A stretch of 64,000 bases of DNA from Schlesneria sp. DSM 10557 (GTDB lineage Bacteria; Planctomycetota; Planctomycetia; Planctomycetales; Planctomycetaceae): assembly GCF_041860085.1 (NCBI RefSeq), contig NZ_CP124747.1, positions 4,092,001 through 4,156,000 of the forward strand. The letters run 5' to 3'. Of this stretch, positions 1-64,000 are shown in pieces. The notes below the pieces were generated by a model. The model was not told the DNA's origin, did not search any database, and saw only the letters and a list, made by a program, of their open reading frames with translations. Position numbers and translations under genes: made by a program. How positions within the stretch are numbered: the first letter of the stretch is position 1; each line of letters opens with the position of its first letter.

Positions 1-1183
1 ACCCGACATGCGATTTCCGATTCGTATGGCCATGCGCCAGTTCGCTGCGTCGGGCCAGCTGAATGGCTTGAAGGGCCACCTCTTTTTCCGAGAGATGGCT
101 ATACTTGGCGACTTCTTCCACGACATGGCGATACTGGTCGCGTGTGTTGAAATCCATCCGGGCATAAACGCGCGCGGGATCCTGCCGGAGTGCCACTTCG
201 ACGACACTCAGCCGCTCGACAAAGTCACGCCAGTCAATCGCCTCGAGTTCCCGCAGACTGTTGATGCTGTTGCCAATTGAAACCTGATCGACGGCCTGCT
301 GATGTCCCTCCGTCTGCACCATCTGTTCGATCGTCTGTCCGTTCTCGGACAATCGCTGCTCGACCCAGGTGAGCGGGAATGCCAGCGACGGACTTTGCCC
401 TCTTAACCGGCGAGCCAGTTCGGCGACGAATGCACTGGAAAGGACCGGGTTAGGCCGGGCCATATCGGCCAGACAGAGAACCAGATCCTTGGGAGTCGTC
501 TCAACGCAGTGGATAAAGCGGTCTGCCCACAGCGTCGCAGCATCCCGGTCGATGCGTCCTGTGGCAATGCGGGCCGCCACACGGCGCAGATTCTCGATCA
601 GCGCCTGTCGCATCATGATGGGGACGGCCCAGAGTTCGCCCAGCTTCAGGGGACGCTCGCGCTGGTACGCGGCCACGAATGTCCGCAAGCTTTCCGCATC
701 GATGCGACCATCCACATGGGAAATCAGCTCCAGCGCCAGATCGTAGACGCAAGGATAACCTGCCGACGGACCGTTCAAAAGCCGCGGCAAGTCCCGGCTG
801 TACTGACGTGGCAGATGCCGCCGCGCCGTGCGAATTTGTTCCTCAATAAGGTAGTAATTGTCCAGCAGCCATTCGCCAGCGGGGACGTTGTGGCGGTCGT
901 TCTGCACAGCTTCGAGAAGCAGCTTATACGTTTGCTTCAGAATATTCTGATTGTCGGTCAAACGCAGCAACAGCCGGTCTGGACCCGGGTTTGGGTCAAT
1001 CTCGTGCCACGCCGCGAGGGCTTCAGCGTGTTCTTCGAGTTGAGCCAGACTGAAGAGATCCGAGCGAAGCGGCAGATCATTCCCAAATTCGCGGAAAAGA
1101 CCATCAACTCCGATTCTCGCCTTGAGGCGATCAATCCCTTTACGAATCGTTTTGCTACGTAACTTCAAGGGCATGCTGTCCAT
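1..1183 (-). CDS. Cyclic beta-1,2-glucan synthase-like protein (NdvB-type), N-terminal part only
   Basis: The reverse strand is open from an ATG at 1183 to the window edge (about 394 codons, no stop); the rest lies outside. Translation begins MDSMPLKLRSKTIRKG and contains LLDNYYLIEEQIRTARRHLP followed by RDLPRL, the cytoplasmic N-terminal signature of NdvB/ChvB-type cyclic glucan synthases, upstream of their membrane and glycosyltransferase domains. Such enzymes make and export periplasmic cyclic beta-glucans from UDP-glucose. A second in-frame ATG at 1174 is possible; neither has a strong Shine-Dalgarno. A terminator-like hairpin sits directly upstream. The family call rests on motif memory of the N-terminal region; the catalytic domains are not visible, so a related GH94-linked protein is not excluded. 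Confidence 0.7.
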   Translation of the reverse strand, partial: MDSMPLKLRSKTIRKGIDRLKARIGVDGLFREFGNDLPLRSDLFSLAQLEEHAEALAAWHEIDPNPGPDRLLLRLTDNQNILKQTYKLLLEAVQNDRHNVPAGEWLLDNYYLIEEQIRTARRHLPRQYSRDLPRLLNGPSAGYPCVYDLALELISHVDGRIDAESLRTFVAAYQRERPLKLGELWAVPIMMRQALIENLRRVAARIATGRIDRDAATLWADRFIHCVETTPKDLVLCLADMARPNPVLSSAFVAELARRLRGQSPSLAFPLTWVEQRLSENGQTIEQMVQTEGHQQAVDQVSIGNSINSLRELEAIDWRDFVERLSVVEVALRQDPARVYARMDFNTRDQYRHVVEEVAKYSHLSEKEVALQAIQLARRSELAHGHTNRKSHVG

Positions 1184-1189
1184 CCAAAG

Positions 1190-1239
1190 AAAAAGGCCGA
1201 CGCAATCCAACCCCGCTCCAGAGGTCTACCGCGTCGGCC
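1190..1239 (-). terminator. Terminator-like hairpin in the leader of the glucan synthase-like gene
   Basis: On the reverse strand GGCCGACGC (1239-1231) pairs perfectly with GCGTCGGCC (1203-1195) across a 27-nt loop and is followed at once by TTTTTC. It ends only about 12 nt before the ATG at 1183, so it is either the terminator of an upstream transcript or an attenuator of the gene itself. Confidence 0.5.
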
Positions 1240-1930
1240 CACTATTCACCTCGCCTACCGTTCAGGTCTGCTACTGAAATTAGTCTTCCGATGTTGTGAT
1301 CTGAGCAGAGTTTCCGCTCCCGCTGCCAGATCCTGACAGAAGTTCTCATAGCGGAAATTCACCCAAATCTCAATCACCAACGCGTTTCGCGGGTCCATGC
1401 AATCGGAGTACCACATCCATGTGCGATCACGATTTACGTCAAATTACATCAATTTCCTGTGACGGCCTGATGCTGAATCGACATTGAAATGAAGCCCCGG
1501 AGGACCAGGCTGGTCGATGAGCCGCCATTCTCACTACGTTGATCTGTTCCCTCTCACAGGCCGTGCACGCGGACTCTTGCGACAGCCCGCGTCACGCGTT
1601 GACGGGGATTGCCAAGCAGCTCTACATTTCCAAAGTGGATGATTGCGACTTCAGATCGACTCGTCCGCAAACCGAAGTATCCCGTGTTAAAAGTGTGGTT
1701 AACGGGTGACGGTGAAGCCACTTCTTTCCGTCGCCCAGAATCACAGGGAACGAGATTACGTCGACTCTACCGATTCAGGGGTTGCGGAGTGAGTCTGCAT
1801 CTGTAGAATCTAGCGTTTCGACGAACCGAGTTCTGTTACTGCGGTCCAACACGTCCGCGGCCTGAACTTCATTGCGAGCAACCTCGTGATGAGCGTTTCG
1901 GCCATAATGTCCCGTGAAAGAGCCTGAGTC
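1240..1930. other. Gene-free stretch
   Basis: About 690 bases with no convincing coding frame. The short open frames here lack a ribosome binding site and recognisable protein features. No RNA gene or strong hairpin was seen beyond the one at its left edge. Confidence 0.5.
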
Positions 1931-2182
1931 ATGCCTTTGTCGCGAACTACCCTCGAAAGACAACTTGCAGCCGCCAACGCGGATTTGGCAACTTTCTCCA
2001 ACTCACTCAAGGAGAAAGGCTTAGGGGAAGCCGAATTCAAGCGAAACACCAAATGGCGCTCGCTGAACGCCACAATCCGCACTGTCCGTCGACGCCTGGC
2101 CGCTGTTGGAGTGACTGAAGCCAACACCGCCGCTGTCGCCCAGCGGAAGGCTGAAAAGCTGGCAGCCGCAGAAGCCGAATAG
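1931..2182 (+). CDS. Small conserved-looking hypothetical protein (83 aa)
   Basis: An 83-residue, charged, probably all-helical protein, starting MPLSRTTLERQLAAANADL and ending in an Ala/Glu-rich tail (AEKLAAAEAE). The heptad-like spacing of Leu/Ala residues suggests a short coiled coil. It has no signal peptide, membrane segment or Cys motif. It resembles small planctomycete proteins of unknown function; no role is proposed. It is followed by tRNA-Ser in the same direction. The reverse strand over it also has long open frames, but they are Ser/Arg-rich and look like shadows. Confidence 0.55.
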   Translation: MPLSRTTLERQLAAANADLATFSNSLKEKGLGEAEFKRNTKWRSLNATIRTVRRRLAAVGVTEANTAAVAQRKAEKLAAAEAE

Positions 2183-2339
2183 TTCCTTCTGCGCCTCGAT
2201 CTCAGCCCTGAACCGACGAGCGACGAATCTTCCCGACCGGGAAGCGGAATCAGCCAACGCCGATAAGTCAGTCCCTTCAGGGTTTCCCATCCACCGCCAT
2301 CGGATGTGAAAACCAGCACCAAAATACGATCGTTTTCTC

Positions 2340-2426
<87 letters not shown>

Positions 2427-2436
2427 CATCTTGAGG

Positions 2437-2474
2437 GCCTGCAGAACCCGCTAAGGTTTTGCAGGCTCTTTTTC
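2437..2474 (+). terminator. Intrinsic terminator of tRNA-Ser
   Basis: GCCTGCAGAACC (2437-2448) pairs with GGTTTTGCAGGC (2455-2466) around a 6-nt loop and is followed by TCTTTTTC. It lies 10 nt after the tRNA end. Confidence 0.9.
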
Positions 2475-2909
2475 GTTCTGCCTGCCCCCGAGGACCCCGC
2501 ATTCTGACAGGATTCGCAATCTGGGAAGCTACGGGAATCATTCGAGACCGAATCGACCCGCAGCTTTTGCCGATCGCTTCTGGAAAGTCGTCCAAAGCGG
2601 TCTGACGTGCGGGATTCAAGTGGAATCAGACCTCTGGTTGCTCGATAAAATACCATAGGGGAACTCCCGGCCGAGTCGTTCGTTCGTTGTTTTCGGTGCG
2701 GCATACGCTGACTTTCTGGTTTTGGCATCCTCCAAGAAGATCGATCTCTCGACGTGACCCCCGGTGAATGTCAATCTGAAGCGGCTCAGGGGTTTTAGCC
2801 GACGCCGGACCGTGTCGAGACACCAGCAAGATCAAGGACGAGATTCCCTAAACGGAAAACAAGCTCGGCAGGATTAGCCAGTCGTTCCCAACAGAGAGGC
2901 AGTCATTTC
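2475..2909. other. Gene-free stretch before glgA
   Basis: About 435 bases without a credible gene. It should hold the glgA promoter, but no clear hexamers were found. Confidence 0.4.
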
Positions 2910-4439
2910 ATGCGGATCGTACTCGCCAGTTCCGAGGCAGTCCCTTTTTCCAAAACGGGGGGCCTGGGGGACGTTGCAACGGCCTTACCCAAGGCGTTGG
3001 CTCAGGTGGGTCACGATGTTTCATTGTTTACTCCTTTCTACCAGCAGATCATCGCCAAACGAGGATCCAGCGTTCCGGTGATCGAACCTACCGGCTTGAC
3101 ATTCCGCGTTACCGTGGGATCAAAACACGTCGAAGGCCAGATCCTGAAGTCCTCTCTGCCGGGCTCGCGAGCAACGGTCTACCTGATTGAACAGCCACAC
3201 TACTTCAACCGCCCTGGACTCTATGTCGAGCAGGAGCAGGACTACCGGGACAACAGCGAACGGTTCATCTTCTTCAGCCGGGCCGTCATGGAAGCGACCC
3301 GCCTCCTCAACCTGAAGCCCGACATCATTCACGCCAACGACTGGCAGACGGGGTTGATCCCCGCCCTCTTCAAGATTGAATTCCAGGGTTCTCCGGGCTT
3401 CGAACGGACGGCCTCGATCTTCACGATCCACAACATGGCCTTTCAAGGTCAGTTCTGGCACTGGGACATGCTGCTGACCGGGCTCGACTGGAAGTACTTC
3501 AACTGGCGTCAAATGGAGTGCTACGGCCATCTGAACCTGCTGAAGTCGGGGATCGCCTTCGCGGACCTCGTCACCACGGTGAGCCCGACTTACTCTCGCG
3601 AGATCCAGACGCCCGAGTTCGGCTGCGGACTCAATGCCGCTCTTTCCTCCCGGCATGACGACCTGTTCGGCATCCTCAACGGCGTCGATACCGAAGTCTG
3701 GAACCCCGCCACCGACCCGCACATCGCCCAGAACTACACCGCGGCCACGGTGGCAGAAGGAAAAGCGGCCTGTAAGGCCGAACTGCAGCGCCGCCTCGGT
3801 TTGCCCGTTCGCCCGGACGTCATGCTGCTGGGCAGCATCTCGCGGATGACGCACCAGAAGGGCTTCCAGCTGGTCGAGCAATGCTCCACCATATTGATGG
3901 ATCAGGACATTCAATTCGTTTTCCTTGGTTCAGGCGAACCTCGTTTTGAGCAACTGCTGACGAAACTTGCCGAAAGCCACCCGGGGAAAGTGGCCACCCA
4001 CATCGGCTACGACGAAACCCTGTCGCATCAGATTGAAGCCGGAGCCGACGCGTTCCTCATGCCGAGCGAGTTCGAGCCGTGCGGACTCAACCAGATGTAT
4101 AGCCTGCTCTATGGAACGGTCCCCATCGTCCGTGCTGTGGGGGGCCTTGCCGATTCCGTCGTCGACGCCTCTGACGAGAACCTCGCCAATCGAACCGCTA
4201 ACGGCTTTGCCTTCCGTGAGTTCCGCAGCGACGTCCTGTTCTGGAACATCTGCCGGGCACGGGCCCTGTTTGCAGACAAGCAGAAGTGGTCCTCCCTCCA
4301 GCAGACGGGTATGAAACAGGACTGGTCCTGGACGCATAGCGCCAACGAGTATCAGCGAGTCTACGAACTTGCCCTCGAAAAGCGTCGGAATCCCCGCCCT
4401 ACCAGTGACTCGACCACCCGAAGTGTCGTGGGAGGCTGA
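2910..4439 (+). CDS. glgA: Glycogen/starch synthase (ADP-glucose type)
   Basis: Transfers glucose from ADP-glucose to the end of an alpha-1,4-glucan chain, the elongation step of glycogen synthesis, in the cytoplasm. The GT5 signature KTGGLGDV begins at Lys15 (the ADP-glucose-binding lysine region). The N-terminal Rossmann domain contains DIIHANDWQTGLIP, and the C-terminal domain has the catalytic E-x7-E region EFEPCGLNQMYSLLYGTVPI. The length, 509 aa, is slightly above the usual 470-500 because of a Pro/Arg/Thr tail. The start at 2910 is the only one that gives the canonical MRIVLASSEAVPFSKTGGLG. It is followed 42 nt later by galT, which suggests a carbohydrate operon. Confidence 0.96.
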   Translation: MRIVLASSEAVPFSKTGGLGDVATALPKALAQVGHDVSLFTPFYQQIIAKRGSSVPVIEPTGLTFRVTVGSKHVEGQILKSSLPGSRATVYLIEQPHYFNRPGLYVEQEQDYRDNSERFIFFSRAVMEATRLLNLKPDIIHANDWQTGLIPALFKIEFQGSPGFERTASIFTIHNMAFQGQFWHWDMLLTGLDWKYFNWRQMECYGHLNLLKSGIAFADLVTTVSPTYSREIQTPEFGCGLNAALSSRHDDLFGILNGVDTEVWNPATDPHIAQNYTAATVAEGKAACKAELQRRLGLPVRPDVMLLGSISRMTHQKGFQLVEQCSTILMDQDIQFVFLGSGEPRFEQLLTKLAESHPGKVATHIGYDETLSHQIEAGADAFLMPSEFEPCGLNQMYSLLYGTVPIVRAVGGLADSVVDASDENLANRTANGFAFREFRSDVLFWNICRARALFADKQKWSSLQQTGMKQDWSWTHSANEYQRVYELALEKRRNPRPTSDSTTRSVVGG

Positions 4440-4481
4440 GCGACAGCCCTTCCCCATCACTGATCGAACAGAGGCTCCGGG

Positions 4482-5614
4482 ATGCCCGAACTCCGCAAAG
4501 ATCCGCTGCTGCAGCGCTGGGTCGTCATGGCACCCGAGAGAGCTCGGCGGCCGATTCAACTGCAACTCCCCGATCCCTCCCGCCCCCTCATCCCACTAAC
4601 CCCAACCCGGAGCAGTCCGCCGATCGAGGTACACCCGGCTGTCGCCGTCGCGGTTTCCGTAGCCGCAGCACCGTCCGTCGTCACCCTCCTCAACGTAACG
4701 CAACCGCGCCGGCCACTCAGGCCCCCTTTGATCCGTTCGCCGAAGGGAATGAGCACGCCACGCCGCCCGAAGTCCTGGCCTACCGCAACCCCGGCTCCCA
4801 ACCCAACCAGCCGGGCTGGCGAGTCCGTGTCGTCCCGAACAAGTTCCCGGCACTGGAACCGGCGGGCGAACTCAACCCCCTCATCGGCGACCTGTACCAG
4901 TCCTTAAACGGGTTCGGCCTGCATGAGGTCATCATCGAATGCCCTCATGCGGAAACCAACCTCGCCCGACTCACGCTCGACAACATCCGCGAAGTCCTGT
5001 CGGCCTATCAGGACCGCATGAAGGCGATCAGGAACGAGGCTCGACTGGTCCATGTCACCCTCTTCAAGAACAATGGCGTTCGCGCCGGAGCATCCCTGCC
5101 CCACTCGCATTCGCAACTGATCGCCAGCCCCGTCGTTCCCGTGACGATTGTCGAAGAAATCGCAGCCGCACGAGCCTTCTATGACTCCCGTCAGCATTCG
5201 ATCTTTGACGAGCTCATCCGGCAGGAACGCCTTACGGGTGAGCGAATTTTCTTTGAGAGCGACCGCTTTATTGCCTTCTGCCCTTATGCCAGCCGCTTCC
5301 CCTATGAGACCTGCCTGCTGCCCAAGCGGCAGCAGAGTCATTATGAAAACCTGCAGCCGGACGACCTCACGGACCTGGCTTATATTCTCAAGACTGTGCT
5401 ATGTAAGCTGGATCAGGGTCTTAGTAACCCACCTTATAACTATGTTATTCACACCGCCCCCTTTAATGAGCCGGAACTCCCCTGGTACCGCTGGCACCTG
5501 GAGATCTTCCCCCGCCTGACGAGTGTCGCCGGCTTCGAGTGGGGTAGCGGTTTCTATATCAATCCGGTCTTCCCCGAGACCGCCGCCCGTCAACTGCGGG
5601 ACACAGTCATTTAG
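4482..5614 (+). pseudogene. galT: Galactose-1-phosphate uridylyltransferase-like, with an apparent frameshift
   Basis: The N-terminus (MPELRKDPLLQRWVVMAPER) is in one frame from 4482; the rest (EGNEHATPPEVLAYR, then HVTLFKNNG, then GASLPHSHSQLIASPVVP) is in another frame that ends at 5614. The shift lies in a C-rich, Pro-coding stretch between about 4570 and 4740. The HIT-superfamily catalytic motif H-S-H-S-Q is intact. The zinc motif CPFC expected just before EGNE is replaced by DPFA, so the zinc site is lost. GalT exchanges UMP between UDP-glucose and galactose-1-phosphate (Leloir pathway). The well-kept 3' part suggests a sequencing error or a recent lesion; an internal start near 5018 would give only the C-terminal 198 aa. 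Confidence 0.75.
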
Positions 5615-5695
5615 AGGGACAAGAGCCGCTCCATCGCCAGCGCAAGAGCCCTCAGCACAAGACAACTGCGGCTGAACAGTTCCCCGTGCTGGCAG

Positions 5696-6028
5696 TCAGT
5701 AGCGAGGGATCGAGGGATCGATTGTTTGAGACCATTCGTCGATTCCACCGGCCATATTCGAGACCTGTGAGAATCCCTGCTGGCGCAACCAGTTGGTCAC
5801 GCGCATGCTGCGGCCCCCATGGTGACAATGCACGATGATGGGGGCATCGCGATAGCTTTCCAGTTCCCCCATCCGCTGCGCGAGCTCGCTCATCGGTATG
5901 AGGGTCGTCGATTCAATATGAGCCGTTTCGTATTCGTCACGTTCACGGCAGTCGAGAAACAGGAATGGCTGCTGCGCGTCGAGACGGGCTTTGACGTGCT
6001 GACAGTCGACTTCCAAGGGGGCACTCAT
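5696..6028 (-). CDS. Rhodanese-like domain protein
   Basis: A single-domain rhodanese of 110 aa. The active-site Cys68 lies in HCHHGGRS, the six-residue loop typical of thiosulfate or persulfide sulfurtransferases; DCRERDEYETAHI upstream is the usual first motif (LDxRxxxEYxxxHI). The ending WSQTIDPSIPRY resembles stand-alone planctomycete and proteobacterial rhodaneses of the GlpE/PspE type. It probably carries sulfane sulfur as a Cys persulfide in the cytoplasm, as there is no signal peptide. AAGGATGAACA precedes the ATG. It is 23 nt downstream of a small conserved gene on the same strand, so the two are probably co-transcribed. Confidence 0.9.
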   Translation of the reverse strand: MSAPLEVDCQHVKARLDAQQPFLFLDCRERDEYETAHIESTTLIPMSELAQRMGELESYRDAPIIVHCHHGGRSMRVTNWLRQQGFSQVSNMAGGIDEWSQTIDPSIPRY

Positions 6029-6051
6029 TGTTCATCCTTAAACGGCCATCT

Positions 6052-6261
6052 TCAGCGGGCAATCTGCTCGCGAGCAAACTGACGTGCCATCTTGTAGGCA
6101 TGACGTAATGCGAAGATCCGGGTTTCCATTTGTTCTTCAGTGTAGTACTTGCCGGGTTCACTGGCGGGCAGCCCGGCGATGGAAATCGTCAGGGGCATCA
6201 GATCCAGAAACTCACGATAGCGACGCTGTTGATCGGCTGCTGAGGGGTCGCCACTCGACAT
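6052..6261 (-). CDS. Small hypothetical protein (69 aa) upstream of the rhodanese gene
   Basis: The chosen ATG at 6261 (MSSGDPSAADQQRRYREFLD) has AGGAG 9 nt upstream; a longer frame reaching 6324 lacks such a site. It is a soluble, helical protein with the segment LPASEPGKYYTEEQMETR, which I recall as conserved among planctomycetes, but no function is known to me. Its position directly before the rhodanese gene suggests one transcript. Confidence 0.75.
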   Translation of the reverse strand: MSSGDPSAADQQRRYREFLDLMPLTISIAGLPASEPGKYYTEEQMETRIFALRHAYKMARQFAREQIAR

Positions 6262-6383
6262 GCTCTTACTCCTGAACGATTCTGACCTGATCTCGATCCG
6301 AATTGACTGAATGACAAATGTCACATCACATGCGGAAACATCTCCAGGGTCCGTCTATCGCATGCATCAAGACAGAAGGACTA

Positions 6384-7295
6384 TCAACTGCGGCGATTCA
6401 TGTACTGCTTGATGATGTCCGCCGCCGTATTGGAAGGCTTTTCTTCCTGCTTCGCGCCTCCCGCAGGAGCCGCTGCCGGAGCGACGGTTTTAACGCCTGT
6501 ATCTTCCGGGTTCGGCAATCGCACTGCCAATTCGCCCGAAGGAGCTGCAGCCTCTGGCTCAGGCTCTTCCACAGGAGCCGCGACGGCACCACCGGGATAT
6601 CCCTGCATCGGCATCATCTGGGGATAACCCATGGGGTAACCCATTTGCGGAGGGTAACCGGGTGGCTGACCGTAACCGGGTGGATACTGCGGATAGGCCC
6701 CTGGCATGTAGCCCGGCGGCATCTGATAGCCGGGAGGAACCATCGGTGGATATCCGGGATACCCCTGCGGATAACCTGGCATCCCCTGTGGTGGATACTG
6801 GAGCGGCACCGGGGCACCGATGATCGCGGTGTCCTGAGTGGGCATGCCGGCTGCCGCGGGGTCGACGTAGGCAGGCATCTCGTAGCTGGTCTCGGTCTCT
6901 TCCGACGAAGAAGGCAGTTCGGTGGTCGAAAGGCCCGACGATGACTCGGCAACGGGCTCGGGAGCGGCAACCGGTCGCGGCGACGACTTGGCGGTCGCCT
7001 GTCGGATGATGACTTCCAGATCGAGCTTCCCGATCGAAACCCGGTCACCCGACTTGAGATTAACTTCACCACGCAGACTGGTGCCGTTCACCAGGGTGCC
7101 GTTCGTACTTCCCAGGTCGCGCAGGCGAATGGCGTACTCGTCGATCGAAAAGACGCAGTGGTGGCGGCTGACCAGGTCGCTATTGGGCCGCAGATGGCAA
7201 TCCTGCTCACGGCCAACGAGAAACTTTTTCGTCGTCAGCGGTATTAGTTTGCCCTGGTGCTTGCCACCAAGGATTTTCAGTTCGGCCTGCAACAT
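6384..7295 (-). CDS. FHA-domain protein with Pro/Gly/Tyr-rich linker
   Basis: An N-terminal forkhead-associated domain (about residues 20-95) is marked by VGREQDCHLR, SRHHC and LGSTNGTLVNG, the phosphothreonine-peptide binding loops. A low-complexity region follows (about 160-230) made of repeated PPGYPQ/PGYPPM-like units, then a C-terminal stretch ending IKQYMNRRS. It is probably a cytoplasmic adaptor that reads Ser/Thr kinase phosphorylation, common in planctomycetes. GGGAG lies 10 nt before the ATG. The Tyr/Pro/Gly region could support multivalent interaction; that is inference. The opposite strand has a 208-codon open frame over the gene that is an artefact of its codon use. Confidence 0.9.
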   Translation of the reverse strand: MLQAELKILGGKHQGKLIPLTTKKFLVGREQDCHLRPNSDLVSRHHCVFSIDEYAIRLRDLGSTNGTLVNGTSLRGEVNLKSGDRVSIGKLDLEVIIRQATAKSSPRPVAAPEPVAESSSGLSTTELPSSSEETETSYEMPAYVDPAAAGMPTQDTAIIGAPVPLQYPPQGMPGYPQGYPGYPPMVPPGYQMPPGYMPGAYPQYPPGYGQPPGYPPQMGYPMGYPQMMPMQGYPGGAVAAPVEEPEPEAAAPSGELAVRLPNPEDTGVKTVAPAAAPAGGAKQEEKPSNTAADIIKQYMNRRS

Positions 7296-7525
7296 GAATC
7301 AGACACTCCCTAAACTCAGAGGTCCATCAATCGAGATGGGCATCCACTCTCGCGATTGTACATCCGCTAACGGACACGTCGTTTTGAAATGACTTTGGCA
7401 TGACGACCACGCCGGGGATTTTGAAGGGAACGCAATGGCCCGTTCGTGGTTACTGGGAACCACTATCACGCTAACGCCTTATCGAAAGACTGTCAACGAG
7501 TATTCGCCGCACCACACCGCATTGA

Positions 7526-8263
7526 CTACCTCCGTTTTACACGCGATTCCTCCGCCGAACACAATTCTACAGCCACCTGTTTTTCCTGTTCCGTCAGCTC
7601 ACCAAACGTCCAGTTTTCCGCCACCGCTTCCGCTAATGGAACCGCCAGAATACCAGCCAGATCCGGGGGGACTTGAGCCTCGCAAAGGTCCGCCAGCCCC
7701 GCTACGGCCGGTGCCGCCGCAGAGGCATGCAAAATTAAACTTCCGTGTTGCAAAACCGCGCCACGCCGGCGACGTTGAGCACTTCCGACCACCTTCTGGC
7801 CATGCACGACCAGATCATGCGAATCTCGGCGCTGGAAGCACAACAAAGGCTCTTCACCCAGCTTTGACGAGACCCCGCGAGCGGCAATCGGGAACCCCAG
7901 GCGATTCAAACTTGCCACCAGCGACCCGTGCACGATGTCATAAAGTTCTTCAGGCAGACTGAACAGCTTTTGCACGGGGGGGACTGTCAGACTGTAAGTC
8001 CATTCGCAATCGTGGAGAATCGCCCCTCCTCCCGACAATCGCCGCACGACAGGGAGCTGCGACAGGACCGAATCCACCTCAAAGTCAGCCGACTTTTGAA
8101 AGTATCCCAGTGAGACCGTCGGCTCTTTCCACTGGTACCACCGCAGTGTCGCGACCTCCGACGAAATCGCCGACAGCAGCAGCGCCTCATCCACGGCCAT
8201 GTTCCAGACCCCCGACTGGGGCTCGGTCTCAAGAATGACGCGTAAATGAGTCAGCCGCTGCAT
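7526..8263 (-). CDS. Lipoate-protein ligase / octanoyltransferase family (LipM-like)
   Basis: A BPL/LplA-fold enzyme of about 245 aa. RRLSGGGAILHD is the lipoyl-ligase signature (RRxSGGGAVxHD), and HGQKVVGSAQRRRRGAVLQH contains the conserved lysine and glutamine region. Cys142 in LLCFQRRDSHDLVV matches the position of the catalytic cysteine of LipM octanoyltransferases, which favours transfer of octanoyl from acyl carrier protein over ATP-dependent lipoate ligation. Start: ATG at 8263 with AAGG upstream; a GTG at 8281 would add six residues. It stands alone, with no lipA nearby. Confidence 0.85.
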   Translation of the reverse strand: MQRLTHLRVILETEPQSGVWNMAVDEALLLSAISSEVATLRWYQWKEPTVSLGYFQKSADFEVDSVLSQLPVVRRLSGGGAILHDCEWTYSLTVPPVQKLFSLPEELYDIVHGSLVASLNRLGFPIAARGVSSKLGEEPLLCFQRRDSHDLVVHGQKVVGSAQRRRRGAVLQHGSLILHASAAAPAVAGLADLCEAQVPPDLAGILAVPLAEAVAENWTFGELTEQEKQVAVELCSAEESRVKRR

Positions 8264-8618
8264 CAATGGACAACCTTCCACAGAGGGACCGGACGCTTTG
8301 CAGCCCGGTTTTGGTTCTCAACCCCTTCCAGAACGTCCCTTCGCGAGACGCTCCATCCCGGGAGGAATTCTATACAAAACGATCAGGCTGACGATGCCGA
8401 TCCGGTGAGGAACCCGAGAAACCGCTCCTCACCTGCTCTCTCGATCGAACGTCGCCCGCCGACCAGCCCCCTGCTGACTCGACAACGACCCTGAAGTCGT
8501 CTCAAGCCGCTCTCTATTTTACCAATGTCCACGGCAGAACAGGAAATTGCAATTATTACAAACGTGTTAGTCGCCCGTCCCCCTGCAGAGGGGCCTTACT
8601 AACCTACTCCCGGCCACG
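8264..8618. other. Gene-free stretch
   Basis: About 355 bases between the LipM-like gene and the 3' end of the next reverse-strand gene. No coding frame, RNA gene or strong hairpin was seen. Confidence 0.4.
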
Positions 8619-10181
8619 TTAACCACGGCCGCGCTGCTTCTCACGCTGCTGCCGCTTCAACTCGCGCTTCTGCTTCTTGCTAAGCCCCTTCATCTGGTCT
8701 GCGGTGAGGCCCCCACCGGAATCCTCGTCATCCTCTTCACCACCACCGGCATAACCACTGCCGTCATGGCCACCACTGTCATGACCAACACCGTCACTCG
8801 ATTCATACGACTCCGACGACTGATAGGAACTGTCGTCTGTCTGCTCGGAGTAGTCTTCCTCCTGCTGCGAAACCGGTTGCGAGAAGTGCGGTGCGGGAGC
8901 TTTATTTCCGTGCGACTTGTGAGACTCCACAAACGCACTGCTTTCCACCTCGGCAGCAGCTTCCGCCTCCTCTTCGACCCACTCTTCCGACTGCTCCGCT
9001 TCAGGCTCCGACCACGATTCCTCGGCCGCAGACTCTTCGTAGGCTGAACCGTCTCCTTCAGACTCTTCGTACGATTCATAGGCCGACGCGTCGGCTTGCT
9101 CTTCCTGCTCTTCCACCTCTTCTTCGTATTCCGGCTGTTTCACCTTCGCACGCGTTTTCGGGGCGGCTCGTTTGGCGGGTGCCTTCCTCTTTCGCTTTGG
9201 CGCCGCGGCCTCTTCCGCCTCGACCTTTTTGCGCCGTCGCTTCGGCTTTTCGACTTCCTCGTCATCAACGGCGGCGACAGCCGATCGCCGCTTCCAAAGC
9301 GTCAGGCGACTCGCACACCAGACGGCCGCTTTCCAGAGAACCGACCCGGCACTCGGCTCCGCCAGCTCGGGAGGATCAGGACAGACATACGCGACAATGC
9401 GAGCATGCAGCCACAGCCCCAGAAACAACGTCCCGCTGGCGAACATCGGCAGAACCTGCCGAACGACACCGAAACCACTCACGTTTGCCAGCTCGCCCCG
9501 GAACAGTTCCAGCCACGCGGCCACGTACCACAAGGCCCCTGCCAGCCGGAGCGTATACAGACTCGAACGACTTCGCCGTAACTCCCGATCCAGCAGCAGC
9601 GTCATAGGGAGCATGACCACACACAACGGCAGCAGCCAGGCCACGGTTTCGCTTTGCCAGGCAAACCCCAGCATCGGTCCAAACACCTGACCGACCACCC
9701 GCTGCAGACCAGTCGCAACCGTCAGCGTCCCCACACCTAACAGCCCGGCCGCCCAGGGCCAGACACGATACCGACCACTGAAATCGAGCTTACACTGTGA
9801 CCGATACCAGGTAATCAACAGCCCTAACTGAGTCGATAGCGCCAGAAAGAGGGTGGAAACAACAACCACCAGCCTCGGACGCTCGCCCGACAGCAGCAGT
9901 TCCACAAAGGGATTCAGCACCGGACGGAAGGGGAGCGGCCGCGTCATCGCGACCGTCAGCCCCACAAGCAGCACACCCACAATCCCCGCATAAATCCAGA
10001 TCCGCAGTTCAGAGACGGGAACCCACGGGGCGGCGGCAGAGGAAGCGACGAGCTGTGATTGAATCCTTCCCCGCTCTTCACCGAGGGAGGTTCTCTCCAG
10101 AGAAATACCATCGCCGTTGACAGCCAGCCTGCGCCGTCGACGGTCGCCAGTCGAGCTCGACCCGGCAAACTGAATGGGCAT
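8619..10181 (-). CDS. Multi-pass membrane protein with a basic-acidic low-complexity C-terminal tail
   Basis: About 520 aa. After a short Ser/Arg-rich N-terminus come six likely membrane helices (for example WIYAGIVGVLLVGLTVAM, STLFLALSTQLGLLITW, AWLLPLCVVMLPMTLLL, MFASGTLFLGLWLHARI) up to about residue 280. The remaining ~240 residues are disordered: Lys/Arg clusters (KPKRRRKK), then Glu-rich acidic runs, Ser/Tyr/Glu repeats (SYEESEG, SSYQSSESYESS), a Gly/Asp patch, and a final basic helix (LSKKQKRELKRQQREKQ). No known family recognised. Start ATG at 10181 gives MPIQFAGSSS; an upstream TTG at 10208 is the alternative. Function unknown. Confidence 0.75.
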   Translation of the reverse strand: MPIQFAGSSSTGDRRRRRLAVNGDGISLERTSLGEERGRIQSQLVASSAAAPWVPVSELRIWIYAGIVGVLLVGLTVAMTRPLPFRPVLNPFVELLLSGERPRLVVVVSTLFLALSTQLGLLITWYRSQCKLDFSGRYRVWPWAAGLLGVGTLTVATGLQRVVGQVFGPMLGFAWQSETVAWLLPLCVVMLPMTLLLDRELRRSRSSLYTLRLAGALWYVAAWLELFRGELANVSGFGVVRQVLPMFASGTLFLGLWLHARIVAYVCPDPPELAEPSAGSVLWKAAVWCASRLTLWKRRSAVAAVDDEEVEKPKRRRKKVEAEEAAAPKRKRKAPAKRAAPKTRAKVKQPEYEEEVEEQEEQADASAYESYEESEGDGSAYEESAAEESWSEPEAEQSEEWVEEEAEAAAEVESSAFVESHKSHGNKAPAPHFSQPVSQQEEDYSEQTDDSSYQSSESYESSDGVGHDSGGHDGSGYAGGGEEDDEDSGGGLTADQMKGLSKKQKRELKRQQREKQRGRG

Positions 10182-10816
10182 GGTTCTAATTCTTCTCGCG
10201 GTGATCAAGCGAACTTTGGGGTAAAGCGCGTCTCCGCGTCACTTATCTCAACACTGATTCAAGACAGATCCGTATCCATGGCATGACTGATAGCGCGATG
10301 AACATCACGACCGGACGAAGTTCCAGCCGTCTCTCGATTCGCCTCCAGGCAACTCGACAGGCGTTCGTTCTCCATCGACCCCGCCGAGCTGAAGAAATAA
10401 GTTCAAATCACGCGCATCACCCGCACACCCCAAACCTCCAGATCACCCTGATCAGAATATTTTCCAACGAAGTGACGAGAACGGGCAACGGGCTGGATAT
10501 CCGTTAAGGGTAGCACCGGTTGACCGGGTCTTCCCGGGCGACCGGTGTGCGTCGCACAAGAGGTTTCCATGAGCTCGATTCATTACGGCGGGCTGCTCGG
10601 GGGGGGCGGGATCAGGTGTCACCTCCTCAACGGGCAGGTGCTCTCGTGTTTGAACCGGGTGAGTGAGCATCCGTGATGGGACTGGAAACGTGAGCAAACC
10701 CCTGAGGGGGACGCGGCCCCCGGCGGCCGCGAAGAGGCGTCGACCGGGGGCCGGGGTGGGACCGATCGGGTTGGTGCCTCAACGACCTGCTCACCTTTCA
10801 TGAGCTTCCTCACGAC
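10182..10816. other. Gene-free stretch with an imperfect hairpin
   Basis: About 635 bases. CACCGGT (10514-10520) and ACCGGTG (10541-10547) form the base of an imperfect stem, with inner GACCGGG/CCCGGGC-like pairing. The short reverse-strand open frames are Pro/Arg-rich and have no ribosome binding site. Confidence 0.4.
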
Positions 10817-11359
10817 TTATTTTCGACCCGAGCCGTGAGTAAGCACTTCCAGCATCCCCTGACAGAACGCGGGGAGATCGTCCGGACGACGACTGCTCAC
10901 GAAGTGGCGATCAATCACGACAGGCGCATCTTCAAATTCCGCCCCGGCGTTGACGAGGTCATCTTTAATCCCGGGCGAACCGGTGACGCGCACACCCCGG
11001 TAGACCTGCGCCGAAATCGGGATCCAGCCACCGTGACAGATCGCCGCCACCAGTTTCCCCGCTGCGGCAAATTCCTGAGTCAAACTGAGCACCTTGGCGT
11101 CACGTCGCAGTTTGTCGGGCATCCAGCCCCCCGGCAGGATGATCCCGTGAAAATCCCCCGCTTCGACTTCGTCGATGGCGACATCGGAGCGACAGGGGTA
11201 GCCATGCTTGCCGTGATAGACGACGCCCCCCTTCTGACCCGCCACGACCACACTGGCCCCCGCTTCAATCAGACGGAGCTTGGGATACCACAGCTCCAGA
11301 TCTTCATAGTCATCTCCGACAAGAATCAGAATCCGCTGTCCGGCCAGTTGTGTCGACAT
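10817..11359 (-). CDS. DJ-1/PfpI family protein
   Basis: 180 aa, a typical single-domain PfpI length. The nucleophile elbow AAICHGGW carries Cys108, and the upstream glutamate is in LVGDDYEDLELWYP. LPGGWMPDKLR is the conserved loop before the elbow. Members act as glyoxalases, deglycases or intracellular proteases; the sequence does not decide which. GGAGAG precedes the ATG. It is monocistronic, between two gene-poor gaps. Confidence 0.93.
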   Translation of the reverse strand: MSTQLAGQRILILVGDDYEDLELWYPKLRLIEAGASVVVAGQKGGVVYHGKHGYPCRSDVAIDEVEAGDFHGIILPGGWMPDKLRRDAKVLSLTQEFAAAGKLVAAICHGGWIPISAQVYRGVRVTGSPGIKDDLVNAGAEFEDAPVVIDRHFVSSRRPDDLPAFCQGMLEVLTHGSGRK

Positions 11360-12649
11360 TAACGTCTCTCCTCAATTGAGTTTCCGCCACGACGCCCGTC
11401 AAAGGCGCCCCGATCCAAACCGAGTTTCCGTGCCTATCAGGCTGTTGAAAAAGGGGGGACTGGCTCTGCAGTCCGCTCGAAATCCACGAGGAACAGGCAT
11501 TGCTCAAGGTCCCTGTCCCCCTATTTCCACAGGCAGTGACGTGCAAATGGCGTATCGGTTCGACAGCAAAGTAACACCGGCCCCCGGGAAAATCCCCTAC
11601 CGGCCCAAAACCCCGCCGCCCCCCGACAATTTTGCGACACGGCCCGCTCACGCCACATCCCCGCCCCCAAGCCAGCGAATTTTTTTGTTTGAGCATCTTG
11701 GTTGGGCACCTTCCTTGGGCACCTTCCTTGGGCACCTTGGTTGAGCACCTTGGTTGAGCACCTTGGTTGAGCACCTTGGTTGAGCACCTTGGTTGAGCAC
11801 CTTGGTTGAGCTTCTTCCAAACGAGGCCACCCCATCCCAGACAACCACGTCGCCTCATTCCCCCGCAACCACCCAGCCTACGCGGGTGAATCGCCAATCC
11901 CGGCCGAAATGCGCGCTGCGCGCGGTTGAACACCTTGAGCACCTAATCGTCCTTTTCCCTGTTTTTCAGGCCCCACGATTAGATGCTCATGTTTGAGCAT
12001 CTTGAGCACCTTGAGCATCTAATCGCCTCCCCTTCAGACCTCATCCCAACCCAGCCCGTCTCGCCCCACCCCGCCCAGGCTCCGCTCGTAGCAGGCCCTG
12101 CCCCACCTCATCGAAATCCTGACCACGCTCTCCACCGGCGCGACAATGCCAACCACGCCGCCAATCCGCCACAACGTGAGCCCGGGCAGCAGACCAGTCG
12201 ATGCGCGCGCGGCTCATTCTTCACCCGCCCACCTGTGTCTCGTCCGCACGGCGACGGCCCCAGCGCGACCAGAGGGAATCGCGCGCCCGGCCGGGGCGCC
12301 CCCCCACTTCCAGACAAAACTTCCGGGCAAAGAAACGAACAACGAAACCGCCACCACAAAGTTACCACCCCCGCAGATCCACGCAGCACCAATCCCGCCC
12401 CCGCTTCCAAACATCTGGAAAGCCCCCGACGAAAAACCGTCCGGCCCCGTCCCCCGCCCCCGAAACAGTGGGTCTACACGATGAAACTGAGTGGCTCAGT
12501 TGCCCCGCCCGACTGCGGTACGACACCCGTCGCACGGCGTTTCTCAATTTTTTTGTCAGGGTATGACAGCAAATGGCAAACTCGGCGTGTATCCTCTGAA
12601 CCCCTGAATTGTTTCAGAACAACCTCATGAACAAATGCGGGAATTCTCG
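11360..12649. other. Long gene-free gap with tandem repeats
   Basis: About 1.29 kb between the PfpI gene and the WYL regulator. It holds the ten-unit tandem repeat at 11689-11818 and two later echoes of the same motif (GAACACCTTGAGCACCTAATCG near 11926-11948 and GAGCATCTTGAGCACC near 11996-12013). The rest is C/A-rich with no credible gene. Peptide repeats seen on the reverse strand (NQGAQPRCSTKVL) are translations of the tandem repeat. Confidence 0.5.
11689..11818. repeat. Tandem repeat, ten 13-bp units
   Basis: The unit is TTGAGCACCTTGG. Ten adjacent units fill 130 bp: units 5-9 are identical, unit 4 has one change (TTGGGCACCTTGG), units 2-3 read TTGGGCACCTTCC, unit 1 TTGAGCATCTTGG and unit 10 TTGAGCTTCTTCC. 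The identical centre with diverged ends is typical of slippage expansion. Confidence 0.95.
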
Positions 12650-13666
12650 ATGGACTCCTCAACACCTGTGCAGAGGCAATGGCGGATTCTGATTGCACTG
12701 ATGTACCGTCGTCAGGGGCAAACCGTCAAAGAGCTGAGTCAGGAGTTTGAGGTCAACACGCGCACCATCCTGAGAGATCTGAATACACTGCGTCAGGCGG
12801 GGTTCCCGTTATCCGAACGAGTCTCGGACTTTGGCCGCAAGCACTGGCGGCTGACCGAAGGAGGCCCCCGGGCCCCGATTCACTTCACCTGGCCGGAAGC
12901 AGTCTCGCTTTACCTCGGCCGTCAGTTTCTCGACCCGCTGGCCGGGACGTACTTCTGGAAGTCCGCGCAGACCGCGTTCACCAAGATCCAGTCGATGCTG
13001 GGGGAAGCCGCCCTTTCACAGCTCGAAAAAGTCTCACGTCATTTTTTTCAGACGATCCCCGGCCGACCCGACTACAGCGGCAAGGCCGAAGTCATCGACC
13101 GGCTGATGCAGGCCGTGGAAGAACACCGCATCGCCTTTGTCGCCTACCAGAGCGAACGGGCGACGGAACCCGTCTCACTGGAGATGTACCCGTACGGCAT
13201 CGCCTATCACAAAGGGGCCTTGTATTTGGTCGCCTGGTCCCGCGACCACGACAGCATCCGTCACTTCAAGATTGACCGGGTCAGTGGAGTCGACATCCAG
13301 CAACTGCAATTCACACCCGACCCCGACTTCAGTCTGGAAAAACACTTCGCGAACTCGTTCGGCGTCTTCCGCAGCGAAGCTCCCGAACAGCCACCGCTGC
13401 AGCGAATCCGGATCCGCTTCGCCCCGTCCGTCGCCCGCTACGTGCAGGAAAAGATCTGGCACGCATCACAGCAACTCAAAAGGGAAAACGACGGCAGCGT
13501 CACACTGGAACTGCAACTGGAAAACACGCAGGAACTGAAATCCTGGATCCAGAGCTTCGGCCCCAAAGCCACCGTCCTGGAACCCAAATCGCTAAAAACA
13601 GAAATCATCGACGACTTAAGAGAATTACTTAAGAACTATACCCGCCAAGAGTCGGCGAATAAGTGA
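12650..13666 (+). CDS. WYL-domain transcriptional regulator (HTH_11 + WYL + WCX)
   Basis: About 338 aa. An N-terminal winged helix of DeoR/HTH_11 type (LIALMYRRQGQTVKELSQEF, then VNTRTILRDLNTL) is followed by a WYL domain (AFVAYQSERATEPVSLEMYP; GALYLVAWSRDHDSIRHFKI) and a C-terminal WCX region ending LRELLKNYTRQ. WYL proteins sense ligands, often nucleic acids or nucleotides, and commonly regulate CRISPR-Cas and other defence operons. It lies 41 nt upstream of cas3 on the same strand, so it is probably the local regulator of the cas operon; that is inference from position. ATG at 12650 has GGGAA upstream; ATG at 12635 is the alternative. Confidence 0.9.
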   Translation: MDSSTPVQRQWRILIALMYRRQGQTVKELSQEFEVNTRTILRDLNTLRQAGFPLSERVSDFGRKHWRLTEGGPRAPIHFTWPEAVSLYLGRQFLDPLAGTYFWKSAQTAFTKIQSMLGEAALSQLEKVSRHFFQTIPGRPDYSGKAEVIDRLMQAVEEHRIAFVAYQSERATEPVSLEMYPYGIAYHKGALYLVAWSRDHDSIRHFKIDRVSGVDIQQLQFTPDPDFSLEKHFANSFGVFRSEAPEQPPLQRIRIRFAPSVARYVQEKIWHASQQLKRENDGSVTLELQLENTQELKSWIQSFGPKATVLEPKSLKTEIIDDLRELLKNYTRQESANK

Positions 13667-13707
13667 CGGACATTGTAAGCATCTAGTTGTTTTCGTGGGA
13701 TCACGAC

Positions 13708-16183
13708 ATGAACTTCTCGGATTTCTTCCAGCAAGCAAACAACGGTCGCAAGCCGTATCCGTATCAACTTCAGTTCGCGGAAGCCCTTTCGCTTCCCCAA
13801 TTGCTGAATGTCCCTACGGGAGTGGGAAAGACCGCGACTGCGGTCCTCGGCTGGCTATATCGCCGACGGTATCACCCTCAAGAAGACATTCGTCACCAGA
13901 CTCCCCGACGTCTCGTGTACTGCCTGCCCATGAGAACGCTCGTCGAGCAGACCAGAGACGCTGCCAAGTCATGGCTTGACGCACTACACCTGTCCCCGGA
14001 AGTGGGTGTCCACGTCCTGATGGGTGGGGCAGAACTCAGCGACTGGGACGAATACCCCGAACGAGATACAATCCTTATTGGAACCCAGGACATGCTACTC
14101 TCGCGCGCACTCAATCGCGGTTACGGTATGTCTCGCTATCGCTGGCCCATGCATTTCGGTCTACTGAATAACGACTGTCTGTGGGTCATGGATGAAACGC
14201 AGTTGATGGGTGTGGGACTGACGACCACCGCGCAACTGCAAGGCCTGCGCACAAAACTCGGAACATACGGCGTCAGCCAGTCGCTCTGGATGTCGGCCAC
14301 CCTTGACGCATCGCCGATTCGGACGGTTGACCACCCTGAACCCCAAGCCGGGTTTTCCCGCGTCGCTCTGTCGAATGATGACCGCCTTCACGAGCCGGTC
14401 CGAAAACGGATCAACGCCAAGAAACGGCTTGAGAAGGCCGCGCTGAGCCTCACAGCCGACACGGCCAAGCGGAACTATCCAAAAGATCTGGCGGCGCTGA
14501 TCAGAACCCATCATCAGCCCGCCACATTAACACTCGTCGTCGTCAACAACGTCTCCAGAGCGCAAGAAGTTTTCAGAGAACTGCAAAATCTGAAGGGACC
14601 GAAGACTAAGCCCACGCCGTTGACGGCAGAAGTGACCCTGATTCATTCCCGCTTCCGCCCGTGCGATCGGGAGAGTCACGAAAAAGAACTGTTCTCACTG
14701 GACGTACCGAGTACTGGCAGAATTGTTGTCGCAACGCAGGCAATCGAAGCTGGGGTCGATATATCGGCAGCAACAATGCTGACAGAATTGGCGCCCTGGC
14801 CGTCGCTCGTGCAGAGATTTGGACGCTGTAACCGAGGGGGCGAAGACAAAGACGCATGTGTCATCTGGCTGGATATCGAGTCCAAAGATGACAAAGCAAA
14901 AACGATCCTGCCCTATGAAGCAGACGAACTGAACAACAGCAGGAGCCACCTCGCGAAACTCAACGACGTCGGTCCTGTAGCGCTTCAGCAGATCACGGAC
15001 AGTCGACCTGCACCTGTAGTGCATACGCTACGGCGGAGAGATCTACTTGATCTATGGGATACAACGCCCGACATGGCTGGAAATGACCTCGATGTCTCAC
15101 GCTTCATCCGGGACGGGGACGACACCGATGTGCAGGTCTTCTGGCGAGAGTTCGATTCAGGCCAGCCAGCAGACCCCTTTCCTGCCCCGCAACGTCACGA
15201 ACTCTGCTCAGTCAGTATCGGACAGATCCACGAGTTTTTGACCCGATTAAAGAAGAACGACAAAAGGTTTGCGTTGATCTTCCGTCCCCTGGAGAAAACT
15301 GACCAGTGGCGACCGATTGACCCCAACGACGTCCGTAGCGGGATGGTGCTGCTCCTCAAACGCGACATGGGAGGCTATCTCGATGGAATCGGATGGACGG
15401 GTAATCAGGCCGACAAACCGACGCCACACCCTCCTGTCGCCCTTGCGCCAGAAGAAGATTTAAGCGACAAAGAGAACCTCATCGCAGCGACATGGGTTCC
15501 GCTCCAGCAACACCTCAAAGAGGTGTCGCAAGCGGTCACACGCCTGCAGGGAACCCACTCACAATTACCAGCGGAGATCCCTTGGGCTGCGCTCGTTCGC
15601 GCCGCGAATTGGCACGACATCGGCAAAGCTCACCCCGCCTTTCAGAACATGATCCTGAGGGGAGTCGCGGACGCGTCCGGGCGGAGGGCTGAATTGTGGG
15701 CAAAATCGCCAGGGGAACGAAATGGACGTCCGCAGTACTTTGCCGACGATAACGCGACAGATGAGCGAATTGGATTTCGACACGAACTGGCCAGTGCACT
15801 GGCGTGGCTGCTGCATTGCGGTGACGACCCCGACAGCGATCTGATCGCCTTTCTGATTGCAGCGCACCATGGCAAAGTTCGCGGCAGCCTTCGCAGCTTT
15901 CCGAACGAAATTCTGCCTGCGGACTTAGGCATGAAACAGGCGCGCGGCATTAGAAACGGTGACGTCATTCCCGGCTGCGTCACGGGAGATGGTCAGGTCC
16001 TTCCCGCCACGTCGCTCGATCTCTCCCTGATGGAGTTGGGCGAATCCGAATCAGGCCCAAGCTGGCTCGCTCGCGTGCTGAAGCTGCGTGACGATCAGAG
16101 CCTCGGTCCCTTCAAACTCTGCTATCTGGAAACCTTACTCCGCGTGGCCGACTGGCGTGGATCGAAGACAGGAGAAACTTTCA

Positions 16184-16191
<8 letters not shown>
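13708..16191 (+). CDS. cas3: CRISPR-associated helicase/nuclease Cas3, type I-G (helicase then HD)
   Basis: 827 aa. The order is helicase first: Walker A NVPTGVGKT (Lys41), motif II DETQ at Asp162, motif III WMSATLD, and motif VI QRFGRCNRGG; then the HD nuclease at the C-terminus, with NWHDIGKAHPAF (His636-Asp637) and AAHHGKVRGS (His720-His721). The HD-last order is a hallmark of type I-U/I-G. Cas3 is recruited to the R-loop formed by Cascade, unwinds and degrades target DNA. Start at 13708 (MNFSDFFQQANNGRKPYPYQ) was chosen because the family begins with the PYPYQ Q-motif region; an upstream ATG at 13687 is weaker. Its stop overlaps csx17 by 8 nt. Confidence 0.96.
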
Positions 16192-19331
<3,140 letters not shown>

Positions 19332-19334
19332 ATC

Positions 19335-21074
19335 ATGCTCGCCATCTCGCTTCAATTTCCCGCGAAGAAGTTCCATGCCACCCCCTGGGGGCGGCAGGTC
19401 AATGAGGGGGCAGTCGAATGGCCCCCCTCGCCGTGGCGACTTTTAAGGGCGCTGGTCGCCACCTGGCACCACAAGTTTCCGGATGTTCCAGAAGAGAACG
19501 TCCGCGAACTCGTCGAAAAGCTCGCACCGCCCCCCTGCTTTTCGCTTCCCCCCGCCTCACAAGGCCATACCCGCCACTACATGCCGCAGGTCAACGACGA
19601 CCGAACAAAGGTCTTTGACACGTTTGTATTGCTCGCTCCAGACGAGGACATCGTGGCGGTCTGGCGAGACGTCGACCTCAGTGACGCGCAGCGTGATCTG
19701 CTCGATCGCCTGCTGGGGGCAATGACGTACTTCGGGCGAGCGGAATCGTGGGTGTGCGGAACCGTCCTGGACACCCCGCCAGCCCAACTTGAAGTGGAAC
19801 CGATTGAGTTGGGCCAGCCTGCGGGAGAGGGTCGAGAATTGGTCCGTACTCTGGTTCCCATTCTGGCGGAAGATCATGTGAACTGGTTCACTCTCACCCG
19901 GGAACAATTTCGCGAGCAGAAGCTCGCCGAGCAGCGACTCGCCGCAGCAAAAAAAGGGAAGTCCACCGACAAAGTCAAACTCACTTCAAAGGACGAGCTT
20001 GCGATTGCAAATGCGATCCCTGCGACGTTATTCGACGCGCTTCACGCCGATACCTCAGAACTGCGTCGAGGGGGCTGGAATCAGCCGCCCGGAACACGTT
20101 GGATTAACTATGCTCGACCAACCGACGCCTTCATGACTCAATCTCCTTCCAGGCAGCGGAAAAATCGAAGGGGTTTCCAACGACCTGCCGTCGCTCGATT
20201 TGCACTGTGCGGCCGCGTCCGCCCGCTCTTCACAGATCAGCTCTGGTTTGCCGATGAAATACGTCGGCGATTGATGGGATGCTCGCGCGCGGTCGATCGA
20301 CAAGTCCGACGACGGACAGGACTCAATCCTGAGGATGCGACGGCGGCAACGGTCTTTTCTGGCAAATTCCCCGACGGGCAACCGCTACGCGACCCGGAAC
20401 TGAATCATTGTCATTGCCATATCCTCTGCGAAGCCACTCAGGATTTGCGAATTACGCACGTCACCCTCTTCGCCCCGATGGGATTCGACTCTGACGATGA
20501 ACGAGCAATCGAACGCCTGGTTGACCCAAGGGCGGTCCGTAATCATCCGCTGGAATGGAATGGTTACGAAGTTCAACTGGTGCTGCTCGGCATGGGACAG
20601 CCGTCCGATTTCGGCGGAATAAACGAGCACGCCGGGCAATCCCGACTGCTGGCAACATCGCGTGTCTGGGAATCGCGGACCCCTTTCATATTGACCAGAC
20701 ACTTAACACGCAAAGGAATGCCCTCTGCCGAGACCATTGCCCGGGACCCTAAACTGAAACAGTTGCTGATCGATGAGGTACGACGCGAACTTAGCAATCG
20801 CCCGCAATTTCAGTCCGTAGCGGCGGATGTGACAATTGAACCAGTACTCGAGATGCAAAGGATGGGGACTCATTTAAATGGTCCTCTCACGAAATGGATC
20901 GAGTTCCGTCGCGAACGCAAGAAAGGGGGTGGCGCAAAGGTCGGGTCAACAGGTTTCGGATTTCTCCTGACGTTTCCTCACCGGGTCTCAGGTCCAATCG
21001 CCCTGGGCTATGGTTCGCACTTTGGAATGGGGACGTTTCGCTGCGTTACCGGCCCGGAGAACGATGAGTCATAG
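19335..21074 (+). CDS. csb2: Csb2 (GSU0054 family), fused Cas5-Cas6 of type I-G
   Basis: 579 aa. The N-terminus (MLAISLQFPAKKFHATPWGR, then NEGAVEWPPSPWRLLRALVA) is the Csb2/GSU0054 signature. The C-terminus ends in a glycine-rich loop, SGPIALGYGSHFGMGTF, as in RAMP proteins of the Cas6 type. Csb2 is described as a Cas5-Cas6 fusion that caps the crRNA 5' end and cleaves the precursor; the repeat here has a stable 7-bp hairpin suitable as its substrate. A Lys-rich segment (AAAKKGKSTDKVKLTSK) near residue 205-220 is probably a loop. Start 3 nt after the csb1 stop. Confidence 0.93.
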   Translation: MLAISLQFPAKKFHATPWGRQVNEGAVEWPPSPWRLLRALVATWHHKFPDVPEENVRELVEKLAPPPCFSLPPASQGHTRHYMPQVNDDRTKVFDTFVLLAPDEDIVAVWRDVDLSDAQRDLLDRLLGAMTYFGRAESWVCGTVLDTPPAQLEVEPIELGQPAGEGRELVRTLVPILAEDHVNWFTLTREQFREQKLAEQRLAAAKKGKSTDKVKLTSKDELAIANAIPATLFDALHADTSELRRGGWNQPPGTRWINYARPTDAFMTQSPSRQRKNRRGFQRPAVARFALCGRVRPLFTDQLWFADEIRRRLMGCSRAVDRQVRRRTGLNPEDATAATVFSGKFPDGQPLRDPELNHCHCHILCEATQDLRITHVTLFAPMGFDSDDERAIERLVDPRAVRNHPLEWNGYEVQLVLLGMGQPSDFGGINEHAGQSRLLATSRVWESRTPFILTRHLTRKGMPSAETIARDPKLKQLLIDEVRRELSNRPQFQSVAADVTIEPVLEMQRMGTHLNGPLTKWIEFRRERKKGGGAKVGSTGFGFLLTFPHRVSGPIALGYGSHFGMGTFRCVTGPENDES

Positions 21075-21255
21075 TCGGTATGGGGGGGGGTAGAATCAAC
21101 AGGTAGCTCACGCTCGCAATCGCCGCTCTGCCGCAAATTGCACTCAACCCCCACGATCGGCGGCGATGGTAGATCCTCACCGTTATTCATTCTGCGGATT
21201 CCATCAAGTTCCCCATCGTTACGGAGGACGAGTCACTTAAAAAAGAGGTGATTGC
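21075..21255. other. Gap between effector and adaptation genes
   Basis: 181 bases, the largest gap in the cas operon. It has a run of ten G at about 21081-21091 and no gene. A separate promoter for cas4-cas1/cas2 could lie here; none was recognised. Confidence 0.35.
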
Positions 21256-23379
21256 ATGGCGATTCTGACTTCTTCGGCGGTGGACCTGGCAGATCTCCTG
21301 CTGGGTCAAGACGCGGACGACACTGTCTTCACGGACGAAGAACTGATTCCGGTCAGGATGCTCAACGAATTCACCTATTGCCCCCGCCTGGCCTATCTCG
21401 AATGGGTTCAGGGTGAATTCACCGACAATCTCGATACACGCGAAGGGACGTTCGGGCATCGAAACGTCGATCGTCCGTCCGCTCGGCCAATTCCCGCACC
21501 CACAGAATTTGGCGATGTGCCGCCGCAGCCAGCCGCCGTCCCGATCGAAACGAGCACCTCGAACCCAACGGCTACGACTTCCATAACCGGCGCCGAGCCA
21601 TCACCACCTTCCATAGAGCCTGCGACAACCGCCGCTTCATCGCCTCTTTTGAAGACGCGATCATTGACACTGTCCGCCGCTCGTGAGGGGCTCGTTGCGA
21701 AACTCGATCTGCTGGAACTCGACGGACAGCACGTGACCCCTGTTGAGTACAAAAAAGGGGCCATCCCTGACAATCCCTTTCAGGCGTGGGAACCAGAGCG
21801 AGTGCAACTGTGTGCACAAGGTCTGATCCTGCGTGAGAACGGGTATCAGTGCAACGCGGGAGAAATCTTCTACATCGAATCCCGACATCGGGTCACGGTT
21901 CCGTTCGATGACGCTCTGGTACTCAGAACAAGGGAGCTGATTCGGCAACTACGGGAGATGGGACGCGGTGGACAGATCCCTTCACCCCTGGTCGACAGCC
22001 CCAAGTGTCCGCGCTGCTCATTGGTGGGAATCTGCCTGCCGGATGAAACCAACCTGTTGCTGCGAGACGCTGCTGCGACCGGCCTGGATGCCTCGACACG
22101 GGATTCTCGCGCGGGGAGCCCGGACGAAGACGGCTCAGCTTCGACAAATTCGCTCCCGTCCCCCGTCAGGCATTTACTTCCGGCTCGGGATGACGCTTTA
22201 CCTCTCTATGTCAAAGAACAAGGTGCGTTTGTCGGCAAGGATGCAGATCGATTGGTCGTCCGGCATCGAACGGCAACCTTGATCAGTGTCCCCCTGATCG
22301 ATGTCTCTCAGGTTTCCCTGTTCGGCAACGTCCAAATGTCGTCACAAGCCCTGCGGGAAGTCGTTGACCGGGGGATCTCTGTCTGCCACTTCAGTTACGG
22401 CGGCTGGTTCGCGGCAATGACGACGGGGCACGTGCACAAGAACATTGAACTGCGAATGGCTCAATTCGCAACCGCAGCCGATCCCGTGAAGTCCCTGGAA
22501 CTGGCGAAGAGCTTTATCGTGGCCAAGATCAGGAACGGTCGCACGATGCTCAGACGACACGCCACCGCCCAACAGCGAAGCGGTCAGACCGACACGACAA
22601 GCGAGCCAGAGATCGACCTGACAGACGAGACAGCGTCCCCGCGCTGCGTCGACGCTCAGAAGGGATCAGGGACATCGGCCGGATGGCCAGTTCAGGCCCC
22701 TGCGGCAAACCAGGACGTCAGCGAGGCCCCCTCCGACAATCGGCTGACTCAGAAACCAAGCGAGGCGACTGCTCGTGAACTGGCGCAACTTGCGGAGTGG
22801 GCGAGGATGGCGGGGCGCGCGACATCGGCCGAGACGCTACTGGGACTGGAAGGGATGGCAGCCAAAGTGTACTTCTCGGGTTTTGCCAGGCTGCTGAAAG
22901 GGGGACATGCCTTTGATTTCAGCGGCCGAAATCGACGTCCACCGCGCGATCCGATCAACGCATTGCTGAGTTTCGTTTACTCTCTTCTCGCGAAGGAACT
23001 GACAATCGCCGTGCGGTCCGTTGGGTTTGATCCGCTGCTGGGATTCTTTCACAAACCCCGCTATGGCAGGCCTTCGCTGGCACTGGATCTGGCGGAAGAG
23101 TTTCGGCCTCTGATCGGAGACTCAACGGTCCTGATGCTGGTGAACAATGGAGAAATCAGCGAGTCGAGTTTCCTTGCAAGAGCGGGTGCGGTCACGCTGA
23201 CGGAGCCGGGCCGTAAGGCGGTGATCGCCGCATTCGAACGACGGATGGAACAGGAAATCACGCATCCCATCTTTGGTTACCGGATCAGTTATCGACGCGT
23301 GCTGCAGGTCCAGGCACGATTGCTTTCGCGTGTCCTGCTGGGTGAGCTGGCCAGTTACCCCGGCTTCTGTACGCGCTGA
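21256..23379 (+). CDS. cas4-cas1: Cas4-Cas1 fusion, type I-G adaptation protein
   Basis: 707 aa. The Cas4 part has a first cysteine Cys42 (TYCPRLAYLEW), a GLVAKLDLLEL...VEYKKG nuclease core and the cysteine triplet C251PRC254SLVGIC260 for the Fe-S cluster. Cas1 starts near residue 315 (YVKEQGAFVGKD; FGNVQMSSQALREVV) with catalytic Glu532 (LEGMAAKVYF), His599 (FFHKPRYGRPSLALD) and acidic Asp611/Glu614-615. Together with Cas2 it trims and integrates spacers; Cas4 selects PAM-bearing ends. AGAGG precedes the ATG. Odd: two disordered Pro/Ser/Thr-rich insertions, about residues 73-133 inside Cas4 and 438-502 inside Cas1, make it much longer than usual (about 550 aa). Confidence 0.95.
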   Translation: MAILTSSAVDLADLLLGQDADDTVFTDEELIPVRMLNEFTYCPRLAYLEWVQGEFTDNLDTREGTFGHRNVDRPSARPIPAPTEFGDVPPQPAAVPIETSTSNPTATTSITGAEPSPPSIEPATTAASSPLLKTRSLTLSAAREGLVAKLDLLELDGQHVTPVEYKKGAIPDNPFQAWEPERVQLCAQGLILRENGYQCNAGEIFYIESRHRVTVPFDDALVLRTRELIRQLREMGRGGQIPSPLVDSPKCPRCSLVGICLPDETNLLLRDAAATGLDASTRDSRAGSPDEDGSASTNSLPSPVRHLLPARDDALPLYVKEQGAFVGKDADRLVVRHRTATLISVPLIDVSQVSLFGNVQMSSQALREVVDRGISVCHFSYGGWFAAMTTGHVHKNIELRMAQFATAADPVKSLELAKSFIVAKIRNGRTMLRRHATAQQRSGQTDTTSEPEIDLTDETASPRCVDAQKGSGTSAGWPVQAPAANQDVSEAPSDNRLTQKPSEATARELAQLAEWARMAGRATSAETLLGLEGMAAKVYFSGFARLLKGGHAFDFSGRNRRPPRDPINALLSFVYSLLAKELTIAVRSVGFDPLLGFFHKPRYGRPSLALDLAEEFRPLIGDSTVLMLVNNGEISESSFLARAGAVTLTEPGRKAVIAAFERRMEQEITHPIFGYRISYRRVLQVQARLLSRVLLGELASYPGFCTR

Positions 23380-23457
23380 ATCAAGACTTGCCATTCGCCT
23401 TCCCCCCTCTCTGGGGTTCCGAGGTATTTACGAAGTATTCATGAGCAAAGGGAGATG

Positions 23458-23751
23458 ATGAAAACGGTCTATCTGGTCAGTTACGACGTCTGTGATCCCA
23501 GGCGGCTCAGGTTGACTTATAAAAAGCTGTGCGGCTTTGGGATGGCACTTCAGTACTCGGTGTTTCGTTGCGAGTTGAGCGCAATGCAGCGTCAGTCGTT
23601 GAAAGAGCAGCTTTGGGACATCCTCAATCTGGAAGAGGACCGCGTGATGATTGTGAATCTGGGCCCCGCTGGCGCGCGTGGTGACGAGTGTTTCGAGTTC
23701 TGGGGCAATCCGAGAATGTCGATTCCCGCACGCACGGCGGTGATTGTGTGA
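23458..23751 (+). CDS. cas2: Cas2
   Basis: 97 aa, a normal Cas2 length. VYLVSYDVCDPRRLRLTYK is the ferredoxin-fold beta1 with the conserved Asp after Tyr, followed by YSVFRCELS and the closing LGPAGARGDECFEFWG. It bridges two Cas1 dimers in the integrase. Start: AAAGGGAG is followed by ATGATG at 23455/23458; the second ATG has the better spacing, but the first is possible. It is the last cas gene before the array. Confidence 0.94.
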   Translation: MKTVYLVSYDVCDPRRLRLTYKKLCGFGMALQYSVFRCELSAMQRQSLKEQLWDILNLEEDRVMIVNLGPAGARGDECFEFWGNPRMSIPARTAVIV

Positions 23752-24107
23752 GGCCGGTGACTCGAAAAGTTCGGTCAATAGTTCGATCTATCCGGGGGTG
23801 TCGCGGAAGCCGTTCAACAACGGAATCAAGCCTTCGCCACCGGGCAGTGATGGCAATCCAGCGGGAATCCGGTTACGTTCGTGACTCGATCCGGGTCTTT
23901 GACAAGTCGGTTCAAATTACGACTGTGAATCTCGAGCGGTCGGGTGCCGCGAGAAACCCCGTGATCGCTCGCAGCACTTAAACAGCGAAGCAGCAGCCAG
24001 TTAGAGATTGCCTAGCGATAGGGAGTGGAAAAATGAGCAACCAAAATCAGGACCTCTCGAAAAAGCCGTTCCAACCGCAGATCCATTTGGGGTTTGCGGA
24101 GCAAGCG
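23752..24107 (+). promoter_or_regulatory. CRISPR leader region
   Basis: 356 bases between the cas2 stop and the first repeat. Leader polarity is supported by the degenerate repeat at the far end of the array (27285). No certain promoter was identified. Near its 3' end, GGGAGTGGAAAA precedes an ATG at 24033 that opens a mini-frame running into the first repeat. Confidence 0.7.
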
Positions 24108-24140
24108 GTTCTCCACGCTGAAAAAGCGTGGCCTCATTGA
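24033..24140 (+). CDS. Possible 35-aa leader peptide running into the first CRISPR repeat
   Basis: ATG at 24033 is preceded by GGGAG at 8-nt spacing. The frame reads MSNQNQDLSKKPFQPQIHLG and continues with FAEQAVLHAEKAWPH; its TGA lies inside the first repeat (24138-24140). It is not long enough to be significant by length. It may be chance, but the ribosome binding site is better than those of several real genes here. No homologue is known to me. Confidence 0.25.
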   Translation: MSNQNQDLSKKPFQPQIHLGFAEQAVLHAEKAWPH

Positions 24141-27100
24141 AGCTTGCTTCATCGGACTGAATCCATCGACAGCAGATGGTTCTCCACGCTGAAAAAGCGT
24201 GGCCTCATTGAAGCTCGGTGGGCTCCGGGTTCTGGAGCCGTCTGCCGGGGCGGTTCTCCACGCTGAAAAAGCGTGGCCTCATTGAAGCCCGAACGTGGCG
24301 AAGCGATCTATCCCGCGATCCGATTCGTTCTCCACGCTGAAAAAGCGTGGCCTCATTGAAGCACCGGGACGTGACGATCCCGATCAAGCAGTGAGACGTT
24401 CTCCACGCTGAAAAAGCGTGGCCTCATTGAAGCACGACGCAGAGCGGCAACTGGCAGCGATAGACGCAGTTCTCCACGCTGAAAAAGCGTGGCCTCATTG
24501 AAGCCCAAGCAGCTTGACGTTCGATTCGAGGTCGCCACCCGTTCTCCACGCTGAAAAAGCGTGGCCTCATTGAAGCTCGTCCATGTTCTGTGCTCGCGGA
24601 ATCCGCAACTGGAGTTCTCCACGCTGAAAAAGCGTGGCCTCATTGAAGCGACATAATCGCCTGCGAACCCCCAGTCTCGAACCGCGTTCTCCACGCTGAA
24701 AAAGCGTGGCCTCATTGAAGCCCGAACCACGAAATCTCAGACGATGACGAGCCGCAGTTGTTCTCCACGCTGAAAAAGCGTGGCCTCATTGAAGCAACTT
24801 TCGTGCGAACGCCCTTCTTTTTCCGGACGTCGGTTCTCCACGCTGAAAAAGCGTGGCCTCATTGAAGCAACTCCGCGTTGCAGTGCCGCCAACGCAATGC
24901 TTCGTTCTCCACGCTGAAAAAGCGTGGCCTCATTGAAGCAACTTCGCGGTCTCCTCCTCGTTGAAGGCGATCCGGTTCTCCACGCTGAAAAAGCGTGGCC
25001 TCATTGAAGCTTGTGTCCGCGTCCTGCATGCTCGTGAGTTCCGCGAGCAGTTCTCCACGCTGAAAAAGCGTGGCCTCATTGAAGCCGGATTGCTTCGAGG
25101 CGTTTCAGCGGGAACTTCTCGTTCTCCACGCTGAAAAAGCGTGGCCTCATTGAAGCGGCATGACCCCACGTCGCGGCGATTCAGTGCGATAGGTTCTCCA
25201 CGCTGAAAAAGCGTGGCCTCATTGAAGCCTGGGACATTCAAGGTCTCCGGCGCACCAACCTACGGTTCTCCACGCTGAAAAAGCGTGGCCTCATTGAAGC
25301 CTTGAAGTTCTCAAGGTCGTCACCGTCCGGGTCTTGGTTCTCCACGCTGAAAAAGCGTGGCCTCATTGAAGCTGCTGTAACCACGATTGGAGATGCCGTT
25401 GCAGCACGGTTCTCCACGCTGAAAAAGCGTGGCCTCATTGAAGCCTGGGACATTCAAGGTCTCCGGCGCACCAACCTACGGTTCTCCACGCTGAAAAAGC
25501 GTGGCCTCATTGAAGCACGTATAGACGATTGACGTATTCGCGCCGTGATTTGTTCTCCACGCTGAAAAAGCGTGGCCTCATTGAAGCAGAGCGGCGATCA
25601 GTGCGTCTGCCTGCCCCACGGCGAGTTCTCCACGCTGAAAAAGCGTGGCCTCATTGAAGCCTCGACGTGGGAAAAGGATCGATCAAGTGTTCTCTGTTCT
25701 CCACGCTGAAAAAGCGTGGCCTCATTGAAGCAACAAGAGCTTCGGCAGGCTCGTGCGGATGGGTCTGTTCTCCACGCTGAAAAAGCGTGGCCTCATTGAA
25801 GCATGATGTTCGTTGTCAGAGCAAACCGCGAGCTGCAGGAGTTCTCCACGCTGAAAAAGCGTGGCCTCATTGAAGCGAGTGGCGACCCAAGCCAGAGCAG
25901 AAGCTGCGACCGTGTTCTCCACGCTGAAAAAGCGTGGCCTCATTGAAGCATTATAAAGGACGAAGAGCACGCTTACCGGCGATACGTTCTCCACGCTGAA
26001 AAAGCGTGGCCTCATTGAAGCGCGTAGGTGTTCTTATCGACGTTTTCATTCAAAAATGTTCTCCACGCTGAAAAAGCGTGGCCTCATTGAAGCTGGACAT
26101 CATGGTCGAGGGACAGAACAAAGGAAAGTTCTCCACGCTGAAAAAGCGTGGCCTCATTGAAGCTCTAACCCAGTGAGTTCCATACACTGTTCGCGTACGT
26201 GTTCTCCACGCTGAAAAAGCGTGGCCTCATTGAAGCAGGTGCTTGTAAAGCCGCTCGTATCCCCTGCGATGAAGTTCTCCACGCTGAAAAAGCGTGGCCT
26301 CATTGAAGCACGAGACGGCCACAGATCTTGCGAGATGTTCCGGTAAGTTCTCCACGCTGAAAAAGCGTGGCCTCATTGAAGCTGATTTCGAAGAACACAA
26401 GGCCGCTACGATCCGGGGTTCTCCACGCTGAAAAAGCGTGGCCTCATTGAAGCGAATGACGGGGCAGAACGGCGGTCATCTCGGCTGGGTGTTCTCCACG
26501 CTGAAAAAGCGTGGCCTCATTGAAGCCAGACCAGCTGCGATCCTTGCCGCCGACTTGGTGATCGTTCTCCACGCTGAAAAAGCGTGGCCTCATTGAAGCT
26601 TGGCATCTTCTGCCGTCTTCAACTGGTTGTGACGCTGTTCTCCACGCTGAAAAAGCGTGGCCTCATTGAAGCAATTGCGTTCTTCTCGTGGCGAGCATCA
26701 ACCAGTAAGTTCTCCACGCTGAAAAAGCGTGGCCTCATTGAAGCTCCTCGACATGACGTTCTCGACGATCGCGTCTAGGTGGTTCTCCACGCTGAAAAAG
26801 CGTGGCCTCATTGAAGCGAGGTCCGCGAGACCATCATCATCTTCGCGCCCAAGTTCTCCACGCTGAAAAAGCGTGGCCTCATTGAAGCGAGATGCCACGC
26901 CAGTGTCAGAAGTCGGCCCGCTTGTGTTCTCCACGCTGAAAAAGCGTGGCCTCATTGAAGCGTTCCAGGTGCGGCCGGGAAAGCATTGCGCGAGCAGTTC
27001 TCCACGCTGAAAAAGCGTGGCCTCATTGAAGCCGGCCCATACCAGGCTCTTCGGTAAGGGGGCAATCTGTTCTCCACGCTGAAAAAGCGTGGCCTCATTG

Positions 27101-27300
27101 AAGCGTTCTATCAAAACGAAGACGTGACCTCTAAAGGAGTGTTCTCCACGCTGAAAAAGCGTGGCCTCATTGAAGCATCCGTCACGATGCCGTCCGTTTC
27201 GGTCGAGCGAGGTTCTCCACGCTGAAAAAGCGTGGCCTCATTGAAGCTGATCGATCGAGATGTCGTTATCCTTCAGGAACTGCTGTTCTCCACGCTGAAA
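24108..27300 (+). CRISPR. CRISPR array, 44 full 36-nt repeats plus one truncated repeat
   Basis: Repeats of 36 nt begin GTTCTCCACGCTGAAAAAGC and end GTGGCCTCATTGAAGC; the first is at 24108-24143, the last full one at 27212-27247. I count 44 full copies, identical as far as read by eye, and 44 spacers of 34-39 nt. A terminal fragment (27285-27300) keeps only the first 16 nt before the sequence changes. CCACGCT and AGCGTGG form a 7-bp stem with GAAAA loop, and the 3' part ATTGAAGC is the expected crRNA 5' handle. The spacer at 25229-25264 recurs exactly at 25445-25480. Apparent peptides in the array (SMRPRFFSVEN and shifts of it) are translated repeats. Confidence 0.99.
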
Positions 27301-27343
27301 CCTAACCGCCCTGAACAGGCGGTCGGGACAACCTGCGTGGTGG

Positions 27344-27619
27344 ACCTACGGGTCGGGCATGCCACTGCTCGGACATCTTCGCCGAGCAGTGCTCTTTCGG
27401 TTCGTCGCCGACTCTGTTGCGGAGTGTTCCTGGGGACATTTTTTCGTTGTGGGTCTTCGGGCAGAGATGTATTAGTGAAGGGTTCTTCGTTCTGCAGAGC
27501 ACTGCGTCAGAGAAGACTCTGATGCAGTGGCATGATCTTGAGGGGGGCCGCTGGCGTTGGGGGGCTGGGACGGATCTTTACTGGTTCTGCGGTTGGCTTT
27601 CCTGTCGCAGAGCGACAGG
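27344..27619. repeat. Hairpin-rich intergenic repeat, copy 1
   Basis: It contains three hairpins: CACTGCTCGG/CCGAGCAGTG (27363-27391), CACTGCGTCAGAG/CTCTGATGCAGTG (27500-27529) and CCTGTCGC/GCGACAGG (27601-27619). The same hairpins with near-identical flanking text (TGGTTCTGCGGTTGGCTTTC) recur at 30198-30491 and, reordered, at 31396-31527. It begins about 45 nt after the truncated CRISPR repeat, and the 27301-27881 gap holds nothing else. Confidence 0.85.
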
Positions 27620-27881
27620 GCTACTTGAGGACAGGACGACATCAGGACGAATCGACTTGATGCACGCTCATGATGCGGAATTGAGGAGGTGCGGATTGAT
27701 CCTTGTTTTCCTGGAGGGGGGCCGGGCTGAACTCTTAATTTGGTCGAGAATCCCTCCCTGGTTGATCGGAGCGGCGGATTTTCCGATGATTCCCGTTTGT
27801 GGGTGGGACGGGGATCGATCCCCTTCTCTGACCTTCTTCTGAATACGGATCTGACGTCGACTTGCTCGAAGTGAACTGACC

Positions 27882-28433
27882 ATGCCGAAACGTAAACCCG
27901 CCTCCAACGAGAACAAGGACAAACCGGAGGCCGTGAAACAGATTGAGCAGCTCATCGCGGATTTCTGCCGTGAGCACCTGAACGACGAGTATGCCGAACT
28001 TTGTCGTCGTCTGACCGACAAGCTGGCTCGCAAGCGACCGACTCCGCTGATCAGCGGCAAGCCGACGACCTGGGCCTGCGGCATCGTTCGCACCATCGGC
28101 TGGGTCAACTTTCTGGACGACCGCTCGAATACGCCGCACATGAAATTGACCGCCATCGACAAGGCGTTTGGAGTCGCCGAAAGTACGGGGCAAGGGAAGT
28201 CGATGCTGATCCGCAAGATGTTCAATATCAAATCCATGGACATTAACTGGTCACTGCGCAGCCAGAACGAATCGAATCCCCTGGCCTGGATGATTGATGT
28301 GGGTGGACTCATCATCGACGCCCGGTTCCTCAAGCGGGAAATCCAGGAAGAAGCCTTGAAACAGGGACTCATTCCCTACATCCCCGAACGACCGAAACCG
28401 ATGCACCTTGATGACGATGAGGACGACGAGTAA
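27882..28433 (+). CDS. DUF6398-like hypothetical protein
   Basis: 183 aa, soluble. N-terminal Lys/Glu-rich helix (KPEAVKQIEQLIADFCREHL), then LCRRLTDKLARKRPTPLISG, GKPTTWACGIVRTIGWVNFL and a putative helix-turn-helix-like segment AIDKAFGVAESTGQGKSMLI. The pattern GKPxTWAxGIV...NFL is what I associate with DUF6398, a family without known function. The C-terminus is acidic (LDDDEDDE). It is monocistronic, downstream of the CRISPR array, with no visible link to it. Confidence 0.75.
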   Translation: MPKRKPASNENKDKPEAVKQIEQLIADFCREHLNDEYAELCRRLTDKLARKRPTPLISGKPTTWACGIVRTIGWVNFLDDRSNTPHMKLTAIDKAFGVAESTGQGKSMLIRKMFNIKSMDINWSLRSQNESNPLAWMIDVGGLIIDARFLKREIQEEALKQGLIPYIPERPKPMHLDDDEDDE

Positions 28434-28743
28434 CCCTCGGGTCGACCCGGCCAGTCCTCGTCTGATGTCGATCGGATGAACGGAGAACCGTTCCGTTTCG
28501 TCGATCACGGACAAGGCAACGTGAGCTGAAGAAACGGAGACAGGCACCTCGGATGACCTCGGAGACAGCCTTCGTTTCTCAACAAGCCGTTCAACCATTC
28601 GGAGCCCCTGCGCGGCAGGCGCAGTCGGCTCTGACTCGGTTGTTAACTGTGGCATTCGCTTTGCGGTCTCCCTAAGATCAGAGCGTTCTGTTGTGACGGA
28701 TGCCGAACCGACAGGCCGGGGACGCTCGGGGTCTGGAATTGAG

Positions 28744-29409
28744 ATGACAGTTGCCATGCAGGCTTTGTTTGTTCACGGAATGGGGCGTTCTCCGATCACC
28801 GCGTTTCCGCTGCTCAGGCAGTTGAAGCAGAACGGATTTTCGCCGTCGTGGTACTTTTACAGTGTCACTTTCCAGAACTTCACCTCCATCAGCCGGCGAC
28901 TCGAACAGAAGATTGAACGCCTCGCGGCCCAGGGGGATTACGTCCTGATCGGGCATTCCCTGGGGGGAGTCCTGATCCGGGAGGCCGTCGCGACACTTCC
29001 ACCGGGGACGCGGATGCCGACCCGCATCATCCTGCTGGGCTCCCCCGTCCGCCCCTCCCGCATCGCCAAAGCACTGAAACGAAACTGGCTGTTCCGACTG
29101 GCGACCAGCGACTGCGGTCAACTGCTCGCCTCGGACGATCGCATGGAACATGTCGCGGCCAGCCAGGTCCCCACCACCAGTATCATCGGTACCAAGTCGC
29201 TTGGACCGCTCAAGAAACTCTTCGGCGACGAAGAGAATGACTGCGTGGTGTCATACTCCGAAGTCTGTGCTGACTGGATCACCGAAGAGATTCGCCTGCC
29301 GGTTTCGCATACGTTCATGCCGTCCAACTCGCTCGTCGTGAAAACGGTGATTGAGTGTTTGAAGGCGGATCAGCCTGTCTTGAGTTCCGCCCCGGACCAG
29401 AATCAATAA
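28744..29409 (+). CDS. Alpha/beta hydrolase (lipase-like)
   Basis: About 221 aa. VHGMGRSP is the oxyanion-hole loop, GHSLGGVL the nucleophile elbow with catalytic Ser, and LPVSHTFMPSN near the C-terminus offers the catalytic His. Length and motifs match small PGAP1/lipase-like hydrolases; the substrate is not predictable. ATG at 28744 was chosen over a GTG further up (28693) and an ATG at 28756. No signal peptide, so it is probably cytoplasmic. Confidence 0.85.
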   Translation: MTVAMQALFVHGMGRSPITAFPLLRQLKQNGFSPSWYFYSVTFQNFTSISRRLEQKIERLAAQGDYVLIGHSLGGVLIREAVATLPPGTRMPTRIILLGSPVRPSRIAKALKRNWLFRLATSDCGQLLASDDRMEHVAASQVPTTSIIGTKSLGPLKKLFGDEENDCVVSYSEVCADWITEEIRLPVSHTFMPSNSLVVKTVIECLKADQPVLSSAPDQNQ

Positions 29410-29445
29410 CTTGTGTCCGCTCAACCCCCGTTGGAGAAACGTACG

Positions 29446-30066
29446 ATGTCTGGAGAACGCCGGATTGTTGCTGCCAAGCTGTTCTCGATCGGCGGGTTTC
29501 TGGTGTTACTGCTGGTGACTTACTGGCTGAGGTCGGAAGTGCTGGGACTGAGCCGCATTCGATTTTCCGCCGACGAGAAAAGGGTTGAGCTGGAACAGCA
29601 GCGGAACAAAGAGTCGTTTCCCGAGCGGCAGAAGCAGCATGAAATTGCTCTGAAGAATTACGACCTTCAGTTGAAGCACTATGAAAAAGTGCTGGCGATC
29701 TACGAACGGGATTTGGATGAGTATGCCAACCTGACGAAATCGGACCTGAAACCCCCACGACTTCCCGATCCGCCCGAGAAGCCGAACTCACCCGAAATCG
29801 AAGATCAGTTCCGCCAGATTCAGGCCGAGTTCGTTACACGTCGCTACCGCTACTTCGCCGTCAGTGAATACGGTAACGGAGTGGCCTGTCTGGCTGCCCT
29901 GTCGCTGGTCGGTGGCCTGCTCTACCTGCTGATGTTTGATACCAACGGCAATCGACTGTACTACTTCATGCTGCTCATGCTGAGTTTCGTGTTCCTGATC
30001 GGTCCCTCGCTGCAGTCACTGATGACCGGGATCATCAGCCTCATGTCGGGACCGCACGGCATGTGA
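29446..30066 (+). CDS. Membrane protein with a coiled-coil middle
   Basis: About 206 aa. One N-terminal membrane helix (SIGGFLVLLLVTYWL) is followed by a long charged coiled coil (about residues 45-115, EQQRNKESFPERQKQHEI) with a Pro-rich hinge (PPRLPDPPEKPNSPE), then two C-terminal helices (GVACLAALSLVGGLLYLLMF; LYYFMLLMLSFVFLIG). GGAG lies upstream of ATG 29446; a GTG at 29413 is an alternative. Not recognised as a named family. It follows the hydrolase gene closely in the same direction, probably one transcript. Confidence 0.75.
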   Translation: MSGERRIVAAKLFSIGGFLVLLLVTYWLRSEVLGLSRIRFSADEKRVELEQQRNKESFPERQKQHEIALKNYDLQLKHYEKVLAIYERDLDEYANLTKSDLKPPRLPDPPEKPNSPEIEDQFRQIQAEFVTRRYRYFAVSEYGNGVACLAALSLVGGLLYLLMFDTNGNRLYYFMLLMLSFVFLIGPSLQSLMTGIISLMSGPHGM

Positions 30067-30197
30067 CCGGCATGTTAATATGTGTCGCTGCAAGGCAGTG
30101 ACGACTGAGCCATCCGGGGTGAGGCTTTTGTTGGGTCGAGGCTTTTCAGTTGCTTGCGTCGGCTGGTCGGCGACGGGACCTCTTGTTGCAGGGCAAC

Positions 30198-30491
30198 CCA
30201 GACGTCCAGAGCGACGTCTGGGCCACCCTAACTGAAATTCACCCCTCGTGGCGGGGTGGACATGCGGGTCGGACATGCGAGTCCGACATGCCACTGCTCG
30301 GACGTCTTCGCCGAGCAGTGCTCTCTCGGGTGATCGCTCAGCACAGTTCGTTCGGTTCGATCAGCGGAGCACTGCTTCAGAGAGGACTCTGATGCAGTGG
30401 CATGATTGTGAGGGGTGGCCGCTGGCATTGCGGGGGCTGGGACGGGTCTTTGCTGGTTCTGCGGTTGGCTTTCCTGTCGCAGAGCGACAGG
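30198..30491. repeat. Hairpin-rich intergenic repeat, copy 2
   Basis: Contains CCAGACGTC/GACGTCTGG (30198-30221), CACTGCTCGG/CCGAGCAGTG (30292-30320), CACTGCTTCAGAG/CTCTGATGCAGTG (30370-30399) and CCTGTCGC/GCGACAGG (30473-30491). The last three are in the same order and spacing class as copy 1. It fills most of the 30067-30565 gap; no gene lies there. Confidence 0.85.
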
Positions 30492-30565
30492 GCTACTTGA
30501 GGCAGGGCTGCTGGGGTCGGGATCACTGATGCTGGAGACTTGAGACAGAGACCATGCGGGGCGGG

Positions 30566-31267
30566 TTACTTTGGTGGTTCTGGCTGGCTGGTTGGGGGGA
30601 TGTTCTGGGCGGCGAAGGTGATGGCGTCGGCGGGCCACTGGGGAGCAGACTTGATGGCGGGCAGAACTTCTTCAGCCGTCTGCACCACTTGCCACATGGC
30701 ACCGTGCCGTTCGGACATAAACCGTTCTTCCACGGCCCGCGACATCATTTCAATCAGGGGATCGAAGTAGCCGCGTGTGTTGACCAGGACGATCGGGTTC
30801 AGGTACAGACCCAGCCGCTTCAGCGTGATCGCTTCGAACAGTTCTTCCAACGTCCCTGATCCACCGGGAAGTGCGACGACCGCCTGACTTTGCGACAGCA
30901 TGATGTGCTTTCGCGTGCGCATGTCTTCGACGCGCAGCAGCTCCGTAATGCCGGAATGGCCCCATTCCAGCTCCATCATGAAATGCGGGATGACTCCGAC
31001 CACCCGTCCGTTACGGCTGAGGGCTCCATCGGCCACGGCCCCCATCGAACCCGCTCCGCCGCCGCCGTAAATGATCGAGCAACCTCCTTCGGCCAGCAGT
31101 TCCCCCAGCCGATAGGCACTGGCGTGATACTCGGGATGACAGGCGCGGCTGGAGGCACAATAGACACAGACGGTCGGACCGGCGTTCGACAGATCGGTTC
31201 TGAGGAGGGTCTCGGTCGAGACGTAGGTGAACGAAGAGGTTTCCGCTGAAGGGTTGGACGCCGTCAT
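30566..31267 (-). CDS. LOG family protein (cytokinin riboside 5'-monophosphate phosphoribohydrolase-like, TIGR00730)
   Basis: 233 aa. [33 protein letters not shown] and the hallmark [15 protein letters not shown] (PGGxGTxxE) define the LOG/TIGR00730 family, often misnamed lysine decarboxylase. Members hydrolyse nucleoside monophosphates to base plus ribose-5-phosphate. ATG at 31267 has GGAAAGAG 4 nt upstream and gives the normal length; a frame extending to 31603 enters repeat DNA and is not believed. It is convergent with the upstream membrane protein gene and divergent from proA. Confidence 0.93.
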
Positions 31268-31395
31268 GTGCTCTTTCCGAGAAGGTTTTCCTGACTTGAG
31301 TTTGGGCGAGAGGTTCAGGTTCGCGCAGAATACCGGCTGGCGGCGGGTTTGTCTTTGGCCGCGATTGGTGGGGGAACGGGTTGCGGGGGGGATTT

Positions 31396-31527
31396 CCTGT
31401 CGCAGAGCGACAGGTCTACTTTGGGCGAGAGGGGGGGGCATGCAACTGCTCGGACGTCTTCGCCGAGCAGTGCTCGTTCTGGTTCGTGCGGCGGAGCACT
31501 GCGTCAGAGAGGACTCTGACACAGTGG
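31396..31527. repeat. Hairpin-rich intergenic repeat, copy 3 (rearranged)
   Basis: CCTGTCGC/GCGACAGG (31396-31414) comes first here, then ACTGCTCGG/CCGAGCAGT (31445-31471), then CACTGCGTCAGAG/CTCTGACACAGTG (31498-31527). It sits in the 349-bp gap between the LOG gene and proA; nothing else was seen in that gap. Confidence 0.8.
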
Positions 31528-31616
31528 CATGGGACAGTGGACGGGGACAGTGCGACATGCGATTGACGCTTGGGGGGGACGGGGCGATACTTGAGGACTT
31601 CATAAGGGGAGTCCGA

Positions 31617-32876
31617 ATGTCAGAGTGGGCAGAGTACGCTGATCAACTTACGAAACAGGCTCGTCAGGCCTCGCGTCAGTTGGCCTTGGTGAGTGGTGCA
31701 CAGAAGCAGCGGTGGCTGCATCGTGCCGCCGAACTGTTAGTTGTTCGTGCCGAAGAAGTTGTGGCGGCCAACCAGCGGGATCTCGAGGCCGCTCCGGGTT
31801 ACGGACTGAACGCCGCCGCAATCGACCGGCTGAAGCTGACACCGCAGCGGTTGAAATCCGTCGCCGCCGCTCTGGCCGATGTCGCGTTGCTGCCGGACCC
31901 GATTGGCGAAGTGATCGATTCGACCGTCCGTCCGAACGGGCTGAGTGTCAATCGGGTCCGTGTCCCGCTGGGTGTCGTCTTCTTCATCTATGAGTCTCGT
32001 CCCAATGTGACGATCGACGCGGCTTCGCTCTGCCTGAAGAGCGGTAATGCGGTGATCCTGCGGGGTGGGAAAGAGGCACTGCACAGTAACCTGGCGCTGC
32101 ACCGGATTCTGACCGACGCCCTGATCGAGACAGGGCTGCCCGAGCATGCGGTGCAACTGGTGCAGACGACCGAGCGTGCTGTCGTGGGAGAATTGCTGAA
32201 ACGGGGCGACCGGATCGACGTGACGATTCCTCGCGGGGGAAAATCGCTGATCGAGCGAGTCGTCAGCGAAGCGACGATGCCCGTGATCAAGCACTTTGAC
32301 GGGATCTGCCACGTCTACGTCGATGAGTCGGCCAATTTCGACATGGCTCTGGCGATTCTCAAAAACAGCAAGTGTCAGCGTCCCGGTGTCTGCAACGCGG
32401 CAGAATGTCTGCTGGTCCATGCGGCGATCGCCGAGACGTTCCTTCCCAAAGCGGCTGCCATGCTGCACGCGGAAAAAGTGGAAATGCGCGGCTGTCCCCG
32501 GACCTGCCGTCTGATTCCCACCGCCAAACCGGCGACCGATGCCGATTTCCGGACGGAATATCTGGATCTGATCCTGTCGATCAAGGTTGTCGACGACCTG
32601 ACCGCCGCGATCGATCACATCGACGCCTATGGATCTCATCACACGGAAACGATCGTCACCACCAATCTCCCCGCCGCCATGCGGTTCACGGCGGAAGTCG
32701 ATTCCGCTGGAGTGATTGTGAACGCCAGCACCCGTTTCAATGACGGGGGGGAGTTCGGGCTGGGTGCCGAGATTGGCATTTCGACGGATAAGTTCCACGC
32801 ACGGGGCCCCTGCGGACTGCGTGAGCTGACCAGCTATAAATGGGTGGCGTACGGCACGGGTCAAATTCGGGAATAG
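31617..32876 (+). CDS. proA: Glutamate-5-semialdehyde dehydrogenase (gamma-glutamyl phosphate reductase)
   Basis: 419 aa, normal ProA length. It reduces gamma-glutamyl phosphate with NADPH, the second step of proline synthesis. [20 protein letters not shown] is the NADP-binding motif, [10 protein letters not shown] the next, and the catalytic cysteine is in the [16 protein letters not shown] region (GVCNA). [13 protein letters not shown] and [15 protein letters not shown] close the protein. ATG at 31617 follows AAGGGGAG by 5 nt; longer upstream frames run into repeat DNA. proB is not adjacent. The opposite strand has a 375-codon shadow frame. Confidence 0.97.
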
Positions 32877-33175
32877 GTGCGGCGTGAGGTGCTTCGGGCA
32901 AGAAAACGGGGATCAGCCGGAAACAGCGAATTCCCGGGGACTGAGCAGTCGATAACCGGAGTGAACACGCCGTTCGGAGCAAGCTCAGAGCAGAAGTTCA
33001 CAGAACGGGTCCAGCAGGAAAACCGCCTGAAGGACTCGCCAGAACGGATGGAATTCAAAGTCGATTCGTCAACCGGGCTGAGACGCCACTTCCTGCTGCG
33101 GCAGGCTTTTTTCGTGCGGGATTTTTTGTTCGAGCGGTTTTCGATTGAGCTTTCTTCGTTCGAGGGAGTCCAGGG

Positions 33176-34150
33176 ATGGACAACAACGTGAATCACTCGA
33201 CCGCCGACGTGCCTCGTCCGGGACAGGCGGGGTCTCGGCCCTTTGCCTCCCACCCGCGCGTTTCCGGGCCTGAAGTGGAAACACGTCCCTACGACTTTGA
33301 ACACCCGGTCCCGCTGAGAGCTCAACAACTGGACGCGTTGCGACTGGCGACGGCCGGGGCCTGTGATTCCCTGCAGCGGGCTCTGACGCAACTGCTGCGG
33401 CATCCGGTGGGGATCGAGTTTCTGTCGGTGGAACAGTCGACTTATCGAGACTACCTGACGGCGTCGGACGAACCGACCTGCCTCGGAGTGTTCGCACCGG
33501 CGGATTCTGCCGAAGTCTGGTTACTCGACACCAATCGGTGTCTCGCCTTTACGATGATCGACTGCTTACTCGGCGGGGTGGTGTCGGGTGTGACGCTGTC
33601 TCGACCATTTACTGCGGTCGAAACGCACGTGATTCAGAAAGCACTCAGCACCATTCTGCGGGAACTGACGGCCGACTTTCTGCCGACCGCTCCGCTGCCG
33701 ATGACCCGACTGATCTCGGACGGCAGCCTGATTGCGGAAGCGGGGTCGAACGCGGCAGTCGCACTGGTCAGCCTGGAGGTGGTGATCGGCCCGAGCCGGG
33801 GACTGGTGCAGCTTTGTGTTCCGTGGAAGCGGGTACCGCATGTCTCTGTTTTATTGCAGGAAACGGAGCGCGGTCCGAACGAACGAATGCGGGTGGCGGC
33901 GGGAAAAGTCCGGGTGCAGGTCTCGGCACGACTCGCGCAACTCAAACTGTCCACTCGCGACGTGGCAAATTTGTGTGCTGGCGACTTACTGCTGACCGAC
34001 AATCCTGTCACGGGGGAAATCAGCCTGATGATCGACGATCACGAGCTGTTTCGAGGGACGTCCGGGCAGAGCCATAACCGCAGAAGTCTGGTAATCACGT
34101 CGTCTGTCGGAACAACTCGGGGAGTCAGAACGCCGCCCGAGGGGACTTAG
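33176..34150 (+). CDS. fliM: FliM-like flagellar motor switch protein
   Basis: 324 aa. RPYDFEHPVPLRAQQLDALR begins the FliM middle domain; LLDTNRCLAFTMIDCLLGG carries the conserved middle-domain GG motif; the C-terminal SpoA domain (VSARLAQLKLSTRDVANLCA; GDLLLTDNPV) resembles FliN. FliM forms the C-ring that sets rotation direction. Odd: the usual N-terminal CheY-binding motif (LSQ-E-IDALL) is not present; the first 40 residues are instead Pro/Ser-rich. It stands apart from other flagellar genes. GGGAG lies upstream of the ATG. Confidence 0.85.
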   Translation: MDNNVNHSTADVPRPGQAGSRPFASHPRVSGPEVETRPYDFEHPVPLRAQQLDALRLATAGACDSLQRALTQLLRHPVGIEFLSVEQSTYRDYLTASDEPTCLGVFAPADSAEVWLLDTNRCLAFTMIDCLLGGVVSGVTLSRPFTAVETHVIQKALSTILRELTADFLPTAPLPMTRLISDGSLIAEAGSNAAVALVSLEVVIGPSRGLVQLCVPWKRVPHVSVLLQETERGPNERMRVAAGKVRVQVSARLAQLKLSTRDVANLCAGDLLLTDNPVTGEISLMIDDHELFRGTSGQSHNRRSLVITSSVGTTRGVRTPPEGT

Positions 34151-34191
34151 TCGTGTTGACTGAGGAAAACTCGAGCGGCTGAAACGACTTC

Positions 34192-34220
34192 TTGACGGTT
34201 GACGATTATCGGGCTAATAC
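34192..34220 (+). promoter_or_regulatory. Candidate sigma70-type promoter of the infC operon
   Basis: TTGACG (34192-34197) and TAATAC (34215-34220) are 17 bp apart. A start of transcription near 34227 would give a leader of about 65 nt to the proposed infC start. The -10 match is only moderate. Confidence 0.4.
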
Positions 34221-34291
34221 TATGTGATTCCCTAAACTTACGTTCCGGATGCCGCCGGACCATTTCAGAACACTCACAGGAGTACGCAGCA

Positions 34292-34801
34292 ATCGAAACA
34301 ACGCATCGAATTAACGACCAGATTCGTCTCTCACCGATTCGAGTGGTCGATCAAAATGGAACAATGTTGGGTGTCATTCCCACATCGGAAGCGATGAGAA
34401 CAGCGATGGACGCTGGCCTGGATCTTGTTGAAGTCGCCCCCAACGAGCGTCCGCCTGTCTGTCGGATTATGGACTACGGCAAGTTCAAGTACGAGCAGAA
34501 GCGTAAAGCGGCCAACTCTGCCAAGCAGCATCAGGTTCAACTGAAAGAGATCCGCCTTCGCCCGAAGACCGGTGAGCACGACATTGACTTCAAGGTGAAG
34601 CAGGCTCGTGAGTTCCTGGTCCACAAAGACAAAGTCAAATTCAACGTCCAGTTCAAGGGACGCGAAAACGCGCACCATGACCGGGGTCGTGAAATGCTGG
34701 CGACGATCATTGAGCAGCTTCAAGACGTCAGCAAAGTCGAAAAAACTCCTTCGATGGAAGGTGGCAGAAACATGACTGCCGTCCTTTCACCGAAAGCCTG
34801 A
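34292..34801 (+). CDS. infC: Translation initiation factor IF-3, probably with an ATC start
   Basis: 169 aa from the proposed start. IF-3 binds the 30S subunit and discriminates initiator tRNA and start codon. The conserved N-terminus [20 protein letters not shown] follows directly; [11 protein letters not shown] is the linker region and [20 protein letters not shown] begins the C-terminal domain. No ATG, GTG or TTG is suitably placed: AGGAG (34278-34282) is followed after 9 nt by ATC (34292). Rare starts (AUU, AUC) are known for infC elsewhere and allow IF-3 to repress its own translation. A TTG at 34199 is in frame but lies inside the candidate promoter. It is first in the infC-rpmI-rplT order. 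Confidence 0.93.
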
Positions 34802-34850
34802 GTCGCCGATCCCCGATCGGTCGATTCACAAAAACTGTTCAAGATAAGTG

Positions 34851-34878
34851 GGTAGACGGCCGGAAAAGGTCGTCTACC
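34851..34878 (+). promoter_or_regulatory. Hairpin in the infC-rpmI spacer
   Basis: GGTAGACG (34851-34858) pairs with CGTCTACC (34871-34878), with partial GCC/GGT pairing inside. It lies in the 251-bp leader of rpmI-rplT, where L20 autoregulation acts in other bacteria. Function is inferred from position only. Confidence 0.4.
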
Positions 34879-35052
34879 AAGAACTTCCGGTCGACGAAAG
34901 TGTGCGGATTGGGTAAACCTGACCACACAGTGAAAAAGTCGCTGGAAATTTTTGGCGGAATTCGTCTATACTCCTCGCCCCACTGATTTGGGCAATTCAC
35001 TGCGCCGGACGGACGCCATGAATTGCAGCTTTGAATTCAAGGAATTACGGCG

Positions 35053-35253
35053 ATGCCGAAGCAAAAAACGCACAAAGGTATGAAGAAACGGTTCAAAGTG
35101 ACCGCTTCCGGCAAGGCCAAATGTCGTAGCGCCTACCGCGGCCACTTGCTGAGCCACAAGTCCAGCAAGCGGAAACGCCAGAATCGCAACGACGTCGTTC
35201 TGATTAAAGCTGACGCGAGAATGATTTGTGACGCACTGCGTCCTGCGGGTTAA
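35053..35253 (+). CDS. rpmI: 50S ribosomal protein L35
   Basis: 66 aa, highly basic. MPKQKTHKGMKKRFKVTASG and HLLSHKSSKRKR are standard L35 features. AAGGA lies 9 nt before the ATG. It is between infC and rplT as in most bacteria. Confidence 0.97.
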   Translation: MPKQKTHKGMKKRFKVTASGKAKCRSAYRGHLLSHKSSKRKRQNRNDVVLIKADARMICDALRPAG

Positions 35254-35341
35254 TCTTCGTCGTCTGCCTACGTCAGTCGACATTGCCGTCGATTGACCTG
35301 GTCGATTGCTCTGTTTGTGTTCTAATTCAGCGAATGGCATC

Positions 35342-35713
35342 ATGAGAATTAGTTTTAGCGTCGCTCGTCGTCGATCCCACAAGCGCCTGTTCCGCGAAGT
35401 CAAAGGCAGCTATGGCGGTCGTAAGAACCTGCTTCGCCTCGTCAAAGAGACGGTTGTTCGTAACCGTGTCTTCGCTTACCGCGACCGACGTAACCGCAAG
35501 CGCGAGTTCCGAGCCCTGTGGATTGTCCGTATCAAGGCAGCAGCCGAAATGCGCGGCATTTCCTACTCACGCTTCATCCACGGACTGACGCTCGCCGAAA
35601 TCAAGCTGAATCGCAAGATCCTCAGCGAAATGGCGATTCACAGCCCCGAAGTCTTTGACGAAGTCACGACCCTGGTCCGAGAGGGCCTGAAGAAGGCGGG
35701 CCAGGCCGTTTGA
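35342..35713 (+). CDS. rplT: 50S ribosomal protein L20
   Basis: 123 aa. RRRSHKRLFREVKGSYGGRK, AYRDRRNRKREFRALWIVRI and GISYSRFIHGL are diagnostic of L20, which nucleates 23S rRNA folding and, in many bacteria, represses its own operon. ATG at 35342 gives a normal N-terminus (MRISFSVARRRSHK) that differs from the common MxRVKRG form. A strong terminator follows 27 nt after the stop. Confidence 0.97.
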   Translation: MRISFSVARRRSHKRLFREVKGSYGGRKNLLRLVKETVVRNRVFAYRDRRNRKREFRALWIVRIKAAAEMRGISYSRFIHGLTLAEIKLNRKILSEMAIHSPEVFDEVTTLVREGLKKAGQAV

Positions 35714-35740
35714 TAACGGCTTGTCAAAAGTGATTGATAT

Positions 35741-35784
35741 AAGACACTGCCCCCGTCGCTGATCGAGGGGGCAGTGTCTTTTTG
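35741..35784 (+). terminator. Intrinsic terminator of the infC-rpmI-rplT operon
   Basis: AGACACTGCCCCC pairs with GGGGGCAGTGTCT around GTCGCTGATCGA, followed by TTTTG. Confidence 0.93.
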
Positions 35785-35833
35785 TATTTACTCCCCATGG
35801 CGTTCTCGCACACTCTCGTCGTATCGCACAGAA

Positions 35834-35885
35834 ACCCGATACACGCCTCCCCCGGCAGACTCGCCGGGGGAGGCGTGTATCGGGT
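35834..35885. repeat. Perfect 23-bp inverted repeat upstream of pheS
   Basis: ACCCGATACACGCCTCCCCC plus GGC (35834-35856) is the exact reverse complement of 35863-35885, with a 6-nt loop AGACTC. It is GC-rich and is not followed by a T run, so it is not a normal terminator. It ends 46 nt before the pheS start. Confidence 0.95.
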
Positions 35886-35931
35886 AACGGGAAGCGGGAA
35901 CGTACGGCGAGATTTTAAGGCACGTGTGGCA

Positions 35932-36933
35932 ATGGAACTCAGTCAGATATTTGCCAAGTTTCAGCAGGAAGCACTCACCGCGATTTCCGCGGCCACGAAC
36001 GCCGAGATGCTCGAGCAGGCCCGAATTGAGTTTCTGGGCAAGAAGCAGGGAAAGCTCAAAGACCTGCAGTCCACATTGGCCACCGTCCCCCCGGAACAGC
36101 GCCCCGAGGTCGGTAAACGCTTCAACGAAGTCAAAGAAGCGGTCACCAAGGCCTGGGAAGAGCGACAGCAGCAGCTCAGCCAGACCAAAGTGGCTGCCAC
36201 CGCGATCGATGTCACCCTGCCGGGAATTCGACCGTCGCTCGGGAAGCTGCACCCCCTGACGCAGACGATCAACGAGTTCCAGGAGATCATGTCGCGGTTC
36301 GGGTTTGAAGTGGAAGACGGTCCCGAGATCGAGGACGAATGGCACAACTTCGTCGCTCTGAACATCCCGGATGACCACCCTGCCCGTGACCCGCTGGACA
36401 ACTTCTATCTCGCCACGGCCGGTGTTGCAGGAGGTGGCCCGCGCCTGCTCCGCAGCCAAACCTCGACCATCCAGATTCGGGTGATGGAGAACCGCAAGCC
36501 GCCCGTGCGCATCGTCTCGGTCGGACGTGTCTATCGTCCCGACGAGATCGACGATACGCACCACATCATGTTCCATCAGATGGAAGGTCTGATGGTCGGA
36601 CCTGACGTGACGATGGCCTCACTGAAGACGCTGCTGCGACTGTTTGCGGCCGCTTATCTGGGTGAAGACGTTCACGTCCGTTTCCGTCCGTCGTTCTTCC
36701 CGTTCACCGAGCCGAGCGTCGAGTTTGATGTTCAGCGGGGTGACGGCTGGCTGGAACTGGGGGGAGCGGGGATGGTCGACCCCAACGTCCTGCGGGCGGT
36801 CGGGTATGATCCAGATGAGGTCAGTGGATTTGCTTTCGGGCTGGGCATCGCACGATTCTGTATGATGCGGCACGGGATCAAGAACATTCGCCACTTCTAC
36901 TCAAACGACATCCGGTTCCTGCAGCAGTTCTGA
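35932..36933 (+). CDS. pheS: Phenylalanine--tRNA ligase alpha subunit
   Basis: 333 aa, typical of bacterial PheS. An N-terminal coiled coil ([20 protein letters not shown]) leads to the class II core: [42 protein letters not shown] (motif 2) and [14 protein letters not shown] (motif 3). Odd: motif 3 usually has Glu-Arg (GxGxER); here Ala precedes the Arg. [10 protein letters not shown] at 35932 is the natural start, although an upstream in-frame frame runs through the inverted repeat. pheT does not follow; the next gene is a monooxygenase. Confidence 0.95.
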
Positions 36934-37139
36934 TTGAACGAGAGCGAGAAGGTCGGTTCAGAGGGAGTGGAATCAGGGGGACGGATCGCCCGCAGGTTCC
37001 TCAGAACTGGCGAACAATCACGTCTGTCGGCTTGTCCTGTCGCGGGGCCATGGCAGCAGTTGGTAAGAGAGTCGGACGTTGTGTGGCATCCGATTGACCG
37101 GAACCTCTCGATGGGTTTGATGGAATCGAAGGAGAGAGC

Positions 37140-37427
37140 ATGATCTACGTCAACATTGTCTTGACCGTCAAAGAGGCCAGCGACGTTGCCGAGATTGAGA
37201 GCCTGCTGGCAGAACAGGGGCGATTGTCTCGACAGGAACCCGGTTGCCTTCGGTTTGAAGTCTATCATTCGCAGACCGATCCCCGCGTCTTCCTGCTGAA
37301 CGAGCACTGGGCCGACCAGGCCGCGATTGATGCTCATCGCAAGGACAAGGCTTACACCACGATCTATGTCCCCAAGGTCTTGCCGCGCGTCGAACGAGTC
37401 CCCCACCCATCGACCTTGGTCGAATAA
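37140..37427 (+). CDS. Antibiotic biosynthesis monooxygenase (ABM) family protein
   Basis: 95 aa ferredoxin-like fold. SRQEPGCLRFEVYHSQTDPR and LNEHWADQAAIDAHRKDKAY match the quinone-monooxygenase/ABM pattern (EPGCLRFEVY...EWxDxxAxxAH). Members include YgiN-like quinol oxygenases; substrate unknown. AAGGAGAG is ideally placed before the ATG. Confidence 0.92.
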   Translation: MIYVNIVLTVKEASDVAEIESLLAEQGRLSRQEPGCLRFEVYHSQTDPRVFLLNEHWADQAAIDAHRKDKAYTTIYVPKVLPRVERVPHPSTLVE

Positions 37428-37811
37428 CGGAGCCAGCTCCGTGACACAGGCCACGCAGCATTTCTGATCTGTGATGCCCGCAGGTGAAGTGGGCATCCGC
37501 TCCCTCTCGAGTGAAGGACGATCTCGACCTGACGCAAGCGGCTGGATGACACCGATAAGTCCCGCGTTCCAGGCCATCTCCAGAATCCACTTCGGGACAG
37601 GAATCAGGAATACGTTCGAGCAGCGTACGTCGCCGCTTTGCAGCCTGAAGAATTTCGACAGACAGACGCGACACCCGTTATCAAACGCCAGAACAAGTCC
37701 CCTGCTATGCCACTCGCAGGGGATCACAACGAACGCCAGTCATCAGTAACCGATTTCTTTATCTCCTGTAGATAAGACCGTTCAAAACAACTTCTTTTAG
37801 TGAACCTCATC
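37428..37811. other. Gene-free stretch before ilvD
   Basis: About 384 bases. No gene, attenuator or T-box was recognised; the ilvD start also lacks a clear ribosome binding site. Confidence 0.4.
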
Positions 37812-39491
37812 ATGACGCAAATCAACAAATATAGTTCCCGCATCACGCAGCCACGTTCGCAAGGGGCCTCGCAGGCCATGTTGTACGCGACGGGCATGAA
37901 ACGTGAAGACATGGATAAAGCTCAGGTCGGTATCGCCAGCGTCTGGTACGACGGCAACCCCTGTAACATGCACCTCAACAAGCTCTCTGAAAAAGTCAAA
38001 GAGGGTGTCACTGCGGCCGGCCTGTGGGGAATGCGATTCAACACGATCGGGGTGAGCGACGGAATCTCGATGGGAACCGACGGGATGTCGTTCTCGCTCC
38101 AGTCTCGCGACCTGATTGCTGACAGTATTGAAACGGTCATGTCGGCTCAATGGTATGACGCCAACATCTCCATCCCCGGCTGTGACAAGAACATGCCCGG
38201 CTGTCTGATCGCGATGGGACGCCTGAACCGCCCCTCGCTGATGATCTACGGTGGAACTATCAAGGCCGGTTGTATTCCCCTGCATCCGAAGCTCGACATC
38301 GTCTCGGCATTCCAGTGCTATGGCGAATACATCACCGGCAAGATCACCGATGAAGTCCGCCAGTCGATCGTCGAACATAGCTGTCCCGGCGCGGGGGCCT
38401 GCGGCGGGATGTACACCGCGAACACGATGGCATCCGCCATTGAAGCCATGGGGATGGCACTCCCTTACAGCTCATCGATTCCTGCCGAAGACCCGCTGAA
38501 GCTGGGTGAATGTATGGCAGCCGGAAAAGCCATTCGCACGCTGCTCGAAATGGACCTGAAGCCCCGTGACATCATGACCCGGGCCGCCTTCGAAAACGCG
38601 ATGGTCGTGATCATGGCGACCGGGGGATCAACGAATGCCGTGCTGCACCTGATCGCCATGGCACGTGCCGTGAATGTTCCGCTGACGATCGACGACTTCC
38701 AGGCCGTCAGCGACCGCATCCCGTACATCGCCGACCTCAAGCCAAGCGGCAAGTACGTGATGGAAGACCTGCATCATGTCGGCGGAACCCCAGCCGTGAT
38801 GAAGTACCTGCTCGAGAAGGGTCTGCTCGACGGCAGCTGTATGACCGTGACCGGCAAGTCTCTCGCCGAAAACCTCAAGGACCTGCCGGGACTCGCCGAA
38901 GGTCAGCGGATCATTCAGCCGCTGGAAACGCCACTCAAGGAATCCGGGCACATCCGGATCATGCGCGGCAACTTCTGTCCCGAAGGAGCCGTGGCCAAGA
39001 TCACCGGCAAAGAAGGACTCATCTTCAAGGGTCCGGCTCGCGTATTCGATTCCGAAGAGCTGATGCTGAAGGGTCTCGAAGACGGCCTGATTCAGAAGGG
39101 TGACGTCATCATCATCCGGTATGAAGGCCCCAAGGGTGGCCCCGGTATGCCGGAAATGCTGACACCCACCTCGGCCATTATGGGAGCCGGTCTGGGATCC
39201 GACGTCGCACTGATCACCGACGGCCGGTTTTCGGGTGGTTCGCACGGCTTCATCGTCGGCCACGTCACACCGGAAGCTCAGGTGGGGGGACCGATCGCCC
39301 TGGTTCAGGACGGTGACACGATCACGATCGACGCCAACTCCAACCAGATCGTGCTCTCTCTTTCCGATGAAGAACTCGCCAAACGCCGTTCGACATGGAA
39401 AGCCCCAGAACTGAAAGCCAATCGCGGGACCCTCTACAAGTACATCAAGAACGTGAAGAGTGCCTCCGAAGGCTGCGTCACCGACGAGTGA
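37812..39491 (+). CDS. ilvD: Dihydroxy-acid dehydratase
   Basis: 559 aa, the usual IlvD length. It dehydrates 2,3-dihydroxy-isovalerate or -methylvalerate in valine/isoleucine synthesis using an Fe-S cluster. Cluster cysteines lie in [19 protein letters not shown] and [26 protein letters not shown] and the C-terminal [20 protein letters not shown] are family signatures. ATG at 37812 ([20 protein letters not shown]) fits homologues; a GTG at 37800 would add four residues. Confidence 0.97.
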
Positions 39492-39677
39492 CAACTGCTC
39501 ACAACGCCGCGTGGATTGAACGCCCACGCGAGCGTAGTGTGACCTGCCCGTCCTGCCTTCAGTCCTCTGTTTCACTCATGGGATGCCTGCCGTCTGTGCA
39601 GGCATCCCTCATGAAGGCCCATCGCACCGACCAGACAGTTCTGTTCCACAACTCGCTTCCGTCCCCAGGAACCCGGC

Positions 39678-41315
39678 ATGAACTCTGATGAGGCTCTCAC
39701 CATGAATGCCGATGTGGACGAGGATGACACGGGGGCGAGTGGTGAAGAAGCACATCCTGGCTGGATGGGCTGCATCGGTCGATTCCTCGGCCCGCTGGTG
39801 TTTCTCGCCGTCGCCACGATGCCTGATGTTGAAGGACTGAACCCCGCCGCGCAGCGACTGCTGGCCGTTACGCTCTGGATGGCCGTCTGGTGGGTGACTC
39901 AGGCCATCCCCATCGCCGCCACCAGCCTCTTGCCGCTGGCCCTGTTTCCTGTGTGCGGTATTCAGTCGGCAAAGACGGTCAGCCAGTCCTATCTCGGCGA
40001 CAGTTCGTTCCTGTATCTCGGCGGGTTCATGATCGCGCTGGGGATCGAACGATGGGGACTGCACCGCCGACTCGCGCTCCTCACGGTGAATGCCACCGGG
40101 ACCAGCCCCGCCCAGATCGTCTTCGGCTTCATGCTGGCCACGTTCTGCCTGTCGATGTGGATCAGCAATACCGCCACCACGGTGCTGATGCTGCCGATCG
40201 CGCTCGCGCTGCTCACATCACTGGAACGGCTGCCGACCGACGCCGGAGCGACTGCCAGCACACCCGACCCGCACTTCAACCATCTCGCGCTGGCTCTGAC
40301 GCTGGGAATCGCCTATTCGGCCAGTATCGGGGGACTTGCCACACTGGTGGGCACCCCGACGAATCTCGCGTTTGTCGACATCTGGAATAAATCGTTCCCG
40401 GGTCAGCCCGCGGTTTCTGCCTCCCAGTGGATGCTGACCTGGACGCCGTTCGGATTTGTGATGCTGTTGTGCACCTGGCGGATTCTGATCTTCGGCCTGC
40501 GAACGCCAGCCGGGTTCGATCGCTTCGACCGTTCCTTCTTCCGTCACAAGCTGCGGGAGCTGGGTCCGATGACGTTCGCCGAAGGAGCCATGCTGACGCT
40601 GTTCGCGTCCACCGCCCTGCTCTGGCTGTTTCGCACCGACTTCACGTTTGGCGACTGGGTGCTGATTCGAGGCTGGGGATCGGCGATGGCCACCTGGCTG
40701 CAATACATCGGCGTCCCTGCTGAGAAATCGCAAGAGTTTGTCAGTGACGGAACCGTGGCCATGACCGTGGCGACCCTGATGTTCTTCCTGCCAGCCCAGC
40801 GCGGCCGCAACGGGCAACTGAAGTACCTGATGGACTGGCGGACGACGGCGAAGATTCCCTGGGGAATCATGCTGCTGTTCGGGGGTGGATTCGCCATCGC
40901 CGGTGCTTTTGAATCGACCAGACTTTCGGAGTGGGTCGGCGGCGTCTTCAAGGTTCTGGCGGATGGCCAGCCGACCTGGGTGCTGGTGATCGCCGTCTGC
41001 GTGCTGCTCACGTTTCTGACCGAATTCACGTCCAACGTCGCTACGGTGAATACAGTCCTGCCGATCATCGCTGCGGCGTCCGTCGCCCTGGAGATTGATC
41101 CTCGGATGCTGATGATTCCGGCAACCGTGTCCGCAAGCTGCGCGTTTATGCTGCCGATCGGAACGCCCCCCAACGCCATCGTGTTCGGCACGGGGCGAAT
41201 TCGGATGAGCCAGATGGCCGGATACGGAATCTTCCTGAACTTTCTGGGCGTCGTGCTGGCCGTGGCCGCCACTTACGGGTTAATGGTTCCTCAACTGGGA
41301 ATTCAGACTCGCTGA
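39678..41315 (+). CDS. DASS family (SLC13-type) sodium:anion symporter
   Basis: 545 aa with about 11-12 membrane helices. The two SNT sodium/substrate motifs are present: WISNTATTVLMLP and FTSNVATVNTVLP, with GLATLVGTPTNLAF and MLPIGTPPNAIVFGTGRI as the paired hairpins. It imports dicarboxylates or sulfate with Na+. The N-terminus is extended and acidic (VDEDDTGASGEEAH). AGGA lies before ATG 39678. A histidine kinase/NtrC pair follows 150 bp downstream in the same direction and may regulate it. Confidence 0.92.
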   Translation: MNSDEALTMNADVDEDDTGASGEEAHPGWMGCIGRFLGPLVFLAVATMPDVEGLNPAAQRLLAVTLWMAVWWVTQAIPIAATSLLPLALFPVCGIQSAKTVSQSYLGDSSFLYLGGFMIALGIERWGLHRRLALLTVNATGTSPAQIVFGFMLATFCLSMWISNTATTVLMLPIALALLTSLERLPTDAGATASTPDPHFNHLALALTLGIAYSASIGGLATLVGTPTNLAFVDIWNKSFPGQPAVSASQWMLTWTPFGFVMLLCTWRILIFGLRTPAGFDRFDRSFFRHKLRELGPMTFAEGAMLTLFASTALLWLFRTDFTFGDWVLIRGWGSAMATWLQYIGVPAEKSQEFVSDGTVAMTVATLMFFLPAQRGRNGQLKYLMDWRTTAKIPWGIMLLFGGGFAIAGAFESTRLSEWVGGVFKVLADGQPTWVLVIAVCVLLTFLTEFTSNVATVNTVLPIIAAASVALEIDPRMLMIPATVSASCAFMLPIGTPPNAIVFGTGRIRMSQMAGYGIFLNFLGVVLAVAATYGLMVPQLGIQTR

Positions 41316-41466
41316 CGAGCCGTTTCAATACTGAGCCGCCAAAACCACAAACGACACGGTGGCCGTTGCCGTCGACGAAACACCCAGGGGCAAATAAGAT
41401 CATTGCTGCGTGGAACAGCGGCTTACACCCTTCATCCCCGCATCTGCCCTTTGAAGAAGGCCAACC

Positions 41467-42849
41467 GTGAAGCTGCCCATTCGCGATCAGATTCTGTGGC
41501 CGCTGATGGGACTGCTGCTGCTCGCGATCCTGGCGAACGTGATCTTCTCGGCATGGTGGATGTCGACTCGCAGCGCGAAGGCGCTCGACTCGCGGCAACG
41601 TCAGATTATCGGCGTGCTGGAAGAATCCAGTTTTCCCTTGCTCCCTACCGTGCTGGAAAAACTGCACCTGCTGACGGGAGATGAACTTCTCGTCTGGGAC
41701 TCTCACCTCAAGAAAGTCGTCGCGGGAACGCTTCCCACGGATGTCCATCCACTCAAGGATGACCGCTGGATCGAAGAAGAGAACATCTCCCGCCCCGACA
41801 CACTCCGCCGATGGACCATCAACGGCAAAGAGTATGTCGTCCGTGCCTGTGCGATTCGGGGTTCGCCCGCTCAGACACTTTTCCTGCTGACGTCAGACGA
41901 GTCGCGACGACGTGCGACGATGGAAGCTCTCTGGCCACCGCTGGCGGTCGGTGCCGGGACGCTGCTGCTTACCATTCCCCTGACACTGCTGATTGCCTGG
42001 AACTGGGCAGGACGCGTCCGTTCGATTGAACAGCATGTGAAGTCCATCGCCCTCGGTCAGTTCGGCCTGGAACGCCCCAAAGGTGTCATCGATGATGAAC
42101 TTTCCCGCCTGGTCGAAAGCATCAATTCCATGAGTCGGCAACTCGACTCGATGCGGCAGGAATTGATCCGCGGCGAACGAACGCGCCTGGTCGCGCAGCT
42201 CACCGCCGGCTTTGCTCATCAGTTACGCAATGGTCTGGCAGGGGCCAAACTGGCGATTCAACTGCACGAAAGCCGTTGCACGTCCAGCGTCGACAACAGT
42301 CTCGTGGTCGCCCGCCAGCAACTGGCCCTGACAGAGGAAGAAGTACGCTCGCTGCTGTCATTGGGAAAAGGGACCGGCCGGCAGCTTGGTCCTGTCGATC
42401 TGGGAGAAATCGCTCTCGTCGTTCGCAACCTGGTGACACCGTCATGCGATCACAAGAATGTGCGAATGACGTTGACCCTGCCTCCGGAAATTCCGCTGAT
42501 CCAGGGATTCGCCGAAGGACTTCGCGCTGCGATTCTCAACTTGACGCTGAACGCGATCGAGGCTGCGGGACCGGGTGGAAACGTCTGGTTGACCGTGCAG
42601 CCTCAGCCGGAAAGTATGATGCTGTTCATCGACGATGATGGACCGGGACCACCAGCCGAAGTCGCCGACTCCCTGTTTGACTTGTTCGTCACGACCAAAC
42701 AGGAAGGAATCGGGCTCGGACTGGCCGTCGCTTCGACAGTCGCCCGAGACCACCAGGGCTCGCTGTCATGGCAGCGACTGGGTGAACGGACCCGCTTTGA
42801 GTTACGCCTCCCATTCCAGCCCGCGATTGAAGAGAATCATCCTGCATGA
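41467..42849 (+). CDS. Membrane sensor histidine kinase
   Basis: 460 aa. Two membrane helices (LWPLMGLLLLAILANVIFSA near 12; AVGAGTLLLTIPLTLLIAW near 165) enclose a ~110-residue extracytoplasmic sensor region. A HAMP segment leads to the H-box FAHQLRNGLAG with His251; N-box ILNLTLNAIEAAG, G1 DDDGPGPP and G2 GIGLGLAV form the ATPase. It starts with GTG at 41467 preceded by AAGG. It overlaps the downstream regulator by 4 nt (ATGA), so the two are translationally coupled partners. Confidence 0.93.
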   Translation: MKLPIRDQILWPLMGLLLLAILANVIFSAWWMSTRSAKALDSRQRQIIGVLEESSFPLLPTVLEKLHLLTGDELLVWDSHLKKVVAGTLPTDVHPLKDDRWIEEENISRPDTLRRWTINGKEYVVRACAIRGSPAQTLFLLTSDESRRRATMEALWPPLAVGAGTLLLTIPLTLLIAWNWAGRVRSIEQHVKSIALGQFGLERPKGVIDDELSRLVESINSMSRQLDSMRQELIRGERTRLVAQLTAGFAHQLRNGLAGAKLAIQLHESRCTSSVDNSLVVARQQLALTEEEVRSLLSLGKGTGRQLGPVDLGEIALVVRNLVTPSCDHKNVRMTLTLPPEIPLIQGFAEGLRAAILNLTLNAIEAAGPGGNVWLTVQPQPESMMLFIDDDGPGPPAEVADSLFDLFVTTKQEGIGLGLAVASTVARDHQGSLSWQRLGERTRFELRLPFQPAIEENHPA

Positions 42850-44231
42850 GTTCGATCCTGATTATCGACGATGAACCGGCCATCTGCTGGAGCCTGAAAG
42901 AACGGCTGGCGGACCAGGGGCATCGTGTGCAAACCGCGTCCACGATTGAAGCCGCCAAGGAAATTCTGGCGACCTTCGCTCCCGATGTGATCGTGCTGGA
43001 CGTCCGCTTGCCGGGTGAAGACGGACTCACGGCGATTCCCCGGTTCCAGCAGTCGCATCCCACGGTTCCGATCGTGGTCATGACGGCCTTCGGCGACCTG
43101 CAAACGGTGGTCGAAGCGATGAACCGGGGAGCGTTCGAATACCTGGTCAAACCGTTCGAGCTCAGTGACTTCCTTGCCGTCATCGAACGGGCGCTACAGA
43201 CCGCCAGCCAGCCGACCCCCACAGCGTCAGTCTCGTCCGACGTTCAGCAGCTTGTCGGTCGCGGCCCGGCAATGCAGGCCGTCTTCAAGCAGATCGCGCT
43301 CGTCGCTCCGACCGACTTCCCCATACTCATTACAGGAGAAACGGGGACCGGAAAAGAGCTGGTCGCCGACGCCATCCATCGCCACAGTCGCCGGGGGAGC
43401 GGTCCGTTCATGCGAGTCAGTCTCGCCAGCCTCTCTCCGACGGTCATCGAAAGTGAACTGTTCGGACACGTGAAGGGTGCCTTCACGGGAGCCACCCACG
43501 ACCGGCCGGGCCTGTTCGAACTGGCTGATCAGGGGACAATCTTCCTCGACGAAATTGGGGAAACGCCACTCTCGATCCAGGTAAAACTGCTGCGTGTACT
43601 CGAATCACGCTGCTACGCGCCGGTCGGTTCCAGCGAAGAAAAAGCGACCAACGCCCGTCTCATCGCCGCCACTAATCGCGACCTGCACGCGATGATCGCA
43701 GAGGGAACTTTCCGGGAAGATCTTTTCCACCGGCTGAAGGTCTTTTCGATCCATCTTCCTCCGTTGAGAACTCATCGTGAGGACGTTCGCCCGCTGGTGG
43801 AATATTTTCTGGCCCGGCAGCAGGTCCCCATCAGCCCGACCATCTCTGAGAGCTTCTGGGCCGAGATTGAACGCCGCGAATGGAACGGGAACATCCGCGA
43901 ACTCCGTAACGCCGTCGACCATGCGGCGGTGATGGCGCGAGGCGGCCCGCTGGCAGCCGAGCATCTTCCGGCCATAGCCGGGTTTAACCGAAACGAGCCG
44001 CAGCCCGGCCTTCAGCTCGAAGCGGCAATCACTCACTGGGTCCAGCAGCAACTGGCCGAAGTCGGTACAGAGCTTCCGTCCGACCTGCACCGCAAATTCA
44101 CGAGCATCGCCGAGAAAACGCTGTTCAACGAAGTCCTCAGCTACACCCAGCAGAACCGCAGCCTCGCCGCCAAACTGCTCGGCCTCGACCGCGCCACCCT
44201 CCGCACCAAGCTGGGCCCGCCGCCGACCTAG
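42846..44231 (+). CDS. Sigma54-dependent NtrC-family response regulator
   Basis: 461 aa. The receiver (ILIIDDEPAICWSLKERLAD) has phospho-acceptor Asp52 in VLDVRLPG. The central AAA+ domain has Walker A GETGTGKE, the sigma54-contact loop GAFTGA and Walker B region GTIFLDEIGE; a Fis-type HTH (RSLAAKLLGLDRATLRTKL) ends the protein. It should activate RpoN promoters after phosphorylation by the overlapping kinase. Target genes are not shown by the sequence; the neighbouring DASS transporter is the obvious candidate by analogy with DctB-DctD. Confidence 0.96.
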   Translation: MSSILIIDDEPAICWSLKERLADQGHRVQTASTIEAAKEILATFAPDVIVLDVRLPGEDGLTAIPRFQQSHPTVPIVVMTAFGDLQTVVEAMNRGAFEYLVKPFELSDFLAVIERALQTASQPTPTASVSSDVQQLVGRGPAMQAVFKQIALVAPTDFPILITGETGTGKELVADAIHRHSRRGSGPFMRVSLASLSPTVIESELFGHVKGAFTGATHDRPGLFELADQGTIFLDEIGETPLSIQVKLLRVLESRCYAPVGSSEEKATNARLIAATNRDLHAMIAEGTFREDLFHRLKVFSIHLPPLRTHREDVRPLVEYFLARQQVPISPTISESFWAEIERREWNGNIRELRNAVDHAAVMARGGPLAAEHLPAIAGFNRNEPQPGLQLEAAITHWVQQQLAEVGTELPSDLHRKFTSIAEKTLFNEVLSYTQQNRSLAAKLLGLDRATLRTKLGPPPT

Positions 44232-44586
44232 TTGCAGCGACGCGCGACAACAGCCGCGTCACCCCCTGAGCGACAACTCTCTCGCGATCGCCCCACGACT
44301 TGGTCCGCATGGAGAGCTTTCGGGTTCTTTTCGTCTCCTTCAGGGGGAATTCAGGAAAGAGGACTGGGATCGGGTGGTAGCCTTTGTTGAGGCAGATGAT
44401 CGCCCGAATCTCGGGTGTGCTGGGCCAGGCGCCGGTGAACCGCTCCGGGTCCGGAGTGGCTCGGGGAGGGTGCCAGAGTGGAACGTGAATTGCTCAGAAT
44501 GACGATTTCGGTTTATCATTGACCACTGAATATGAGCCCGCGACGACCCCGCCTCATCGAACCTACCACTCGATCGGAAGAGACTG
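44232..44586. other. Gene-free stretch
   Basis: About 355 bases between the regulator gene and the radical SAM gene. No gene, RNA or strong hairpin seen. Confidence 0.4.
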
Positions 44587-45918
44587 ATGCTTGCCGAACC
44601 GACTGCTCCCCTGGAAATTGCTCCTGCGACAACGGAAGTGGGAAGTTATTTCATCTCGAACTATCCACCATTCTCGCTCTGGAATCGTGAGACCGTTCCC
44701 GAAATCCGTGCTGCATTCGCGTCCGAGCCGGACCGGTCGGTCCCCATGGGGCTCTACCTGCACATCCCCTTCTGCCGCAAGCGCTGCAAGTTTTGCTACT
44801 TCCGGGTCTACACCAACCAGAACGCGAACGCGATTGCCCGCTATGTCGAAGCCCTGGCCAAAGAAGTCGAACTGCTGAGTCAGCAGCCGGCGGTCCCCGG
44901 CCGCGCCCTCAAGTTTGTGTACTTCGGGGGGGGCACCCCTTCCTACCTCAGCTCCCGCCAGTTGCGGTTCCTGCGTGATGAACTCAGTCGCTCGGTCTCG
45001 TGGGACAACGCCGAAGAAGTCACGTTCGAGTGCGAACCAGGCACACTGAATCTGGAAAAGCTGCAGACGCTCAAGGATATCGGCATCACCCGAATTTCCC
45101 TTGGTGTCGAAAACTTCAATGACAAGATTCTGGAAGCCAACGGACGGGCTCACCTTTCCCCCGAAATCTTCCGCGCTTACGACTGGATTCAGCAGGTCGG
45201 GTTCCCCCAGGTGAATATCGACCTCATCGCGGGAATGATCGGAGAGACCGACGAAAACTGGACGAGCTGCATCGAACAGGCCCGCAAACTCAAGCCGGAC
45301 AATCTGACCGTCTACCAGATGGAACTTCCCTTCAATACCCTGATCTCGAAAGAGATGAAGGAACTCGGCATCGATTCGCCGGTCGCCAACTGGACCACGA
45401 AACGACGCTGGGTCGATCAGGCGATGAATGCGTTCCAGGCGGATGGTTACCACATTTCCAGCGGGAATGAACTCGTCAAGAACCCCGCGACCGACCACTT
45501 CGTGTATCGCGACAATGTCTGGCGAGGGTGCGATCTGCTCGCGGCAGGGGTTTCGTCCTTCGGTCACTTCCAGGGAGTTCACTACCAGAACCTGGACCAA
45601 CTGGAAGACTATCTCAAGACGGTCGAAGGGGGATCGCTGCCGATTAATCGCGCCCTGCGTCCGACGGATCATCAACGACTGATCCGCGAATTCATTCTGC
45701 AAATGAAGGAAGGCCACCTCTCGGCCGCACCGTTCCGTGACAAGTTTGGTGTCGACGTGCTAAAGGAATTCGCTCAGCCACTCGCTGCCCAGCAAGCCAA
45801 AGGTTACCTGACGGTCGAAGGGGACGAGATTAAACTGACGCGAAAAGGGATCCTGCAGTCCGACACCCTGCTGCCCGAATATTTCGAAGTCGAACACCGC
45901 GAAGTTCGTTACACGTAA
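44587..45918 (+). CDS. Coproporphyrinogen III oxidase-like radical SAM enzyme (HemN/HemW family)
   Basis: 443 aa. The radical SAM cluster motif CRKRCKFC (Cys63, Cys67, Cys70) follows YLHIPFC, the HemN/HemW form. [26 protein letters not shown] and [20 protein letters not shown] are further family motifs, and a HemN C-terminal domain ends the protein. True HemN has an extra N-terminal substrate region; HemW is a heme chaperone; the phrase LGVENFND differs from the usual GVQS, so this is a related subgroup whose exact reaction is open. GGAAGAGA precedes ATG. Confidence 0.85.
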
Positions 45919-46228
45919 CCTCTTCGCACGATGGCGAGTGCTGAACGCTCTGCGCAAGTGTCCATTGCGGCCAGTTGCGAGACGTGAAGTGGAATCCCCC
46001 TGTTACTCGACAATCCGGTGAGACTCACCGACACTGTGTCAGTCACCGAACGCGACGGCGCTCGTCCGGAATGGTGGTGAGATCACTGGCTGGACCTCTG
46101 CTTGACGGACTGCCGCTTTCGGGCGTCAAACGGGGGACGCCCCCCTCACCTGGTTTCGCCGCGAAGTCCGTTGGGCACGATGCAGGGTCCTGCCAGTTTG
46201 CTTTCAACTTCCCACTGGGCGATTTTTA
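45919..46228. other. Gene-free stretch
   Basis: 310 bases without a credible gene or RNA. Confidence 0.35.
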
Positions 46229-47110
46229 ATGCGGCAAGTCGGTCTTCTAGCGAATCGGGAACAAGCAGAACGCTTTGCAGATTTCTTGCGTGCTCAAGGA
46301 ATTCGGTGTTCTGTCGATGTCGAAACCGGCGGCCACCGGATCTGGGTGGAAGACGATGATCTTGTCCCCCGCGCCAAAGAAGAACTTCCGAATTTCCTGG
46401 CCGACCCAAATAACGAGCGTTACCGCAACGCCGTGCGCGTCGCGAAAGCACGCATGGCGGAAGAACAACTTCGCCGTGACAGAGCGCGCGAAAACAAGGT
46501 GGATCTTTCCGAGCGATGGCAACAGCAGTCCAGCGGCAGTGGCTTGCCGATAACCTTCGCACTGATCGCACTTTCGGTGTTCGTCTCCTTCCAGACAGGG
46601 TTTCGGTTCAATGCCCCCCTGACCAGCCAGCTCGCCATCTCAACCGACGGCACGTTTCGACAAATCCTGAATGGGGAAGTCTGGAGACTGGTCTCCCCCG
46701 CTTTCCTGCATTTCAACCTGATGCACATCGTGTTCAATCTGCTCTGGATCTACCAATTCGGCATGCAGATTGAACCGCGACGGGGTTCCGCCCGGTTCCT
46801 GTCGATGGTGGTGTTTATCGCTGTCACGTCTAATCTGGCTCAGTTCTGGTTCCGCGGCCCTCTGTTCGGCGGAATGTCGGGTGTCGTGTACGGGCTCTTC
46901 GGCTACATCTGGATCCGGGGGAAACTTGACCCCCAAAGCGGCTACTGGCTGCCTCAACAAACCATCGCGATGATTCTGATCTGGCAGGTCCTCTGTACGC
47001 TCGAGATCATCGGGAACGTGGCAAACTGGGCACATGGGGTGGGACTGGGAGCCGGGATCTTCCTTGCCCTGATTGACTCCCTGATCCGGATCCTGGCACG
47101 ACGCCGATGA
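46229..47110 (+). CDS. Rhomboid family intramembrane serine protease (GlpG-like)
   Basis: 293 aa. A soluble N-terminal domain (about 1-95: LLANREQAERFADFLRAQGI, as in GlpG) is followed by six membrane helices. The catalytic Ser217 is in GGMSGVVYGLFGY and His269 in NWAHGVGLGAG; the HxxxN motif is HIVFN. It cleaves membrane proteins within the bilayer. ATGA overlap of 4 nt with the downstream Sua5 gene shows an operon. Confidence 0.95.
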   Translation: MRQVGLLANREQAERFADFLRAQGIRCSVDVETGGHRIWVEDDDLVPRAKEELPNFLADPNNERYRNAVRVAKARMAEEQLRRDRARENKVDLSERWQQQSSGSGLPITFALIALSVFVSFQTGFRFNAPLTSQLAISTDGTFRQILNGEVWRLVSPAFLHFNLMHIVFNLLWIYQFGMQIEPRRGSARFLSMVVFIAVTSNLAQFWFRGPLFGGMSGVVYGLFGYIWIRGKLDPQSGYWLPQQTIAMILIWQVLCTLEIIGNVANWAHGVGLGAGIFLALIDSLIRILARRR

Positions 47111-48090
47111 GCCACCCCACCTCCCCTCTCTCGCTTGATCAGGCCGCCTCCATCCTGAGATCGGGTGGACTGGTCGCACTGCCCACAGAAACCGTCTACG
47201 GACTCGGCGCAAACGCCCTGGATCCTGTGGCGGTTGCGAAGATCTTCGCGGCTAAGGAACGCCCCTTCTTCGACCCGCTGATCGTCCATATCCCCGACAT
47301 TGTCTGGGTCCCTCGAGTCGCCCGTGTGTTCCCTCCTCTGGCCCGGAAGCTGGCGCAACACTTCTGGCCCGGCCCGCTGACACTCGTTCTGCCCAAGTCC
47401 GATATCATCCCCGATCTGGTCACATCGGGATTGCCCGGTGTCGGCGTCCGCATTCCGGCTCACGACATGACCCGTCAGGTGATGCGGCTGGCGGACATTC
47501 CTGTTGCGGCCCCCAGCGCGAATCCATTCGGCAAGCTCAGTCCGACCACCGCAGAGCATGTCTTTCATCAACTTGGGGACCGTGTCGACGCCATCTTGGA
47601 CGGCGGACCGTGCCGAATTGGTATCGAATCCACCGTCCTGCGCGTCGACGACGATCGTGTCACCCTGCTGCGGTATGGGGGTATTTCTCTGGAAGAAATC
47701 GAAGACTTGATCGGACCGATCGACCGCCTGGTCGACCAGACGTCTCATGCCCCCGCGGCGGCCCCGGGAATGCTGACAAGTCATTACGCGCCCCGGACGC
47801 CTCTGATCATCGCCGACAATCTGTCAGCGGAAGTGGGCTCGGGTCCTGTCGGTTTGCTGACGCTCCAGGGGGACGGTGACCTGTCGCGATTCAGTCAGGT
47901 CGAGGTTCTCTCGCCGTCTGGCGATCTGGTTACGGCCGCCGCCAATTTCTTTCAGGCGCTGCACCGGCTGGACCGGCTGAATCTTCGCTTGATCGTGGCG
48001 AGACGCTTTCCGGATAAGGGTCTGGGCCGGGCCCTGAACGATCGCTTGAAACGAGCTGCCCATCAGGAGCCCGACACCGCCGGGCCGTGA
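47107..48090 (+). CDS. L-threonylcarbamoyladenylate synthase (Sua5/YrdC/YciO)
   Basis: 327 aa, Sua5-type: a YrdC domain (ALPTETVYGLGANALD; KIFAAKERPFFDPLIVHI; AAPSANPFGKLSPTTAEHV) plus a C-terminal Sua5 domain, whose linker PAAAPGMLTSHYAPRTPL is characteristic. It makes threonylcarbamoyl-AMP from Thr, bicarbonate and ATP for the t6A37 tRNA modification. Translationally coupled to the rhomboid gene. Confidence 0.95.
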   Translation: MSHPTSPLSLDQAASILRSGGLVALPTETVYGLGANALDPVAVAKIFAAKERPFFDPLIVHIPDIVWVPRVARVFPPLARKLAQHFWPGPLTLVLPKSDIIPDLVTSGLPGVGVRIPAHDMTRQVMRLADIPVAAPSANPFGKLSPTTAEHVFHQLGDRVDAILDGGPCRIGIESTVLRVDDDRVTLLRYGGISLEEIEDLIGPIDRLVDQTSHAPAAAPGMLTSHYAPRTPLIIADNLSAEVGSGPVGLLTLQGDGDLSRFSQVEVLSPSGDLVTAAANFFQALHRLDRLNLRLIVARRFPDKGLGRALNDRLKRAAHQEPDTAGP

Positions 48091-48201
48091 AACTTTTTTC
48101 ACTTTTTCCGGAAAGTCTCCTTGTCGCTAACGGACACTGTTCTTATCGTGTCCGACAGATGCAATCCTGTTTGCTTGGCCAGATGACCCGGGCGGAGCCA
48201 G

Positions 48202-48531
48202 ATGAAGCGAGAATATAGGCCAGGCGATCCTGTAGTCTTTCGCGTGACGAAACAAAGCACCGATCCCGGTCCGCGCGCGGTCGATGTCCATCCCTCGCCT
48301 GCCGGTGAAATGTACTCCTACCAAGTCGACAAGTTCTGGACGGTGAGCGAAGTTCTTCCTGACGGACAACTCAAACTCGTGACTCGCCGAGGAAAACAGA
48401 GGTCTGTTTCGATCCAGGATTTTCGCTTGCGTCACGCCCGCTGGTGGGAAAAGTGGATCTATCGCCATCGCTTCCCCAACCTCCAGGACATTAAAGCCCC
48501 CCCCGGCAATTCCGACGCCCCCGCCAGGTAA
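48202..48531 (+). CDS. Hypothetical protein (109 aa)
   Basis: Small basic protein beginning MKREYRPGDPVVFRVTKQST, with conserved-looking VHPSPAGEMYSYQVDKFW and ending Pro-rich. No domain recognised, though the start resembles a small beta-barrel. GGGCGGAG precedes the ATG. It lies between Sua5 and creatininase in the same direction. Confidence 0.75.
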   Translation: MKREYRPGDPVVFRVTKQSTDPGPRAVDVHPSPAGEMYSYQVDKFWTVSEVLPDGQLKLVTRRGKQRSVSIQDFRLRHARWWEKWIYRHRFPNLQDIKAPPGNSDAPAR

Positions 48532-48599
48532 TCTGCTCGCCCCTCCCCGTTCGCCTCACCCGTGCGACCTCATACCAAATCGTGACTGGAGTCGAGTCT

Positions 48600-49361
48600 A
48601 TGAATCTCAGCGATCTTACGTGGCCTGAAGTCGATGCCCTGTCTCGCGACCTCCCTGTGGTGATCCCCGTCGCAGCGGTCGAACAGCATGGCCACCATCT
48701 TCCCGTCTATACCGACAGCATGCTGCTGGGCGAAATCGTCCGCCGCGTCAGTGAATCCATGCACGACCGCATCCTGTTCGCCCCCCTGATGTGGCTGGGA
48801 AATTCACACCACCACATGGACTTCCCCGGAACGCTGTCCGCCTCGCCCCGCCTCTACCTCGACCTGCTCAACGACCTGATGGAAAACATGCTGACGCACG
48901 GTTTCCGTCGGATCGTCCTGATCAACGGGCATGGTGGTAACTGCATCCCGGGCAAGCAGGCCGTCTTCGAAGTCCGGCAGCGGCACCGCCTGCGACGCGA
49001 CCTGCTGCTGTTGATGGCCACCTACTGGGAACACGGCCGACCGAACCAGTTGCGGTCCGATCTTGTCCAGACTTCCATGGGACATGCCTGCGAGTGGGAA
49101 ACGTCGATGATCCTGCGGCTGGCTCCCCACCTGGTCAAGGACATTCGCACGGTGGAGTCGGTCGAACCCGGCTTTGCGTTCGAACCGGCTTATCGTGGCT
49201 GGATCACAAAGGACCGAACCGACGTGGGACACATCGGCCAGTCCTCGGCCGCGACGGCGGAAAAAGGGGAAGCCTTGTTTCAGACCTTCTCGGCAGGTGT
49301 GATCAAGTTCCTCGAACAAGTCATCGCATGGGATGGACAGAGCTGGGAGATGCCGCAGTGA
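48600..49361 (+). CDS. Creatininase family amidohydrolase
   Basis: 253 aa. Metal ligands occur in PVAAVEQHGHHLPVYTDSML (Glu, His, Asp), NGHGGN, and CEWETSMI (Glu). Relatives hydrolyse creatinine or cyclic amides such as in mycofactocin or riboflavin/F420 pathways; no neighbouring genes decide the substrate. ATG 48600 has GGAG upstream. It is followed 16 nt later by a transporter. Confidence 0.9.
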   Translation: MNLSDLTWPEVDALSRDLPVVIPVAAVEQHGHHLPVYTDSMLLGEIVRRVSESMHDRILFAPLMWLGNSHHHMDFPGTLSASPRLYLDLLNDLMENMLTHGFRRIVLINGHGGNCIPGKQAVFEVRQRHRLRRDLLLLMATYWEHGRPNQLRSDLVQTSMGHACEWETSMILRLAPHLVKDIRTVESVEPGFAFEPAYRGWITKDRTDVGHIGQSSAATAEKGEALFQTFSAGVIKFLEQVIAWDGQSWEMPQ

Positions 49362-49377
49362 ACCTGACTGGAACGTC

Positions 49378-50268
49378 ATGCCGTATATCTGGTTCTCGGT
49401 AATCTGCCTGATCTGGGGCAGCAGCTTCATCCTGATGAAGCGCGCCATGGAGTATCTTTCGCCGATCGGAGTCGGTGCAGGACGAGCCCTCGGTGGATCG
49501 CTCGTCCTGGCACTGATCTTCCTGCTGATGAAACAGCGGCGAACCGTCCGCCGGACCGATTTCCTCCCCCTCCTGGCGGTCGTGGTGCTGGGATTCGTGT
49601 GGCCACACTCGATCCAGCCGGAACTCGTCGCCCGGCATGGGGGGGCATTCGTCGGGATGACCGTCGGCTTCACCCCCCTGCTGACGTTGCTCGTTTCCAT
49701 CCCGATTCTCGGGGCCTGGCCCAGCACCCGGCAAACGGTCGGTGTCATCGGAGCCCTGAGCTGCCTGATGGGCCTGATGCTCGACTACGGCACCCGCTCA
49801 GTCCCGGTCGTCGACATCCTGCTCGCCTTCAGTGTCCCGTTTACCTACTCGATCGCGAACAGCATCATCCGGCGGTATCTGACACATCTCCCCCCGCTCG
49901 AGCTGACATTGATTTGTCTGACCGCAGCAGGAGCCGTCATGGTCCCCCTCTCGCTGTCGATCCGCAATCATCGCCCTGTCGACTTCAGCAATCTCGGCTC
50001 GGCCCTGACCGCCGTCGCCATTCTGGGCGTTGTCGGCACCGGAATCGCCACCTTCCTGTTCAATCGCCTCGTCCAGCAGGAAGGCCCCCTGTTCGCGGTC
50101 ATGACCACGAATCTGGTCCCCATCGGTGCGGTCATTTGGGGCGTCGTCGATGGTGAACGAATTACGCTGCTCCAGCTCACCGCCCTGATCGGCGTCCTGG
50201 TGATGGTCACCTACGTCCAGACACAAACAGTGACCCGGCACACCGCCGTCAGTCCCACGGAATCCTGA
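49378..50268 (+). CDS. DMT superfamily (EamA) transporter
   Basis: 296 aa with ten predicted membrane helices in two EamA repeats (WFSVICLIWGSSFILMKRAM starts the first; VDILLAFSVPFTYSIANSII the second). It probably exports a metabolite. ATG at 49378 gives the normal start MPYIWFSVICLIWG; it lies 16 nt after the creatininase gene, probably one operon. Confidence 0.92.
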   Translation: MPYIWFSVICLIWGSSFILMKRAMEYLSPIGVGAGRALGGSLVLALIFLLMKQRRTVRRTDFLPLLAVVVLGFVWPHSIQPELVARHGGAFVGMTVGFTPLLTLLVSIPILGAWPSTRQTVGVIGALSCLMGLMLDYGTRSVPVVDILLAFSVPFTYSIANSIIRRYLTHLPPLELTLICLTAAGAVMVPLSLSIRNHRPVDFSNLGSALTAVAILGVVGTGIATFLFNRLVQQEGPLFAVMTTNLVPIGAVIWGVVDGERITLLQLTALIGVLVMVTYVQTQTVTRHTAVSPTES

Positions 50269-50412
50269 CGCCCCAGCGCAACCTCGGCAGACCGCGATCT
50301 TCGTAGTGGCATCGCCACTGAGAAGCGTTCTGCAGGAGGGATCGTTCCCGGGTGGCAACGTTCATGAGTGAGTGGCGACATTGATCCGCTTCACCCAACG
50401 GCGGGCCAAACA

Positions 50413-52182
50413 TCACTTCAGCCCCGGCACCCGGTTCGCCACGGCCTGACAAGGGGTGTTGTCATGGCTGAGGACCAGTTCCTTCCCGACGAAGTATGAG
50501 TGGCATTCATCGACGATCAGGTTGTACGTTGCTTCCGGATCCTGCTCTTCTGTGACGGAGTCGACCTTCGCAAATCCCCGAGCAGTGTGTAGCCCCATCC
50601 CCGGTGCCAGCGATCGAGCCTTCGTCCACCCCTTGCCGTTCACCCAGAACAGATGCCCCCCCGTCGCACGAACAACCTCACCATTGAACGACAGACGAAG
50701 TAATCGTTCCGGTGGCCGAGTGGTCGTCATCAACACAGGAGCGAACTTCAGTTCGCCGCTCTGCGGATTCTGGGTCAGCACAAGATCACCAGACTTCACC
50801 TGGTCGACCGCCAGCAATCCTGTTTCCGTCCAGATCGGTGTCCCCGCAGCCAGACATTCATGTCGAGGAGGACGGAGTTGTGCGAGGGGAGGAGCAATGT
50901 CTTGACGGCTGGTCTCATGTAAATAGGCAACCGACTTGGGCTCGGAAGGATAGGATTCAGTTTTATTATTCCACCAATCCCACCAGACTTCAGGTTTCTT
51001 GCTGCCCAGAGTCTCGTCGGTCGCCTTCCCCTCCATGGTTGCCGCCAGCAGATGCAATATCTTATCGTTCGTATCCTCGATTCGAGAATTGAGGACGTGA
51101 AGTTCCGCGTCTGATTGAATCACCTCAAGTCGAACCATCTCGCTACTGATAGGATCCTGCATCTCGTTCAGGCCGCGAAACTGGAACGTGCGGTCCAGGT
51201 CCGCGATTTTCTGCTCGCTCTGCGACTCTGCCATGAGCCTTCGGCGCCAGACAATCTCGTTCAGGCGAGTTGTCTCGATCGCGTCGGACTTTTCGACCGG
51301 CATATGCAGGGCCGCCAGGAGTTCCGGGACATAGCTATACTCGTCCCGTTCTTTAAGAAACTCCCTCGCCTGCGCTCGTACTTTCCTGTCCTGATGAGCC
51401 ATCGCGTGGCGGGCCAAAGAAATCGATGCTTCTGGAGCCGACATCGCTGCGAGCGCCTTCACCGCGCAGAGTCCCCCCGCCTCGCCCGTACTGGAAAACC
51501 AGCTCTCCAGCCCCGGAATCACAAACGGACTGTCGAACTCGCGGAGCCCCTTCAAGACAACGTCTTCCGATTTCGACTTGTCCTGCAGTGCTGCCGACAA
51601 GGCCATGAGCCGCTTGCCATGTCGACGGAGGTACGCATTCGTCGCCGCATCTCTCTTCTTCTGCTGCTCAAGCTGTTGACGGTCGAGCCAGACTCCCCCC
51701 TGTTCGACCTGACCCAGTCGACGACGAGCTTCACGGTGACCCGGATCGATTGCCACCACGGCGAATAGATGAGCCCGTTCCGCACCCGGCATCTTGTTGG
51801 CACGACAGTACTCAGCTAACTTCAACTGTTCCGCGACGGTCATCCTCGCAGCAGCCCGCTGTTCCCAGTACTTCATTGTCACCGGTTGAGCCAGCTTCTC
51901 AGCCGCAAAATCTTCCAGCGAGACCCATCGCTGTCCCACCCGAACATCACCCCGCGCCCAGTGCGCTTCCGCTGACGAAGGATCCTCACGCAGCGCCGTC
52001 TCGACCAGTTCGTTCCGGCGAGTCGCATCCAGATCGACCGCCGCCTGCAGTGCCGCCTGGACATGCCCCGCCGCAGATTCGGCCCCCTGACACGGGAAAC
52101 TCAATTCCCACAGCCCCAGCGTCGATGCGAACAGAACAGGGATAAAACGGGAAAGCAAATTGACCTGGCGCAAGGCACGCAT
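50413..52182 (-). CDS. Secreted HEAT-like repeat protein with a C-terminal Hint domain
   Basis: 589 aa. A signal peptide (SRFIPVLFASTLGLWELSF, cleavage near AES) precedes TPR/HEAT-like helices (about 45-300). A Hint (intein/hedgehog-like) domain covers 443-575: it begins with Cys443 (CLAAGTPIWTETGLLAVDQV), has GDLVLTQ and GGHLFWV motifs, and ends ELVLSHDN. Hint domains self-cleave at the N-terminal Cys by thioester chemistry; here only 14 residues follow, so no toxin passenger is attached. The usual final His-Asn is His-Asp-Asn. Planctomycetes have similar secreted Hint proteins of unknown role. Confidence 0.85.
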   Translation of the reverse strand: MRALRQVNLLSRFIPVLFASTLGLWELSFPCQGAESAAGHVQAALQAAVDLDATRRNELVETALREDPSSAEAHWARGDVRVGQRWVSLEDFAAEKLAQPVTMKYWEQRAAARMTVAEQLKLAEYCRANKMPGAERAHLFAVVAIDPGHREARRRLGQVEQGGVWLDRQQLEQQKKRDAATNAYLRRHGKRLMALSAALQDKSKSEDVVLKGLREFDSPFVIPGLESWFSSTGEAGGLCAVKALAAMSAPEASISLARHAMAHQDRKVRAQAREFLKERDEYSYVPELLAALHMPVEKSDAIETTRLNEIVWRRRLMAESQSEQKIADLDRTFQFRGLNEMQDPISSEMVRLEVIQSDAELHVLNSRIEDTNDKILHLLAATMEGKATDETLGSKKPEVWWDWWNNKTESYPSEPKSVAYLHETSRQDIAPPLAQLRPPRHECLAAGTPIWTETGLLAVDQVKSGDLVLTQNPQSGELKFAPVLMTTTRPPERLLRLSFNGEVVRATGGHLFWVNGKGWTKARSLAPGMGLHTARGFAKVDSVTEEQDPEATYNLIVDECHSYFVGKELVLSHDNTPCQAVANRVPGLK

Positions 52183-52816
52183 GATGGTCTCTCCTCAAGA
52201 AAGAGACAGAGGTGAAGGTCGATGCGAAATGACGAGTCGTCTGCAGCCAAAATCAGAGGTGAATTAAAATTAGACGCTCGCTCCGATTCCCGATCAAGAA
52301 AATTCCCACTTTGCATCAAAAAAACCTGCTTCCGCGCAACAAGAACGCGTCAGCAGCCCGGGAACCACCCCAAGCACTGCCCGCCCTACCCTTCCGAGCC
52401 CCTTCCCGAGCCCCTTCCCGAGCCTTCCGCCATCCGAGCCACCGCGTCCGCTCTCGCCCGGGTCCGGCCACGGGTGACACGAAACAGGGAACCTCTTCCC
52501 GACTCGAAGTGTCCTGAAGGACACAAACCGAAAGAGAAGACGGGGTCGCACCCCCGCAGATTCAAAGAACCACCCAAACCCACACAAACGGATCCAAGAG
52601 TTCCAACAGTCCCCGATCGAATTCACCGACGGTGATTCGAAGGGGACGGATTCCCCGCGTTGTCCGACGTATCCAACGCTCAAAAACAACTTGCAGCAAC
52701 CGCGAGAACCGGAAAGCCCGGTGATAACGGCCAACAACCACCAAAACCCAAAAATTCCCCAATCCCAAAACCAGTCACTTGCGTTAACCCCCACATCAGC
52801 TAGACTTTTCGCCTAC
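52183..52816. other. Gene-free stretch upstream of tRNA-Arg
   Basis: About 634 bases. It includes a short tandem of CGAGCCCCTTCC (two full units plus a part, about 52395-52426). Open frames here are Arg/Pro-rich shadows. Confidence 0.45.
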
Positions 52817-52890
<74 letters not shown>

Positions 52891-52909
52891 TCTTGGAAAA
52901 TTGAAAAAG

Positions 52910-52943
52910 GGACAGGCTCCGTTCGTGGAGCCTGTCCTTTTTT
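52910..52943 (+). terminator. Intrinsic terminator of tRNA-Arg
   Basis: GGACAGGCTCC (52910-52920) pairs with GGAGCCTGTCC (52927-52937), loop GTTCGT, followed by TTTTTT. Confidence 0.95.
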
Positions 52944-52990
52944 CGTCTTCGCATTTTCTTCTTACGCGTCTTAACCTCAAACGTCGCGAT

Positions 52991-53600
52991 TCAGACGCGG
53001 CCGGCCCAGCGGACGCACAGACGACCCCAAACCCAACCGGCCCGCAGTCTCGACTTGCCAATCCACACCACCAAACGGCGTCCCCGCTCAACACTCTGCC
53101 GCAGAGCCTTCAGCTCGCTCTCAGTCTCCGCACCATTCACGAACTGCGTCCGGGAATCAGGCTTCACAACAGGCCCATCGACAAGCACGCCATCGGGCCC
53201 ACTGCGCCCCGTCGGCTTCAAACTTGACCACTCCCAATCCTGACTTCGCTGCACCAGATTCGCCCGCAACGGATTCCGCTCAACGTAGCGCAGCACAGTG
53301 AGGTAGTGCTCATCTTCCTGAATCGGAAAGGCCTTAAACCGTCCCTGCCAGACACGCCCACCCCTTTGTCGTGTCGATAGTAGCGACGCACGTGCGAGGT
53401 CATGAGCCACGGCATCCAACGACTCAAGTCACCATCGTCAAAGGGCCACAGCACAAGGTGAAAGTGATTGGTCATCAAGCAATAACCAACCAATCGCATG
53501 GGAATCTTCTCTTGCCTCCCGCATCAACGTCACGAAGGCAGCAAAGTCGTCATCCTTATGGAAAACGCCAACCCGACGGGCGGATTTCAAAATCGTAGGC
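52991..53600 (-). pseudogene. Decayed REP-associated tyrosine transposase (Y1_Tnp)
   Basis: Three reading frames carry successive parts of one IS200-like protein: GVFHKDDDFAAFVTLMREAR (near 53560), then GYCLMTNHFHLVLWPFDDGD with the HUH-type His-x-His (near 53470), then RVWQGRFKAFPIQEDEHYLT and VLRYVERNPLRANLVQRS (53350-53230). Two frameshifts, near 53500 and 53370, separate them, and the N-terminus is missing at the border with the next element. Such single-domain Y1 transposases mobilise REP palindromes; this copy is dead. Confidence 0.88.
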
Positions 53601-53601
53601 A

Positions 53602-54680
53602 TCAGACAGCGAGTTCGGGAGTGACGCAAGTTGTTTGATGGAAGAGTTCTTCTGCTCTCTGCTTTGATTCAAGCTCGGATTTGGATGATCGTTCCGCGTT
53701 CTCCCGTAGCCAGTAGACGGCATTGCTTTTGACACGCAGGTTGATGACGCGACGAACGGCGCTCTCGATGGCACCACTGCCGATCGGCAGCTGGTGATCG
53801 CGCGCATGAGAATAGTCCATGCGACGATTGGTCAGTCCGTTCGTGATGAAATAGTTCAACGGGTCTTCTGGTCTTTCGTCCTGTGTGAGCCCAGTAGCGA
53901 TCGAATCTCATCGACCACTGCCCCGATCTCCCCGCCAGAGGCGTTTCTTTTGAGTCGTCAGCCAGCGCGACTTGCGACTTCCCGTGAGCGACTTACTTTC
54001 GGCAATCTTGCCCAGATATTCCATCGCGTGCCAGAAGTCGATCAATTGCTGGACCTTTTCCTCAAGGAGTCCCAGCGACTTGATCAGCTTGGGGATCCGC
54101 CGCCAGATCCAAGTGGCGCCATCCGCCACGAAGAGGATGCGAGCGGCTTCCGTCAAGTCGAGCCCCGCAGGTAGGCCAGCAGTAATGCGAACAGTTGGTC
54201 ACACGAGCCCATGGTGCCGTCAATGACGGGGCGAAGTCGCTCGCCATCCGGCCCTCTTCATCCACCGCATAGATGATGAAGAGTCGTGGTTCACGCCATT
54301 TCGGTGAGAATCCCTGCGCCCCTTCTTCGTTTTGCCTCGACGTCGCTCCCGCAAACGGACACGCCCCCATCCATCGACACCACAATCCGTCGGCCCGATA
54401 CTGTTCCGGTCGCGGTCATTGAACCGAGGTCGGTCATTCGCCGAAGTAATTGGCCCATTCCCGCAGTCACCGTTCGCAGTTGGTTGACAGAGATGCTGAT
54501 CCCTTCTTCGGCGAGCATCGTCACCGCCTCATCATAGGATCCCAGCAGTGCCGCGGCTTTCGCCATCCGCGTGCGGATTTGTGGGGTGTAATGACCGGCA
54601 ATCCCCAGCAGCATCAGCATCGGAAACAAACCCCGACGACTGTTCCCACCCGATTGGCAACGGTGGTAATACGTCACCAT
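53602..54680 (-). pseudogene. Decayed ISKra4-like transposase
   Basis: Fragments in several frames read in order: LMLLGIAGHYTPQIRTRMAK and VSGRRIVVSMDGGVSV (54680-54291), KWREPRLFIIYAVDEEGR (about 54310-54250), ILFVADGATWIWRRIPKLIK and LIDFWHAMEYLGKIAESKS (54140-53980), then LPIGSGAIESAVRRVINLRV and FHQTTCVTPELAV (53800-53602). The GSGAIESAVRRVINLR ending is what I know from ISKra4-like elements; the family name is from memory. At least three frameshifts; no intact terminal repeats recognised. Confidence 0.8.
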
Positions 54681-55138
54681 GAGTGTTACGGCGACGTTAC
54701 GGAAGATGAACTTTCTTCTGGCGAATTCCTGAGAATGGTAGGTGTGGCAGTGACTTGATAAACTGCCGTTCCTTCAATCGCAGCTCACAAGAGTGAGTTG
54801 CCCGAATCAAGTGAAGACCCAGGCGGAGCGATGCCGACTTTCTGCCCGGTGGCATACTGCTGCTCACACTTCGTCACGTCGGCAGCGGAGCGGAGATCGA
54901 CAGTCATCCCCAATCCCGCAGTTCTGCTTCGACGACACTCGCCTCCGCTTCCAGTCGTTGATATTCTGCGTTCATCCGTGAATCGCTCCCTGAAAAACGT
55001 TGTGGTAAACGCTCTTTACAGCGATTCACGGACTGTCTCATACCCTAATTTCTTGTCCATCAATTCCAGACAATTTCAGAATCCGCCCTGAGCCCCTGCC
55101 AAGATGGTCGTGAACCGAAAACTTGAAATGGAAATTAC
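54681..55138. other. Gene-free stretch in the IS remnant zone
   Basis: About 458 bases between the ISKra4-like remnant and the zinc-ribbon gene. Small open frames here have no recognisable features. Confidence 0.35.
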
Positions 55139-55660
55139 ATGGACCAAAATACGTGGGAGCAAGTCGATCCTCAATTGGACGAAATTGCAGAGGAACTTGA
55201 ACGACTTTTAGCCTCTAGAGAAGCATCAAAACTTCGGGAGATGCTGGCGAAAGTCTCGAAAGTTCTCCCGGATGAGTTGAGCACCCATTTGAATTGCTCG
55301 GTGACTGTTTGCGATTCCGAGCGGGAAGCCACATTGTCGCTTCTCAATGTTGGAATGGGTGTCTCGGAATCAGGTGAGGTCTACCCGACTTCGGGTGATT
55401 CGTCGGTTCATCGTTACGTCATCAATGGGGAAATCGAAGTTGTTCCGCATGACTTTTGTCCTAAGTGTTATCAGGAATGGGGATTCAAACTGGACCATCC
55501 AACATGTTCGCACTGTGATGCTGAACTAGGAGTAAATTGCTGGGTGTTGTTGGATTCAGATGTTTGCCCGTTCTGTGAAGACGGAGAGATTTCTGCATCC
55601 AATCCAAAATGCAGATCATGCGGATATGTCGTCAATCCGAGGTTTGTGAAGTGGGGGTAG
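55139..55660 (+). CDS. Orphan zinc-ribbon protein (173 aa)
   Basis: The N-terminal half is helical and acidic (EIAEELERLLASREASKLRE). The C-terminal half has four CxxC knuckles (CPKC, CSHC, CPFC, CRSC), enough for two zinc sites. Base composition is more AT-rich than neighbours. It lies between two transposase remnants, so it may be acquired DNA. Not recognised as a known family; a nucleic-acid or protein-binding role is only suggested by the zinc knuckles. GGAA precedes the ATG. Confidence 0.75.
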   Translation: MDQNTWEQVDPQLDEIAEELERLLASREASKLREMLAKVSKVLPDELSTHLNCSVTVCDSEREATLSLLNVGMGVSESGEVYPTSGDSSVHRYVINGEIEVVPHDFCPKCYQEWGFKLDHPTCSHCDAELGVNCWVLLDSDVCPFCEDGEISASNPKCRSCGYVVNPRFVKWG

Positions 55661-55667
55661 GAGCGAT

Positions 55668-56960
55668 CAGGGCCAGCGGCAACTAAGTTGATTTTCCATA
55701 AACGACTTCGAACAGAAACTGATCGTTCCATCCGCAGGCTCGCCGTTTGCCAACGAGACTCATCTTTCCCGGATGCTGCTTGAGTAATGACAATGTAAAC
55801 CGATTCAACCAGGCAAAATTCTCTCGGGGGCGTTCATCACGCAGGCGGGATTCGTCTTCGCGATACGTAAAGTCGAGACTCCAGTGACACGTATTTTCGA
55901 TGCTCCAGTGGCTGCGGACTGCGTGAGCGAAGAGCTTAACCGCAACCGGAAGACTGCTGATAAAGTAACGAATTTCTGTCGTCTCCTTGCCATTGCCGTG
56001 GCATGTCAGCAACACCAGGCCGATCGTTTTCAATCCTTTCCAACGTTCCGCGCTGTCCAATTCGGGTGGAATCGGCATTTGAAGATAGAGACGACTCTCC
56101 TGACGGCCGTGCCCCTTTTCCTCAGTTCGATGTTTGCGGGCTCCGGCTCCTTTGAAGTCTCGCTCCATCTGCTGATCCAGGTAGTCGATCACGGCTTGAT
56201 GCAGCGTCCCTTGATTTCCTTTTAAGGCCAGCACGTAATCGGCTTCACCATTCATGATTTGCTCGGCAATCGCGGTTTGCGTTCCGATCGCATCGATCGT
56301 GATGATCGCCCCTTTCAGGTGTACCAATTTCAAAACCTTGGGGATGGCCGTGATCTCGTTCGATTTCTCTTCGCACGCGGTCTGTTGCCAACGTCATCCC
56401 GAAATCAGCCGCCCAAACGCTCACGCTGTGCAGCGGTCCCAATCCGTTTCGATGATCGTGTGTTCGCGGAGCGTCTTTCCATCCACTGCCAGGATCGGGC
56501 GTTTCACATCTGACTCCGCTTCCGCCCGGCTGCGTAATGCCGCCCGCCAAGTCGAAAAACAGGCCTGAAAAGCCTCAGGATTTACTGACGAAAGCACGCG
56601 GAGAAAGACATCCTTTCTCGGAATGCCGTTCGGCAAATCCAGGTGCTGTTGAAGCAGCTGAGCTTTGATGCGAGCCCAATGAGCGATCGCCGTCGGTCCA
56701 TCAGCTCCTGCGAGGACAGCTAACACCGCGATGACGATAATGCTGGGAAACGGATGCTTCTGATTAATGTCAGATCGTGGATCCTCCAGCGAATCGAAAT
56801 ACTCCGCGATTTCCGAAAGATCCACACTCACACGCTTGGACGTCATGACGGCCTCCGATCACAATACGATGACACTGATCAGAGATGGTTTACAGCAAAT
56901 CAGCGGCGAGCGCCACCCTCCCTATTTGGCCAAAACCACCTATAGTGCGCGCTGGCCCTG
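55668..56960 (-). mobile_element. ISAs1-family insertion sequence, inactive
   Basis: A 1293-bp element. CAGGGCCAGCG begins at 55668 and its reverse complement CGCTGGCCCTG ends at 56960, giving 11-bp terminal inverted repeats around a single transposase gene. Flanking 8-10 bp do not match, so no target duplication is visible. Size and ends suit ISAs1. Confidence 0.8.
55683..56846 (-). pseudogene. ISAs1-family transposase, frameshifted
   Basis: The N-terminal part (DLSEIAEYFDSLEDPRSD; ILAVDGKTLREHT) runs 56846 to about 56440; the middle LHSVSVWAADFGMTLATDRV is in a second frame; the rest from LVHLKGAIITIDAIGTQTAI to the stop at 55683 is in a third, with ALKGNQGTLHQAV and RSHWSIENTCHWSLDFTYRE (DDE region). 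Two frameshifts, about 56440 and 56370, inactivate it unless they are sequencing errors. Sequence identity to active relatives looks high, so the decay is recent. Confidence 0.9.
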
Positions 56961-57074
56961 CGTAACCGCAAGGTTAATCCCGAAGGCCAACCAATCCACA
57001 AAGGAGTCGCAGTCTCGGCTGTTCTGCTGTGCATCGAACATCTAAGCTGTAGGGAAAGAGAGTTAGGTTAGTTC

Positions 57075-57992
57075 ATGAACGGAAAAACGATTCGACTCTA
57101 TCTGGTGAACGGCTCACCGACAGACATTTTGACGGCGGAGATCATTAACTGGACCGGCAAGATCATCGTGGCTCCACGTTCGCAGCTGGCCGAACTGGCG
57201 AAACGGGAAGAAGTCCGCCGAACTGGCGTTTACTGTCTTGTAGGACCAGACCCTGAGAACGCGCTGCGTGACGCGGTCTACTTCGGTGAGGGCGATAACG
57301 TCCTGACCCGCCTGACCGCTCACGACAAGGATGAGACCAAGGACTTCTGGACGCGCTGTGCTGTGGTCATCAGTAAAGATCAGAACATCACCAAGTCTCA
57401 CGGGCGCTACCTGGAAAGTCGCCTGATCGCGATTGCCAATCAGGCCGACCGCGCCAAGATCCACAATGGCACAGCTCCGCCGCTACCCCCGCTGCCGGAG
57501 CCGGATGTTGCGGACATGGAGTATTTCCTGGGGCAGCTTCAGCTGGTGCTTCCGGTTCTTGGGTTCAACTTTCTCCAACCCAAGCCAACGGTCACCCTGT
57601 CCGGCGACGACTCGGCGACCGATGAATCGCCGCTGTTCAGCCTGAACGTAGTGGGAGCCCTGGCAAAAGCCCGAGAGTTCAACGGCGAATTCATCGTTCT
57701 AAAGGGGGCGACTGCCAGGAAAGAAGGACTGAAGTCCTGGACCTCGTATAAGGCATTGCGCGATCAGCTCGTCGAAGAGGGAAAGCTGATCGACAGTCCT
57801 CAGCCGGGATTCCTCGTCTTCACAGATGATGTTGCTTTCTCCAGCCCCAGCGCAGGCGGTGCGGTCGTTAACGCTGGGAACATCAATGGCCGGACCGCCT
57901 GGAAGACCGATGCGGGTGAGACCTATCAGGAGTGGCACGAAAAGAAGCTCGCGAATGCCACTGCTGACGATGCCACGGGCAATAGCCTGTAA
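57075..57992 (+). CDS. GIY-YIG nuclease-like protein with C-terminal DUF4357
   Basis: 305 aa. A degenerate GIY-YIG core (TGVYCLVGPDP, then DAVYFGEGDNVLTRL, GVY/YFG forms, Arg in LTRL) occupies residues 40-135, and a DUF4357-like domain lies at the C-terminus (KAREFNGEFIVLKGATARKE; DVAFSSPSAGGAVVNAGNIN). Such fusions are common near defence and mobile genes; nuclease activity is not certain. It starts the intact accessory gene block after the ISAs1 element and precedes the TIR gene by 66 nt. Confidence 0.85.
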   Translation: MNGKTIRLYLVNGSPTDILTAEIINWTGKIIVAPRSQLAELAKREEVRRTGVYCLVGPDPENALRDAVYFGEGDNVLTRLTAHDKDETKDFWTRCAVVISKDQNITKSHGRYLESRLIAIANQADRAKIHNGTAPPLPPLPEPDVADMEYFLGQLQLVLPVLGFNFLQPKPTVTLSGDDSATDESPLFSLNVVGALAKAREFNGEFIVLKGATARKEGLKSWTSYKALRDQLVEEGKLIDSPQPGFLVFTDDVAFSSPSAGGAVVNAGNINGRTAWKTDAGETYQEWHEKKLANATADDATGNSL

Positions 57993-58058
57993 GCGTGAAT
58001 GGGATGACATCAACCTTTACCGAGCAAGCGATATGTGGATCGTGTTCGAGGCGAGCGA

Positions 58059-58445
58059 ATGATGGCACAGCAAAGGGAAATCGTCGATGTGTTCCTCTAC
58101 CAGCACGGGGCCAACAAGGAATGGGTACGTACGCTTGGGGAACAGATTGAGTCTCAAACCTTTGACGGAACATCATCCGGAAGACCCATGCGAGTTTTCT
58201 TTGAAGAATGGAACACCGACGTCTGTCAGAACGTCCCTCATCGACTGGACTTGGCACTCACGGCAAGCTGTTCCGTCGCAGTCATCATCTCACCGGAAAT
58301 CCTTGCCGCACCCTGGCCGACATTTGAGTGGACGCACCTCGTTGCAGACGATCCAACCAATCGGAATGAAAGAATCATCCCGAGCTTCCTCCGAGACTAT
58401 TCATTTGCAACGGAAGACTATGCGGAGCCCCATTCAAGGCATTGA
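58059..58445 (+). pseudogene. TIR-domain protein, apparently frameshifted near its C-terminus
   Basis: The intact part (128 aa) is a TIR domain: VDVFLYQHGANKEWVRTLGE, PMRVFFEEWNTDVCQNVPHR, VAVIISPEILAAPWPTFEWT and IPSFLRDYS. The Glu in TFEW corresponds to the usual catalytic NADase residue of TIR_2 domains. After about 58425 the next frame continues with LKGIDLRSPTDFKRSFLKRI, a plausible C-terminal tail, so a 1-nt change near the CCCC at 58428-58431 has probably cut the protein. Bacterial TIR proteins act as NAD+-consuming defence effectors. Two ATGs at 58059/58062. A truncated product or a sequencing error are both possible. Confidence 0.75.
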
Positions 58446-58641
58446 AGGGAATCGACCTTCGATCTCCGACTGACTTCAAACGCAGCTTTTTGAAACGGAT
58501 CCAAAAGGTTCGCGATCAGCCGCTTAGGCGCGGACAGCGACATCGACCAATCGGGAGCAACGAATATTTACCCACGGAGGAGTTTCCCTCATCAGGGATG
58601 ATCCTAATACCAGACTACATCGTTAGGAGTGGCCTGTACAG

Positions 58642-59319
58642 ATGCAACAAACTACAACGGGACTGCGAGTCGTACGATTCCAAGAGCGTTCTCAGGCTCT
58701 GGGGCCGGGAACGCGCGCGGTCATTTGGTTTCAGGGGTGTACGTTCGATTGTCCTGGCTGCATCGCTGCGGAGATGAATCATTCTAACGATTTTGAACTC
58801 ACGACTCCCTCAGATTTGGTGGAGCGAGTTTTGAAGATCAGCGGGATTGAAGGCGTGACTTTGTCGGGAGGCGATCCGTTTGACCAGCCACTCACGTTGC
58901 TCGCGGAGTTTCTTGAGATTCTCAATCGGCAAAGTGAGTTGAGTGTGATGTGCTACACCGGGCGAACCTTGGATCAGCTTCGTCGCCGTGGGGCAAACGA
59001 CGTGACAGCGCGAATCTTGAGTCGGCTCGATATTCTGATTGATGGGCTTTATGTCGAATCGCTCAACGATGGGCGAGCCTGGCGTGGCTCGTCGAATCAG
59101 GAGATTCATTTCTTGTCACCACGATATCATCATCTCGAAACGTCAATACTCGAGAGTCGAGATCGGGAATTAGAGGTGTCGGTTGGCCCGACTCGTCAAA
59201 TTGAAATCACAGGCATTCCACCCGCTGGATTCATGGGTCGCCTGCAAGGCCAATTGAAATTGCGTGACCTTTCATTGGAATTCCATGTTCCCCGCGACGA
59301 ACAACCAGGAGCGAAGTGA
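58642..59319 (+). CDS. Radical SAM activating-enzyme-like protein (NrdG/PflA-like)
   Basis: 225 aa. The Fe-S motif CTFDCPGC (Cys33, Cys37, Cys40) follows TRAVIWFQG, and LSGGDPFDQP is the SAM-binding GGE-like motif. Size and motif spacing match activating enzymes such as NrdG, but no nrdD or pflB glycyl radical enzyme is adjacent; instead a coiled-coil gene overlaps its stop. It may activate or modify an unknown partner in the cluster. AGGAG lies 12 nt before ATG 58642. Confidence 0.88.
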   Translation: MQQTTTGLRVVRFQERSQALGPGTRAVIWFQGCTFDCPGCIAAEMNHSNDFELTTPSDLVERVLKISGIEGVTLSGGDPFDQPLTLLAEFLEILNRQSELSVMCYTGRTLDQLRRRGANDVTARILSRLDILIDGLYVESLNDGRAWRGSSNQEIHFLSPRYHHLETSILESRDRELEVSVGPTRQIEITGIPPAGFMGRLQGQLKLRDLSLEFHVPRDEQPGAK

Positions 59320-60539
59320 TGAGCGGCCCGAAGTACGGTTACATACGTCCGAGTTTTCGTGGATCGTTGCGGTCGGCCTGCACCACCATTTCCCGTGCGT
59401 GTTCTCGCTGGGGCACACCGCTGGCAATTGACGAGCTCGAGAAAGAATTGAAAGAAGCTCGACGTCAATGTCGCGAACTACGAGTCGCGGCCGAAAAGCA
59501 GAATGTCTCTCCGCGAATTGGTGAATTGTTGGACCGAATGGACGCCCGCCGTGAAGACCTGGTTCTTCTGTTCCAGGAGGAAGGACGCAAATTGGAACAG
59601 GCACAGGTGACTCGTCAGGTGCTGGATCAAGAATTGAAATCAGGTTCGTTAGCGGCCGGAGATCTGCGAGCTTCCGAGTCGCATCTTGGAACTGCCGAAG
59701 CGAATCTCAATCGAGCGCATCGCGATGCAGAAGCCGCCAACTCAGCAGCTCGGCCAGCAGTACAGAGGTTTCAAAACGGGTTGCGCGAGTTGCAACTTTG
59801 GCGATCAGAAGTCGAGCAAGTCTTGAAACCACGGCACGCGTCTCTTGGGAAACCAGCACCAGAAGAATCGCTGCAAGCTGTTCAAGAACGATTGGGACGA
59901 GAAGTTGAATTGGCTGCGCTCAAGGAAGAAGTCAGCAAGCTGGAAGTAGAGCCGGAAGGTGGATGGGATGCGGTGCGTCGGTGGGTAACGTCACAAGCAA
60001 CTATTGAAGAATGTTTGCAGCAACTCAAAGCGGCGCGATGCCAGCTTGAAGCCGGAAACATCGGGAGGGCGCGATCGGCGATTGAACGAGCGAAGTCTCA
60101 ACGCGCGGGTGCGATCGCTGAAGCCGAGCAGAATCGTCAGAACTCTGAACGAACCCAGCAGATCGCCGATGCGATCATGCAAGCACTTTTCGATCGCAAC
60201 TATGACTCTCCGAAATATGGCTTGATGAAAGATGGCGATCCGCTGTCTGGCATCCAAGTGCGAGCAGACGTTCCAAACAGAGATGGCCGCGGCAACATAC
60301 GCGTGGACATTCACCTCGACGGTCGAACGGAGTTTGAGATCGAAAACGTCGTTGAAGGAGAGGAAAAACTCTGCCGCGACGTTCTCAGCGGTCTGTCTGA
60401 GTCACTCGTACATGAGGGATTGGAGTTGGACATCACGGACTGGGGGAGGGCAAAAGATACACATCCTGGACCGGATGAGGGAACCAAAATCCCCGTGAAG
60501 TTCAAAGAGCCTGAACGGGAGCGAGAGTATCTTCGGTAG
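59319..60539 (+). CDS. MSGPK coiled-coil protein of the AAA+ cluster
   Basis: 406 aa. ATG at 59319 shares its A with the preceding TGA (ATGA-like TGATG overlap) and has AGGAG 8 nt upstream. It begins MSGPKYGYIRPSFRGSLRSA; residues 40-300 are mostly coiled coil (KELKEARRQCRELRVAAEKQ; RARSAIERAKSQRAGAIAEA), and a C-terminal alpha/beta part (GNIRVDIHLDGRTEFEIENV; SESLVHEGLELDITDWG) may be a small separate domain. I recall other MSGPK-starting coiled-coil proteins of unknown function, but cannot name the family. Translation is coupled with the radical SAM gene. Confidence 0.8.
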   Translation: MSGPKYGYIRPSFRGSLRSACTTISRACSRWGTPLAIDELEKELKEARRQCRELRVAAEKQNVSPRIGELLDRMDARREDLVLLFQEEGRKLEQAQVTRQVLDQELKSGSLAAGDLRASESHLGTAEANLNRAHRDAEAANSAARPAVQRFQNGLRELQLWRSEVEQVLKPRHASLGKPAPEESLQAVQERLGREVELAALKEEVSKLEVEPEGGWDAVRRWVTSQATIEECLQQLKAARCQLEAGNIGRARSAIERAKSQRAGAIAEAEQNRQNSERTQQIADAIMQALFDRNYDSPKYGLMKDGDPLSGIQVRADVPNRDGRGNIRVDIHLDGRTEFEIENVVEGEEKLCRDVLSGLSESLVHEGLELDITDWGRAKDTHPGPDEGTKIPVKFKEPEREREYLR

Positions 60540-60619
60540 TCTATTGATAAACCGAGTATTTTGCTTTGCTGGGCGTGTGGTGATTTGCCCATACTTCGGG
60601 TTTGTTTTAGAAATCCTCT

Positions 60620-63600
60620 ATGAGTCAGCCTACCAATGATCGACTTCGTGAGTTATTCCTGCCGGTTCAGGGACGCAAATTGGCAATCCTTTCTGGAAAG
60701 GCCGTTGGCGACCTCTTTTATTTGGGCGACGCATTTGGCGCCAGACGGCTTGTTGAGGCCTTGCATTGTTTGGGATCGGCCTCTGGCTTTGAGTTGATTC
60801 TCTCATTTAACTCGCAAGGTGCCCCCCGATTCGATACCGAACTCATGAAGAAGCGGTTCGAGGAAATCGCTCGGGGAACGACGAGAGAACGCGCGGATGA
60901 GCCACCAAAACAGGAGTTTCAGCCGCGCCCACGAAATGGTGCTTCGAAGGGAGTGCCCGTTCAGCCCGGCACTGGGATGGCAGAGTCAGTCGCACGGACA
61001 GAAGCCGTCGCCAGTCCCAATCTCCGAATACTACTCGGACAGCTTGAACGTGTCTTGCGCGGCCGAGAGCGCGTGCTGGCAGTCTTTGAACATCCCGAAG
61101 ATCTTTGGTTTGGCGCGATTACAGAACAAGCAAAAGACCACCTGAAACAGGCGGCTGCTCTGGCTTTGGTTTCTGAAGGCCATCCTGAGTCGCGTGTAAT
61201 TTTTGTCGTTCGTCCGGCCCGACAAGAAGAAATATTGGACGTCCTTGACCGCATTGAAGAAACAGAGCATTTTCGAGAAGTGATTCCGCTATCGGCCCCT
61301 AGCTCTCTTGAGGTTCGAGGGTTCTTGAACTTTGCAATGAACCGAGAAGGACTACTTGGAGCAAGGGAGCACGTCGTTGCGGAATGGACGCAACGAGGCA
61401 GGTTATTGCACAACCTCAGGGAATCAATTCGCAGCATTTGTCAGTTGCCGCCCGAGCAACGGCGCATCGAGCGTGTCCTCGAAAGAAACACAGTTGAAGA
61501 AACGGTCGAAGATGTTCTTCGCGAACTCGATCAGATGGTTGGCCTGAAGTCTGTGAAGGACCAAGTAGCGGCGTTGATGCAGTTGGCTGAGCAGCAATTG
61601 GACGAGCTTAGGGAAGGCCGATTGTCAGAACCGATCACAACCCACATGCTGTTTCTGGGGAATCCGGGTACGGGCAAGACCGTGGTTGCTCGACTTGTCG
61701 CTCGATTCTTGAGGGCCTGCGGACTGCGATCCAGCGGTAATGTTGTCGAAATCTCACGATCAGACATCGCCAGTTCATTCAACAGCGGGGATTGCATTCA
61801 GCAGATGAGATCTGCAATTGATCGAGCCACAGGTGGCGTGCTGTTTGTGGACGAGGCGTATCAATTCGCCGAGGGTGAATGGATGCGCGGCGCGTTGGAA
61901 ACTCTGATGAAGGACATGGAAGACCGAAGGGCCACTCTGACAGTGATCTTCGCCGGTTACGAAGAACAGATGCAGGGATTATGGAACGTCAATCCAGGCT
62001 TCCGCTCGCGTATTCCTGAGTCCAACTGGATTCGCTTTCCGGACTACTCATTCGAGGAAATTTCCGAGATCTTTCGGCGTGAGTGTGTCAAACGTCAATT
62101 GGTGTTAACGCCAGATGCCGAACAATCAGCATTACGGTTCCTCGGCGCGGAGTTGAAGCGACACCGACTCGGAAACGGACGTGGTGTGCGAAATCTCGTC
62201 GATCAGATTGTCCGCAACCGTGCAGCTCAAGGTGGTGGTCCTGTCTCTCCGGCAATGGTGCCCGAGACCACTCGCTATGACAACGACCGTGTCCAGGACC
62301 TTCTTACGAACCTGAACACGGATTTTGTTGGACTCAAAAACCTGAAGGAGTTTTTGCAAAAGACGGCATTGCGCGCTCGTCGGGCGGAGGAATGCGGAAC
62401 GCTCGTCGAAGGTTTTTTGCATTGCCGATTCGTGGGGCCGCCGGGAACAGGGAAAACATCTGTTGCTCGGCGTGTCGGCCAGATTTTCCACGCGATGGGA
62501 TTGTTGAGTCACGGTCGCGTTCGAGAGGTGAATCCTGTTTCCCATTTCGGCTCACAATACGTCAGCCAATTCGCTGAACAAGTGGCCGAGCAATTCCGCT
62601 TGGCCAAGGGGGGCGTGCTGTTCATCGACGAAGCCTATCAGCTTGCCGAACAAGACCAGGGTGTGCAAATCATCCACCAAATTGTGCAGACGCTCACACA
62701 GCCGACGTTTGCGGACACGCTCGTAATCATGGCGGGATATCGTGATCCAATAAATCGACTGCTCGAACGTAATCCCGGCCTGGCGAGTCGCATTCCTAAC
62801 GAAATTGTGTTTGAGCAGTTCTCCGTTGATGAATTAGCCGCCTTGTTTCATCGCGAATTGGAAAAGAGAGATCATCTCGTTCGCTCTGACGAGCGCGAGA
62901 CATTTGATGGTGGCTTGAGGCCACGGATTAGTCGAGAGCGCGGTGATCCGCACTTCGCGAATGCGCGTTCATTGCAAACTTTGGTTGATGAAGTTCTCGA
63001 TCACCAACGAGCGCGAATCGAAGCGACTGGCGATCCACAGAGGATGCGTGTTCGACTTGAGGACTTGGGAGTGTCTCAGGCTACGTCAGAAGACATCCAG
63101 CGACTCATGCAGGAGTTGGACGATCGCTTCGTGGGCATGACGACTGTTAAAGATCAAATGCGCGACATTGCAATTGACGTCCAAATGCAGGCTGAACTCG
63201 GTGGCCAGTCTCCAAAGGCTCCTCGAATGTTGTTCCTGGGCAATCCGGGCACCGGAAAGACCAGCGCAGCGAGGGAACTTGCTCGTCTTTTGAAAGCCGT
63301 GGGAGCAGTGGTCAGCGACCGATGGGTGGAAACTCGTGGCACGGAATTGAAGGGATCATTTCTCGGCCAGACCAAAGACAAGGTCATCGAGGTCATTGCG
63401 GACGCTCGCGGCGGCGTACTATTTATTGACGAAGTTTACTCTCTGGGAAATGACTGCGGCGGAATGGATAGCTACGCCTTGGAAGCAATTGATGCGATCG
63501 TTGGGCAAACGGAACTGCCTGAGAACGTGCAGACAGCAATTATTTTGGCGGGCTATTTGAAACCAATGCGTGCCTTCTTGGGAACCAATCCTGGATTGGC

Positions 63601-63934
63601 GAGACGATTCCCGGCCACAATCTCGTTTCCGGATTATTCAGATGAGGAGTGCCTTGAAATCCTTCAGCGTTGGTTTGTCAGAACTCAGTCAGGCCTAACC
63701 TTGCCCATTGAGAAGCCTGGCGTGCGTGACACATTACTGTCCGCGATTGGCCAGCGGCGTTTGCGACCTCATTTTGGAAATGCCGGCGACATTGAAGAGC
63801 TCGGCCAGCGCATTGTCTCAGCCAGGAATTCACGACTTCATCAACTGCCACAGACCATGTGGCGCGACCAATCGCGGCCGACCATCGAAGACATCAATCG
63901 GGGGGTGGAGCAATGGCTCACAGGACTGATGTAG
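60620..63934 (+). CDS. Triple AAA+ protein of CbxX/CfqX (SpoVK-like) type
   Basis: 1104 aa. After a ~290-residue N-terminal region without recognised domain come three AAA+ modules, each preceded by a VGLKSVKDQV-type segment: Walker A LGNPGTGKT (Lys353), VGPPGTGKT (Lys612) and LGNPGTGKT (Lys880), with Walker B GVLFVDEAYQF, GVLFIDEAYQL and GVLFIDEVYSL. CbxX-type AAA+ proteins act as remodelling chaperones (for example on Rubisco). Three in tandem is unusual; the first and third Walker A are identical, suggesting internal duplication. It is 80 nt after the coiled-coil gene and overlaps the next one. Confidence 0.92.
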   Translation: MSQPTNDRLRELFLPVQGRKLAILSGKAVGDLFYLGDAFGARRLVEALHCLGSASGFELILSFNSQGAPRFDTELMKKRFEEIARGTTRERADEPPKQEFQPRPRNGASKGVPVQPGTGMAESVARTEAVASPNLRILLGQLERVLRGRERVLAVFEHPEDLWFGAITEQAKDHLKQAAALALVSEGHPESRVIFVVRPARQEEILDVLDRIEETEHFREVIPLSAPSSLEVRGFLNFAMNREGLLGAREHVVAEWTQRGRLLHNLRESIRSICQLPPEQRRIERVLERNTVEETVEDVLRELDQMVGLKSVKDQVAALMQLAEQQLDELREGRLSEPITTHMLFLGNPGTGKTVVARLVARFLRACGLRSSGNVVEISRSDIASSFNSGDCIQQMRSAIDRATGGVLFVDEAYQFAEGEWMRGALETLMKDMEDRRATLTVIFAGYEEQMQGLWNVNPGFRSRIPESNWIRFPDYSFEEISEIFRRECVKRQLVLTPDAEQSALRFLGAELKRHRLGNGRGVRNLVDQIVRNRAAQGGGPVSPAMVPETTRYDNDRVQDLLTNLNTDFVGLKNLKEFLQKTALRARRAEECGTLVEGFLHCRFVGPPGTGKTSVARRVGQIFHAMGLLSHGRVREVNPVSHFGSQYVSQFAEQVAEQFRLAKGGVLFIDEAYQLAEQDQGVQIIHQIVQTLTQPTFADTLVIMAGYRDPINRLLERNPGLASRIPNEIVFEQFSVDELAALFHRELEKRDHLVRSDERETFDGGLRPRISRERGDPHFANARSLQTLVDEVLDHQRARIEATGDPQRMRVRLEDLGVSQATSEDIQRLMQELDDRFVGMTTVKDQMRDIAIDVQMQAELGGQSPKAPRMLFLGNPGTGKTSAARELARLLKAVGAVVSDRWVETRGTELKGSFLGQTKDKVIEVIADARGGVLFIDEVYSLGNDCGGMDSYALEAIDAIVGQTELPENVQTAIILAGYLKPMRAFLGTNPGLARRFPATISFPDYSDEECLEILQRWFVRTQSGLTLPIEKPGVRDTLLSAIGQRRLRPHFGNAGDIEELGQRIVSARNSRLHQLPQTMWRDQSRPTIEDINRGVEQWLTGLM

Positions 63935-64000
63935 CACCGATTACGGTCTCTGACGCCGTAAGAAAGTTGGCGACGCAGAGTCAGCGAAGTGACGACCCTG
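63913..64000 (+). CDS. Start of a further gene of the AAA+ cluster (partial)
   Basis: ATG at 63913, with GGTGGAG upstream, opens a frame MAHRTDVAPITVSDAVRKLA running to the window edge (29 codons). It overlaps the 3' end of the AAA+ gene by 22 nt, as expected in a coupled operon. The product cannot be identified from this fragment. Confidence 0.55.
   Translation, partial: MAHRTDVAPITVSDAVRKLATQSQRSDDP

Follow-up and report, generated by a model that had tools for sequence, protein, structure and literature searches.

The locus considered here, in the planctomycete Schlesneria sp. DSM 10557, raises the question of what an NrdG-like radical SAM (rSAM) enzyme acts upon when its gene is followed by those of a coiled-coil protein and a large AAA+ protein. 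The window, meaning the whole 64,000-nucleotide stretch analysed (contig NZ_CP124747.1, positions 4,092,001 to 4,156,000), carries on its + strand, between 57075 and 64000, all the genes that a first-pass annotation had claimed, where it had placed them:

57075..57992, + strand: DUF4357 protein, candidate defence gene PDC-S14 (DUF4357, 1.3e-14; PADLOC, 2.1e-113); a neighbour, outside the core
58035..58445, + strand: frameshifted fragment of a TIR_2 domain (Pfam TIR_2, 1.2e-9); a neighbour, outside the core
58642..59319, + strand: NrdG-like rSAM enzyme, 225 aa (Pfam Fer4_12, 5.7e-28; Radical_SAM, 3.7e-8)
59319..60539, + strand: MSGPK-family coiled-coil protein, 406 aa (family alignments, profile comparison, AlphaFold model)
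60620..63934, + strand: AAA+ protein of triple CbxX/SpoVK type, 1104 aa (Pfam AAA, 1.1e-40; AAA_lid_6; motifs)
63931..64000, + strand: next operon gene, a 282-aa coiled coil of which the window holds only the start

Positions, Pfam matches and ORF reading bear out the annotated series of same-direction genes with short gaps or overlaps: the ATG of the coil overlaps the rSAM stop (TGATG), and the gene beginning at 63931 overlaps the end of the AAA+ gene at 63934. The gene order of the cluster as first described stands, its end at 64000 does not, for the run continues with the 282-aa coil, a 342-aa protein, a bpMoxR ATPase, a 514-aa protein, a 1145-aa coiled coil, a 169-aa protein and a giant of 3425 aa, and the whole operon, from the rSAM gene to that of the giant, occupies window-equivalent positions 58642-82788 with intergenic gaps of -4 to +80. 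The bpMoxR ATPase and the giant downstream protein had escaped the annotation because the window stops at 64000. Of the name GIY-YIG/DUF4357 given to the first neighbour, the DUF4357 part holds (1.3e-14) and the GIY-YIG part finds no profile match. The core is thus a three-gene module of rSAM enzyme, MSGPK coil and AAA+ remodeller inside a larger, bpMoxR-containing operon.

The rSAM enzyme carries CX3CX2C at residue 33 and shares with NrdG and the PFL-activating enzyme the rSAM domain and the CX3CX2C, GPGxR and RGSxNQ motifs, which we take to be features of NrdG and PFL activases. The best solved match of its family profile, A1, is the PFL-activating enzyme (positions 5-154 of 212, E 2.8e-16). 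It departs from NrdG in scoring 93.3 bits against TIGR02491, below the cut-off of 126.1 bits, and in lacking the NrdD partner, which is absent from its own genome (99.78% complete); the enzyme is therefore not a ribonucleotide reductase activase. Since cyanobacteria and Streptomyces are among the hosts of the family, a long-lived, oxygen-sensitive glycyl radical is also less likely.

The AAA+ protein has three copies each of Walker A (residues 347, 606 and 874), Walker B and the Arg-finger, Pfam AAA and AAA_lid_6 each match three stretches of its 1104 residues, and its modules match solved CbbX relatives. Each module resembles CbbX, SpoVK and EccA, from which the window protein differs in joining three modules in one chain and in an added N-terminal domain. 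This domain is probably a degenerate, inactive AAA domain, a reading that has the moderate support of a structural model whose Foldseek matches are chiefly AAA+/STAND entries, at low TM-scores (0.28-0.44 among the 20 best). By profile comparison it is shared between CbxX-type and ClpB-like AAA+ partners (97.1%, E 5e-11), and its comparison with Ycf46-like and FtsH-like N-domains is not significant; ClpB-like and Ycf46-like are informal labels, assigned by eye, for the AAA+ proteins of relatives.

These likenesses bring in a known housekeeping activase operon, which the first-pass annotation had named as a finding that would overturn its view. A role as activase of Rubisco (CbbX), in sporulation (SpoVK) or in activating anaerobic ribonucleotide reductase would suit the NrdG-like rSAM enzyme and the SpoVK score (TIGR02881, 472.5 bits against a cut-off of 422.95, as a whole-protein score summed over three domains), but the CbbX model TIGR02880 gives 423.7 bits, under its cut-off of 459.25, Pfam finds no such metabolic partner among the operon proteins, and the rest of the phylum sample gave no further case, the AAA+ protein being found at E<=1e-60 in 1 of 392 genomes, its own, with two candidates scored per genome. 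With scores below both the NrdG and CbbX cut-offs and NrdD missing, an NrdG or CbbX identity was rejected, a SpoVK identity is unlikely, and the housekeeping explanation as a whole has very little left to recommend it.

The coiled-coil protein begins MSGPKYGY and continues, in its AlphaFold model, into long helices and a C-terminal alpha/beta region; residues 1-37 have pLDDT <50, and the N terminus is probably disordered. No Pfam model covers the family as its own, and a search with the coil fold returned nothing at E<=0.001. Compared with PDB sequences, profile A4 gave 22 matches up to E 0.1 (best 5e-5), among them a de novo helical bundle and apolipoproteins, which are taken as coiled-coil noise, and a match in genome G290 (E 7.7e-4, 28% over the coiled coil) was set aside as chance. 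The profiles of the CbxX-linked (A4) and ClpB-like-linked (A5) coils are themselves related (hhalign, 98.6%, E 5e-16). Across 39 N termini hand-picked from profile hits and neighbours, serine is at position 2 in 38, glycine at position 3 in 32 and lysine at positions 4-6 in 38, with MSG replaced by MSA, MSQ, MSS or MST in L072, L109 and a few other loci. Because starts had been trimmed to the motif in four A4 rows (the window, L097, L132 and L139) and three A5 rows (L110, L116 and L122), we counted the motif from the first start codon only, where MSG-x(0,2)-K opens 24 of 43 family ORFs as against 0 of 1316 other ORFs of at least 150 aa at the same loci. Coil proteins of Polaromonas and Leisingera lack an MSG start and have no match of their own to A4 or A5, being linked to the family only via L047 and L059.

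The association of these genes recurs elsewhere. At the best 80 of 273 rSAM relatives from a species-level scan, the coil family profiles match at 42 loci, the AAA+ protein at 46 and both at 35, these coil figures including matches by construction, as A4 and A5 were built from 26 sequences of the same loci (plus the window protein), and one locus, L135, scored at 1e-9 despite having no MSG start; several of the 80, such as three from Trichodesmium, are near relatives. An AAA+ match without a coil is found at 11 loci and neither partner at 27, in the flanks covered, where some contigs end early and others do not. In many loci the coil gene directly adjoins that of the rSAM enzyme, often overlapping it, and rSAM, coil family and CbxX-type AAA+ genes are contiguous in L065 (Planctomycetota), L072, L109, L118, L132 and L139; L065, the closest relative, has the rSAM enzyme, the MSGPK coil, the AAA+ protein and the next coil. 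Reciprocal tests with the coil profiles agree: A5 matches 5 of 146 cyanobacterial genomes, in 4 of which an rSAM match lies no more than 12 kb away on the same strand (one of the 4 had also supplied the rSAM query and an A5 row), and A4 matches 2 of 294 planctomycete genomes at E<=1e-6 (its own and G117), with the rSAM gene adjacent in both. Co-occurrence of the three thus exceeds chance in several phyla, and the genes are not unlinked elsewhere, as the first-pass annotation had allowed they might prove to be, even with neither partner at 27 of the 80 loci. Among planctomycetes that have the rSAM family, A4 matches at E<=1e-6 in 2 of 24 genomes, and A5 at E<=0.01 adds, in the flanks covered, four coil loci (L042, L047, L050 and L059, the first and third weak); so few coil matches imply that members of the rSAM family frequently work with other partners. 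At some related loci the neighbours of the same family are a Ycf46-like AAA+ protein and proteins of the DUF1257/DUF2997 type.

We therefore propose, at a probability of roughly 0.4 for the full reading, that the rSAM enzyme modifies the N terminus of the coil and that the AAA+ protein remodels the coil, the two serving as the switch of a conflict system of the NTPase-dependent kind. Modification of a partner by the rSAM enzyme had been suggested before in general terms, and the recurrent N-terminal motif of the coil makes the suggestion specific. The enzyme would modify the flexible MSGx(P)K peptide by hydrogen abstraction; the AAA+ protein may grip the coil with its CbxX rings and its degenerate AAA domain at the N terminus and remodel it by ATP hydrolysis; the remodelled assembly would signal to the MoxR stage and to the giant protein with hydrophobic segments, and these could together counter an invader, conceivably a phage, as an effector close to the membrane. 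An orphan rSAM family would in this way gain a candidate substrate that can be tested, a short N-terminal sequence that recurs, in several phyla, on coils that otherwise vary, and, if the proposal is true, radical post-translational modification would be a trigger of AAA+-driven immune assemblies.

The same N terminus could instead be a docking or entry tag that the AAA+ ring grips in order to remodel the coil, with the rSAM enzyme acting on a different target, be it a further protein of the operon, a nucleotide or a small molecule. The low confidence of this segment in the model is compatible with such a tag, serine 2 and the lysine are more constant than glycine 3, a pattern as consistent with recognition as with chemistry, the rSAM family is often found without a coil, and the rSAM protein of a Polaromonas plasmid has weak matches to viperin profiles (7e-6). 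Against it stand the adjoining, often overlapping coil and rSAM genes of many loci and the protein-modifying activase that is the best solved match of the enzyme, and we regard the tag as a possible but somewhat less probable account.

The surroundings suggest an island, GC being 52-56% here and 58-60% in the part of the window at 44-52 kb. A tRNA-Arg attachment site was considered for it and rejected, a second copy of the tRNA end being absent out to window-equivalent 91000. No rSAM relative was found on viral contigs by single-protein patterns, the window coil has no match among plasmids or phages, and the 514-aa protein has none among plasmids. The proposal that this TIR gates the system finds no support: the window TIR_2 domain is a frameshifted fragment separated from the tight run by 196 bp, every one of the three frames is closed by a stop ahead of the rSAM start, and the operon within the window holds no intact TIR effector gene. 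A NADase defence system centred on TIR, with the other genes as accessories, could appeal to this upstream fragment and to TIR domains at two other modules (a WD40-TIR within the Candidatus Brocadia run and a TIR_2 beside the Chitinophaga module, on the opposite strand), yet the state and distance of the fragment led us to reject TIR as part of the window system and leave a TIR-centred system highly improbable.

A link with defence, which the first-pass annotation had suggested for the window cluster, gains some support from relatives, a number of which lie in or beside published conflict systems. The FtsH ternary locus L049 of genome G164 has an rSAM enzyme of the window family beside FtsH, ivWA, bpMoxR and fvmX5; in Chitinophaga GAP1-N2 directly precedes the rSAM gene; the Candidatus Brocadia module includes WD40-TIR, DO-GTPase2 and Hsp70; and an MkoA-like helicase is near a relative on a plasmid. 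The core beside suspected immune genes in some phyla suggests an undescribed chemical switch of a bacterial defence machine, and none of the papers listed by our literature searches, judged by title and the start of the abstract, describes the set of rSAM enzyme, MSGPK protein and AAA+ protein. More speculatively, the switch may be widespread, a stand-alone NrdG-like rSAM enzyme modifying the MSGx(P)K peptide of a fast-evolving coil and so licensing interchangeable AAA+ machines (CbxX, ClpB-like, perhaps Ycf46-like and FtsH) as a common radical-chemistry trigger of several conflict systems. The pairing with Ycf46-like and DUF1257/DUF2997 proteins might even provide a starting point for work on plastid Ycf46 and Ycf35, to which these proteins are presumably equivalent.

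Within the operon itself, the bpMoxR ATPase has a Pfam match of 3.9e-46 and a P-loop, GPPGTAKS at residue 86, of the GxxxTAKS type. PF20030 is a generic MoxR profile, since it gives matches in 21 of the 22 records and in 12 of the 14 control genomes. In 11 of the 14 nearest bpMoxR neighbourhoods outside the own genome, the 342-, 514-, 1145- and 3425-aa proteins have no match at E<=0.01, and the MSGPK protein has one coil-like match (1e-3, L229). Hydrophobic stretches lie near residues 43, 104 and 453 of the 3425-aa protein, for which neither Pfam nor PDB gives a significant match. Pfam finds no GTPase or GAP1 in the window operon proteins, nor vWA/ivWA, bpX, fvmX or FtsH-M41, the same library detecting ivWA in L049 and the vWA result covering forms not too divergent for Pfam. 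These results bear on whether the operon is an atypical MoxR ternary conflict system, of beta-propeller or FtsH kind, with the triple CbxX protein replacing FtsH and otherwise nothing new. The bpMoxR with its P-loop and the G164 locus speak for it, as do published MoxR-vWA FtsH ternary systems, where the first AAA domain is inactive and one subtype includes a radical SAM gene (PMC7159879); the unmatched vWA, bpX, fvmX and FtsH-M41, and the L065 module, without a match to the window bpMoxR within about 60 kb around it, speak against, and we think this explanation rather unlikely.

The known systems, as far as the text of Kaur et al. (2020, PMC7159879) describes them, resemble the operon or its relatives in part. 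Genes of DO-GTPase/GAP1-N2 systems adjoin the Chitinophaga and Brocadia modules and find no match in the window operon. FtsH ternary systems have in common with the operon a GxxxTAKS MoxR, helical proteins and, in one subtype, an rSAM enzyme, and also an AAA+ partner with an inactive first AAA domain, to which the AAA-like first domain of the window protein corresponds in kind only; in the window the CbxX triple module takes the place of FtsH-M41, vWA and fvmX are unmatched, and the main text does not name the MSGPK protein or CbxX/CbbX as searched. MoxR-vWA beta-propeller ternary systems, whose described range includes planctomycetes, have a vWA fused to a beta-propeller and a large third protein with a membrane segment, TPR and propeller. 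They share bpMoxR with the window operon, and the 3425-aa giant with its hydrophobic stretches may correspond to the third protein; the window operon has no vWA/bpX match and possesses, in addition, the rSAM enzyme and the CbxX protein.

The window (4092001–4156000 of a single-contig 7.07-Mb genome) carries every gene that the first-pass annotation had described for this cluster, each where it had been called, and the same-strand run continues past nucleotide 64000 to position 82788 in numbering extended beyond the window. The main features are:

57075–57992: DUF4357 protein, an upstream neighbour; match to PDC-S14, a candidate defence family of PADLOC (2.1e-113)
58642–59319, + strand: NrdG-like radical SAM (rSAM) enzyme
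59319–60539, + strand: coiled-coil protein of the MSGPK family
60620–63934, + strand: AAA+ protein with three CbxX domains
72511–82788 in extended numbering (L004:512-10789 of the region read), same strand: 3425-aa protein, hydrophobic around residues 43, 104 and 453

Past the window, the same strand encodes, in order, a 282-aa coiled coil, a 342-aa protein, a bpMoxR AAA+ protein (396 aa; PF20030, 3.9e-46; P-loop GPPGTAKS), a 514-aa protein, a 1145-aa coiled coil, a 169-aa protein and the 3425-aa protein, for which no significant Pfam or PDB match was found and whose hydrophobic stretches lie within the first 480 residues. Intergenic distances from the rSAM gene onward are −4 to +80 bp; the TIR fragment lies upstream, 196 bp from this run, and is interrupted by stops in every frame. 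The cluster looks like an accessory island: its GC content is 52–56% against 58–60% at window 44–52 kb, and its coiled-coil and AAA+ proteins were each found only in their own genome, among 59 relatives searched and among 392 phylum genomes (E≤1e-60; two candidates scored per genome), respectively. Nearby, fragmented ORFs named by eye as transposase-like occupy 55683–56846 and 53602–54680 (− strand) between tRNA-Arg (52817–52890) and the cluster, the protein at 50413–52182 (− strand) has a C-terminal stretch resembling Hint/intein, also by eye, and the 434-aa protein at 82830–84134 in extended numbering (− strand; L004:10831-12135) appears kinase-like by eye, with no Pfam match.

The first-pass annotation had proposed that the rSAM enzyme modifies a partner handled by the AAA+ machine, perhaps gated by TIR, a reading that is partly supported: the linkage of rSAM, coiled-coil and AAA+ genes holds up elsewhere, whereas the action on a partner and the role of the AAA+ protein remain guesses. 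With an alignment of three rSAM sequences as query, 84,980 species, each represented by a single genome, yielded 273 relatives, and among the best 80 of these the coiled-coil family matched at 42 loci and AAA+ types at 46 (both partners at 35, coil only at 7, AAA+ only at 11, neither at 27). The three genes, with a CbxX-type AAA+, are contiguous in the closest relative, a Planctomycetota bin (L065; rSAM 49% identical, AAA+ 7e-210, next coil matched at 2e-5), and in Desulfobacterales (L072) and Bacteroidia (L109), where the coil starts MSA and MSQ, respectively, instead of MSG, Anaerolineae (L118) and Flavihumibacter/Chitinophaga (L132/L139). In Brocadia (L119) a 988-aa protein separates coil and AAA+, in some cyanobacterial loci (L081, L089) the same three parts are more spread out and occur with Hsp70, and other cyanobacterial loci, like those of Streptomyces and Riflebacteria, have an AAA+ named ClpB-like by eye.

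Plasmids gave rSAM matches in 132 of 72,556 records; 12 regions were read, and of the 10 whose gene tables could be used, 8 show an annotated AAA family ATPase no further than 2 kb or a few genes from the rSAM, the Geminocystis region and one sparsely annotated region having none annotated near it. In reverse searches, the profile of ClpB-like-linked coiled-coil proteins (A5) matched 5 of 146 cyanobacterial genomes, four with a same-strand rSAM match within 12 kb (one being the source of the rSAM query), and that of CbxX-linked ones (A4, E≤1e-6) matched 2 of 294 planctomycete genomes (own and G117), both with the rSAM. The rSAM family occurs in 24 of these 294; A5 at E≤0.01 found the coil in four further loci read (L042, L047, L050, L059), two weakly, and did not find it in the loci read from the remaining rSAM-family genomes.

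Profile comparison by hhalign relates the A4 and A5 proteins to each other (98.6%, E 5e-16, 258 columns). A4 members (n=15) are 11–29% identical to the window protein, with only M1 and S2 invariant, K5, one Leu and one Asn column at 93% and G3 at 87%; A5 (n=12) has 17 invariant columns, among them M1, S2 and K6. MSG-x(0,2)-K at the first start codon opens 24 of 43 family ORFs against 0 of 1316 other same-locus ORFs of at least 150 aa, a comparison of related sequences whose Fisher value is indicative only. Within these limits, linkage and N-terminal signature are facts of sequence. The Polaromonas and Leisingera coil proteins have neither this start nor an A4/A5 match; their link to the family is solely by way of L047 and L059, each of which matches these proteins as well as A5. 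No A5 member has a Pfam match at 0.001; two A4 members match ATG17_like and one Apolipoprotein, all at about 7e-5, which we took as coiled-coil noise. The AlphaFold model of the window protein (mean pLDDT 64, pTM 0.43) has residues 1–37 below pLDDT 50, then long helices and a C-terminal alpha/beta region, and gave no Foldseek match at E≤0.001.

The rSAM protein scores below the cut-off of the NrdG model (93.3 against 126.1 bits), and its family profile aligns with the PFL-activating enzyme over positions 5–154 of 212 (E 2.8e-16). NrdD was not found in its own genome (0 of 1; 99.78% complete) by a search positive in 6 of 14 controls. Glycyl-radical activases target a glycine of a partner protein and the neighbouring gene product has a flexible MSGx(P)K start, so the coiled-coil protein is the natural candidate substrate. 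Hosts among the best 80 of the 273 relatives include cyanobacteria and Streptomyces, from which we infer that a stable modification is favoured over a standing radical. Our best-supported guesses, tentatively put at about 0.4, are that the rSAM enzyme would modify the coiled coil's N-terminal signature and that the AAA+ protein would act on it.

The three CbxX domains of that AAA+ protein have intact motifs, with CbbX and EccA1 as solved matches, and residues 1–293 have no Pfam match. This N-domain aligns with those of the ClpB-like-linked proteins (profile, 97.1%, E 5e-11); profile comparison did not join it to Ycf46-like or FtsH-like N-domains. Twenty PDB entries match its model (pLDDT 71, pTM 0.69) at E≤0.001 (TM 0.28–0.44), 19 being by title, which does not name the matching chain, AAA+/STAND-type ATPases or complexes (RFC, ORC/Cdc6, NSF/Sec18, TnsC, NLRP3, proteasome and others) and one a mouse cytoplasmic lattice of a class not readable from its title. 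Since Walker A (GxPGTGKT) occurs in the chain solely at 347, 606 and 874, we read the N-domain as a probably inactive AAA+ domain.

Other loci were seen alongside. At L009:6718-9585, L062:4564-8257 and L120 the same rSAM family adjoins an AAA+ that is Ycf46-like by eye, together with proteins of DUF1257 (which we take to be Ycf35), DUF2997 or both; this may offer a lead for the plastid genes. Upstream of the Brocadia module, L177:1125-18975 holds eight tandem kinase-like genes that look like a diversified array, all phmmer-matching a protein kinase, the one checked by Pfam being kinase plus TPR. On plasmids, L008:1-9618, L010, L011 and L014 encode a large AAA-domain protein (in L008 an MkoA-like helicase), a PIN protein, a hypothetical protein, an AAA ATPase and the rSAM, a candidate Mokosh-related cluster.

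Some relatives lie within or next to conflict systems. One genome (G164, locus L049) has FtsH, bpMoxR, ivWA and fvmX5 together with an rSAM of the window's family. In Chitinophaga, GAP1-N2 immediately precedes the rSAM, two preceding genes have DO-GTPase matches that fall just short of the Pfam cut-off, and past the AAA+ gene, on the opposite strand, lies a TIR_2 gene. Between its coil and AAA+ genes Brocadia encodes a WD40-TIR protein, and Hsp70 and DO-GTPase2 come next; the Polaromonas plasmid locus has an MkoA-like helicase (5.9e-102). We claim no enrichment, because these contexts were chosen, not sampled; the neighbouring genes make an antiphage role a candidate. Among the conflict systems set out in PMC7159879 are MoxR-vWA ternary and DO-GTPase ones, including an FtsH kind whose first AAA domain is inactive and a simpler FtsH subtype whose radical SAM gene the authors consider a likely modifier of a peptide effector; a word search of its main text did not find CbxX, CbbX, SpoVK, EccA or MSG, and radical SAM, CbbX and ClpB are absent from the passages of PMC8195603 searched. 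Because the window operon has no vWA, FtsH, bpX or fvmX match, we do not file it as a member of the ternary classes, with which it shares the MoxR feature.
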